Positions 1-38,062 of a stretch of 38,062 nucleotides of DNA are shown here, in pieces. The number at the start of each line of letters is the position of its first letter. Position 1 is the first letter of the stretch. The stretch is from Zoogloea sp. (lineage in GTDB: Bacteria > Pseudomonadota > Gammaproteobacteria > Burkholderiales > Rhodocyclaceae): positions 1 to 38,062 of the forward strand of contig NZ_JAFLDT010000039.1 in the NCBI RefSeq assembly GCF_017302315.1, given 5' to 3'. A program made the translations under genes and the position numbers. Under the pieces are notes generated by a model. The model worked only from the letters and a program-made list of their open reading frames with translations. It ran no database searches and was not told the DNA's origin.

Positions 1-1
1 G

Positions 2-196
2 AAGCCTGCTGCGAAACCGGCTGCCAAGAAGGCCGCCCCGAAGAAGGCTGCTGCCAAGCCGGCCGCCAAGCCCGCAGCACCTGCTCCTGCTGCAGCCCCC
101 GCGCCGACTCCGTCGACCGCAGCCACTCCGGGTCTGAAGACTGCGCTCAATCCTACCGCAGCCTGGCCGTTCCCGACCGGTTCGCGTCCGAAGTAA
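2..196 (+). CDS. C-terminus of a Lys/Ala/Pro-rich histone H1-like protein (partial)
   Basis: Only the last 64 codons are in the window; the start lies upstream. The visible part is almost entirely Lys, Ala and Pro in AAKK/KPAA runs, then a Pro/Ala/Thr linker, then a less biased end containing AAWPFPTGSRPK before TAA at 194-196. Low-complexity tails like this are typical of bacterial histone H1-like or AlgP-like DNA-binding proteins, and I recall an AWPFPTG ending in betaproteobacterial members. The basic tail would contact DNA or RNA. A phasin-like or other nucleoid protein is possible because the N-terminal part is missing. A terminator-like hairpin follows within 20 bases. Confidence 0.6.
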   Translation, partial: KPAAKPAAKKAAPKKAAAKPAAKPAAPAPAAAPAPTPSTAATPGLKTALNPTAAWPFPTGSRPK

Positions 197-213
197 TCGG
201 CGGTAGATGTGGT

Positions 214-251
214 GCGGGGCGTAGCGTTTTCGCTTGCCCCGCCCGCTCTTT
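214..251 (+). terminator. Rho-independent terminator after the histone-like gene
   Basis: GCGGGGC (214-220) pairs with GCCCCGC (236-242); AGCG and CGCT pair further in and the loop is TTTT. A short T-rich stretch (CTCTTTT) follows. A second GC hairpin, GGCGCG/CGCGCC, lies at 257-276, just before the end of the convergent aminotransferase gene. Confidence 0.65.
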
Positions 252-300
252 TCAGTGGCGCGGCTTTTGTCGCGCCGCCTTCGTTTACAGCGCCGGTTTT

Positions 301-1461
301 CTATCGGCCTATGAATCGCCGGATGCGATCTGCCGCTTCCTGCAAACGTTCGATCCCCGTCGTGTAGGCAAATCGAAGGTGCCGTTCCGGCGTGTGGCTG
401 CCGAAGTCCAGTCCCGGCGTTATCGCTACACCGGCTGATTCGAGGAGTTCGCGCGCGAAACGGTCGCTGTCGTCGGTCAACGCACTGCAATCCGCATAGA
501 TGTAAAACGCTCCTTGCGGTACTGCGCTCAGCTTGAAGCCCAGCGTCGAGAGCGCTGGCGCCAGAAAATCCCGGCGCCGACGAAATTCGGTTCGCCGCTG
601 TTCGAGAATACCGATGGTTTCCGGTTTGAATGCCGCCAGCGCAGCGTACTGTGCCGGAGTCGATGGCGAGATGAACAGGTTCTGCGCGAGTTTCTCGATG
701 TCGCGCATGAAGCGTTCGGGAACGACCATCCAGCCGAGGCGCCAGCCAGTCATCTGGAAATACTTCGAAAAACTCTGGATGACGAAGATGTCATCGCCTG
801 CAGCCAACGCGGTCGGCGCCTCGCCTTCGTAGGTGAGGCCGTGGTAAATCTCGTCGAGGATGAGTTGGCCGTCGCGCCTGCGGATGGTTTTTGCCAGTGC
901 ATCGATCTCGGCCATCGACAGCATCGTGCCGGTCGGATTGGCCGGTGATGCGAACAGGGCCCCCCGGGTGTTGTTGCTCCAGTATCGGTCGACGTCTGCT
1001 GCCGTAGGCTGGAAGTTGCTGTCAGCGTCGACCGGAATCTCGATCGGGATGCCGCCAAAGGCGCGGATGAAGTGCCTGTTGCACGGGTAACCGGGGTCTG
1101 TCAGCAGCCACTCGCTGCCCGGCTCGACGAGGCACGCGAGCGCCAATGTCAGTGCGCCGGAAGCCCCTGCCGTTATTGCGATGCGCGATGCCGGTACGTC
1201 GGTGCCATAACGACTGGCATAGAACTGCGAGATCGCTTCACGCAGTTCGGGCAGGCCGAGTGCCGGCGTGTAGAACATGCGCCCGCCCGCGATCGCGCGC
1301 TGTGCGGCTTCGACAATGGGGTCCGGCGTCGGGAAATCGGGCTCGCCGACTTCCATATGGATGATGTCGCGCCCCTCCGCTTCGAGCTGCTTTGCCCGGG
1401 TGAGCAATTCCATGACATGGAAGGGTTCTATGTCGGCAAGACGCGAGGCGGACTGGATCAT
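301..1461 (-). CDS. PLP-dependent class I/II aminotransferase
   Basis: A 386-residue fold-type I aminotransferase, cytosolic, transferring an amino group between an amino acid and a 2-oxo acid. Visible marks are the N-terminal substrate-arm region with EVGEPDFPTP (about 37-46), SPANPTGT (172-179), LDEIY with the PLP-ring Asp (about 202-206) and the Schiff-base lysine in SFSKYFQMTGWRLGW (Lys233). Length is normal for the aspartate/alanine/aromatic aminotransferase group. Substrate cannot be read from sequence. The ATG at 1461 has GGAG just upstream. It lies downstream of pckG on the same strand but is separated by 121 bases with two hairpins, so co-transcription is uncertain. Confidence 0.88.
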   Translation of the reverse strand: MIQSASRLADIEPFHVMELLTRAKQLEAEGRDIIHMEVGEPDFPTPDPIVEAAQRAIAGGRMFYTPALGLPELREAISQFYASRYGTDVPASRIAITAGASGALTLALACLVEPGSEWLLTDPGYPCNRHFIRAFGGIPIEIPVDADSNFQPTAADVDRYWSNNTRGALFASPANPTGTMLSMAEIDALAKTIRRRDGQLILDEIYHGLTYEGEAPTALAAGDDIFVIQSFSKYFQMTGWRLGWMVVPERFMRDIEKLAQNLFISPSTPAQYAALAAFKPETIGILEQRRTEFRRRRDFLAPALSTLGFKLSAVPQGAFYIYADCSALTDDSDRFARELLESAGVAITPGLDFGSHTPERHLRFAYTTGIERLQEAADRIRRFIGR

Positions 1462-1479
1462 GCGGGCACTCCGGAAATG

Positions 1480-1507
1480 ACAAGGGCCGCCCGAAGGCAG
1501 CCCTTGT
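1480..1507 (-). terminator. Stem-loop with TTCG tetraloop between pckG and the aminotransferase
   Basis: On the minus strand ACAAGGGC pairs with GCCCTTGT, a further GCC/GGC pair lies inside after one mismatch, and the loop is TTCG. No T-tract follows. It ends about 18 bases before the aminotransferase ATG, so it could be a weak terminator, an mRNA stabiliser or a translation-control hairpin. Confidence 0.45.
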
Positions 1508-1543
1508 AGTTTACTGCGTCGCTTGCGAGGCCGTGAATCAGTC

Positions 1544-1558
1544 GCCCCCCAAGGGGGC
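1544..1558 (-). terminator. GC hairpin 3' of pckG
   Basis: GCCCCC (1544-1549) and GGGGGC (1553-1558) form a six-pair stem with a three-base loop, 25 bases beyond the pckG stop. There is no T-run, so a terminator or 3'-end stabiliser role is tentative. Confidence 0.35.
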
Positions 1559-1582
1559 TTCCTCGCGAAGCTGTCGCTTCTC

Positions 1583-3448
<1,866 letters not shown>

Positions 3449-3678
3449 CTGACGATTCTCCAGGACGTTACGGATGCGTTGTTTCGTGTTGCCGGCTTGG
3501 GAGTCCTGCCGGCTGGGCAATCGCGTCTTTGGGCCCCCAGGGCGCGGCGCGTATTATTGGAGTCAATCGGGACAAACCCGAAAGAGCTAGCCTGTAATTA
3601 TGCCACGCATCAGGGCTGAGAGTCACCCGGCCGTCAAGCCCGGATGATGTGGATGTCACGAATTGTCGTAAATGTGCT

Positions 3679-3695
3679 TTGGCACGATCATGGCA
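3679..3695 (+). promoter_or_regulatory. Candidate sigma-54 (-24/-12) promoter of maeB
   Basis: TTGGCACGATCATGGCA fits the sigma-54 pattern YTGGCACGNNNNTTGCW with one change (TGGC for TTGC). The invariant GG and GC are separated by the required ten bases. Predicted start is near 3706, leaving a leader of about 27 bases to the maeB ATG, which includes the GGAG ribosome site. No activator site was identified. Confidence 0.5.
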
Positions 3696-3732
3696 GGACA
3701 CGTACGTACACCTAACGGAGAGGGACAACACG

Positions 3733-6000
3733 ATGGATGAGCAGATTCGCCAGGCCGCACTCGAGTATCACCGCCTGCCCAAGCCCGGAAAGATCTCGAT
3801 TGCCCCGACAAAGGCCTTGACCAACCAGCAGGATCTGTCGCTGGCCTATTCGCCCGGTGTCGCAGCCGCGTGCGATGCCATCGTCGAGGATCCGGGCGAG
3901 GCGGCGAGCCTCACCTCGCGCAGCAACCTGATCGGCGTGGTCACCAACGGCACGGCAGTGCTCGGGCTTGGCAACATTGGCCCCCTGGCCGCCAAGCCGG
4001 TGATGGAAGGCAAGGCGGTGCTCTTCAAGAAATTCGCGGGCATCGACGTGTTCGACCTGGAGATTGACGAGCCGAACGCCGACAAGCTCATCGACATGAT
4101 CGCTGCGCTGGAGCCGACCTTCGGTGGCATCAACCTGGAGGACATCAAGGCGCCGGAGTGCTTCTACATCGAGAGCAAGCTGCGCGAGCGGATGAAGATC
4201 CCGGTCTTCCATGACGATCAGCACGGTACGGCCATCGTCGTCGGTGCGGCGATCCTCAATGGCCTCCACCTCCTTGGCAAGGATCTGAACAAGGTCAAGC
4301 TGGTGACCTCCGGCGCCGGGGCGGCCGCCCTGGCTTGTCTCGATCTGCTGGTGATGCTCGGGGTGCCGGTCGAGAACATCTGGGTCACCGACATCGAGGG
4401 CGTGGTCTTCGAAGGTCGTACTGCCTTGATGGATCCGATCAAGGCCCGCTATGCCAAAGTGACCGACGCACGGAAGCTTGGCGAGGTGATCGAAGGGGCT
4501 GACGTGTTCTTGGGCCTGTCGGCCGGCGGAGTGATGAAGCCCGAGATGGTGGCCCGGATGGCCCCGCGGCCGCTCATTATGGCCCTGGCCAATCCGACCC
4601 CTGAAATTCTGCCGGAGGAGGTCAAGCGGGTGCGGGACGATGCGCTGATGGCCACGGGGCGCTCGGACTATCCGAACCAGGTGAACAACGTGTTGTGTTT
4701 CCCCTTCATCTTCCGCGGCGCGCTGGATGTGGGGGCCACGACCATTACCGATCAGATGAAGCTCGCGGCGGTGAAGGCCATCGCCGAGCTGGCCCGTGCC
4801 GAGGCTTCGGACATTGTCGCGGCAGCCTACGGCGAGAAGGTTTCGGGCTTTGGTCCCGAGTACATCATTCCCAAGCCCTTCGACCCCCGCCTGATCGTCA
4901 AGATTGCCCCCGAAGTGGCCCGGGCTGCCATGGAGTCCGGTGTGGCAACGCGGCCGATTTTGGATTTCGAGGCTTATCGCCAGCAGCTCAACAACTTCGT
5001 GTGGCAGTCCGGTCTGGTCATGAAGCCGGTCTTCCAGGCCGCCAAGCGCGCGCCCAAGCGCATCATCTTCTCCGAGGGTGAGGCGGAGCGGGTGCTGCGT
5101 GCGGTGCAGACGGTGGTGGATGAAGGCTTGTGCCGTCCCATCCTGATCGGACGTCCCGAGGTGGTTACCGCCAATATCGAGCGCTTCGGCCTGCGGCTGC
5201 GCCCGGAGCTGGACTATGAGATGGTCAATCCGGATTCGGACCCTCGCTATGACCAGCTTGCCAACCATTACCACAGCCTGATGGAGCGCAAGGGCGTATC
5301 GTCCGACTATGCGCGCCGCGAGGTGCGTCGTCGCCCGACGCTGCTGGGGGCGCTGCTCCTGAAGTTCGGTTACGGTGACGGCATGATCTGCGGTACCTAC
5401 GGCATGCACGGCCTGCACCTCAAGTTCATCGAGACCGTACTGGGCAGGCAGAAAGGGGTGCGCAACTTCTACACCATGAACGTCCTTTCCCTGCCGGGCC
5501 GCACCGTGTTCCTGTGCGACACCTATGTAAATTACGACCCCACCCCCGAGCAGGTTGTGGAGATGACCCGTCTGGCTGCGGATGAGGTTCGCCGCTTTGG
5601 CATCCAGCCGCGCATTGCATTGCTGTCCCACTCCAGCTTCGGTACCGATAACTCGCCCACCGCCGAAAAGATGCGCAAGGCCTTGGTGATGCTCCATTCG
5701 GAGCACCAGGATCTGGATGTGGAAGGCGAGATGCACGGCGACGCGGCCCTTGATGCGGACATCCGGAAGCAGATCTTCCCCAACGCCAAGATGAAGGACG
5801 ATGCCAACCTGCTGATCTTCCCGACCCTGGATGCAGCCAACATTGCCTTCAACCTGCTCAAGACGGCTGCTGGTGAAGGCATGACCATCGGCCCCATTCT
5901 TCTCGGTTCGGCCAAGCCGGTGCATATCCTGACGGCGACGGCTACCGTGCGCCGGATCATCAACATGACCGCACTGACAGTGGTCGAAGCCGGGCGCTGA
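3733..6000 (+). CDS. maeB: NADP-dependent malic enzyme with C-terminal phosphotransacetylase-like domain
   Basis: Oxidative decarboxylation of malate to pyruvate with NADPH formation. The 755 residues have the usual MaeB build: N-terminal malic domain (YSPGVAAAC about 39-47, FHDDQHGTA about 159-167), NAD(P)-binding fold (TSGAGAAA about 192-199), then from about residue 442 a phosphate acetyl/butyryltransferase-like domain ([15 protein letters not shown]). In the family that domain is generally regulatory (acetyl-CoA sensing) rather than catalytic. The ATG at 3733 has an AACGGAGAGGG ribosome site; an upstream in-frame extension to 3649 is less likely. With pckG it sets flux from C4 acids to C3 compounds. 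A sigma-54-like promoter lies upstream and a structured element follows the stop. Confidence 0.95.
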
Positions 6001-6014
6001 TTGCCGGGAATCCC

Positions 6015-6136
6015 GGCGCTTGTGAAGAAGTCGTGGCAAACGGTTCGAGTTTGCGCCGGGACGCACCGTCGTAAAGGAGTACGGTGCGCATCCCGGGGCG
6101 AAATCGGGGCGTGCGCTGGATTTATTCACAAGCGCT
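6015..6136 (+). repeat. Hairpin-rich intergenic element, copy 1 (possible structured RNA)
   Basis: An 11-bp outer helix, GCGCTTGTGAA (6016-6026) with TTCACAAGCGC (6125-6135), encloses two hairpins. The first is GCAAAC/GTTTGC around loop GGTTCGA (6036-6054). The second is CCGGGA plus CGCACCGT (6056-6069) with ACGGTGCG plus TCCCGG (6081-6096), with a two-base bulge. A further palindrome, GCCGGGA/TCCCGGC, sits at 6003-6017, immediately after maeB. The first hairpin and its flanks recur near 9664-9701. It lies between maeB and the patatin gene on the same strand, so it could be a 3' structure, a small RNA or a REP-like repeat. Confidence 0.55.
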
Positions 6137-6192
6137 CAGTCCTTGTGCCCTGCTGCCGCTAAACTCCGTGAGATTCATCACGGAGGAAGGGC

Positions 6193-7332
6193 ATGGATGA
6201 GGGGCGGGCGGCACTGGTTCTGACGGGTGGAGGGGCGCGGGCGGCTTATCAGGTAGGGGTTCTGCTTGCCATCCGCGATGTCTGGGGCAAACGCCCGGGC
6301 AATCCCTTCCCCATTCTGTGCGGCACCTCCGCGGGCGCCGTCAACGCGGTTGCGCTGGCGGTGTTTTCGGCGAATTTTGACGAGGCCGTCCGGAAGCTGG
6401 CCTATATCTGGCGGAATTTCCGCGTCGATCATGTCTATCGTGCCGATACCCTCGCCATCGCCGAGTCGGTGATGCGCTGGGGTTCGGCCGTCTTTCTCGG
6501 GTGGCTGATCCATCAGTCCCCCCGTTCCCTGCTCGACAACTCGCCCTTGGGCGCCCTGCTGGAGAGCCAGCTGGATTTCGGTGCGATCGATCGGTCCATC
6601 GCGGCAGGCCATCTCCGGGCCATTTCGGTAACGGCCTCGGGTTACACCTCGGGTGAGAGTCTGGCCTTCTTTCAGGGCCACGAGGCGCTGCAGCCGTGGC
6701 GGCGTGCCCAGCGTGTCGGAGTGCGTACCCAGCTGAAGGTCGAGCATCTGCTGGCGTCCAGCGCCATACCCTTCGTGTTTCCGGCGGTGCGTATCAATCG
6801 CGAGTATTTTGGTGACGGTTCCATGCGCCAGCTCGCCCCGATCAGCCCGGCCATTCATCTGGGGGCCGACCGCATTCTGGTCATCGCCGGGGGTCGCAGG
6901 TCGGAAGAGGCGCGTCAGCGCACCGATGCCTACCCCTCACCGGCCCAGGTGGCGGGCCACGCCTTGTCCAGCATTTTCCTTGACGGGCTGGCCATGGATC
7001 TGGAGAGGCTTGAACGGATCAATGCCACGGTGGGGGTGCTCACGGCCGAGCAGCGCCTTGCCAGCGGCATTGCTCTCAAACCGATCGAGACGCTGGTGAT
7101 TGCACCATCCCAGAGACTCGATTATCTTGCAACGCGCCATCGCGCCGCGTTGCCGCGGGCCCTGCGACTCGCCTTGCGGGGGGTTGGTGCAACGCGCAAG
7201 AACGGATCCGTGCTGCTGTCCTACCTTCTCTTTGAAAAGGCCTACACCCGTTCGCTGATGGCACTGGGCTACGAGGATGCCATGTGCCGCCGGGCAGATG
7301 TGGCGCGCTTTCTCCGGGTAGACGAGGCGTGA
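6193..7332 (+). CDS. Patatin-like phospholipase
   Basis: A 379-residue patatin-family lipid acyl hydrolase using a Ser-Asp dyad. Seen: the oxyanion-hole loop GGGARAAY (12-19), nucleophile elbow GTSAG with Ser46, and the dyad Asp in FGDGSMR (Asp208). It resembles RssA/YlbK-type bacterial patatins but is longer, with a C-terminal extension of unknown role. There is no signal peptide, so the cytosol or inner face of the membrane is likely. The ATG at 6193 follows CGGAGGAAGGG, an excellent ribosome site. The substrate is unknown. Confidence 0.88.
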   Translation: MDEGRAALVLTGGGARAAYQVGVLLAIRDVWGKRPGNPFPILCGTSAGAVNAVALAVFSANFDEAVRKLAYIWRNFRVDHVYRADTLAIAESVMRWGSAVFLGWLIHQSPRSLLDNSPLGALLESQLDFGAIDRSIAAGHLRAISVTASGYTSGESLAFFQGHEALQPWRRAQRVGVRTQLKVEHLLASSAIPFVFPAVRINREYFGDGSMRQLAPISPAIHLGADRILVIAGGRRSEEARQRTDAYPSPAQVAGHALSSIFLDGLAMDLERLERINATVGVLTAEQRLASGIALKPIETLVIAPSQRLDYLATRHRAALPRALRLALRGVGATRKNGSVLLSYLLFEKAYTRSLMALGYEDAMCRRADVARFLRVDEA

Positions 7333-7401
7333 GCCGTCTGTGGGCCCGGGTAGGTCGGCGTCACAGATGCAAGGATCGCAAAAAAATCATTCACAAAAAA
7401 C

Positions 7402-7474
7402 TTCAAATATTTAAAATAACCCATTATTTTGAATAGAAGTCTGCCGTTAAAGATACACAGGCGTTGGATACAAT
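7402..7474 (+). promoter_or_regulatory. AT-rich palindrome and -10-like site upstream of the PBP7-type gene
   Basis: A markedly AT-rich patch contains the perfect dyad AAAATAA-CCCA-TTATTTT (7413-7430). About 40 bases on, TACAAT (7469-7474) could be a -10 box, with only a poor -35 (TTAAAG) 16 bases earlier. The palindrome could be an operator or UP-like element; it lacks the GC stem of a terminator for the preceding gene. Confidence 0.35.
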
Positions 7475-7593
7475 CGGGGATGTCTGGTTTCCGTTCGATC
7501 CTGAATCGAGACGATGCAGCCGGTGCAGTTCCGCTTTCCACTCAGATTTGCAATTTCGGGAGCCCCCTGGCTTCCGGCTCACGATCCAGTTTG

Positions 7594-8697
7594 ATGACCA
7601 TGAAAATCCGTAATACCGTATTGGCCGTACTGAGCATTTTCGCCCTGAACTCCATGGCCGCCGGTGGTGCTCATGCTGCGACGCAGCGTGGTTCGGTGAA
7701 GAAGGCCCCCGTCGCCAAGCTTGCCAGCAGCAAGGCTGTCGCGGTCAAGGCCGGAAAATCGACCCGGGTGGCCAAGGCCGTTCCGGCAACAGCCGGCAAG
7801 CCTGCCCAGATCCGGGGCGGAGCCCGGCTGGCGGCCGTGAGGACGCGCCCGCATGCGGCAGCCGCCGTGGTGTCGCGGGCCATGCCGGCCATGACCGCTG
7901 AGGTGGATCACGACGGCAATCCGCTGCTTCACTCGGCAGCCTTCATGATTGCCGATCAGGCCACGGGCAACGTGATCCTCGAGAAAAACTCCGACGCGGT
8001 GCTGCCGATCGCATCCATCACCAAGCTGATGACGGCGATGGTGGTGCTGGATGCCCGTCTCGGCCTCAATGATCTCCTCACCATCGCCCAGGATGACGTG
8101 GATACCCTGCGCGGCAGCAGCTCTCACGTTCCTGTGGGCACCGAGCTGTCCCGGGAGGACATGCTGCGTCTGGCCCTGATGTCGTCCGAGAACCGTGCTT
8201 CCGCTGCCCTGGCGCGCAATTTTCCTGGGGGTGTGCCGGCCTTCGTTGCGGCCATGAACCGCAAGGCTGTGTCCCTCGGGCTTCGTGACACGCGGTTCTC
8301 CGACAGTACCGGTCTCAACTCTGCCAATGTGTCGAGTGCCCGCGACCTTGTGAAGATGGTTTCCGCCGCTTCCCGTTATCCGCTGATTCGCGAGTTCTCC
8401 ACCACCGCCAATTACGTGGTGTACCTCAATGGCCGTCCCCGTCAGTTCAACAACACCAACGCGCTGGTCAGTAGCCCGGACTGGCAGATCGGTGTGTCCA
8501 AGACCGGCTTCATCAACGAGTCTGGCAAGTGTCTTGTCATGCAGGCCTGGCTGCTCAACAAGCCGATGATCATCGTGTTGCTTGATTCCTTCGGGCGCTT
8601 CACCCGGGTGGCCGATGCCCAGCGGGTCAAGCGCTGGCTGGAGAGCGCTGCCGCCCAGCAGAAGCTGGCTTCCCAGGGGCGTGGTCCGGCCACCTGA
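7594..8697 (+). CDS. pbpG: D-alanyl-D-alanine endopeptidase (PBP7 type, S11 family)
   Basis: Periplasmic serine peptidase acting on peptidoglycan peptides. The 367 residues start with a signal peptide (hydrophobic to about residue 27, AHAA), then a basic Ala/Lys linker to about residue 95, then the S11 domain. All three penicillin-binding motifs are visible: SITK (141-144, nucleophile Ser141), SEN (198-200) and KTG (303-305). ATG at 7594 or 7600 puts the signal peptide at the N-terminus; no clear Shine-Dalgarno is seen for either, so the exact start is uncertain. A DacA/DacC-type carboxypeptidase is less likely because the C-terminal beta domain and amphipathic anchor are not apparent. A strong terminator follows. 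Confidence 0.88.
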   Translation: MTMKIRNTVLAVLSIFALNSMAAGGAHAATQRGSVKKAPVAKLASSKAVAVKAGKSTRVAKAVPATAGKPAQIRGGARLAAVRTRPHAAAAVVSRAMPAMTAEVDHDGNPLLHSAAFMIADQATGNVILEKNSDAVLPIASITKLMTAMVVLDARLGLNDLLTIAQDDVDTLRGSSSHVPVGTELSREDMLRLALMSSENRASAALARNFPGGVPAFVAAMNRKAVSLGLRDTRFSDSTGLNSANVSSARDLVKMVSAASRYPLIREFSTTANYVVYLNGRPRQFNNTNALVSSPDWQIGVSKTGFINESGKCLVMQAWLLNKPMIIVLLDSFGRFTRVADAQRVKRWLESAAAQQKLASQGRGPAT

Positions 8698-8715
8698 GCG
8701 TTCGCGGGTTAGTCC

Positions 8716-8753
8716 AACGTAAAACGGGCGCCTTGGGGCGCCCGTTTTACGTT
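8716..8753. terminator. Bidirectional terminator between pbpG and the iclR-type gene
   Basis: AACGTAAAACGGGCGCC (8716-8732) and GGCGCCCGTTTTACGTT (8737-8753) form a perfect 17-bp stem with loop TTGG. The A-rich and T-rich arms mean it can serve both convergent genes. Confidence 0.92.
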
Positions 8754-8767
8754 CCGGATGGGTGTTC

Positions 8768-9562
8768 CTAGCGACTGCCCGGGGGCAGATAACCCAGGGC
8801 GCTGGAGATCTCGTCGGCGGTCTGGCGGATCAGCGGGGCCCAGTCGGGATTGAACCGCTCCGATGGCGTGGACAGGGACAAACCCGCCACGAGTTCACCG
8901 CTATCGTCGCGGATGCCGGCAGCGATGCAGCGCACGCCGTTCTCCACTTCATCCATGTCGTAGGCGACCCCGTGGCGTCTGACCTTGTCCAGGTCCTTCT
9001 CGAGGGCAGACAGGGTGGTGATGGAGGTGGGCGTGGTGCCGGGCAGGCTGGTGCGACGAGCGTACTCCTTGACCTTCTGGGGGCCGTCTTCGACCAGGAA
9101 TAGTTTGCCGGTGGCCGTGGTGTGCAATGGGGCCCGGGCGCCCACGATATGAACCACGCGCACCGAGGAGCGGCCGCTGGAGGTTCGCTCCACATAGACG
9201 ATTTCATCGCCGGCACGGATACCCAGATTCACGCTTTCACCGGTGGTGGCATGAAGTCGGAGCATGGCAGCCATGGCCGTTTCGCGCAGGGATATGCGCG
9301 ACTTGACGAGGCTGCCGAGTTCCAGCAGACGGATGCCGAGACGGTAGGCCCCCGCATCGCTGCGTTCAACAAAGCCGCTGCCCGTCATGGCGCCGAGGAT
9401 GCGATGCGCCGTCGAGGGGTGCAGTCCGGTTTCGGCCGCCAGCTGCTTGAGTGGCACCGGATCGGGGTGCAGGGCAAGGACGTCAAGCAGCTTCATCATG
9501 CGCTCGATGACCTGGATCGGGTTTTTTGCGGGCTCTTGCGTTGACAACGGATCTTCCGCCAA
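8768..9562 (-). CDS. IclR-family transcriptional regulator
   Basis: A 264-residue cytosolic DNA-binding protein with an N-terminal winged helix-turn-helix (about 15-75; LKQLAAETGLHPSTAHRIL is the recognition region) and the C-terminal IclR effector domain (about 90-255; GVRCIAAGIRDDSGELVAGLS is typical). The start appears to be TTG at 9562 with no obvious ribosome site. The next ATGs, at residues 22-23, would cut into the first helix, so TTG is preferred. A dyad upstream (9599-9619) could be its own operator. It heads a minus-strand group with a GATE membrane protein, lrgAB and TRAP binding proteins, but the ligand cannot be read. Confidence 0.88.
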   Translation of the reverse strand: MAEDPLSTQEPAKNPIQVIERMMKLLDVLALHPDPVPLKQLAAETGLHPSTAHRILGAMTGSGFVERSDAGAYRLGIRLLELGSLVKSRISLRETAMAAMLRLHATTGESVNLGIRAGDEIVYVERTSSGRSSVRVVHIVGARAPLHTTATGKLFLVEDGPQKVKEYARRTSLPGTTPTSITTLSALEKDLDKVRRHGVAYDMDEVENGVRCIAAGIRDDSGELVAGLSLSTPSERFNPDWAPLIRQTADEISSALGYLPPGSR

Positions 9563-9598
9563 TGAATCAAGGATGCGCGGATGTTAGCGCAGGCAGGC

Positions 9599-9619
9599 GC
9601 ATTTCGCCTAGTGAAATGC
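9599..9619 (-). promoter_or_regulatory. Candidate IclR-type operator
   Basis: The inverted repeat GCATTTC (9599-9605) / GAAATGC (9613-9619), core ATTTCGCCTAGTGAAAT, lies 36 bases upstream of the regulator's TTG. Imperfect palindromes of this kind (TTTCGC...GTGAAA) are plausible IclR-family targets, suggesting autoregulation. Position and symmetry are seen; binding is inferred. Confidence 0.4.
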
Positions 9620-9650
9620 CGCGCTGCGGAAAAGGTCGTCGGCTGCCGCT

Positions 9651-9731
9651 CCGGCTGTACGGGTGAAGAAACTGTTGCAAGCGGCTCGAGTTTGCGCCGG
9701 GTAGCGGTCTCACTCACCGCCCCTCAGCCGG
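9651..9731 (+). repeat. Hairpin-rich intergenic element, copy 2
   Basis: Bases 9664-9701 match 6023-6060 at 32 of 38 positions. The shared hairpin is GCAAGC/GTTTGC around GGCTCGA; the change from GCAAAC keeps pairing through a G-U wobble. GCGGT/ACCGC follows as a second hairpin. An outer helix CCGGCTG (9651-9657) / CAGCCGG (9725-9731) encloses both, repeating the layout of copy 1. The 3' arm overlaps the stop codon of the minus-strand GATE gene. Genes on both sides are on the minus strand, so the functional strand is unclear. Confidence 0.5.
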
Positions 9732-10665
9732 TCAGTCCATGGCCGACCATCCGTATCAGAATCCCCACGCCGGCCCCCAGCGCTGCAGGCTTCCAGACCT
9801 GGGCCACCCGGCGGCCGGCTGAGATCAACACGGCCACGCCGGGAACGTCGAGGGGATGGATGAGCAGACCGGCCGCGACACCGTTGAGGGTGCTCGCACT
9901 GCTTGATCCGGCGCGGATCATCTCGTCCATGATGCCCATCATCGCGGTGCCACCGGCGAGGTATTTTGTCAGGGTGGGGAGAATGAGTCCCGGGTCCGCA
10001 CCGATGCCGAGCAGCAAGGGCGAAAGCAGGCCCGTCAGTGCGTCCAGGGCACCCAGGCGGCGCAGGGCGAGCACTACCGTCAGGGAAAGGACCAGCATTG
10101 GGATGGCGCCCAGGGCGATCTTGAAGGCTTCGGCGCCGGCTCGGTTGATCACATCGAGTACCCCTTTGGCGTTCTCGGCGACGGGGTGCTGCAGGATTTC
10201 GTCCATCGGCTGTTCGGTTGCGGGAAGCTGCCGGCCGAAGCCGTAGTAGGTGGTGGCCGCGGCAGCCAGCCCGCCGACCAGTGACCATCCGAGCACCAGG
10301 CCGAAATTCAGGCCGAGAGCGGCCATCGGCATGGAGACATTGGCCTGGGCCATCGCCATCACCATGGCCAGGGTGGCAGCGATGTGGCGGCTCGACGCCC
10401 CGCGCTGATCCATCATGGCCAGGGTGGCCACCGGGGCGGCGAAGCTCACAAAGTTGATCTGCAGGGCCGCAAAGATGCCCAGGCCCGTGAGACCCACGGG
10501 GCGCAGTACGGGAGAAAGCCGGGCAACCACCCAGTCGAGCACCCCGCGGGCTTCGAGCAAGCGCATCAGCGACAGCATCACGACCATCACGGGCAGCAGC
10601 ACGAAGAAGGACAGCTCGACCGCAGAGCGGCCTGCTCGCAGGATGACGTCGATCAGCAGATCCAT
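9724..10665 (-). CDS. Nucleoside-recognition (GATE) domain membrane protein
   Basis: A 313-residue, mostly hydrophobic protein with about eight predicted membrane segments and two similar halves. Features such as FVSFAAPVATLAMM in the first half and GGTAMMGIMDEM in the second fit the GATE/nucleoside-recognition fold of SpmA/SpmB- and YjiH-like proteins. Transport of a small solute is likely but the substrate is unknown. ATG at 10665 is chosen; no strong ribosome site is seen. It is on the minus strand, 90 bases downstream of lrgB and 161 bases upstream of the IclR-type gene, so all may be co-regulated. No signs of truncation. Confidence 0.72.
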   Translation of the reverse strand: MDLLIDVILRAGRSAVELSFFVLLPVMVVMLSLMRLLEARGVLDWVVARLSPVLRPVGLTGLGIFAALQINFVSFAAPVATLAMMDQRGASSRHIAATLAMVMAMAQANVSMPMAALGLNFGLVLGWSLVGGLAAAATTYYGFGRQLPATEQPMDEILQHPVAENAKGVLDVINRAGAEAFKIALGAIPMLVLSLTVVLALRRLGALDALTGLLSPLLLGIGADPGLILPTLTKYLAGGTAMMGIMDEMIRAGSSSASTLNGVAAGLLIHPLDVPGVAVLISAGRRVAQVWKPAALGAGVGILIRMVGHGLTG

Positions 10666-10755
10666 GGTTGCGGTGCAGCAATATTTGGACGACCCCGATT
10701 ATCCGGGGCGATTCCATCGGGGCACAAGCTGAGGCGAACCCTGGTTAACCCCGCG

Positions 10756-11490
10756 TCAATTGAAGAGCCCCGCCAGCATCGGGAGTATCCACGGCAGGGT
10801 GAGGGCGGTGAACAGGCCATTGAGGCCCATGGCCAGGGCGGCGAAGGCGCCGGTCTGCTCGCTGAGCTGAAAGGCGCGAGCCGTCCCGATGCCGTGGGAG
10901 GCGAGCCCAAGGGCGAAGCCGACGCTGGCCTCGTCCCTTACCCCCGCACGGGCCAGAAGCCCGGATGCAAAGATGGCACCGACGATGCCGGTCAGGATGA
11001 CGAAGACGGCGGTGAGGGAGGCCAGCCCGCCCAGGCGCTCGGCAATACCCATGGCGATCGGTGTGGTGACGGACTTGGGTGCCAGCGAGGCGAGCGTGGG
11101 CGCGCTTGCTCCCATCAGGGCCGCAATGGCATAGGCCGAAAGGGCGGCGGTCAGGGAGCCGACCACCAGGGCAATCGTCAGCGGCCCGGCCATGCTCAGC
11201 AGGCGTTTGAGTTGGCCATGGAGGGGAATGGCCAGGGCCACGGTGGTGGGGCCGAGGAGGAAGTGTACGAACTGGGCGCCATCGAAGTAGCGCGGATAGG
11301 GTGTGTCAGTCAGCAGTAACAAGGCGACCAGGAGGGCGACGGAGATCAGTACCGGGTTGATGGCCGGGTGGCCGCCCGCCCGCCGGTGCAGGGCCAGTGC
11401 CAGCAGGTATGCCGCGAGTGTGAGGGTGAGCCACAGCAGGGGCTGCGCCGAGAGATAGACCCAGATCTCGCTCATGGTGCCGCCGTTCAT
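10756..11490 (-). CDS. lrgB: LrgB/CidB-family membrane protein
   Basis: A 244-residue integral membrane protein of the LrgB family, with alternating hydrophobic segments and the family stretch PKSVTTPIAMGIAERLGG in the middle. LrgA/LrgB pairs are described as holin-like or, in several bacteria, as pyruvate or C2/C3-acid transport or release systems. Its ATG at 11490 overlaps the lrgA stop by four bases (ATGA), showing translational coupling; MSEIW at 11475 is an alternative start. The transport idea fits the neighbouring TRAP binding proteins, but that is inference. Confidence 0.88.
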   Translation of the reverse strand: MNGGTMSEIWVYLSAQPLLWLTLTLAAYLLALALHRRAGGHPAINPVLISVALLVALLLLTDTPYPRYFDGAQFVHFLLGPTTVALAIPLHGQLKRLLSMAGPLTIALVVGSLTAALSAYAIAALMGASAPTLASLAPKSVTTPIAMGIAERLGGLASLTAVFVILTGIVGAIFASGLLARAGVRDEASVGFALGLASHGIGTARAFQLSEQTGAFAALAMGLNGLFTALTLPWILPMLAGLFN

Positions 11491-11840
11491 TGCGTACGTC
11501 CTGCGCGATGGCGGGTCAGCAGGTGCAGGGTCAGGCCTGCTGCGAGGAGGCCAAGCACGGTGCTGGCGATCAGGGCAATGAAGATGGGCCAGGCTTCGTC
11601 CGTCAGGCGTCCGGCGTGGAGCATGACGCCGGTCCCCGCCGGGACGAACATGAGCGACAGGTGCTGCAACAAGGTGCCCGAGGTATTGCGCAGTGCATCA
11701 CCAGGCCCCCCTTTGAGCACGAGCCAGGTGAGTAGGAGGGTCATGCCGATGACCGGTCCGGGGATAGGCAGGTGCAGGGCAGCGCGGAGGGCTTCTCCAC
11801 CGAGCTGGAAGGTGAGCAGGAGGGCGATGGCCTGGATCAT
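11487..11840 (-). CDS. lrgA: LrgA/CidA-family membrane protein
   Basis: A 117-residue protein with four hydrophobic segments and the family signature LPIPGPVIGMTLL near residues 23-35, matching LrgA/CidA (YohJ-like) in length and pattern. It is the partner of LrgB, overlapping it by four bases. Only 62 bases separate it from the upstream dctP-type gene, and most of that is a strong terminator hairpin. Its own promoter has almost no room, so expression would come from read-through or from a promoter inside the preceding gene. Confidence 0.87.
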   Translation of the reverse strand: MIQAIALLLTFQLGGEALRAALHLPIPGPVIGMTLLLTWLVLKGGPGDALRNTSGTLLQHLSLMFVPAGTGVMLHAGRLTDEAWPIFIALIASTVLGLLAAGLTLHLLTRHRAGRTQ

Positions 11841-11851
11841 GGCGGATGCTC

Positions 11852-11880
11852 AAGAAAAAGGCCGTGCATCGCACGGCCTT
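11852..11880 (-). terminator. Terminator downstream of the first TRAP binding-protein gene
   Basis: On the minus strand AAGGCCGTGC pairs with GCACGGCCTT (11858-11867 and 11871-11880) around a three-base loop, followed by TTTTTCTT. A ten-pair stem plus T-run is a good intrinsic terminator for the gene ending at 11903. It lies directly in front of lrgA. Confidence 0.85.
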
Positions 11881-11902
11881 CTTTACTGAAGGATGGGGCG
11901 AA

Positions 11903-13048
<1,146 letters not shown>

Positions 13049-13167
13049 TCATCAGCCTCCCGACCCCCGACAGTCAGGAAAACCCTATGCTGCCATGCGC
13101 AAATGGGCTCTTCGGCTCGATGTGGCGAGGGTGGGCTGAGCCACCCCCGGGGCGTCTTGGAGGGGGC

Positions 13168-14265
<1,098 letters not shown>

Positions 14266-14326
14266 GTTCCTTCCTTTTCTTTCTCTTTGCGGATGGAGGG
14301 TGAAGCGAGGATGAGTGCGGGCCGGG

Positions 14327-15667
14327 TCAGGCGCCGGCTACGGTCATGCGATCAACGAGGATGGAGCCGCAGTGCTTGGAGCCACGCACCAGCACGTCGG
14401 AGCCGATCTCCTGGATGCCCATCAGCATGTCCTTGAGATTGCCGGCGATGGTGATCTCGTGCACCGGGTACTGGATCCGGCCGTTCTCGATCCAGAAGCC
14501 GGCGGCACCCCGGGAGTAGTCACCGGTGACGTAATTGACACCGTGACCGAGCAGTTCGGTGACCAGCAGGCCCCGGTCCATCTGTTTGATGAGGCCCTCC
14601 AGATCGTACTGGCCCGGCTTGACCAGCAGGTTGTGGCTGCCACCGGCATTGGCGGTGGTCTGCATGCCCAGTTTGCGGGCCGAATAGGTGCTCAGGAAAT
14701 AACCCTGCAGCACACCGTCAATGATGACTTCGCGGTCGTGTGTGGCCACGCCATCATCGTCGAAGGGGCTGCTGGCGAAGGCCTTGGCCAGATGGGGGCG
14801 TTCGGAGATCTGGATGTGCGGCCGGAATACCGCCTTGCCCAGGCTGTCGAGCAGGAAGCTGGACTTGCGGTAGAGGGCGCCGCCGCTCACCGCATGTACG
14901 AAGGCGCCGATCAGGCCGGCGGCGAGGGGCGCTTCGAAGAGCACCGGCACCTCGCAGGTGGGGATCTGGCGGGCACCCAGGCGGGCGAGGGCGCGGCGGG
15001 CGGCGAAGGTGCCGATTTCTTCAGCGTCGGCGAGTTCGGCCGGGTCGCGCTTGGAGGTGTACCAATCGTCGCGCTGCATGTCATCGCCTTCGCCGGCAAT
15101 GACGGAACAGGACAGGGCGTGGCGGGAGCTGGCGTAGCCACCCATGAAGCCGAGGCTGTTGGCCGAGATGAAGTGGGCTTCCTGCATGGATACGGCGGCA
15201 CCATCCGAATTGCGGATTTCGGGGCTCACGGCAAAGGCCGCGCGCTCGCTGCGTCGGGCCAGTTCGATGGCCTCCTCCGTCGAGAGCTTCCAGGGGTGGT
15301 ACAGATCGAAATCGGGGAAGCTCCGGGCCAGCAGGGCTTCTTCAGGGAGGCCGGCAGCCGGGTCGGGTGCGGTGAAACGGGCAATCGAGATGGCCGCGTC
15401 CACCGTGGCCTTGAGGGCACTCTTCGAGAAATCGGAGGTGCTGGCATAGCCGCGCTTCTGGCCGTCGTAGATGGTGACGCCGACACCCTTGTCGCGGTTG
15501 TATTCGATGGTGTCCACTTCATCCCGGCGGACGCTGACCGACTGGCCGAAGCCTTCGGAGATATCCACCTCGCAGGCCGTTGCACCGCGCTTGCGGGCGA
15601 ACTTGAGGATATCCTCGGCAATGGTCTTGAGAGTGTCCTGACTGAAGCTGAAACGGTTGTCGGCCAT
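14327..15667 (-). CDS. pmbA: Metalloprotease PmbA (TldE)
   Basis: A 446-residue member of the PmbA/TldD family. PmbA (TldE) is the non-catalytic partner of TldD in the TldD/TldE peptidase, which matures microcin B17 and degrades small proteins such as CcdA. Seen: the N-terminal CEVDISEGFGQSVSVRRDEVDTIEYNRDKG domain and the Gly-rich C-terminal half (SGGALYRKSSFLLDSLGK, NYVTGDYSRGAAGFWIENG). Length is normal. It is divergent from darP across 68 bases, an arrangement also found in enterobacteria (pmbA/yjgA). tldD is not in the window. Confidence 0.94.
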   Translation of the reverse strand: MADNRFSFSQDTLKTIAEDILKFARKRGATACEVDISEGFGQSVSVRRDEVDTIEYNRDKGVGVTIYDGQKRGYASTSDFSKSALKATVDAAISIARFTAPDPAAGLPEEALLARSFPDFDLYHPWKLSTEEAIELARRSERAAFAVSPEIRNSDGAAVSMQEAHFISANSLGFMGGYASSRHALSCSVIAGEGDDMQRDDWYTSKRDPAELADAEEIGTFAARRALARLGARQIPTCEVPVLFEAPLAAGLIGAFVHAVSGGALYRKSSFLLDSLGKAVFRPHIQISERPHLAKAFASSPFDDDGVATHDREVIIDGVLQGYFLSTYSARKLGMQTTANAGGSHNLLVKPGQYDLEGLIKQMDRGLLVTELLGHGVNYVTGDYSRGAAGFWIENGRIQYPVHEITIAGNLKDMLMGIQEIGSDVLVRGSKHCGSILVDRMTVAGA

Positions 15668-15698
15668 GGCTTTGCGAATGGGGGCAGAGGCTAAAGGA

Positions 15699-15704
15699 TA
15701 TAAT
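15699..15704 (+). promoter_or_regulatory. -10 box of the darP-mog operon
   Basis: A perfect TATAAT at 15699-15704 lies 31 bases before the darP ATG. No convincing -35 is seen at 16-18 bases (TTGCGA is 21 away). Predicted transcription start is near 15711. Confidence 0.5.
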
Positions 15705-15735
15705 CTTACCCTTACAGAGCACTTCCCGCCCCCCG

Positions 15736-16296
15736 ATGGCCAAGCACAAATACCACGAAGACGACGAATACACCGGCCCCAGCAAGTCCGCGCTCAAGCG
15801 CGAGAGCACGGCCCTGCAGGATCTCGGCCGCGAGCTGGCCGAACTGGGCAAGGAGCGTCTTGCAAAGGTACCCATTGATGAAGACCTGCGTGACGCGGTC
15901 AAGGATTACCAGCGTTTCACCTCCCACGAGGCCCGTCGGCGCCAATTGCAGTTCATCGGCAAGCTGATGCGCAACGTGGATCCGGAGCCCATCCGCGCGG
16001 CCCTGGATGCCTTCAAGGGTGTTTCTGCCACGGAGACGGCGAAAATGCACCGGCTTGAAGGTCTGCGCACCCGGTTGCTTGAGGACGAAAAGACCCTCCA
16101 CGACATCGCAGAGACCTATCCCGGTGCCGACCTGCAGCAACTTCGGGTACTGCGTCGCAACGCCATCAAGGAGAAGGAGCAGAGCCGCCCCCCGCGCGCT
16201 TTTCGCGAACTTTTCCGAGTGCTGCGTGAACTCGAGGAGGGCGGCGCGGAGGCCGAATCCGGTTCCTACGACGCGGAATTTGGAGAAGAGGAATGA
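15736..16296 (+). CDS. darP: Ribosome-associated protein DarP/YjgA (DUF615)
   Basis: A 186-residue, highly charged helical protein of the YjgA/DUF615 family. In E. coli it associates with late 50S ribosomal precursors and was named DarP for a role in ribosome maturation. Seen: the acidic N-terminus, then SKSALKRESTALQDLGRELAEL (about 16-37), FTSHEARRRQLQFIGKLMR in the centre and LRRNAIKEKEQ toward the end, all typical. The ATG at 15736 is preceded by a C-rich leader without a clear Shine-Dalgarno. It overlaps mog by four bases. Confidence 0.92.
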   Translation: MAKHKYHEDDEYTGPSKSALKRESTALQDLGRELAELGKERLAKVPIDEDLRDAVKDYQRFTSHEARRRQLQFIGKLMRNVDPEPIRAALDAFKGVSATETAKMHRLEGLRTRLLEDEKTLHDIAETYPGADLQQLRVLRRNAIKEKEQSRPPRAFRELFRVLRELEEGGAEAESGSYDAEFGEEE

Positions 16297-16880
16297 GCGA
16301 GGTATTGAAGATCGGTCTGCTGTCCATCAGCGACCGGGCCTCGGCGGGGGTCTATGAAGACAAGGGAATCCCGGCTCTGGAGGCCTGGTTCGGCAAGGCT
16401 CTGAGCTCACCCTGGCAGATGGAGACCCGTCTGATTCCCGATGAGCAGGCTGCCATAGAGGCCACCTTGATCGAGCTTTGCGACGTGGCGGGCTGCCATC
16501 TGGTGCTCACGACCGGCGGTACCGGGCCGGCGCCACGGGATGTGACTCCGGAGGCCACACTGGCCGTGGCCCACAAGGTGATGCCGGGCTTTGGCGAGCA
16601 GATGCGCCAGATCAGCCTGGCCTTCGTGCCCACCGCGATTCTCTCCCGTCAGGTGGGGGTGATCCGCGGCCAGTCCCTGATCCTCAACCTCCCCGGTCAG
16701 CCCAAGGCCATTGCCGAGACCCTGGAGGGTCTGAAGGACGCGGACGGCGTGCAGAAGGTGCCCGGCATTTTTGCTGCCGTGCCCTACTGCATCGATCTCA
16801 TTGGCGGGCCTTACATCGAGACCCACGACGCGGTGGTCAAGGCCTTCCGGCCCAAGTCGGCCATCCGGGCAAAGACCTGA
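16293..16880 (+). CDS. mog: Molybdopterin adenylyltransferase
   Basis: A 195-residue Mog/MogA enzyme that adenylates molybdopterin with ATP before molybdate insertion. The MPT-binding loop TTGGTGPAPRDVTPEA (about 74-89) and the following conserved region (MPGFGEQMRQ) are intact. LLSISDRASAGVYEDKG at the N-terminus is also typical. The ATG overlaps the darP stop (ATGA), implying coupled translation. The nearby molybdoenzyme gene msrP needs this cofactor, so the neighbourhood is coherent, although msrP is on the other strand. The gene converges with msrQ across 15 bases. Confidence 0.95.
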   Translation: MSEVLKIGLLSISDRASAGVYEDKGIPALEAWFGKALSSPWQMETRLIPDEQAAIEATLIELCDVAGCHLVLTTGGTGPAPRDVTPEATLAVAHKVMPGFGEQMRQISLAFVPTAILSRQVGVIRGQSLILNLPGQPKAIAETLEGLKDADGVQKVPGIFAAVPYCIDLIGGPYIETHDAVVKAFRPKSAIRAKT

Positions 16881-16895
16881 TCGGGGTTGTCGGGA

Positions 16896-17567
16896 TCACC
16901 GGGCGAAGATCTTGATGACCTTGCCTTGGTATTGCGGCTGCTGTGGCAGATAGCCTCCGGCCAGTTGCTTGCGCCGTTCCTGCTCCCGCCACCAGGCACG
17001 GAGCCCGAGCAGGGCGATGGCGATCAGCGTGTAGATCAGCGGCCAGGTGACGTCCTTCTTGATCAGCCACCAGAAATGCACGCAGCCGAGCAGCACGATC
17101 GGATAGATCGCGCGGTGAAGTGCCTGCCAACGACGCCCGCCGAGCCGGCGGATGGCGAAATTGCTGGAGGTGGCGGCGAGGGGGGCCATCAGCACCAGGG
17201 CAACAAAGCCGATGGTGATGAAGGGGCGTTTCAGGATGTCCCGGGCAATGGCTTCCCAATCAAAGAACTGGTCCAGCCACACATAGGTGGTCAGATGGGC
17301 CGTGGCGTAGGCGAAGGCGAACAGGCCGAGCATGCGGCGCAGGCGCAGAATCCAGTGCCAGCCGGTGAACTTGCGCAGGGGCGTCACCATCAGGGTGATG
17401 AGCAGGAAGCGCAGGGTCCATTCGCCAGTGCTGCGGGTGAGGGCTTCAATGGGGTTGGCCCCAAGGCTGTCCATCTCCAGGCCGCGCCACAGCAGGAAGG
17501 CGGGCGTCAAACAGAGCAGGAAGAGGGCGGCCTTGATGGCGATGAGGCTGGTCTTGCCGGGTGTCAT
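16896..17567 (-). CDS. msrQ: MsrQ, haem-binding membrane subunit of the methionine sulfoxide reductase
   Basis: A 223-residue inner-membrane protein with about six hydrophobic segments, belonging to the MsrQ/YedZ ferric-reductase-like family. It passes quinol or flavin-derived electrons to periplasmic MsrP. Conserved histidines appear in YATAHLTTYVWLD, WQALHRAIYPIVLL and GCVHFWWLIKKD. It starts 12 bases after the msrP stop, so both are made from one mRNA. Formerly annotated yedZ. Confidence 0.93.
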   Translation of the reverse strand: MTPGKTSLIAIKAALFLLCLTPAFLLWRGLEMDSLGANPIEALTRSTGEWTLRFLLITLMVTPLRKFTGWHWILRLRRMLGLFAFAYATAHLTTYVWLDQFFDWEAIARDILKRPFITIGFVALVLMAPLAATSSNFAIRRLGGRRWQALHRAIYPIVLLGCVHFWWLIKKDVTWPLIYTLIAIALLGLRAWWREQERRKQLAGGYLPQQPQYQGKVIKIFAR

Positions 17568-17579
17568 GTTGATTTTGGG

Positions 17580-18521
17580 TCAGAAATTGCGGCGTAGATC
17601 CATGCCGGTGTAGAGGGAAGCCACCTGATCGGCGTAGCCGTTGAACATCAGGGTCTTGCGTTTCGAGAACTCGCCGATGCGTCTTTCGGTGGCCTGACTC
17701 CAGCGGGGGTGATCCACCTCGGGGTTCACATTGGAGTAGAAGCCGTATTCCGATGGCCCGGCCTTCATCCAGGCGGTGACCGGCTGCTTCTCGGTGAGGC
17801 GGATGGCCACAATGGACTTGCCGCTCTTGAAGCCGTACTTCCAGGGCACGACCAGCCGCACCGGTGCGCCATTCTGGATGGGCAGCACCTCGCCGTAAAG
17901 GCCGACCGCCAGCAGGGTGAGGGGGTGGCGGGCTTCGTCCAGGCGCAGGGCCTCGTTGTAGGGCCAGTCCAGTACACCGCGGGTCATGGTGGCCTTGTCG
18001 TAGTGGGAGATGAACTCCACGAAGCGCGCGCTGCCCTGAGGGTCGGCCAGCTTGAGCAGGGTGGCCAGGGGGATGCCGACCCAGGGAATGACCATGGACC
18101 AGCCTTCCACACAGCGCATGCGGTAAATGCGTTCCTCCAGCGGTGCGAGCTTGAGGATCTCATCGATACCAAATGTGCGTGGTTTGTTGACCAGTCCTTC
18201 AACGCGCACTGTCCAGGGTGTTGGCTTGAGTCTGTGGGTGTTCAGGGCTGGATCTCCCTTGTCGGTCCCCAACTCGTAGAAGTTGTTGTAGGTGGTGATT
18301 GCCTTGTAGGCGGTCTGGCTCTCGACCGTGCTCAGGGGGCTTTTCACGATTGGGCCGAGGGGCGATGAGGTCGTCGCGCGGGCCTTGCTGGCGGGCAGGG
18401 CACCGGCCAGGGCGAGGCTGCCGGCCATGGCGATGAAGCGGCGCCGGTCCTCATAGACGCCGGGCGGCGTGATCTCGGAAGGCAGGATGTCGTCGGGGCG
18501 GCGAAGCAGCATGATGGGCAT
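17580..18521 (-). CDS. msrP: MsrP, periplasmic molybdopterin methionine sulfoxide reductase
   Basis: A 313-residue molybdoenzyme (formerly YedY) that repairs oxidised methionine in periplasmic proteins. Seen: a twin-arginine signal ([11 protein letters not shown], about 24-34) and the molybdenum-ligand cysteine in YRMRCVEGW (Cys137), plus [20 protein letters not shown] and the C-terminal [14 protein letters not shown] typical of the family. The frame is open further upstream to 18695, but [11 protein letters not shown] at 18521 (or the Met three codons on) gives the normal length and a well-placed Tat signal; no strong ribosome site separates the two. msrQ follows directly. Confidence 0.93.
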
Positions 18522-18664
18522 ACCGGAAAGGAACTGTCTGGTAGACGTGGCTGGAGGCCAATGATTACAGGTGTCTGCAACAAACTTTCGCAGGAGACCT
18601 TTTTTGCAGCCTTTGGTTCGTTGGCTCCGCCGTGGCGAGCGCCTAGCAGGTGCGAAGCCGAGTC

Positions 18665-18673
18665 TGCTAAACT
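18665..18673 (+). promoter_or_regulatory. Extended -10 promoter candidate for surE-pcm-nlpD
   Basis: TGCTAAACT (18665-18673) fits an extended -10 (TGnTAnnnT). It lies about 110 bases upstream of surE in the 264-base divergent gap with msrP. No clear -35. Confidence 0.35.
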
Positions 18674-18785
18674 CGAGGCCCAATCGGGGTTCCAACCGTG
18701 CCGCTCGTAGTTCGGGCCACCGCCGTTCCGGCGTGCCGATTCCTCAAGTCCGACTCCAACGCCAGAAAGCCTGATCCCGGTCCCC

Positions 18786-19529
18786 ATGCGTATTCTGCTG
18801 AGCAATGACGACGGTTATTTTGCCCCTGGCCTGCAAGCCCTTGCGGCCGCGCTCTCTGAAATCGGGAAGGTGACCGTTGTCGCGCCCGAGCGGGATCGCA
18901 GTGGCGCCAGCAACTCGCTCACGCTTGATCGCCCCTTGTCCCTGCGCAAGGCGGCCAATGGTTTCCATTACGTCAATGGCACGCCGACCGACTGCGTGCA
19001 TCTGGCTGTCACCGGCATGCTCGATGAATTGCCCGACATGGTGGTTTCGGGCATCAATCATGGCGCCAACATGGGCGACGACACCATCTATTCGGGTACC
19101 GTGGCGGCTGCCACCGAGGGCTTCCTGCTTGGCGTGCCGGCCATTGCCATCTCGCTGGTGGCGAAGGGGGCTTCCGATTTTTCCGGTGCGGCGCAGATTG
19201 CCCGGGAACTGGTGGAGCGTTTCCAGCGCGACCCCGTCAAGGTGCCGACCTTGCTCAACGTGAATGTGCCGGATCTGCCCTTTGATCAGATCAAGGGCAT
19301 CCAGGTGACGCGCCTGGGCAAGCGCCACAAGGCCGAGCCGACCATCAAGTCTGTCACGCCGCGCAACGAGACCGTGTATTGGGTTGGCGCGGCCGGGGCG
19401 GCCCAGGATGCAGGCGAGGGCACCGATTTCCATGCCGTCGCCAATGGCTATGCTTCCATCACCCCCCTGCAGATTGATCTGACCCACCAGGGCCAGATTG
19501 CCACCGTCCGGGACTGGCTGGGCAAATGA
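18786..19529 (+). CDS. surE: 5'/3'-nucleotidase SurE
   Basis: A 247-residue metal-dependent phosphatase that dephosphorylates nucleoside 5'- and 3'-monophosphates, associated with stationary-phase survival. The start [11 protein letters not shown] carries the metal-binding Asp8-Asp9 pair. Family blocks [33 protein letters not shown] and a C-terminal [11 protein letters not shown] are all present. Length is standard. The ATG at 18786 has no obvious Shine-Dalgarno (C-rich leader). It leads surE-pcm-nlpD-rpoS, an order widely conserved in beta- and gammaproteobacteria, and overlaps pcm by four bases. Confidence 0.96.
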
Positions 19530-20185
19530 GCAGCGAGGTCTTGCGGGCCGCACTGCAGACCGCCCAGCGCGCCCGTACACGGATGATCGAGCGCCTGCGT
19601 GAGCAGGGGGTGCGGGACGAACGGGTGCTGGCGGCCATGATGGCGGTGCCGCGTCATCTCTTCGTGGAGGAGGCTCTGGCCTCCCGTGCCTACGAGGACA
19701 CGGCTTTGCCGCTGGGCCTGCAGCAGACCATCTCTCAGCCCTTTGTGGTGGCGAGAATGATCGAGATCCTGCGGGCAGGCCGAGAACTCGGCAAGGCCCT
19801 GGAGGTAGGCACGGGTTGCGGGTACCAGGCGGCTGTCCTGTCCCACGTGGCCACGGAGGTCTATTCGGTTGAGCGGCTGCGGCCTCTGCTTGATCGGGCG
19901 CGAAACAATCTGCGCCATCTGCGCTTGCCCAATGTGCGCCTGAAACATGCCGATGGCAGCCTCGGGCTTCGCGAAGCTGCACCCTACGACACGATCATCG
20001 TCGCGGCTGCAGCCCCCAAGGTGCCCCAGGCCCTGGTGGACCAGTTGTCCGAAGGTGGGCGCCTGATCCTACCTGTGGGGGCTGCCGAACAGAGCCTGGT
20101 ATTGATTGAGCGCACGGTGCGCGGAATCCGAGAAACACGCCTCAGTGCAGTGCGCTTTGTGCCCCTGCTGCCCGGCATCGAATGA
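19526..20185 (+). CDS. pcm: Protein-L-isoaspartate O-methyltransferase
   Basis: A 219-residue SAM-dependent methyltransferase that methylates L-isoaspartyl residues in damaged proteins, starting their repair. Seen: [17 protein letters not shown] (substrate region), SAM motif [16 protein letters not shown] (about 91-105) and the following VYSVERL. The length is typical and the fold is complete. The ATG overlaps the surE stop (ATGA) and the gene's own stop overlaps nlpD in the same way, so the three are translationally coupled. Confidence 0.95.
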
Positions 20186-21189
20186 AGCTTTCTGAAAGTA
20201 TGAAGTTGTCGCGTTTTTCCGTGTGTTTGCTTGTTGTTGCCGTCGGTGTGAGTGGGTGTGCCACCAAATCGCCGGCGCCGGTGGCTGAACGGGTTCGTCC
20301 TCCGGCTGCGGCTGTGGACAAACCCGAGGTGCCCGTTGCGCCGCCCCGGGTGGCTCGCCCGGGCTACTATATCGTGAAGCCGGGTGACACCCTGATCCGC
20401 ATTGCCCTCGACAATGGACAGAATTACCGGGACATCGCCGCCTGGAGCGGACTGGAAAACCCCAACCTGATCGAGGTCGGTCAGGAGCTGAGGGTGCGGC
20501 CGCCTGAAACGGCTGCCGTCACACGGCCGGTCACGTCATCCAGTGTGGAGGTGCGCTCCGTGGCGACCCCCGCGCCTGCGACTCCTGTGGCGGCGGCCGA
20601 TGGCCTGCGACGCGAGCCCAAAGGGGGCAAAGTGCCGTACTCCGAGCAGGCATGGGCCCAGGCCCAGAAGCCCGAGGCGCCCGTCGTTGTGGCCAAGGTC
20701 GACCCGAAGCCCGAGACCAAGCCCGAGGTCAAACCGGAATTGAAACCCGAGGTCAAGGCCGAACCCAAGGTCGAAGTCAAACCAGAGGCCCGACCGGACG
20801 AGGGCAAGGCGGGTGGCAACGGAACCATCGAATGGGCTTGGCCGGCGGGCGGCAAGGTCATTGCGGGTTTTAATGAAACCTCAAGCAAGGGCGTGGATCT
20901 TGCGGGCAAGCCCGGTGATCCGGTTTTTGCCGCGGCATCGGGGCGGGTTGTTTACGCCGGCACGGGGCTCCGGGGTTATGGCAAACTCGTGATCGTCAAG
21001 CATGACAACAGCTATCTCAGTGCCTATGCCCACAACCAGAATCTGCTGGTCAAGGAGGGGCAGGCGGTGAACAGGGGTCAGAAGATCGCTGAGTTGGGCG
21101 ACACGGACAGTGATCGTCCCAAGTTGCACTTTGAGATCCGCCGGCAGGGCAAGCCGGTTGATCCGGGCAAGTACCTTCCCCCGCGCTGA
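20182..21189 (+). CDS. nlpD: NlpD-type lipoprotein activator of murein amidase
   Basis: A 335-residue outer-membrane lipoprotein: signal peptide with lipobox VSGC (Cys26), a LysM peptidoglycan-binding domain (about 63-110, [14 protein letters not shown]), a long linker with KPE/KPEVK repeats (about 175-210), and a C-terminal LytM/M23 domain (about 215-333). The first zinc-ligand position reads SSKGVDLAG, with Lys where active M23 enzymes have His. The later AYAHN and LHFEIR histidines remain. This matches NlpD, which activates AmiC during septum splitting rather than cutting murein. The start overlaps pcm by four bases; MKLSRF at 20200 is an alternative start. Confidence 0.92.
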
Positions 21190-21212
21190 CCTGAACCTGG
21201 ACGTGCCGGGCG

Positions 21213-21265
21213 GGGTGGGGTTGTGTTGATGACAGGAAAGACGATGTTCGATCCTCGCCCCACCC
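21213..21265 (+). promoter_or_regulatory. Possible secondary structure in the rpoS leader
   Basis: GGGTGGGG (21213-21220) can pair with CCCCACCC (21258-21265) in the 159-base gap before rpoS. rpoS leaders in other proteobacteria are structured and targeted by small RNAs. Here only the pairing is seen; no function is shown. Confidence 0.3.
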
Positions 21266-21348
21266 GTGATGGAAGGGGCGTCGGGATGGACCGAGTCGGA
21301 ACATGATGATTCCGGCCAAGCTGTGCCCCATGATCCAGAGAGGAATCC

Positions 21349-22284
21349 ATGTACGATCCGGCAGCGCCTGAGGAACTGGAAAACCCCGAGCCGGACTTGC
21401 CCCCGGAGGTCGAGGTTTTTCTCGAAGTGCCGGCGGCTTCGCCGGACACCGACTTCCTGGGCGATGTCACCCAGTTGTATCTCAACGAGATCGGGGCCAA
21501 TCCGCTGCTGACCGCGGAAGAGGAGCTGGCCCTGTCCCGCCAGGTCCGGCTGGGGGACTTCGAAGCACGCCAGACCATGATCGAGCGCAACCTGCGACTG
21601 GTCGTCAATATCGCCAAGCATTACCTCAACCGGGGCATTCCTCTGCTCGACCTCGTGGAGGAGGGCAATCTGGGACTCATCCACGCCCTCGAAAAGTTTG
21701 ATCCCGAGCGCGGCTTCCGCTTTTCCACCTACGCGACCTGGTGGATCCGTCAGAACATCGAGCGGGCCATCATGAACCAGTCCCGGACCATTCGCCTCCC
21801 GGTGCACGTGGTCAAGGAGCTGAATCAGGTGCTGCGTGCCCAGCGTCAGCTTGAGGCTGCAGGCAATGGTGACACGACCCTGGAGGAGGTTGCCCGGCGG
21901 CTTGATCGATCCGTGGAGGAGGTACGGGCCATCCTGGCGCTCAATGAGCACACCGCGTCCCTCGATGCTCCGCTGGACATTGACCCGTCCTTGTCCATTG
22001 GTGAGTCCCTGGCCGACGACGAGGCCGATACACCGGATGTCCAGATCCAGGATCTGGAGGTGGAGACCCTGGTGCGGGACTGGATAGGGCAGCTCAGCGA
22101 GAAACAGCGGCTGGTGATCCGTCATCGCTATGGCCTTGATGAGTGCGAGGTGCGCACGCTCGAGGAGCTCGCCGACAGTCTGGATCTTACCCGGGAGCGG
22201 GTACGCCAGATCCAGCTCGAGGCCCTGGGTCAGCTACGCCGCATCATCAAGCGGCGGGGGGTTTCCAAGGACGTGTTGCTGTAG
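21349..22284 (+). CDS. rpoS: RNA polymerase sigma factor RpoS (sigma-38)
   Basis: A 311-residue group 2 sigma-70 factor for stationary phase and general stress. All regions are visible: 1.2 ([21 protein letters not shown]), 2 ([35 protein letters not shown], the -10-recognition and melting helix), 3 ([15 protein letters not shown]) and 4 ([23 protein letters not shown], the -35 helix-turn-helix). The lack of a long region 1.1 and the position behind nlpD identify RpoS rather than RpoD. The ATG at 21349 has AGAGAGGAAT in front. In relatives the main rpoS promoter lies inside nlpD. Confidence 0.96.
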
Positions 22285-22334
22285 TTGTTGTGTCGGCCGC
22301 TGCCGCCTTCATTCAATTCCGCGAATCGATTGCC

Positions 22335-22691
22335 ATGAGCGAAACCCTCCGCATCTACCATAACGCCCGCTGTTCCAAGAGCCGCGCCGCCTGTGCCCTT
22401 GTCCGGGAGCAGGGATTCGAAGCGGAGGTGGTGGAGTATCTGAAGTCCCCACCCAGCCGGTCCGAGCTGGCCGAGATTTTGCGCATGCTGGGCGTGCCGG
22501 CAGTGTCCATCGTGCGCAAGGGCGAGGACATCTACAAGTCCGAATACCAGGGGCGTGAGCTCAATGAAGAGCAGTGGCTGGATGCGTTCGTGAAGCACCC
22601 CATCCTCATTGAACGGCCCATCGTGGTGCGGGGCGAGCGGGCCGTGGTGGCCCGCCCGCCGGAGCGGGTGCTGGAACTGCTGCGCGATTAG
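22335..22691 (+). CDS. arsC: ArsC/Spx-family arsenate reductase-like protein
   Basis: A 118-residue thioredoxin-fold protein of the glutaredoxin-dependent ArsC family, reducing arsenate to arsenite via Cys13 in HNARCSKSRAA. The arginine in PILIERPIVV is the typical anion-binding site of the family. No ars operon genes are nearby, so the true substrate could be something else; YffB/Spx-like relatives of unknown function exist. The frame is open further upstream, inside rpoS, but the ATG at 22335 gives the normal length. It follows rpoS by 50 bases and converges with mltB nine bases on. Confidence 0.85.
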   Translation: MSETLRIYHNARCSKSRAACALVREQGFEAEVVEYLKSPPSRSELAEILRMLGVPAVSIVRKGEDIYKSEYQGRELNEEQWLDAFVKHPILIERPIVVRGERAVVARPPERVLELLRD

Positions 22692-22700
22692 TCAGCCGAT

Positions 22701-23735
22701 TCAGCGGCGCGCCGTCACTGCAGCTTCCCGGGTGGCCTTGACGGCTTCGCCCAGCTGGAAAACCGACATGGCGTAGAAGCTGCTCCGGTTATAGCGGGTG
22801 ATCACATAGAAGTTCTGATAGCCCAACCAGTATTCGCTGTCTTCGCCGGGGGTGACGAGTTCAACAAAGGCGGCTTTTCCGGCGGGTGTTTCGCCGCTGG
22901 CGGCCTTGACGCCGTGGCTGGCCAGGGCGGTGGCGTCGAACGTCGGGTTGATGTCGTTGGCGAGCAGAGGCACCAAGTTGGCGTCCGGTCCCACGGCAGC
23001 GCGTACGGCAACCGGAGCACCGCTTTCCCAACCGTGCATCTGCATGTAGCGGGCGACGCTGCCGATGGCATCCTTCGGGCTGCCCTGCAGGTCGATCTGG
23101 CCGTCGCCGTCAAAGTCCACGGCGTAATTGCGCACGCTGCTGGGCAGGAACTGGGGCAGGCCCAGAGCGCCGGCGTAGGAACCCTGATAGTCGAGCGGGT
23201 CACGCCCCTGTTCGCGGGCCATCAGCAGCAGATTCTCAAGTTCGCCACGGAACAGCTCGGCGCGGCGCGGGTAGTCGAAGGCCAGGGTCGAAAGTGCCGA
23301 CACGGCTTGATAGTTGCCGGTGTTGCGACCATAGATGGTTTCCACACCGATGATACCAACGATGATCTCCTCCGGGACCCCGTATTTGTCGCTGGCGGCG
23401 CGGATGCTCTCCCGGTGGCGCTCCCAGAAGGCGACGCCGGCCTTGATCCGCACCGGGTCGATGAAGCGGCCGCGGTAGCGTTGCCAGGAGCGAACGGCGA
23501 CCGGGTCGCGGGGTGGCGAGATCGCCTTGATCACCGAGGGCAGGTACTGGGCACGGCGAAAGATGAAGGTCAGGGCGTCCTTGTCGAAGCCATGGCGCTC
23601 ATGCATTTCGTTGATGAACTGCTGGGTTTCCGGTCGGTCGGCATAGCGGTCTGCCGCGTGGGCGTGACCCAGGAAGGCAAGGGCGGCGAGCAGGGAAACG
23701 GCACCGGTGAGGGGGCGAAGGGTTGAGATGCTCAT
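22701..23735 (-). CDS. mltB: Lytic murein transglycosylase B
   Basis: A 344-residue periplasmic lytic transglycosylase that cleaves the MurNAc-GlcNAc bond with 1,6-anhydro-MurNAc formation. Signal peptide to about residue 27 (HAHAA), with no lipobox, so it is soluble rather than lipid-anchored as in E. coli MltB. The catalytic glutamate is in GIIGVETIYGRNTG (Glu132). Further family marks are YAGALGLPQFLPSSVRNYAVDFDGDGQIDL and a C-terminal QNFYVITRYNRSSFYAMSVFQL. It overlaps the upstream tgpA-like gene by four bases, placing it at the end of the moxR-DUF58-tgpA operon. Confidence 0.94.
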   Translation of the reverse strand: MSISTLRPLTGAVSLLAALAFLGHAHAADRYADRPETQQFINEMHERHGFDKDALTFIFRRAQYLPSVIKAISPPRDPVAVRSWQRYRGRFIDPVRIKAGVAFWERHRESIRAASDKYGVPEEIIVGIIGVETIYGRNTGNYQAVSALSTLAFDYPRRAELFRGELENLLLMAREQGRDPLDYQGSYAGALGLPQFLPSSVRNYAVDFDGDGQIDLQGSPKDAIGSVARYMQMHGWESGAPVAVRAAVGPDANLVPLLANDINPTFDATALASHGVKAASGETPAGKAAFVELVTPGEDSEYWLGYQNFYVITRYNRSSFYAMSVFQLGEAVKATREAAVTARR

Positions 23736-25678
23736 CGGGGACGGAAAGCCTTGATGGATTGGTGAAAGCGCTGGCGGGCTGTGGGGTCGGCGTTGGCGCG
23801 GCCATAGCGCAGGTTGGCGTAGGTGGCAGCAATGGCATCCAGGTGGGGCGCCAGATCGGGACGCCGGCTACCAGCGCGACGGGCATAGTCGAGCGGCCCC
23901 TCCCAGGGCGCGCGCGGGATGCCGATGGCCGCAAGCTGCTGGCAGAACCGGGCCCAGTCACGGTCAATGCCATCCGCTGGCGAGCGCCGACGCAGGGCCC
24001 AGGCGGCCAGCACACCCGCTACGGCGGCCCCCGCTGCTGCCAGGAGGGCTGTGAGTGTCGTCCAGTCGGTTCGGGCCAGGCCCAGCGCGGAAAGCAGCGC
24101 CTGCTGGCGGGCCGGATTGTACCCGAGAACCCATTGATTCCAGCGGTTGTCGATGGCCTCCAGATTGTCGCGCAGGGTGCGCAGCCAGGGCAGGTCGCTG
24201 CGTACCAGCAGGGGCAGGCGGTCGATGCCGGGCAGTGCGCCCGCGAGGCCGCTGTCGATACGCCGCGGCGCGCTGGCTGCGGTTGGATCGATGCGCTGCC
24301 AGCCCTTTCCGGCGAGCCAGATCTCGGCCCAGGCATGGGCATCGGATTGGCGCACGACGAAGGAGCCGTCCACTGCGTTGATTTCGCCACCCTGGTAGCC
24401 CGTGACGACCCGCGCGGGGACGCCGGCGGCACGCAGGGTGACGACGAAGGCGGCAGCGAAGTGCTCGCAGAAGCCCTGGCGGGTCTCGAACAGGAAACTG
24501 TCCACATCATCTCGACCGAGAGGCAGGGGGTCGAGGGTGTAGGCCAGCTTGATGGCCTGAAAGTGGGCGATGACCAGGGCCGGGATCTCACCGCTTGTCC
24601 TCGCTTCGGCGCGCAAGCGGGTGCCGAGGGCACGGGTGCGAGGGTTGCTTTCCGGCGGAAGATACAAGGCCTGGCGTAGCACCGCGTCGCTTTCGTCGAG
24701 ACCTACCTGGGTGCCGGGGTGGGACACGAGATCCACACGCACGCGGGTATGCACCGGCGCCTGGGCGAGCAGTTGGAAATCGCTGCTGTAGCGCAGGCCG
24801 GGGGCGGCGGCCGGAAAATCGAGGGCGAGCAGCCAGCGATGGTTGTGCGGCTCGAGGGTGAGCGTGTAGGTGTAGGCGGTGCCCTGGCTGCGATAGGAGG
24901 GCGCGTCGGTCACACTGCCTCGGGTTTGGCGCCAGGTACGGCCGTCGAACTCGCTCAGCACAGGGCCGCGCCAGTAGCGCTCTGCGGGTGGTGGCGGGTC
25001 GCCTTCGAAGCGGGCACGGAAGGCGATGGCGCCGGATTCGCTGATACGGGCCACGTCTCCCGGTGACATGCTGTCCGAAAGCCCGGTGCGGTGCGTGTAG
25101 GCATCGGCCGGCAGTCCCCACAGTGGCCCCTGGATTCGGGGAAACAGCACGAAGAGCACGAGCATGAGCGGCAGACCCTGGAGGACGAGGCGGGCAGCGG
25201 CCATGCCTCGTGCGCGGGGGGGCTCGGCCCGTCCCTCGAGTGAAAGCAGGGCGGCCACCGTGCTTACGCTGCCGGCCAGGGCAAGGGCCGCGACGCCCAT
25301 GGTCTGTTGGTACAGGAACAGGCCCATCTCCATGAAGAAACTCAGCAGGATCACCGTCCGGGCATCCCTGACATCATGGGTTTCAAGCAGTTTGATGATC
25401 AGCAGGCCCGCCAGCAGGGCGATGCCGGGCTCCTTGCCGAACAGGCGCTGGAACTCGATGGCAACCAGGGCGACAAGGCTCAGGGCCAGGGCGAACAACA
25501 GGACGCGGTGGGGCAGACGGTCGCCCTGACGTAGCAGCACGATACGCCATCCCAGCAGCAGTCCGCATACGCCGATCAGGGACGGGGGCAGATGGGTGGC
25601 GTGAGGGGCAAGACTGAGGGCGGCACAGGCCAGCAGCCAGCCGGTCTGGTCCGGGCGCAGGTGGGGCTTGGGCGTCAT
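23732..25678 (-). CDS. tgpA: TgpA-type membrane transglutaminase (DUF3488 plus transglutaminase domain)
   Basis: A 648-residue protein with about six N-terminal membrane segments (to about residue 180, DUF3488), a periplasmic transglutaminase-like domain and a further membrane segment near 545-565 followed by a cytosolic tail. The catalytic triad is visible as QGFCEHF (Cys404), SDAHAWAE (His448) and RIDPTAA (Asp464). Pseudomonas TgpA has the same architecture and is essential there; its substrate is unknown. It starts four bases inside the DUF58 gene and overlaps mltB by four, so the operon is tightly coupled. Confidence 0.9.
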   Translation of the reverse strand: MTPKPHLRPDQTGWLLACAALSLAPHATHLPPSLIGVCGLLLGWRIVLLRQGDRLPHRVLLFALALSLVALVAIEFQRLFGKEPGIALLAGLLIIKLLETHDVRDARTVILLSFFMEMGLFLYQQTMGVAALALAGSVSTVAALLSLEGRAEPPRARGMAAARLVLQGLPLMLVLFVLFPRIQGPLWGLPADAYTHRTGLSDSMSPGDVARISESGAIAFRARFEGDPPPPAERYWRGPVLSEFDGRTWRQTRGSVTDAPSYRSQGTAYTYTLTLEPHNHRWLLALDFPAAAPGLRYSSDFQLLAQAPVHTRVRVDLVSHPGTQVGLDESDAVLRQALYLPPESNPRTRALGTRLRAEARTSGEIPALVIAHFQAIKLAYTLDPLPLGRDDVDSFLFETRQGFCEHFAAAFVVTLRAAGVPARVVTGYQGGEINAVDGSFVVRQSDAHAWAEIWLAGKGWQRIDPTAASAPRRIDSGLAGALPGIDRLPLLVRSDLPWLRTLRDNLEAIDNRWNQWVLGYNPARQQALLSALGLARTDWTTLTALLAAAGAAVAGVLAAWALRRRSPADGIDRDWARFCQQLAAIGIPRAPWEGPLDYARRAGSRRPDLAPHLDAIAATYANLRYGRANADPTARQRFHQSIKAFRPR

Positions 25679-26634
25679 CCGAACAGGGCCAGGCGGGTCA
25701 GGCAGGCGTGGCGGTGGGCCGTCCCCCGGCCCGGCGGGATGTCCGCACCGGGCAGGCTCAGCCCGTAGTCGATGCCGGCTCGGTCGGCTTCAAGGACCCA
25801 TCGCGTCAGACGCGCCAGGCGTGCCTCCAGCCCCATGCCGGCGGGCAGATGGGCCCAATGGATGTGCACGTGGCGGGCACCGCTTCCATCGAATTCCTTG
25901 GTGCGCCAGGGGCCGCCCCGGGCCACCGCCTTCCAGGCCACATGACGTGGCGCGTCGCTGGGCTGGTGATGGCGCAGGCCAGCGAAATCGTCCTGCCCGT
26001 GCCCCTTTCCGCCGAGTCCCGCAGCGGCCGGTCCTCCCACGGGTAGCGGGGGGCCATCCTGTTCCGGTGCTGGGTAGACGAGACACCGTGCATCCGGTTG
26101 AAAGAGGCTCCAAGCGCGAATGAGGCCAAGGGGATGGCGGGTTTCGAGGGTCAGGCGGGGCAGGCTGATCCAGCCCCGGTGTCCGGTGGGGATGCGGACT
26201 ATCTGGCTCGTGCTGCCGCAGGCGGCAATGTCGAATCGTTGCCGGTCGCCCGGGGTGTCCGGTGTCCCGGTGGGAAAGAGGATCAGGCCCTGGCGTTCCC
26301 TGAGCGCCGGGTTGGAGAGGACCACGCCGAACTGCGCCGGGTTGCCGCAGAACACGGCGTCGGCCCTGCCCGGGGTGATGCTCAGCCCCACCAGATTCCG
26401 GAAGGCGTGGTGGATGCTGATCCAGGCCACGCTGCCGATCAGGAACGTGAGCGCGAAGCCCAGGCTCAGGGTGTAGTTGATGGATGTCAGGAGCATGATC
26501 AGCAGGGTCAGTGCCAGGGCGAGCCCGAAGCGTGTTGGCAGGACAAAGATGCGCCGTTGCCCCAGTACGATGGGGGGCGCTTCCGGTCCGCTGACGCGGA
26601 ACAGCCAACGATGCAGGGACGCCCGCAGCCCCAT
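25675..26634 (-). CDS. DUF58 domain membrane protein
   Basis: A 319-residue protein with two N-terminal membrane segments (about 32-70) and a C-terminal DUF58 region (VWF-A-like). The typical hallmark is GLGGKGHGQDDFAGLRHHQPSDAPRHVAWKA in pieces: the DFAGLR...D...R..W.A pattern at about 210-235. DUF58 proteins almost always sit beside MoxR ATPases, as here. Together they are thought to act as a chaperone-like complex; the client is unknown. Its ATG shares one base with the moxR stop (TGATG) and its own stop overlaps tgpA by four bases. Confidence 0.88.
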   Translation of the reverse strand: MGLRASLHRWLFRVSGPEAPPIVLGQRRIFVLPTRFGLALALTLLIMLLTSINYTLSLGFALTFLIGSVAWISIHHAFRNLVGLSITPGRADAVFCGNPAQFGVVLSNPALRERQGLILFPTGTPDTPGDRQRFDIAACGSTSQIVRIPTGHRGWISLPRLTLETRHPLGLIRAWSLFQPDARCLVYPAPEQDGPPLPVGGPAAAGLGGKGHGQDDFAGLRHHQPSDAPRHVAWKAVARGGPWRTKEFDGSGARHVHIHWAHLPAGMGLEARLARLTRWVLEADRAGIDYGLSLPGADIPPGRGTAHRHACLTRLALFG

Positions 26635-27551
26635 CAGGGCAGGGGCACTGCCATGAGCAGGCGACGGGTCAGTTCATCCGGGGGCAAGGGGAGCTCCCCC
26701 ACGGGGCGCAGGCGGTGGCCGGCTACTGCCGGCAATACGGCCTGGACGTCCTCGGGCAGGACGTGGTCCCGCCCCCCGAGCAGGGCCCAGGCACGGGCCG
26801 CCGCCAGCAGGGCCAGACCCGCACGGGGTGACAGTCCGCTGGAGAAGTCGCCGCTCTCGCGGCTGCGGGCCAGGAGCGCCTGGACGTAGTCAAGCAGGCG
26901 TGGGCCGACGTGGATCTGGCGGGTCGCCGCCAGCAGGGTATCCAGCTCGCCCGCGGCGAGGACGGGGGGCAAACGGGCCAGCATGTTGCGGCGGTCTTCG
27001 CCGGCCAGCAGTGCACGTTCTGAGGCCGGGTCGGGATAGCCGAGGGAAATGCGCATCAGAAAGCGGTCGAGCTGGCTCTCGGGCAAGGGGAAGGTGCCGA
27101 TCTGGTCCGTCGGGTTCTGGGTGGCGATCACGAAGAACGATGCAGGCAGGGGGTAGGTGCGCCCCTCGGCACTGATCTGGCGCTCCTCCATCGCTTCAAG
27201 CAGGGCGCTCTGCGCCTTGGGTGTGGCCCGATTGATCTCGTCGGCGAGGATCATCTCGCTGAATACCGGGCCGGGATGAAAACGGAAGCTGCCGTCCCGC
27301 TGGTCGAACACGGATACCCCGAGAATGTCGGCCGGGAGCATGTCGCTGGTGAACTGGATTCGCTGGAACCTCAGACCGAGCAGATGGGCCAGTGCATGGG
27401 CCAGGGTGGTCTTGCCGACTCCCGGCATGTCTTCCATGAGAAGGTGTCCCCGGGCGAGCAGGCAAGCGAGGGCGAGGCGAACGGCATGCTCCTTGCCAAG
27501 GATGATCTGGCTGGCCGCGTCGATCAGGCGGGTGGCAATGTGGGTCGGCAT
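26634..27551 (-). CDS. MoxR-family AAA+ ATPase
   Basis: A 305-residue cytosolic ATPase. Seen: Walker A PGVGKTT (43-49), Walker B ILADEINRA (about 101-109), sensor-1 ATQNPTDQIG and the C-terminal lid with LSPRAGLALLAAARAWALL. MoxR proteins usually act with DUF58/VWA partners in assembly of complexes. The frame is open much further upstream, but MPTHIATRLIDAASQIILGKE at 27551 fits the usual N-terminus. The ribosome site is weak. First gene of the moxR-DUF58-tgpA-mltB operon, divergent from the deacetylase-like gene. Confidence 0.92.
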   Translation of the reverse strand: MPTHIATRLIDAASQIILGKEHAVRLALACLLARGHLLMEDMPGVGKTTLAHALAHLLGLRFQRIQFTSDMLPADILGVSVFDQRDGSFRFHPGPVFSEMILADEINRATPKAQSALLEAMEERQISAEGRTYPLPASFFVIATQNPTDQIGTFPLPESQLDRFLMRISLGYPDPASERALLAGEDRRNMLARLPPVLAAGELDTLLAATRQIHVGPRLLDYVQALLARSRESGDFSSGLSPRAGLALLAAARAWALLGGRDHVLPEDVQAVLPAVAGHRLRPVGELPLPPDELTRRLLMAVPLP

Positions 27552-27725
27552 GTCGCGGGCTTTTTTCGGCGTGAAGTTAAGGGGATAATGATTCCACAAG
27601 AGCATTCCGGGAATGGCCTCTGATGACGACTCCCTCGTGGTATGGAGTACGTTCCATGCGGCAGGTTCGCCGGGTGCGAAATCAACAGACATTGACGACG
27701 CATCGCGAGAGGCGGGGGAGAGTTT

Positions 27726-28652
27726 ATGACGAGTACGGCATTCATCACGCACCGGGATTGCTGGCTGCACAACATGGGCGAACATCACCCGGAGTCTCCT
27801 GAGCGGCTTGGGGCGATCAATGACCGCCTGATCGCGGCCGGCCTCGACATGTACCTCTCTTTTCACGATGCCCCCAGTGCCAGTGTTGATCAGATCTCCC
27901 GCGCCCATCCGCGCGAGCATGTCGAGGAGTTGCTGGCCAGCGTGCCCGAACACGGCATCCGCCACCTCGATCCGGATACCGCCCTGTGCCCCAATTCCAT
28001 GAAGGCGGCCCTGCGTTCTGCCGGGGCCGGCATCTACGCTACTGATCTGGTGATGTCGGGTCAGGCCGAAAACGCCTTCTGCGCCATCCGCCCGCCCGGC
28101 CACCATGCCGAGGCTGCCAAGGCCATGGGCTTCTGCTTCTTCAACAATGTTGCGGTTGCGGCCCGTCATGCCCTTGAGGAGCATGGCCTGAAGCGCGTGG
28201 CCATCATCGATTTCGATGTGCATCATGGCAATGGCACCGAGGACATCTTCAAGGATGATCCGCGTGTGCTGATGGTCAGCATCTTCCAGCACCCCTTCTA
28301 TCCCTATAGCGGCGCGGACAATCCGGCGCCCAACATGGTCAACGTGCCCATCAAGGCGGGCAGTCGTGGTGATGTGTTCCGGGAGATCGTCAGCAACATC
28401 TGGATGCCGGCCCTGCGCAATCACGCCCCGGAAATGATTTTCATCTCTGCCGGCTTTGATGCCCACTACGAGGACGACATGGGCTCGCTGGGTCTGGTGG
28501 AGGCCGATTACATGTGGGTCACCGAGCAGCTCAAGACCGTGGCGGCCGAGTCGGCCAACAGGCGCATCGTATCCCTGCTGGAGGGGGGCTATTCCCTGTC
28601 GTCCCTGGCCCGCAGTGTTGTTGCGCATATCAAGACCCTGGCCGACCTTTGA
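27726..28652 (+). CDS. Histone deacetylase family protein (zinc amidohydrolase)
   Basis: A 308-residue member of the arginase/deacetylase fold, class II HDAC-like or acetylpolyamine amidohydrolase-like. Seen: RPPGHHAEA with the catalytic histidine pair (His126, His127), DFDVHHGNGT with zinc ligands Asp164 and His166, and SAGFDAHYEDD for the third ligand. The substrate (acetyl-lysine or an acetylated polyamine or small molecule) cannot be decided. The ATG at 27726 is preceded by GGCGGGGGAG. It is divergent from moxR and followed by two hairpins before dapA. Confidence 0.92.
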   Translation: MTSTAFITHRDCWLHNMGEHHPESPERLGAINDRLIAAGLDMYLSFHDAPSASVDQISRAHPREHVEELLASVPEHGIRHLDPDTALCPNSMKAALRSAGAGIYATDLVMSGQAENAFCAIRPPGHHAEAAKAMGFCFFNNVAVAARHALEEHGLKRVAIIDFDVHHGNGTEDIFKDDPRVLMVSIFQHPFYPYSGADNPAPNMVNVPIKAGSRGDVFREIVSNIWMPALRNHAPEMIFISAGFDAHYEDDMGSLGLVEADYMWVTEQLKTVAAESANRRIVSLLEGGYSLSSLARSVVAHIKTLADL

Positions 28653-28657
28653 TCAGG

Positions 28658-28717
28658 GCCCCGCTTCGGCGGGCTTCCACTGTTTTCCGGGCGCGCCAGC
28701 CGGGCATTGTTGCCCGG
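28658..28717 (+). terminator. Two successive hairpins after the deacetylase-like gene
   Basis: CCCGC-TTCG-GCGGG lies at 28660-28673 and CCGGGCA-TTGT-TGCCCGG at 28700-28717. Neither has a full T-run; each is followed only by a short T-containing stretch. Together they probably end transcription before dapA. Confidence 0.5.
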
Positions 28718-28766
28718 TATTGGTAACAGCAGTTTGCGCCCGTCTAGCCTTCCCGAAGTGATTGGG

Positions 28767-28772
28767 TACAAT
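28767..28772 (+). promoter_or_regulatory. -10 box of dapA-bamC
   Basis: TACAAT at 28767-28772, preceded by TGGG, lies 31 bases before the dapA ATG. No good -35 is seen at 17 bases. Predicted start is near 28779. Confidence 0.45.
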
Positions 28773-28802
28773 AGACAACTTTCCCTCTCTCCCCGATATC
28801 CC

Positions 28803-29681
28803 ATGATTACCGGTTCGATTGTCGCCATCGTTACCCCGATGCACGAGGATGGCAGCCTGGATCTTCCCCGTTTGCGTAGCCTCATCGACTTTCATGTCAA
28901 GGAAGGCACCGATGGTATCGTTGTTGTCGGCACGACCGGCGAGTCGCCCACGGTCAACGTGGAAGAGCACTGCGAGCTCATCAGCGTTGCGGTCGAGCAT
29001 GCGGCGGGACGCATTCCCATCATTGCCGGGACGGGTGCCAACTCCACCCGCGAGGCCATCGAGCTGACGGAGTTCTCCCGCAAGGCCGGTGCCGTTGCCG
29101 GTCTGTCGGTGGTGCCCTATTACAACCGTCCGACCCAGGAGGGCTTGTACCAGCATTTCCGTACCATCGCCGAAGCGAGTCCGCTGCCGATGATCCTGTA
29201 CAACGTGCCCGGTCGCACCGTTGCGGATCTGTCCAACGACACCGCCCTGCGTTTGGCCGAGGTGCCCAACATCATCGGCATCAAGGATGCGACCGGCAGC
29301 ATCGACCGTGCCTGTGACCTGATTGCTCGTGCGCCAAAGGGTTTTGCCCTTTATACCGGTGACGACATGACCGCCATGGCCTTCATCATGCTGGGCGGTC
29401 ACGGTACCATTTCCGTGACAGCCAACGTTGCCCCGCGCCTCATGCACGAGATGTGCACCGCGGCGGCGGCAGGCGATGGTGTGCGTGCCCGCGATCTGAA
29501 TGCCAGGCTGGTCGGGCTGCATCGTCACCTGTTCTGCGAAGCCAACCCCATCCCCGTGAAGTGGGCTGTGGAGCAGATGGGCTTCATCGGCAAGGGCATC
29601 CGCCTGCCGCTGACCCGTCTGTCCGAATCCTGCCAGGCCCGTGTGCATGACGCCATGCGCCAGGCTGGCGTCGAAGTTTGA
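28803..29681 (+). CDS. dapA: 4-hydroxy-tetrahydrodipicolinate synthase
   Basis: Condenses pyruvate with aspartate semialdehyde, the first committed step to diaminopimelate and lysine. The 292 residues form the full DHDPS barrel: GTTGESPT (Thr44-Thr45), Tyr107, Tyr133 in ILYNVPGRT and the Schiff-base Lys161 in IIGIKDATG. The frame is open upstream to 28707, but [13 protein letters not shown] at 28803 is the usual N-terminus. No Shine-Dalgarno is evident (leader TCCCCGATATCCC). bamC follows, the same order as in enterobacteria. Confidence 0.97.
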
Positions 29682-29710
29682 GTTCGTCTTTCCCACCCCG
29701 AGGGTTACGC

Positions 29711-30877
29711 ATGCAAAGCCGAAAGCTGGCTTCCGGCTCAGCGGTTGTCGTCGCGACGATCGTCCTGAGCGGTTGCTCCGGTTCCTTGCTGGAATCGAAG
29801 AAGATTGATTACAAGAGTGCAGCGGTTGCGCCCACCCGGTCCACCCTTGAGATCCCCCCGGACCTCACGGCACCGACTGCCGATGATCGCTACGCGGTGC
29901 CGGACATCAATCCGAAGGGCACGGCCACTTTTTCCGCCTACAGCGCGGAACGAAGCGGGCAGACAGCTACCGCTGGCGCGGCGCCAGCCGTGACCCGGGT
30001 TGCGCCCCAGTCCATTGACAAGATGCGCGTGGAGCGTTCGGGTAGCCAGCGTTGGTTGGTTGTTCCCGGCACGGCCGACAAATTGTGGCCTCAGGTGCGG
30101 GAGTTCTGGCAGGAAAACGGCTTCATCCTGAACGTTGATCGTCCCGAGATTGGTGTCATGGAAACCGACTGGGCCGAGAATCGGGCCAAGATCGACAATG
30201 GAATCATCCGAAACACGATCGGCAAGGTCATCGACGGCCTTTACTCCACGCCAGAGCGCGACAAGTTCCGCACTCGTCTGGAAAGTGCTGGCGAGTCGGG
30301 CTTTGTCGAGATCTTCATCAGTCACCGGGGCATGATGGAGATCTATCCGAACGAAGCCAAGGACCGGACCATATGGCAGCCACGGCAGGCCGATCCCGAG
30401 CTTGAGGCCGAGTTTCTGCAGCGCCTGATGATTCGCCTCGGTGCAGACGAAACCCGCGCCAAGGCCCAGATCGCGGTCGTTCCGCAGGTTGAAAAGGCCA
30501 AACTTCAGAATGCACCCACGGGCGCCGCGGTGCTGCAGGTCGAAGAGGGCTTTGATCGTGCATGGAGAAGAGTGGGCCTTGCCCTGGACCGGGTGGGGTT
30601 CACGGTGGAGGACCGGGATCGTTCCCAGGGTTTGTACTACGTGCGCTATGTTGATCCGGAGACGGACAAGAAGAAGGGCGACGACGAAGGCATCCTGTCC
30701 AAGCTGGCCTTCTGGCGGAGCACCAAGGCGCCGACGGTTTCCGGCAGCCAGTACCGGGTCCACGTAAAAGGTGCTGACGGTACCTCCACGGTTCAGGTGC
30801 TGACCCGTGAAGGCGGCACTGATACATCCGAATCAGCGCGCAAGATCATGGGGTTGTTGTTCCAGCAGCTCAAATAA
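29711..30877 (+). CDS. bamC: Outer-membrane assembly lipoprotein BamC
   Basis: A 388-residue lipoprotein of the BAM complex, which inserts beta-barrel proteins in the outer membrane. Signal peptide with lipobox LSGC (Cys22), then the unstructured N-terminal segment (DYKSAAVAPTRSTLEIPPDLTAP, pattern of the BamD-binding lasso), followed by two helix-grip domains (about 120-245 and 275-385; LYYVRYVDP, YRVHV). A TTG at 29678 in the same frame is possible, but the ATG at 29711 directly precedes the signal peptide and has GAGGG upstream. Probably co-transcribed with dapA; a strong terminator follows. Confidence 0.92.
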   Translation: MQSRKLASGSAVVVATIVLSGCSGSLLESKKIDYKSAAVAPTRSTLEIPPDLTAPTADDRYAVPDINPKGTATFSAYSAERSGQTATAGAAPAVTRVAPQSIDKMRVERSGSQRWLVVPGTADKLWPQVREFWQENGFILNVDRPEIGVMETDWAENRAKIDNGIIRNTIGKVIDGLYSTPERDKFRTRLESAGESGFVEIFISHRGMMEIYPNEAKDRTIWQPRQADPELEAEFLQRLMIRLGADETRAKAQIAVVPQVEKAKLQNAPTGAAVLQVEEGFDRAWRRVGLALDRVGFTVEDRDRSQGLYYVRYVDPETDKKKGDDEGILSKLAFWRSTKAPTVSGSQYRVHVKGADGTSTVQVLTREGGTDTSESARKIMGLLFQQLK

Positions 30878-30894
30878 GCGCTCTTCACTTAAAG

Positions 30895-30923
30895 AAAAAA
30901 CGCCGGCATGTCCGGCGTTTTTT
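30895..30923. terminator. Terminator after bamC
   Basis: AAAAAACGCCGG (30895-30906) pairs with CCGGCGTTTTTT (30912-30923), loop CATGT, ending in a T-run. Strong intrinsic terminator for the dapA-bamC transcript. Confidence 0.93.
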
Positions 30924-30962
30924 GCGTGTGCTGGCCGGACGGCATGCCGTCGGTCAGGACAT

Positions 30963-30989
30963 AAAAAAAGCCAACCCGCAGGTTGGCTT
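30963..30989 (-). terminator. Terminator of the small lipoprotein gene
   Basis: AAGCCAACC (30968-30976) pairs with GGTTGGCTT (30981-30989). On the minus strand it is followed by seven T's (30969-30963). Strong terminator 20 bases past the lipoprotein stop. Confidence 0.9.
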
Positions 30990-31009
30990 CTTCTTCACCA
31001 GGAGAAGAA

Positions 31010-31300
31010 TTACTTCTTCTCGGCAGTGGCAGCAGCAGCGGCAGCGTTCTCGGCGGTGGAACCAGCCGGGGCAGCAGCAGGAGCGGCGGCGGCCGGAGCA
31101 GCAGCGCCTTCAGCGGGCTTGGCATCGGCAGCGGGAGCAGCGGCAGGAGCAGCAGCCTCAGCGGGCTTGGCTTCGGCGGCGGGAGCAGCGGCAGGAGCAG
31201 CAGCGGGGGCCGGAGCTTCAACGGGCTTCGGCTCTTCCTTCTTGCCGCAAGCGGAGACAGCGAGTGCAACGAGAGCAGCAACCAGGAGAGATTGTTTCAT
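31010..31300 (-). CDS. Small Ala/Pro-rich lipoprotein
   Basis: A 96-residue protein with a clean lipoprotein signal (MKQSLLVAALVALAVSAC, Cys18), a short charged GKKEEPKP stretch and then an Ala/Pro-rich tail with two AKPAE-containing repeats of 16 residues, ending in AEKK. No domain is recognised; function unknown. Such short extended lipoproteins often line the outer or inner membrane. The ATG at 31300 has AAGGGAAACC upstream and the gene has its own strong terminator, so it is a real and probably well-expressed unit. The tail is encoded by GC-rich tandem repeats, which create open frames on the opposite strand that I consider spurious. Confidence 0.8.
   Translation of the reverse strand: MKQSLLVAALVALAVSACGKKEEPKPVEAPAPAAAPAAAPAAEAKPAEAAAPAAAPAADAKPAEGAAAPAAAAPAAAPAGSTAENAAAAAATAEKK
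31111..31206 (-). repeat. Two 48-bp tandem repeats inside the lipoprotein gene
   Basis: 31111-31158 and 31159-31206 match at 44 of 48 positions. Each encodes 16 residues of the Ala/Pro/Lys/Glu tail. Unit length is a multiple of three, so loss or gain keeps the frame. Confidence 0.8.
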
Positions 31301-31380
31301 TGTTGGTTTCCCTTATCGATAAATGAAGTACAACAACCAAATTAGAGGAGCAACCAGGTGAGGAACCTGATGTGATGTGT

Positions 31381-31432
31381 ATGCTAACACGGACGAAGTC
31401 CTTGAATAAAGACATTGTTGCGACGCCGCAAC
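31381..31432 (-). promoter_or_regulatory. Hairpin and -10-like site between roxA and the lipoprotein gene
   Basis: On the minus strand GTTGCG/CGCAAC (31417-31432) forms a six-pair hairpin followed by a weakly T-rich stretch, possibly the roxA terminator. Downstream, TGTTAGCAT (31389-31381) resembles an extended -10 for the lipoprotein gene. Both are weak calls. Confidence 0.3.
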
Positions 31433-31476
31433 GTTTCCGGTGCTGTGTCGAGTCTCCCGGGGTGTCCGGGCCACCA

Positions 31477-32604
31477 TCACATCAGCGATCCTGATGGGGT
31501 CGCAAAGCCGCAGCAGTACCAGTCATAGAGAAGGGCAATTGTTTCTTCGGACAGGCCGGAGAGGCTTTCAAGCTGGCGGTGGTCGGCAAGCTGCTCGATG
31601 ATGGCCTTGTCCTCATCGGGCACAGTGATGGCTTCGCCATTGATGAAAAACTGGCCACCGGAAAAAAGCAGCAGGGTGCAGGCATCAAGGCGATAGCCCT
31701 GGCCCAGGCAGGCGTCCACGAAATCATCGTGTTCAAGCGGGTCATCGGGCGAGTCGAAATATACGTGGGCCTTGGGTTCGGTGAGGTAGGCGCCCAGGAA
31801 AGCGCGCACGTCTTCCCGGGTCCAGGTGATGCGCGACAGGCTGTCGGCAACCTTGTCAATCATTCGCTCGCCGATTTCCGCCGAGTGGACCTGCCGTTCC
31901 AGTTCGGGGTCGGCGTAGATGCCGTCGAGCTGAATGGTGTCCTGGAGGTGGATGAGGAACTGTTGGGCGAGCTCCTGGGTGGTGGGGGAGCGGAAACCGA
32001 TGGAGTACGTCGTGCACTCGCCGATGGCGATCCCGTTATGGGCCCAGTGGGGTGGCAGGTAGAGCATGTCGCCGGGCTCCAGCACCCAGTCGTGCACGGG
32101 GCGGAAATCCTGGAGGATCTTCAGCGGCGCATCCTCGATCAAGCGGCGCTCCTCCTGGTTGCTGATCTGCCAGCGGCGCTGGCCTATGCCCTGGAGCAGG
32201 AAGACATCGTAGTTGTCGAAATGCGGGCCGACACCCCCACCATCCACGGCGTAGCTGACCATCAGGTCGTCCAGGCGGGCCTGGGGAATGAAATCAAAGC
32301 GGTGCAGCAGCGCGTCTCCTTCAGGACAGAACAGGTTCAGACCCTGTATCAGAACCGTCCAGGGCTGTGCCTTCCGTTTGAGATCGGCCGCCTTCTGCGG
32401 GCCGTGGATGACCTGCCAGTTATTGTCGCGATGGGTAACATAGCGGGATTCGACTTCCGGATCGCGCGCCAGCTCAAAAAGCTCTGACTTGCTTGCGACG
32501 CCGGTGAAGCCGGGCACTGCCTGGCGGATGAGCAGTGGTTTCTTTTGCCAATATTCGGCGAGGAATTCCTCCGCCGTCAGGCCGCCGAGAAGAGTGTTTG
32601 TCAT
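31477..32604 (-). CDS. roxA: JmjC-type ribosomal protein uL16 (L16) arginine hydroxylase, RoxA/YcfD family
   Basis: A 375-residue Fe(II)/2-oxoglutarate oxygenase. In E. coli YcfD hydroxylates an arginine of ribosomal protein L16. Seen: cupin/JmjC core with iron ligands GPHFDNYD (His128, Asp130) and the distal histidine in LYLPPHWAHNG (His189 by analogy), substrate region SYAVDGGGVGPH, and a C-terminal dimer/winged-helix part. The ATG at 32604 (MTNTLLGG) is chosen over an upstream in-frame start because it gives the usual N-terminus. A TATAAT lies only 7 bases upstream, so the mRNA may lack a leader. Divergent from rlmD. Confidence 0.9.
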   Translation of the reverse strand: MTNTLLGGLTAEEFLAEYWQKKPLLIRQAVPGFTGVASKSELFELARDPEVESRYVTHRDNNWQVIHGPQKAADLKRKAQPWTVLIQGLNLFCPEGDALLHRFDFIPQARLDDLMVSYAVDGGGVGPHFDNYDVFLLQGIGQRRWQISNQEERRLIEDAPLKILQDFRPVHDWVLEPGDMLYLPPHWAHNGIAIGECTTYSIGFRSPTTQELAQQFLIHLQDTIQLDGIYADPELERQVHSAEIGERMIDKVADSLSRITWTREDVRAFLGAYLTEPKAHVYFDSPDDPLEHDDFVDACLGQGYRLDACTLLLFSGGQFFINGEAITVPDEDKAIIEQLADHRQLESLSGLSEETIALLYDWYCCGFATPSGSLM

Positions 32605-32611
32605 GGCGCGG

Positions 32612-32617
32612 ATTATA
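32612..32617 (-). promoter_or_regulatory. -10 box of roxA, close to the start codon
   Basis: Minus-strand TATAAT (32617-32612) lies 7 bases upstream of the roxA ATG, so transcription would begin at or next to the start codon. No good -35 at 17 bases (CGGGTC). Confidence 0.5.
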
Positions 32618-32627
32618 GCGCTTCGCC

Positions 32628-32655
32628 TTGCCAAGACCCGGGTGGGGGATAAAAT
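32628..32655 (+). promoter_or_regulatory. Sigma-70-like promoter of rlmD
   Basis: -35 TTGCCA (32628-32633), 16-base spacer, -10 TAAAAT (32650-32655). Predicted start is near 32662, about 29 bases before the rlmD ATG. It overlaps the expected -35 region of the divergent roxA promoter. Confidence 0.55.
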
Positions 32656-32690
32656 GGCGCCCTTTCCCCAACAGCTTCCTGTCTCCTGCC

Positions 32691-34004
32691 ATGAGCACCA
32701 CGCCCGTCCGCGAAACCGTCATTGAATCCTTGGACCATGATGGTCGCGGCGTAGCCCATGTGGACGGGAAGACGATTTTTGTCGAAGGGGCGTTGCCGGG
32801 CGAACGGGTTGAATTTGTCGCCTACAGGATCAAGCCGCGCTTCGAAGTGGCGGACGTGGTGCGCATCATCGAACCCAGTGCCCAGAGGGTGATTCCCCCC
32901 TGTCCTCATTTTGGCGTGTGTGGCGGATGCAGCATGCAGCATCTGGAGGCCACCGCCCAAGTGGCGGCCAAGCAGCGAGTGCTGGAAAATGCCCTGTGGC
33001 ATCTCGGGCGAGTCCGTGCGGATGTGCTCTATCCTCCCATCGTCGGGCCGGCTTGGGGCTACCGCTACCGGGCTCGTCTGACTGTTCGCCATGTGCCGAG
33101 CAAGGGGGGCGTGCTGATCGGTTTTCACGAACGGCGCAGCAGCTATGTGGCGCCAATGGACGAATGCGCCATCCTTCCCCCCCACGTCTCGGCCATGGTC
33201 CCACGTCTGCGGAGTCTGGTCGCCCACCTGTCGGCGCCCGATCGCTTGCCGCAGATCGAGATTGCTGTTGGTGAAGGCCTCACGGCCCTTGTTTTTCGTC
33301 ACCTGCAGCCCTTTACCGCCGCCGACGAGACGCTTCTTGCCGCTTTCGCCCGGGACGAGGGCGTGCAGGTCTGGGGGCAGCTGAACGGCCCTGACTCGGC
33401 CCGGCGCCTGTTCCCCGCCGAAGCCCCGGGGCTGGCGTACACCTTGCCGGAGTTTGGCGTCTCGATGGCCTTTCGGCCGACCGATTTCACCCAGGTCAAC
33501 ATGGGGATCAACCGTCTGCTGATGCGTCGTGCCATGCAGTTGCTGGATCCCCGTCTCGGCGAGCGGATTGCCGACCTGTTCTGCGGTCTGGGCAACTTCA
33601 GCCTGCCCATCGCCAAAGCGGGTGCCCGGGTGGTTGGCGTGGAGGGGAGTGATGCGCTGGTGCGGCGAGCAGGCGAGAACGCCCGCGCCAACGGATTGGA
33701 GGCGTGCAGCGAGTTCTACGCGGCCAACCTGTTCGAGGCCACCGAAGACAGCATTGCCGCCCTTGGTCACCTGGATAAAATGCTTATCGACCCCCCTCGG
33801 GAGGGTGCAATTGCTGTAGTCAAAGCCCTCGGCGCGTCGGCACCTCCGCGGATCGTTTACGTGTCCTGCAACCCCGCAACCCTGGCCCGGGATACCGCAG
33901 TGCTCATTCACGAAAAGGGCTACCGCCTGAAGGGGGCCGGTATCGCAAACATGTTCCCGCAGACATCGCATGTGGAATCCATTGCTCTCTTCGAGCGGGA
34001 TTGA
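32691..34004 (+). CDS. rlmD: 23S rRNA (uracil-1939-C5)-methyltransferase
   Basis: A 437-residue RlmD (RumA) enzyme that methylates U1939 of 23S rRNA with SAM. Domains: N-terminal TRAM (about 5-60), iron-sulfur cysteines CPHFGVCGGC (Cys71, 77, 80, with a fourth near 162 in MDECAILPP), and the Rossmann methyltransferase domain with DLFCGLGNFSLPIA and the catalytic cysteine in YVSCNPATLARD (Cys393). The ATG at 32691 is chosen because the TRAM domain begins directly after it; the leader is C-rich without a clear Shine-Dalgarno. An upstream in-frame extension would overlap the promoter. Confidence 0.95.
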   Translation: MSTTPVRETVIESLDHDGRGVAHVDGKTIFVEGALPGERVEFVAYRIKPRFEVADVVRIIEPSAQRVIPPCPHFGVCGGCSMQHLEATAQVAAKQRVLENALWHLGRVRADVLYPPIVGPAWGYRYRARLTVRHVPSKGGVLIGFHERRSSYVAPMDECAILPPHVSAMVPRLRSLVAHLSAPDRLPQIEIAVGEGLTALVFRHLQPFTAADETLLAAFARDEGVQVWGQLNGPDSARRLFPAEAPGLAYTLPEFGVSMAFRPTDFTQVNMGINRLLMRRAMQLLDPRLGERIADLFCGLGNFSLPIAKAGARVVGVEGSDALVRRAGENARANGLEACSEFYAANLFEATEDSIAALGHLDKMLIDPPREGAIAVVKALGASAPPRIVYVSCNPATLARDTAVLIHEKGYRLKGAGIANMFPQTSHVESIALFERD

Positions 34005-34023
34005 GGTGCGTGCCGCAGGCATG

Positions 34024-34052
34024 AAAAAGGCGACCCGGAGGTCGCCTTTCTT
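34024..34052. terminator. Bidirectional terminator between rlmD and the yccA-type gene
   Basis: AAAGGCGACC (34026-34035) pairs with GGTCGCCTTT (34040-34049), loop CGGA. A-rich on one side and TTTCTT on the other, so it can stop both convergent genes. Confidence 0.88.
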
Positions 34053-34068
34053 GCTGCTGGACAATCGA

Positions 34069-34758
34069 TCAGTCGCGATCACCGCCGCCGAAGGCCATCA
34101 CCAGGTTGAGCAGGCCGACGAAGATGTTGTACACATCCAGATAGACCGCCAGGGTGGCCGTCACGTAGTTGGTTTCACCGCCCCGCACCACATTGCTGAT
34201 GTCGTACAGCAGATAGCCCGAGAACAGCATTACCACTGCAGCGGAGATCACAAGGTGCAGCACCGGCATCTGCAGGAAGATGTTGGCCACGCTAGCCAGC
34301 AGGATCACCACCAGGCCGACCATCAGGAACTTGCCCATGTTGGTGAAATCGCGCTTGGACACGCTGGCAATGCTCGCCATCGTGGCAAATACGGCACCTG
34401 TACCGCCAGCGGCCAGGGCGATCATGGAGCCGCCGTTGGAGAAGCCCAGGGCGACCTGCAGGATGCGCGACAGCATCAGGCCCATGAAGAAGGTGAAGCC
34501 CAGCAGCAATGCGACGCCGAGGCCGTTGTTCTTGTTCTTCTCGATGCCGTAGAAGAACGCGAACGAAATGCCCAGGAACAGCGCGAAGGCGATGAAAGGG
34601 CTACCCGCCAGGAACGAGAACTGCATTTGCACGCCGAGCAGTGCACCGGCAACGGTCGGCACCATCGAGAGCGCGAGCAGCATGTAGGTGTTGCGCAGCA
34701 CGCGGTTTGCGCCTTGCGACAAAACCTGCGTTTGCTGACCGTAAGTGTCGAGTTGCAT
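34069..34758 (-). CDS. Bax inhibitor-1/YccA family membrane protein
   Basis: A 229-residue protein with seven hydrophobic segments, the BI-1/TMBIM fold of YccA/YbhL. In E. coli YccA is a substrate and modulator of the FtsH protease; others may be pH-dependent Ca2+ channels. Seen: QTQVLSQGANRVLRNTYMLLALSM at the N-terminus and a C-terminal SGYLLYDISNVVRGGETNYVTATLAVYLDVYNIFVGLL carrying the conserved aspartates. The ATG at 34758 has CTGGAGGAAATCC upstream; an open upstream extension to 34845 is not needed. Converges with rlmD. Confidence 0.92.
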   Translation of the reverse strand: MQLDTYGQQTQVLSQGANRVLRNTYMLLALSMVPTVAGALLGVQMQFSFLAGSPFIAFALFLGISFAFFYGIEKNKNNGLGVALLLGFTFFMGLMLSRILQVALGFSNGGSMIALAAGGTGAVFATMASIASVSKRDFTNMGKFLMVGLVVILLASVANIFLQMPVLHLVISAAVVMLFSGYLLYDISNVVRGGETNYVTATLAVYLDVYNIFVGLLNLVMAFGGGDRD

Positions 34759-34844
34759 GGATTTCCTCCAGATTGATGTAAAGCAGATGACCTGCACTGC
34801 TTGAGAGTAACGGACGCCCCTGAAAGTTTCAACCGCGCGGCCCA

Positions 34845-34853
34845 TGCTAGAAT
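34845..34853 (+). promoter_or_regulatory. Extended -10 promoter of tRNA-Ser
   Basis: TGCTAGAAT (34845-34853) is an extended -10 placed 10 bases before the mature 5' end of the tRNA. A GC-rich run follows, as is common for stringently controlled stable-RNA promoters. No clear -35. Confidence 0.5.
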
Positions 34854-34863
34854 GCGCGCCCGC

Positions 34864-34951
34864 GGAGGTGTGGCAGAGTGGTCGATTGCACCGGTCTTGA
34901 AAACCGGCAACGGGAAACCGTTCGTGAGTTCGAATCTCACCGCCTCCGCCA
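34864..34951 (+). tRNA. tRNA-Ser (anticodon UGA)
   Basis: An 88-base class II tRNA. Acceptor GGAGGTG pairs with CGCCTCC (one G-U), discriminator G, encoded CCA at 34949-34951. The anticodon stem CCGGT/ACCGG presents TGA at 34898-34900. The long variable arm (CAACGGGAAACCGTTC region) and the T-arm GTGAG-TTCGAAT-CTCAC are typical of tRNA-Ser. Confidence 0.97.
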
Positions 34952-34958
34952 GGTATCC

Positions 34959-34990
34959 AGAAAAAACGCTCCTTCCGGAGCGTTTTTTCT
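34959..34990. terminator. Terminator after tRNA-Ser
   Basis: AGAAAAAACGCTCC (34959-34972) pairs with GGAGCGTTTTTTCT (34977-34990), loop TTCC: 14 perfect pairs and a T-run. Confidence 0.93.
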
Positions 34991-35119
34991 TTGCGCGGTG
35001 TGCCCGGCAGCTCCGTGCCACCCGCGAAACACTTTCGCCGTCTGAATCGTCATCTTTCCGCCAGGAAACGAACTTACAGCCCGTGAAACTGAGTTTCAGC
35101 GCCTGAAACTGCGTTGCGC

Positions 35120-35164
35120 GGGCCGGAAACATCGTTTCAGCGCTTGAAACTGTCTTTCCGGCCC
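35120..35164. repeat. Nested inverted repeat within the GAAAC array
   Basis: GGGCCGGAAA (35120-35129) pairs with TTTCCGGCCC (35155-35164). Inside, after four-base internal loops, GTTTCA (35134-35139) pairs with TGAAAC (35145-35150) around GCGCT. Confidence 0.8.
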
Positions 35165-35166
35165 GA

Positions 35167-35199
35167 GAAACCTCGATTCACGGCGTGAATCGAGGTTTC
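35167..35199. repeat. Perfect 15-bp hairpin within the GAAAC array
   Basis: GAAACCTCGATTCAC (35167-35181) and GTGAATCGAGGTTTC (35185-35199) form 15 uninterrupted pairs around loop GGC. There is no T-run, so it is not a standard terminator. Confidence 0.85.
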
Positions 35200-35219
35200 A
35201 GGCGTTGAGACGCTTACCT

Positions 35220-35519
35220 GCCGCCAGTCAACCCGGGTTCCGGCCGATCACGCCTTCGACCGGCGAGCTCGGGCTGCCCTGGTATACACTGTTTCCGGCC
35301 CAAATTTGACCACCGGGGCCAAGGTGGGGGCGGGGGCACCAAACCTAGTTGCCAACCTCTGATCCACCAGAAGCCGTCCTGCGTCGATTTTGGCCCGGTC
35401 TCTGACCTGGCCAGCAGTTCCGCACGCGGCAGGGTCGAACCCACCACGAGACGTTTAAGCGACTAACACTGTCCAATCATCTTGGCGTCAAGGCCTGACG
35501 TCGCACTAGGGGATCGTGA
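35220..35519 (+). other. Intergenic stretch without a recognisable gene; possible promoter at 35280-35288
   Basis: About 300 bases between the repeat array and the methyltransferase gene. No gene is supported; a 77-codon open frame on the minus strand is Pro/Trp/Arg-rich with no family look. TGGTATACA (35280-35288) fits an extended -10 and would give a leader of about 225 bases for the downstream gene. A short dyad GGGT-CGA-ACCC is at 35432-35442. No copy of the tRNA-Ser 3' end and no integrase were found here. Confidence 0.4.
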
Positions 35520-35957
35520 ATGCCTCGTAAGCCATCCAAGCCCGCCAAAGCCCCCAAGGCCTCCAAGTCGTCGACCAGAGTCGAACCTTACGAGCACTCC
35601 ACGCCCAAGGCCCCGTTGCGGCCTGATGTGGGCACGCAGGCGCAGTTCAAGAAGAAGCTGCCGCCCAAGACCTATCGCTACGATAGCAGCTTGAACCCGG
35701 CATTGGACTGGGACAACAACCCGGTGAGGACCATCGGTGAGGCCTTAATCAAGAAGATTCAGGATGCGAAGTCCATTGATGAGGCGAAGGCCGCCGCTGC
35801 CGAGCTAAGGCGGATGAGCAAACCATTTCTTAACTGGGCGGGGAAGGCCGAGCGGCTCAGTTTTGAAGTTCCTACGCTTCCCCTGTTCATTCACGAACGG
35901 CTTTCCACCCAAGCAATTTTGGAGACTTTAAAGAGCCACCGCCGAGACAAACAATAA
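35520..35957 (+). CDS. N-terminal fragment of a type III-like DNA methyltransferase, ended by an in-frame TAA
   Basis: A 145-residue frame: Lys/Pro/Ala-rich start (about 1-50), then RYDSSLNPALDWDNNP and a C-terminal part with FLNWAGKAERLSF and LFIHERLSTQAILETL (about 121-136). From family memory, this WAGK...HERLSTQAIL module is the N-terminal region of single-chain methyltransferases of about 900 residues that accompany restriction helicases. Here TAA at 35955-35957 stops it, and the methyltransferase sequence resumes in the same frame immediately after. The ATG at 35520 has AGGGGAT upstream. It could be a pseudogene fragment, a split subunit, or subject to read-through. Base composition is less GC-rich than the core genes. 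Confidence 0.65.
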   Translation: MPRKPSKPAKAPKASKSSTRVEPYEHSTPKAPLRPDVGTQAQFKKKLPPKTYRYDSSLNPALDWDNNPVRTIGEALIKKIQDAKSIDEAKAAAAELRRMSKPFLNWAGKAERLSFEVPTLPLFIHERLSTQAILETLKSHRRDKQ

Positions 35958-35996
35958 AGTTTTTTTGATGACCTTTTTAAGGACCCAAGGCACAGC

Positions 35997-38062
35997 GTGA
36001 CCGAGCAAGTCTTGCGGGCCTATGAGCATCAAGATGATTGGGTGAATAGGCTGGTCATGGGCGATAGCCTTGTCGTGCTCAACAGCCTGCTCCACTACGA
36101 AAACATGGGTGGCAAAGTCCAGATGATCTATATGGACCCGCCTTATGGGGTCAAGTTTGGCAGCAATTTCCAACCTTTCGTGCGGAAGCGTGAAGTGGGT
36201 CACGGTGTTGATGAAGAGATGACCCGCGAACCAGAAATGGTGCAGGCTTATCGTGATACCTGGGAGTTGGGGCTTCACTCCTATTTGGCATATCTACGGG
36301 ATCGCTTGGTCCTGTGCCGCGAACTCTTATCTTCGAGCGGCAGCGTCTTTGTTCAGATCGGAGAAGAAAATCTTCATCATGTCCGAGAACTAATGGACGA
36401 GGTTCTTGGGAATGAAAACTATGTCTCGACCATTTCGGTCAAGAAGACAGCGACACCCCGAAGCCTGCTGGACTCAAGCGTCTTCTATGTAATTTGGTAT
36501 GCGAAAGATGCTGAGCACGTGAAATACAACCCGCTATTCGTCCCGAAGCCATGTGATGAGTGGGCGCGTGATACGCCCGGCGGTTCGTGGGGAGTCGAAA
36601 TCAACGGAAAGCGTCGTCCGCTTACACCGGAGGAGAAGAACAATACCAATCTCTTGCCTGCGGGGGCGAAGGTCTATTGCTTGTCCAAATTGACCTCGGC
36701 CGGAGCTGGGGCCAATGACTGGGCATTTGAAATTGACGGCAAGCAGTTTAAGGCTGGTCCGAATGCTCATTGGAAGACAACGCAGGAGGGCATGCAGACG
36801 CTCATCAAGGCCGGACGCATTGAGATGCGAGACCGACCCTGGTTTGTGCGGTTTCATTCTGACTACGTTGTCCAACGACTTACCAATATCTGGGAAGACA
36901 CGGCTGGAAAGGCGGCCGAGACGGTCTATGTGGTTCAAACCCAGCCAGATGTTGTTCAGCGCTGTATCCTGATGACGACTGATCCAGGCGATTTGGTCAT
37001 TGATCCCACCTGTGGAAGCGGCACAACAGCACTCGCAGCGGAGTTGTGGGGGCGGCGCTGGATTACCTGTGACGTTAGCCGAGTCCCACTTGCGTTGGCA
37101 CGGCAGAGACTCCTGACTGCCACTTACCCCTTTCACGAGCTCAAACAGCCCGACAGCGGGCCAGCGGGCGGTTTTGTCTACAAAAGAAAGAAGAACTCCA
37201 AGGGCGAAGATGTGGGCGGAATTATTCCTCACATCACGCTCGGCTCTATTGCTAACAACGAACCAGAAGAAGAAGTGGTTATTGTCGATAGGCCGGAAAC
37301 ACAGTCAGGGGTTATGCGAGTCACCGGACCATTTACATTTGAGGCTACAATCCCGACGGCACTTGACCCGGTTTCTGACCAGGACAAACCTTCGGCAGAC
37401 GACGTTTCTGCCTACGGCAGCTACGTCGACAGGATGATTGAGGTCTTGAAAAAGAGCCCCGTGTTGCAGTTGCCCGGAAAAAAGTCGGTGACCTTCAAAA
37501 CGATCCGGGTTCCGGCTAAGACGTTATCACTTTCCGCAGAAGCGACTGTAGTGAATGGAAAGGAACGACCCTGTGCGTTGGTGTTTGGACCGGAAAATGG
37601 AGCGGTTAGTGAGCGGATGGTCCACGAAGCAGCACGGGAAGCAGCCGCCAAGAAGTATGAGCACCTTTATGTGATTGCTTTTGCAATTCAGCCCAATGCG
37701 CGAGAACTGGTTGAGCACTGTGACGAGGTAATGGGAATCCCGGCAACCTATGTCCAGGCAACGCCTGACCTTTTGATGGGCGATCTGCTAAAGAATATGA
37801 GGTCGAGCCAGATATTTAGCGTCTGTGGACTTCCGGAAATCTCGGTGAAGAAGGCTAAGGGCAGCGAGGTCACAGTGAAGTTGCTTGGCTTGGACGTGTT
37901 CGATCCGGTTTCGATGGAAACCCACCATCGATCAGGTGGCGATGTTCCGGCCTGGTTCTTGGATTCGGACTACAACGGCTTGAGCTTTCATGTCACACAG
38001 GCCTTCTTCCCCCGCACACAGGCTTGGGACAACTTGAAAAAGGCCTTGAAGGCAGACTTCGA
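35997..38062 (+). CDS. Site-specific DNA methyltransferase (beta-class, type III-like), partial at 3' end
   Basis: An open frame of about 688 codons running off the window. Counted from GTG 35997, motif IV DPPYG (Asp47) comes before motif I, DPTCGSGTTALAAE (about 336-349), the order of beta-class N6-adenine or N4-cytosine methyltransferases. Between them is a large target-recognition region. After about residue 390 comes an acidic linker and a C-terminal domain (VFGPENGAVSERMVHEAAREAAAKKYEHLYVIAFAI in pieces) I recall in methyltransferases paired with DEAD-type restriction helicases. GTG at 35997 is the first plausible start after the TAA, with AAGG nearby; the frame is open from 35958. The partner nuclease or helicase would lie downstream. 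Confidence 0.8.
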   Translation, partial: MTEQVLRAYEHQDDWVNRLVMGDSLVVLNSLLHYENMGGKVQMIYMDPPYGVKFGSNFQPFVRKREVGHGVDEEMTREPEMVQAYRDTWELGLHSYLAYLRDRLVLCRELLSSSGSVFVQIGEENLHHVRELMDEVLGNENYVSTISVKKTATPRSLLDSSVFYVIWYAKDAEHVKYNPLFVPKPCDEWARDTPGGSWGVEINGKRRPLTPEEKNNTNLLPAGAKVYCLSKLTSAGAGANDWAFEIDGKQFKAGPNAHWKTTQEGMQTLIKAGRIEMRDRPWFVRFHSDYVVQRLTNIWEDTAGKAAETVYVVQTQPDVVQRCILMTTDPGDLVIDPTCGSGTTALAAELWGRRWITCDVSRVPLALARQRLLTATYPFHELKQPDSGPAGGFVYKRKKNSKGEDVGGIIPHITLGSIANNEPEEEVVIVDRPETQSGVMRVTGPFTFEATIPTALDPVSDQDKPSADDVSAYGSYVDRMIEVLKKSPVLQLPGKKSVTFKTIRVPAKTLSLSAEATVVNGKERPCALVFGPENGAVSERMVHEAAREAAAKKYEHLYVIAFAIQPNARELVEHCDEVMGIPATYVQATPDLLMGDLLKNMRSSQIFSVCGLPEISVKKAKGSEVTVKLLGLDVFDPVSMETHHRSGGDVPAWFLDSDYNGLSFHVTQAFFPRTQAWDNLKKALKADF

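Follow-up and report, generated by a model that had tools for sequence, protein, structure and literature searches.

REP and BIME elements that go with REP-associated tyrosine transposases (RAYT) carry a GTAG/GGAG foot ahead of the palindrome. Plasmid iterons and partition centromeres consist of direct repeats at about two helical turns with a rep or par gene adjacent, CRISPR arrays consist of nearly identical repeats separated by unique spacers of uniform length, and MITEs possess terminal inverted repeats and a target-site duplication. In the parts of the literature available to us, the copy number of REP elements is given as more than 100 per genome (PMC2817692), and scattered non-coding satellite families are reported in Leptospira (PMC6749651). 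According to the available part of PMC6379681, the gyrase sites of E. coli (for which PMC12393610, also available in part, is a further source) show a 130-bp motif in which G/C content varies with a 10-bp phase; they lie downstream of transcribed units and are over-represented in BIME-2. What draws gyrase to the DNA behind transcription units seems, according to the same part, not to be hard-wired in sequence. Among the open-licence PMC articles listed, no description of a phased array element such as the one analysed here was found in the titles and the opening lines of the abstracts.

The window (the whole stretch of Zoogloea sp. DNA that was analysed, 38,062 nucleotides) contains at 35026–35217 ten GAAAC-like boxes, which start at 35026, 35044, 35065, 35085, 35105, 35126, 35146, 35167, 35187 and 35207. 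An earlier note on this DNA had counted ten units at intervals of 18, 21, 20, 20, 21, 20, 21, 20 and 20 bp, and the box starts agree with this; its description of the boxes as GAAAC or a one-base variant is also correct (seven GAAAC, two GAATC, one GAGAC). The TTTC that it placed nine bases after the G was found there exactly in four units and as a one-base variant (TTAC, TTGC or ATTC) in three, but TTTC stands at +7 and +11 in the first two units and is absent from the tenth. Our analysis refined the dyad to GAAAC-N3-GTTTC, with a second dyad, GTTTC-N7-GAAAC, spanning the 7-nt linkers; the half-sites alternate in orientation and lie 8 and 12 bp apart. The unit is GAAWC-N3-GWTTC followed by a GC-rich linker of 7 or 8 nt (flavour A), and the mean spacing is 20.4 bp. 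Tandem Repeats Finder picked up the array piecewise only, with periods of 20 and 41.

A phased GAAWC-N3-GWTTC path scored 68 on this array, which none of 2000 dinucleotide shuffles of 35010–35225 reached (mean 5.6, maximum 20), and the maximum in 643 other 216-bp segments of the same contig was 12; the pattern scored was taken from the array itself, which makes both comparisons generous. The array is real and beyond chance.

Table 1. Positions of the array, its off-pattern parts and the neighbouring features in the window.
Feature	Position	Strand	Remark
Phased dyad array, flavour A, ten boxes	35024..35215	.	GAAWC-N3-GWTTC with 7- or 8-nt GC-rich linker
Unit u1, 21 bp	35044..35064	.	Second box ATCTT off consensus, 8-nt linker; same spacing position in four other arrays
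Unit u4, 21 bp	35105..35125	.	Second box GTTGC, 8-nt linker
Unit u6, 21 bp	35146..35166	.	Second box CTTTC (one-base variant), 8-nt linker
Near-perfect palindrome, 33 bp	35167..35199	.	Built from units u7 and u8
tRNA-Ser(TGA)	34864..34951	+	Neighbour, outside the array element
Intrinsic-terminator-like hairpin with T run	34960..34992	+	Between tRNA-Ser and array
thiG 3′ end, left beside island	35228..35285	-	49 bp match G017 at 94%
N6/N4 DNA methylase gene, in island	35997..38062	+	Runs off contig

The array starts 72 bp past the tRNA-Ser gene, beyond the terminator-like hairpin and just ahead of the thiG 3′ end. About 58 bp of thiG remain beside it, and then comes other DNA with the DNA-methylase gene; this DNA (35286–38062, running off the contig) is probably a restriction-modification island. 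Blastn searches of both collections for a plasmid or phage origin gave no match at E 1. In G017 the same array stands directly ahead of thiG without the island, with 12 differences in 376 bp relative to the window, which indicates that the array predates the island. The island border, moreover, lies about 70 bp beyond the array. The proposal that the array is an attachment or recombination site of the island was therefore rejected. Nor is the array tied to tRNA-Ser, as five other arrays with the same boxes sit at other loci. The 420 bp downstream of tRNA-Ser were viewed in 17 of the 21 further genomes of the genus, and by eye none of the 17 shows such an array; the next genes often differ there too.

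Between G000 and G017, units u1–u8 differ at 2 of 163 sites, and the tRNA with its hairpin and the preceding gap at 1 of 233. In two neighbouring genes the difference is 11 and 22%. A 52-bp patch just before the array (34992–35043), ending at unit u1, shows 17% divergence from G017 between these near-identical stretches. The block of tRNA and array was probably exchanged. Since the tRNA part is equally low in divergence, the similarity of the two arrays was dropped as a sign of selection.

The array is of more interest for its relatives than for its location. Two other species of the genus carry arrays with its boxes, at five further loci in all. The search used a sequence-only model built from six copies, and among the best 150 candidates scored per genome there were at least one flavour A array in G000, at least two in G017 and at least four in G004, which is not the high copy number of REP elements. 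The model matched 4 of 23 genomes of the genus at E 0.01, the matches in G009 being weak and of another type, and with stricter filters 2 of 199 genomes of a family sample at E 0.001 (G000 and G004). A strict four-box pattern was present in 4 of 199 family genomes (the array's own, G004, G005 and G174, the last apparently isolated) and in 1 of 369 genomes of a class sample (its own). A collection-wide pattern scan used a gap of 5–7, and does not settle the spread of the family; among the matches listed, one each from 80 loci, nearly all belong to a family of palindromes with an 18-bp step, hosted among these matches by cyanobacteria, Chloroflexi and Thiotrichaceae. The same scan gave five viral contigs, and L197 and L198 look like coding repeats on reading.

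A period scan of 400 kb each gave 8 top segments in G000, at least 14 in G004 and 9 in G007. By eye, no further intergenic array was seen among them in G000 or G007, in a scan where known A arrays score about 0.46–0.49 against a background 99.9% point of 0.42–0.49, so that weaker arrays could escape it. One new candidate appeared in G004 (contig C53, at about 4.3 kb): L340:4300–4600 is a degenerate array-like stretch of GATTGGTTTCTGTTCAC units. A run of roughly 100 G in G007 (C7, L369:2301) is probably an assembly artefact.

Six distinct flavour A arrays were compared, with the G017 copy at the tRNA-Ser locus left out. Five of them have a common spacing of 20, 21, 20, 20, 21, 20, 21 and 20 bp in one orientation, the array G004:C48 stopping after seven of these intervals. 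The 21-bp units (u1, u4 and u6) are at the same places in all five, and in each array the second box departs from GWTTC, sometimes by a single base, in two or all three of them; other units are sometimes off too. The GTTGC second box of unit u4 recurs at the same unit in G004:C53, and unit u6 is more divergent in G017:C17 and G004:C48. The sixth array, G004:C107, departs from the common spacing and was excluded from the indel count. Ten pairwise comparisons of the five arrays (144–164 bp) gave 49–76 substitutions each and no indels, whereas five comparisons of control intergenic DNA, not all independent, gave 294 substitutions and 19 indels, or about one indel per 15 substitutions. The contrast is suggestive, although the five arrays were partly picked for agreeing spacing, so that it is not a clean test. 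To the same extent it counts against a neutral or selfish minisatellite, in which slippage and unit exchange would have spread the units and the 20–21 bp period would be inherited rather than selected. Such an origin is quite possible, though we hold it at short of even odds, and the sporadic presence of the arrays and the lack of a common neighbour gene favour it.

Arrays of similar layout with other boxes are found in G005, G009, G017 and G018. Flavour B (GGATTACTGATTCC) is present in G005, G009 and G018, flavours C (GACAAC-N3-GATGTC) and D (GGCAATGTTTCAT) in G009 and G018, and flavour E (GAGAAACATTGCTC) in G005. One genome may carry several box types (A and CGAAC in G017; B, C and D in G009; B, E and H in G005), and one locus may carry different ones. 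The gap between mgtE and hemL has flavour A in G004 and flavour G (CGAAC-N3-GTTCG) in G017, and in 9 of the 11 species compared it is 21–93 bp long without an array. The gap between two FlgEFG-family genes (the second flgG, the first called flgF from its position) has D in G018 and G009 and H (CATCGC-N-GCGATG) in G005, and in six of nine species compared no array was seen there by eye. The array-free hemL and flg sites are too different in content to define element ends of the MITE kind.

Across 17 arrays, 161 of 168 intervals are 20 or 21 bp, a count partly biased by a path finder that favours these values. B arrays are nearly strictly 21 bp, and flavour B can also be read as inverted heptamers (3 × 7 = 21). 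As read from the consensus, A, C, G and H have clear dyad symmetry, and B, D and E only a partial one. Five of 199 family genomes matched the pattern R2; in four of them, which belong to three other genera, the matches are 7-mer arrays of a different layout. Heptamer arrays of the GATCCCT, GGGTTAC and GCATCCG types were observed in three other genera of the family (L380, L381, L382, L383 and L384, around position 1500). The R2 match G001:C20 was set aside as a probable coding heptad repeat on reading, and at G003:C55 no array was seen.

Differing boxes at one locus are in keeping with a minisatellite, while a 20–21 bp period recurring with several different boxes is not. The same diversity bears on a second alternative, in which the array would offer sites to a dimeric DNA-binding protein with sequence specificity, as in a partition site, an iteron or a silencer, and the cognate proteins would co-change with the boxes. 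Dyad half-sites, two-turn spacing and conserved boxes suit such a protein; several box types per genome and differing boxes at one locus do not, nor do the ordinary flanking genes with matches, and we regard this explanation as unlikely. A single fixed binding-site family is the less likely given these differences per genome and locus.

The earlier note had also proposed that half-sites are kept while other positions drift, and this was observed in three comparisons. In four A arrays (C48 and C107 left out) the identity is 83% in the first box and 72% in the second, 39% in N3 and 52% in the linker. In the orthologous B arrays of G005 and G009, whose ten units align without a gap, 34 of 140 box positions and 33 of 70 linker positions changed (p=0.001), and in the D arrays of G018 and G009, compared over nine units, 2 of 117 and 10 of 72 (p=0.0013). 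Change is faster in the D array than in the DNA on either side (11/180 versus 30/2871 substitutions, one flank having a 38-base gap), and in this one close pair aligned the substitutions look like unit exchange with an unchanged unit number. The apparent exchange speaks for a minisatellite, in which template switching between the inverted arms would keep the boxes alike while loops and linkers drift; homogenisation of inverted-repeat arms by template switching has been reported in the available parts of PMC8604942 and PMC7202029. Slippage, however, should homogenise the linkers as well.

The genes near arrays that gave matches are thiG, mgtE, hemL, pckG, a fumarylacetoacetate-hydrolase-family gene, modD, an ECF sigma factor, a TPR protein, GST, pirin, Rieske, flgG, a FlgEFG-family gene, DUF2322, an NTP transferase and bipA, with a VanZ-like gene just below the cut-off; these ORFs were selected with a GC-by-position heuristic, and some lie farther off than the next gene. 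They are ordinary genes unrelated to one another, with no rep or par gene among them, and lend no support to the iteron or partition role raised earlier. Seven ORFs searched near arrays or in the island gave no match. Genes converge on the array at the tRNA-Ser/thiG, mgtE/hemL, pckG, VanZ-like/DUF2322, NTP-transferase/bipA and GST loci, and the hemL array abuts the stop codon. Sites away from gene ends also exist: one array lies between the two FlgEFG-family genes, L219 between divergent genes, and L074 and L075 between co-oriented genes.

A REP-associated tyrosine transposase (NF047646) is encoded at L075:6671–7108, flanked by GTAG-type repeats. Next to the hemL array of G004 lies a GTAG-type repeat that is present many times in G004 and G002 and in some copies in G021. 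By eye, no GTAG/GGAG foot was found in the arrays themselves. An origin from RAYT and REP was considered, as the transposase is about 2.6 kb from the G017:C17 array, and was rejected, as its flanks carry GTAG-type repeats and not the array boxes.

The array could also be a transcribed multi-hairpin RNA acting as a terminator, mRNA stabiliser or sRNA sponge. Free folding is strong, with z −8.6 against dinucleotide shuffles for the plus strand of 34952–35225, the tRNA terminator included, and z −3.8 for the minus strand of 35010–35225. For both strands of G017:C17, folding is somewhat stronger than in permutations that keep the boxes (z −2.0 to −2.3), and arrays are often at 3′ ends. With the boxes held fixed, however, the other 8 of 10 array-strand tests (C107 left out), those of the window array among them, showed no folding surplus. 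No Rfam family except tRNA exceeded the gathering score in 34500–35700, and the tRNA already has a terminator-like hairpin of its own. The structured RNA named as an option in the earlier note is thus very unlikely, and the folding tests favour a reading at the DNA level.

The helical phasing of the boxes is supported. All six flavour A arrays have a G/C power of 11.8–16.8 at periods of 10.20–10.30 bp (13.0 for the array of the window), and the maximum among 39,760 background segments from a 400-kb sample of G000 was 11.67; the arrays were slid by 1 bp and this G000-only background more coarsely, by 10 bp, and C48 (11.8) and C17 (11.9) barely exceed it. In the window's contig, each of the eight segments with the highest power overlaps the array. 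A 21-bp G/C signal, but not a 10-bp one, is present in flavours B, D and E (power 2.4–4.1, reached by 6–27% of background segments); C305 is high (10.8), and G, H and C133 are weak (5.0–5.5).

We therefore favour, with a probability of roughly 0.4, a platform at the DNA level for wrapping or for a nucleoprotein complex, with a role like that of BIME-2; the neutral minisatellite is a close rival. The element would be scattered intergenic DNA in which some 5–15 short dyads follow one another at two helical turns, and it most likely works as double-stranded DNA. With its AT-rich boxes and GC-rich linkers in phase, it would let a protein wrap it or line up on one helix face, and it may act close to the ends of genes, where supercoils accumulate through transcription. 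The leading candidate binder for flavour A, judging from composition, is gyrase or a nucleoid protein; we infer the protein binding, the protein and any effect on topology. The A-type G/C phasing above background, like that of the 130-bp gyrase motif, points to wrapping, as do the convergent neighbours at six loci with the hemL array abutting a stop codon, and the zero indels of the five A arrays together with box-preferring conservation.

Against wrapping stand the missing 10-bp phasing of B, D and E and the weak values of G, H and C133, the two A arrays barely above a G000-only, coarser-step background, and the arrays away from gene ends, to which is added the E. coli finding that downstream attraction seems not to be hard-wired. 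Most species are array-free at the mgtE-hemL gap and the flg pair, the D array is faster than its flanks, G004:C107 breaks the spacing, and the low divergence between the G000 and G017 arrays is common to the tRNA block; these count in the same direction. Gyrase, besides, does not need dyads.

A broader reading, in which the element class is defined by helical period and dyad layout rather than by letters and each array has its own box, is doubtful but conceivable. Different boxes in different species at one locus mean that the boxes must shift in concert across an array, and two-turn spacing that persists despite box change implies that what a protein or some process recognises is the helical phase and symmetry and not the sequence. 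If spacing rather than sequence is kept, the arrays would be natural test pieces for topology enzymes and nucleoid proteins that read helical phase, and many would escape repeat finders based on sequence similarity. If the arrays are neutral, they would show box-preferring concerted evolution in bacterial DNA, perhaps via template switching.

Among known systems, a CRISPR array does not fit the 13-bp degenerate dyads with 7–8 nt linkers. Iterons and centromeres have the same direct-repeat spacing of two turns, but the present arrays occur in several unlinked copies, with no rep or par gene among the flanking genes with matches. The AGAAACCCGGTTTCT palindromes of cyanobacteria, Chloroflexi and Thiotrichaceae resemble flavour A in having paired GAAAC-N3-GTTTC dyads, and differ in an 18-bp step, a near-constant centre and occurrence mostly as pairs instead of phased arrays. 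Like minisatellites, VNTRs and satellites, the arrays are tandem, head-to-tail and intergenic, with apparent unit exchange between close species; unlike them, they have degenerate linkers, box-preferring conservation and a two-turn period kept with differing boxes. Strong gyrase sites and flavour A have in common a marked G/C variation with a 10-bp phase across about 130 bp, found in 6 of 6 A arrays (two barely) and not in B, D or E; the likeness is one of composition. Unlike BIME-2 and REP clusters, the arrays have no GTAG-type foot, low copy number and boxes that vary between arrays; besides them, the genus carries GTAG-type repeats as a family of their own, along with a REP-associated transposase. 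In being intergenic, with alternating palindromic units and unrelated flanking genes, the arrays are nevertheless like the BIME-2 and REP clusters of enterobacteria and pseudomonads, and BIME-2 of E. coli is linked to gyrase in the available part of PMC6379681.
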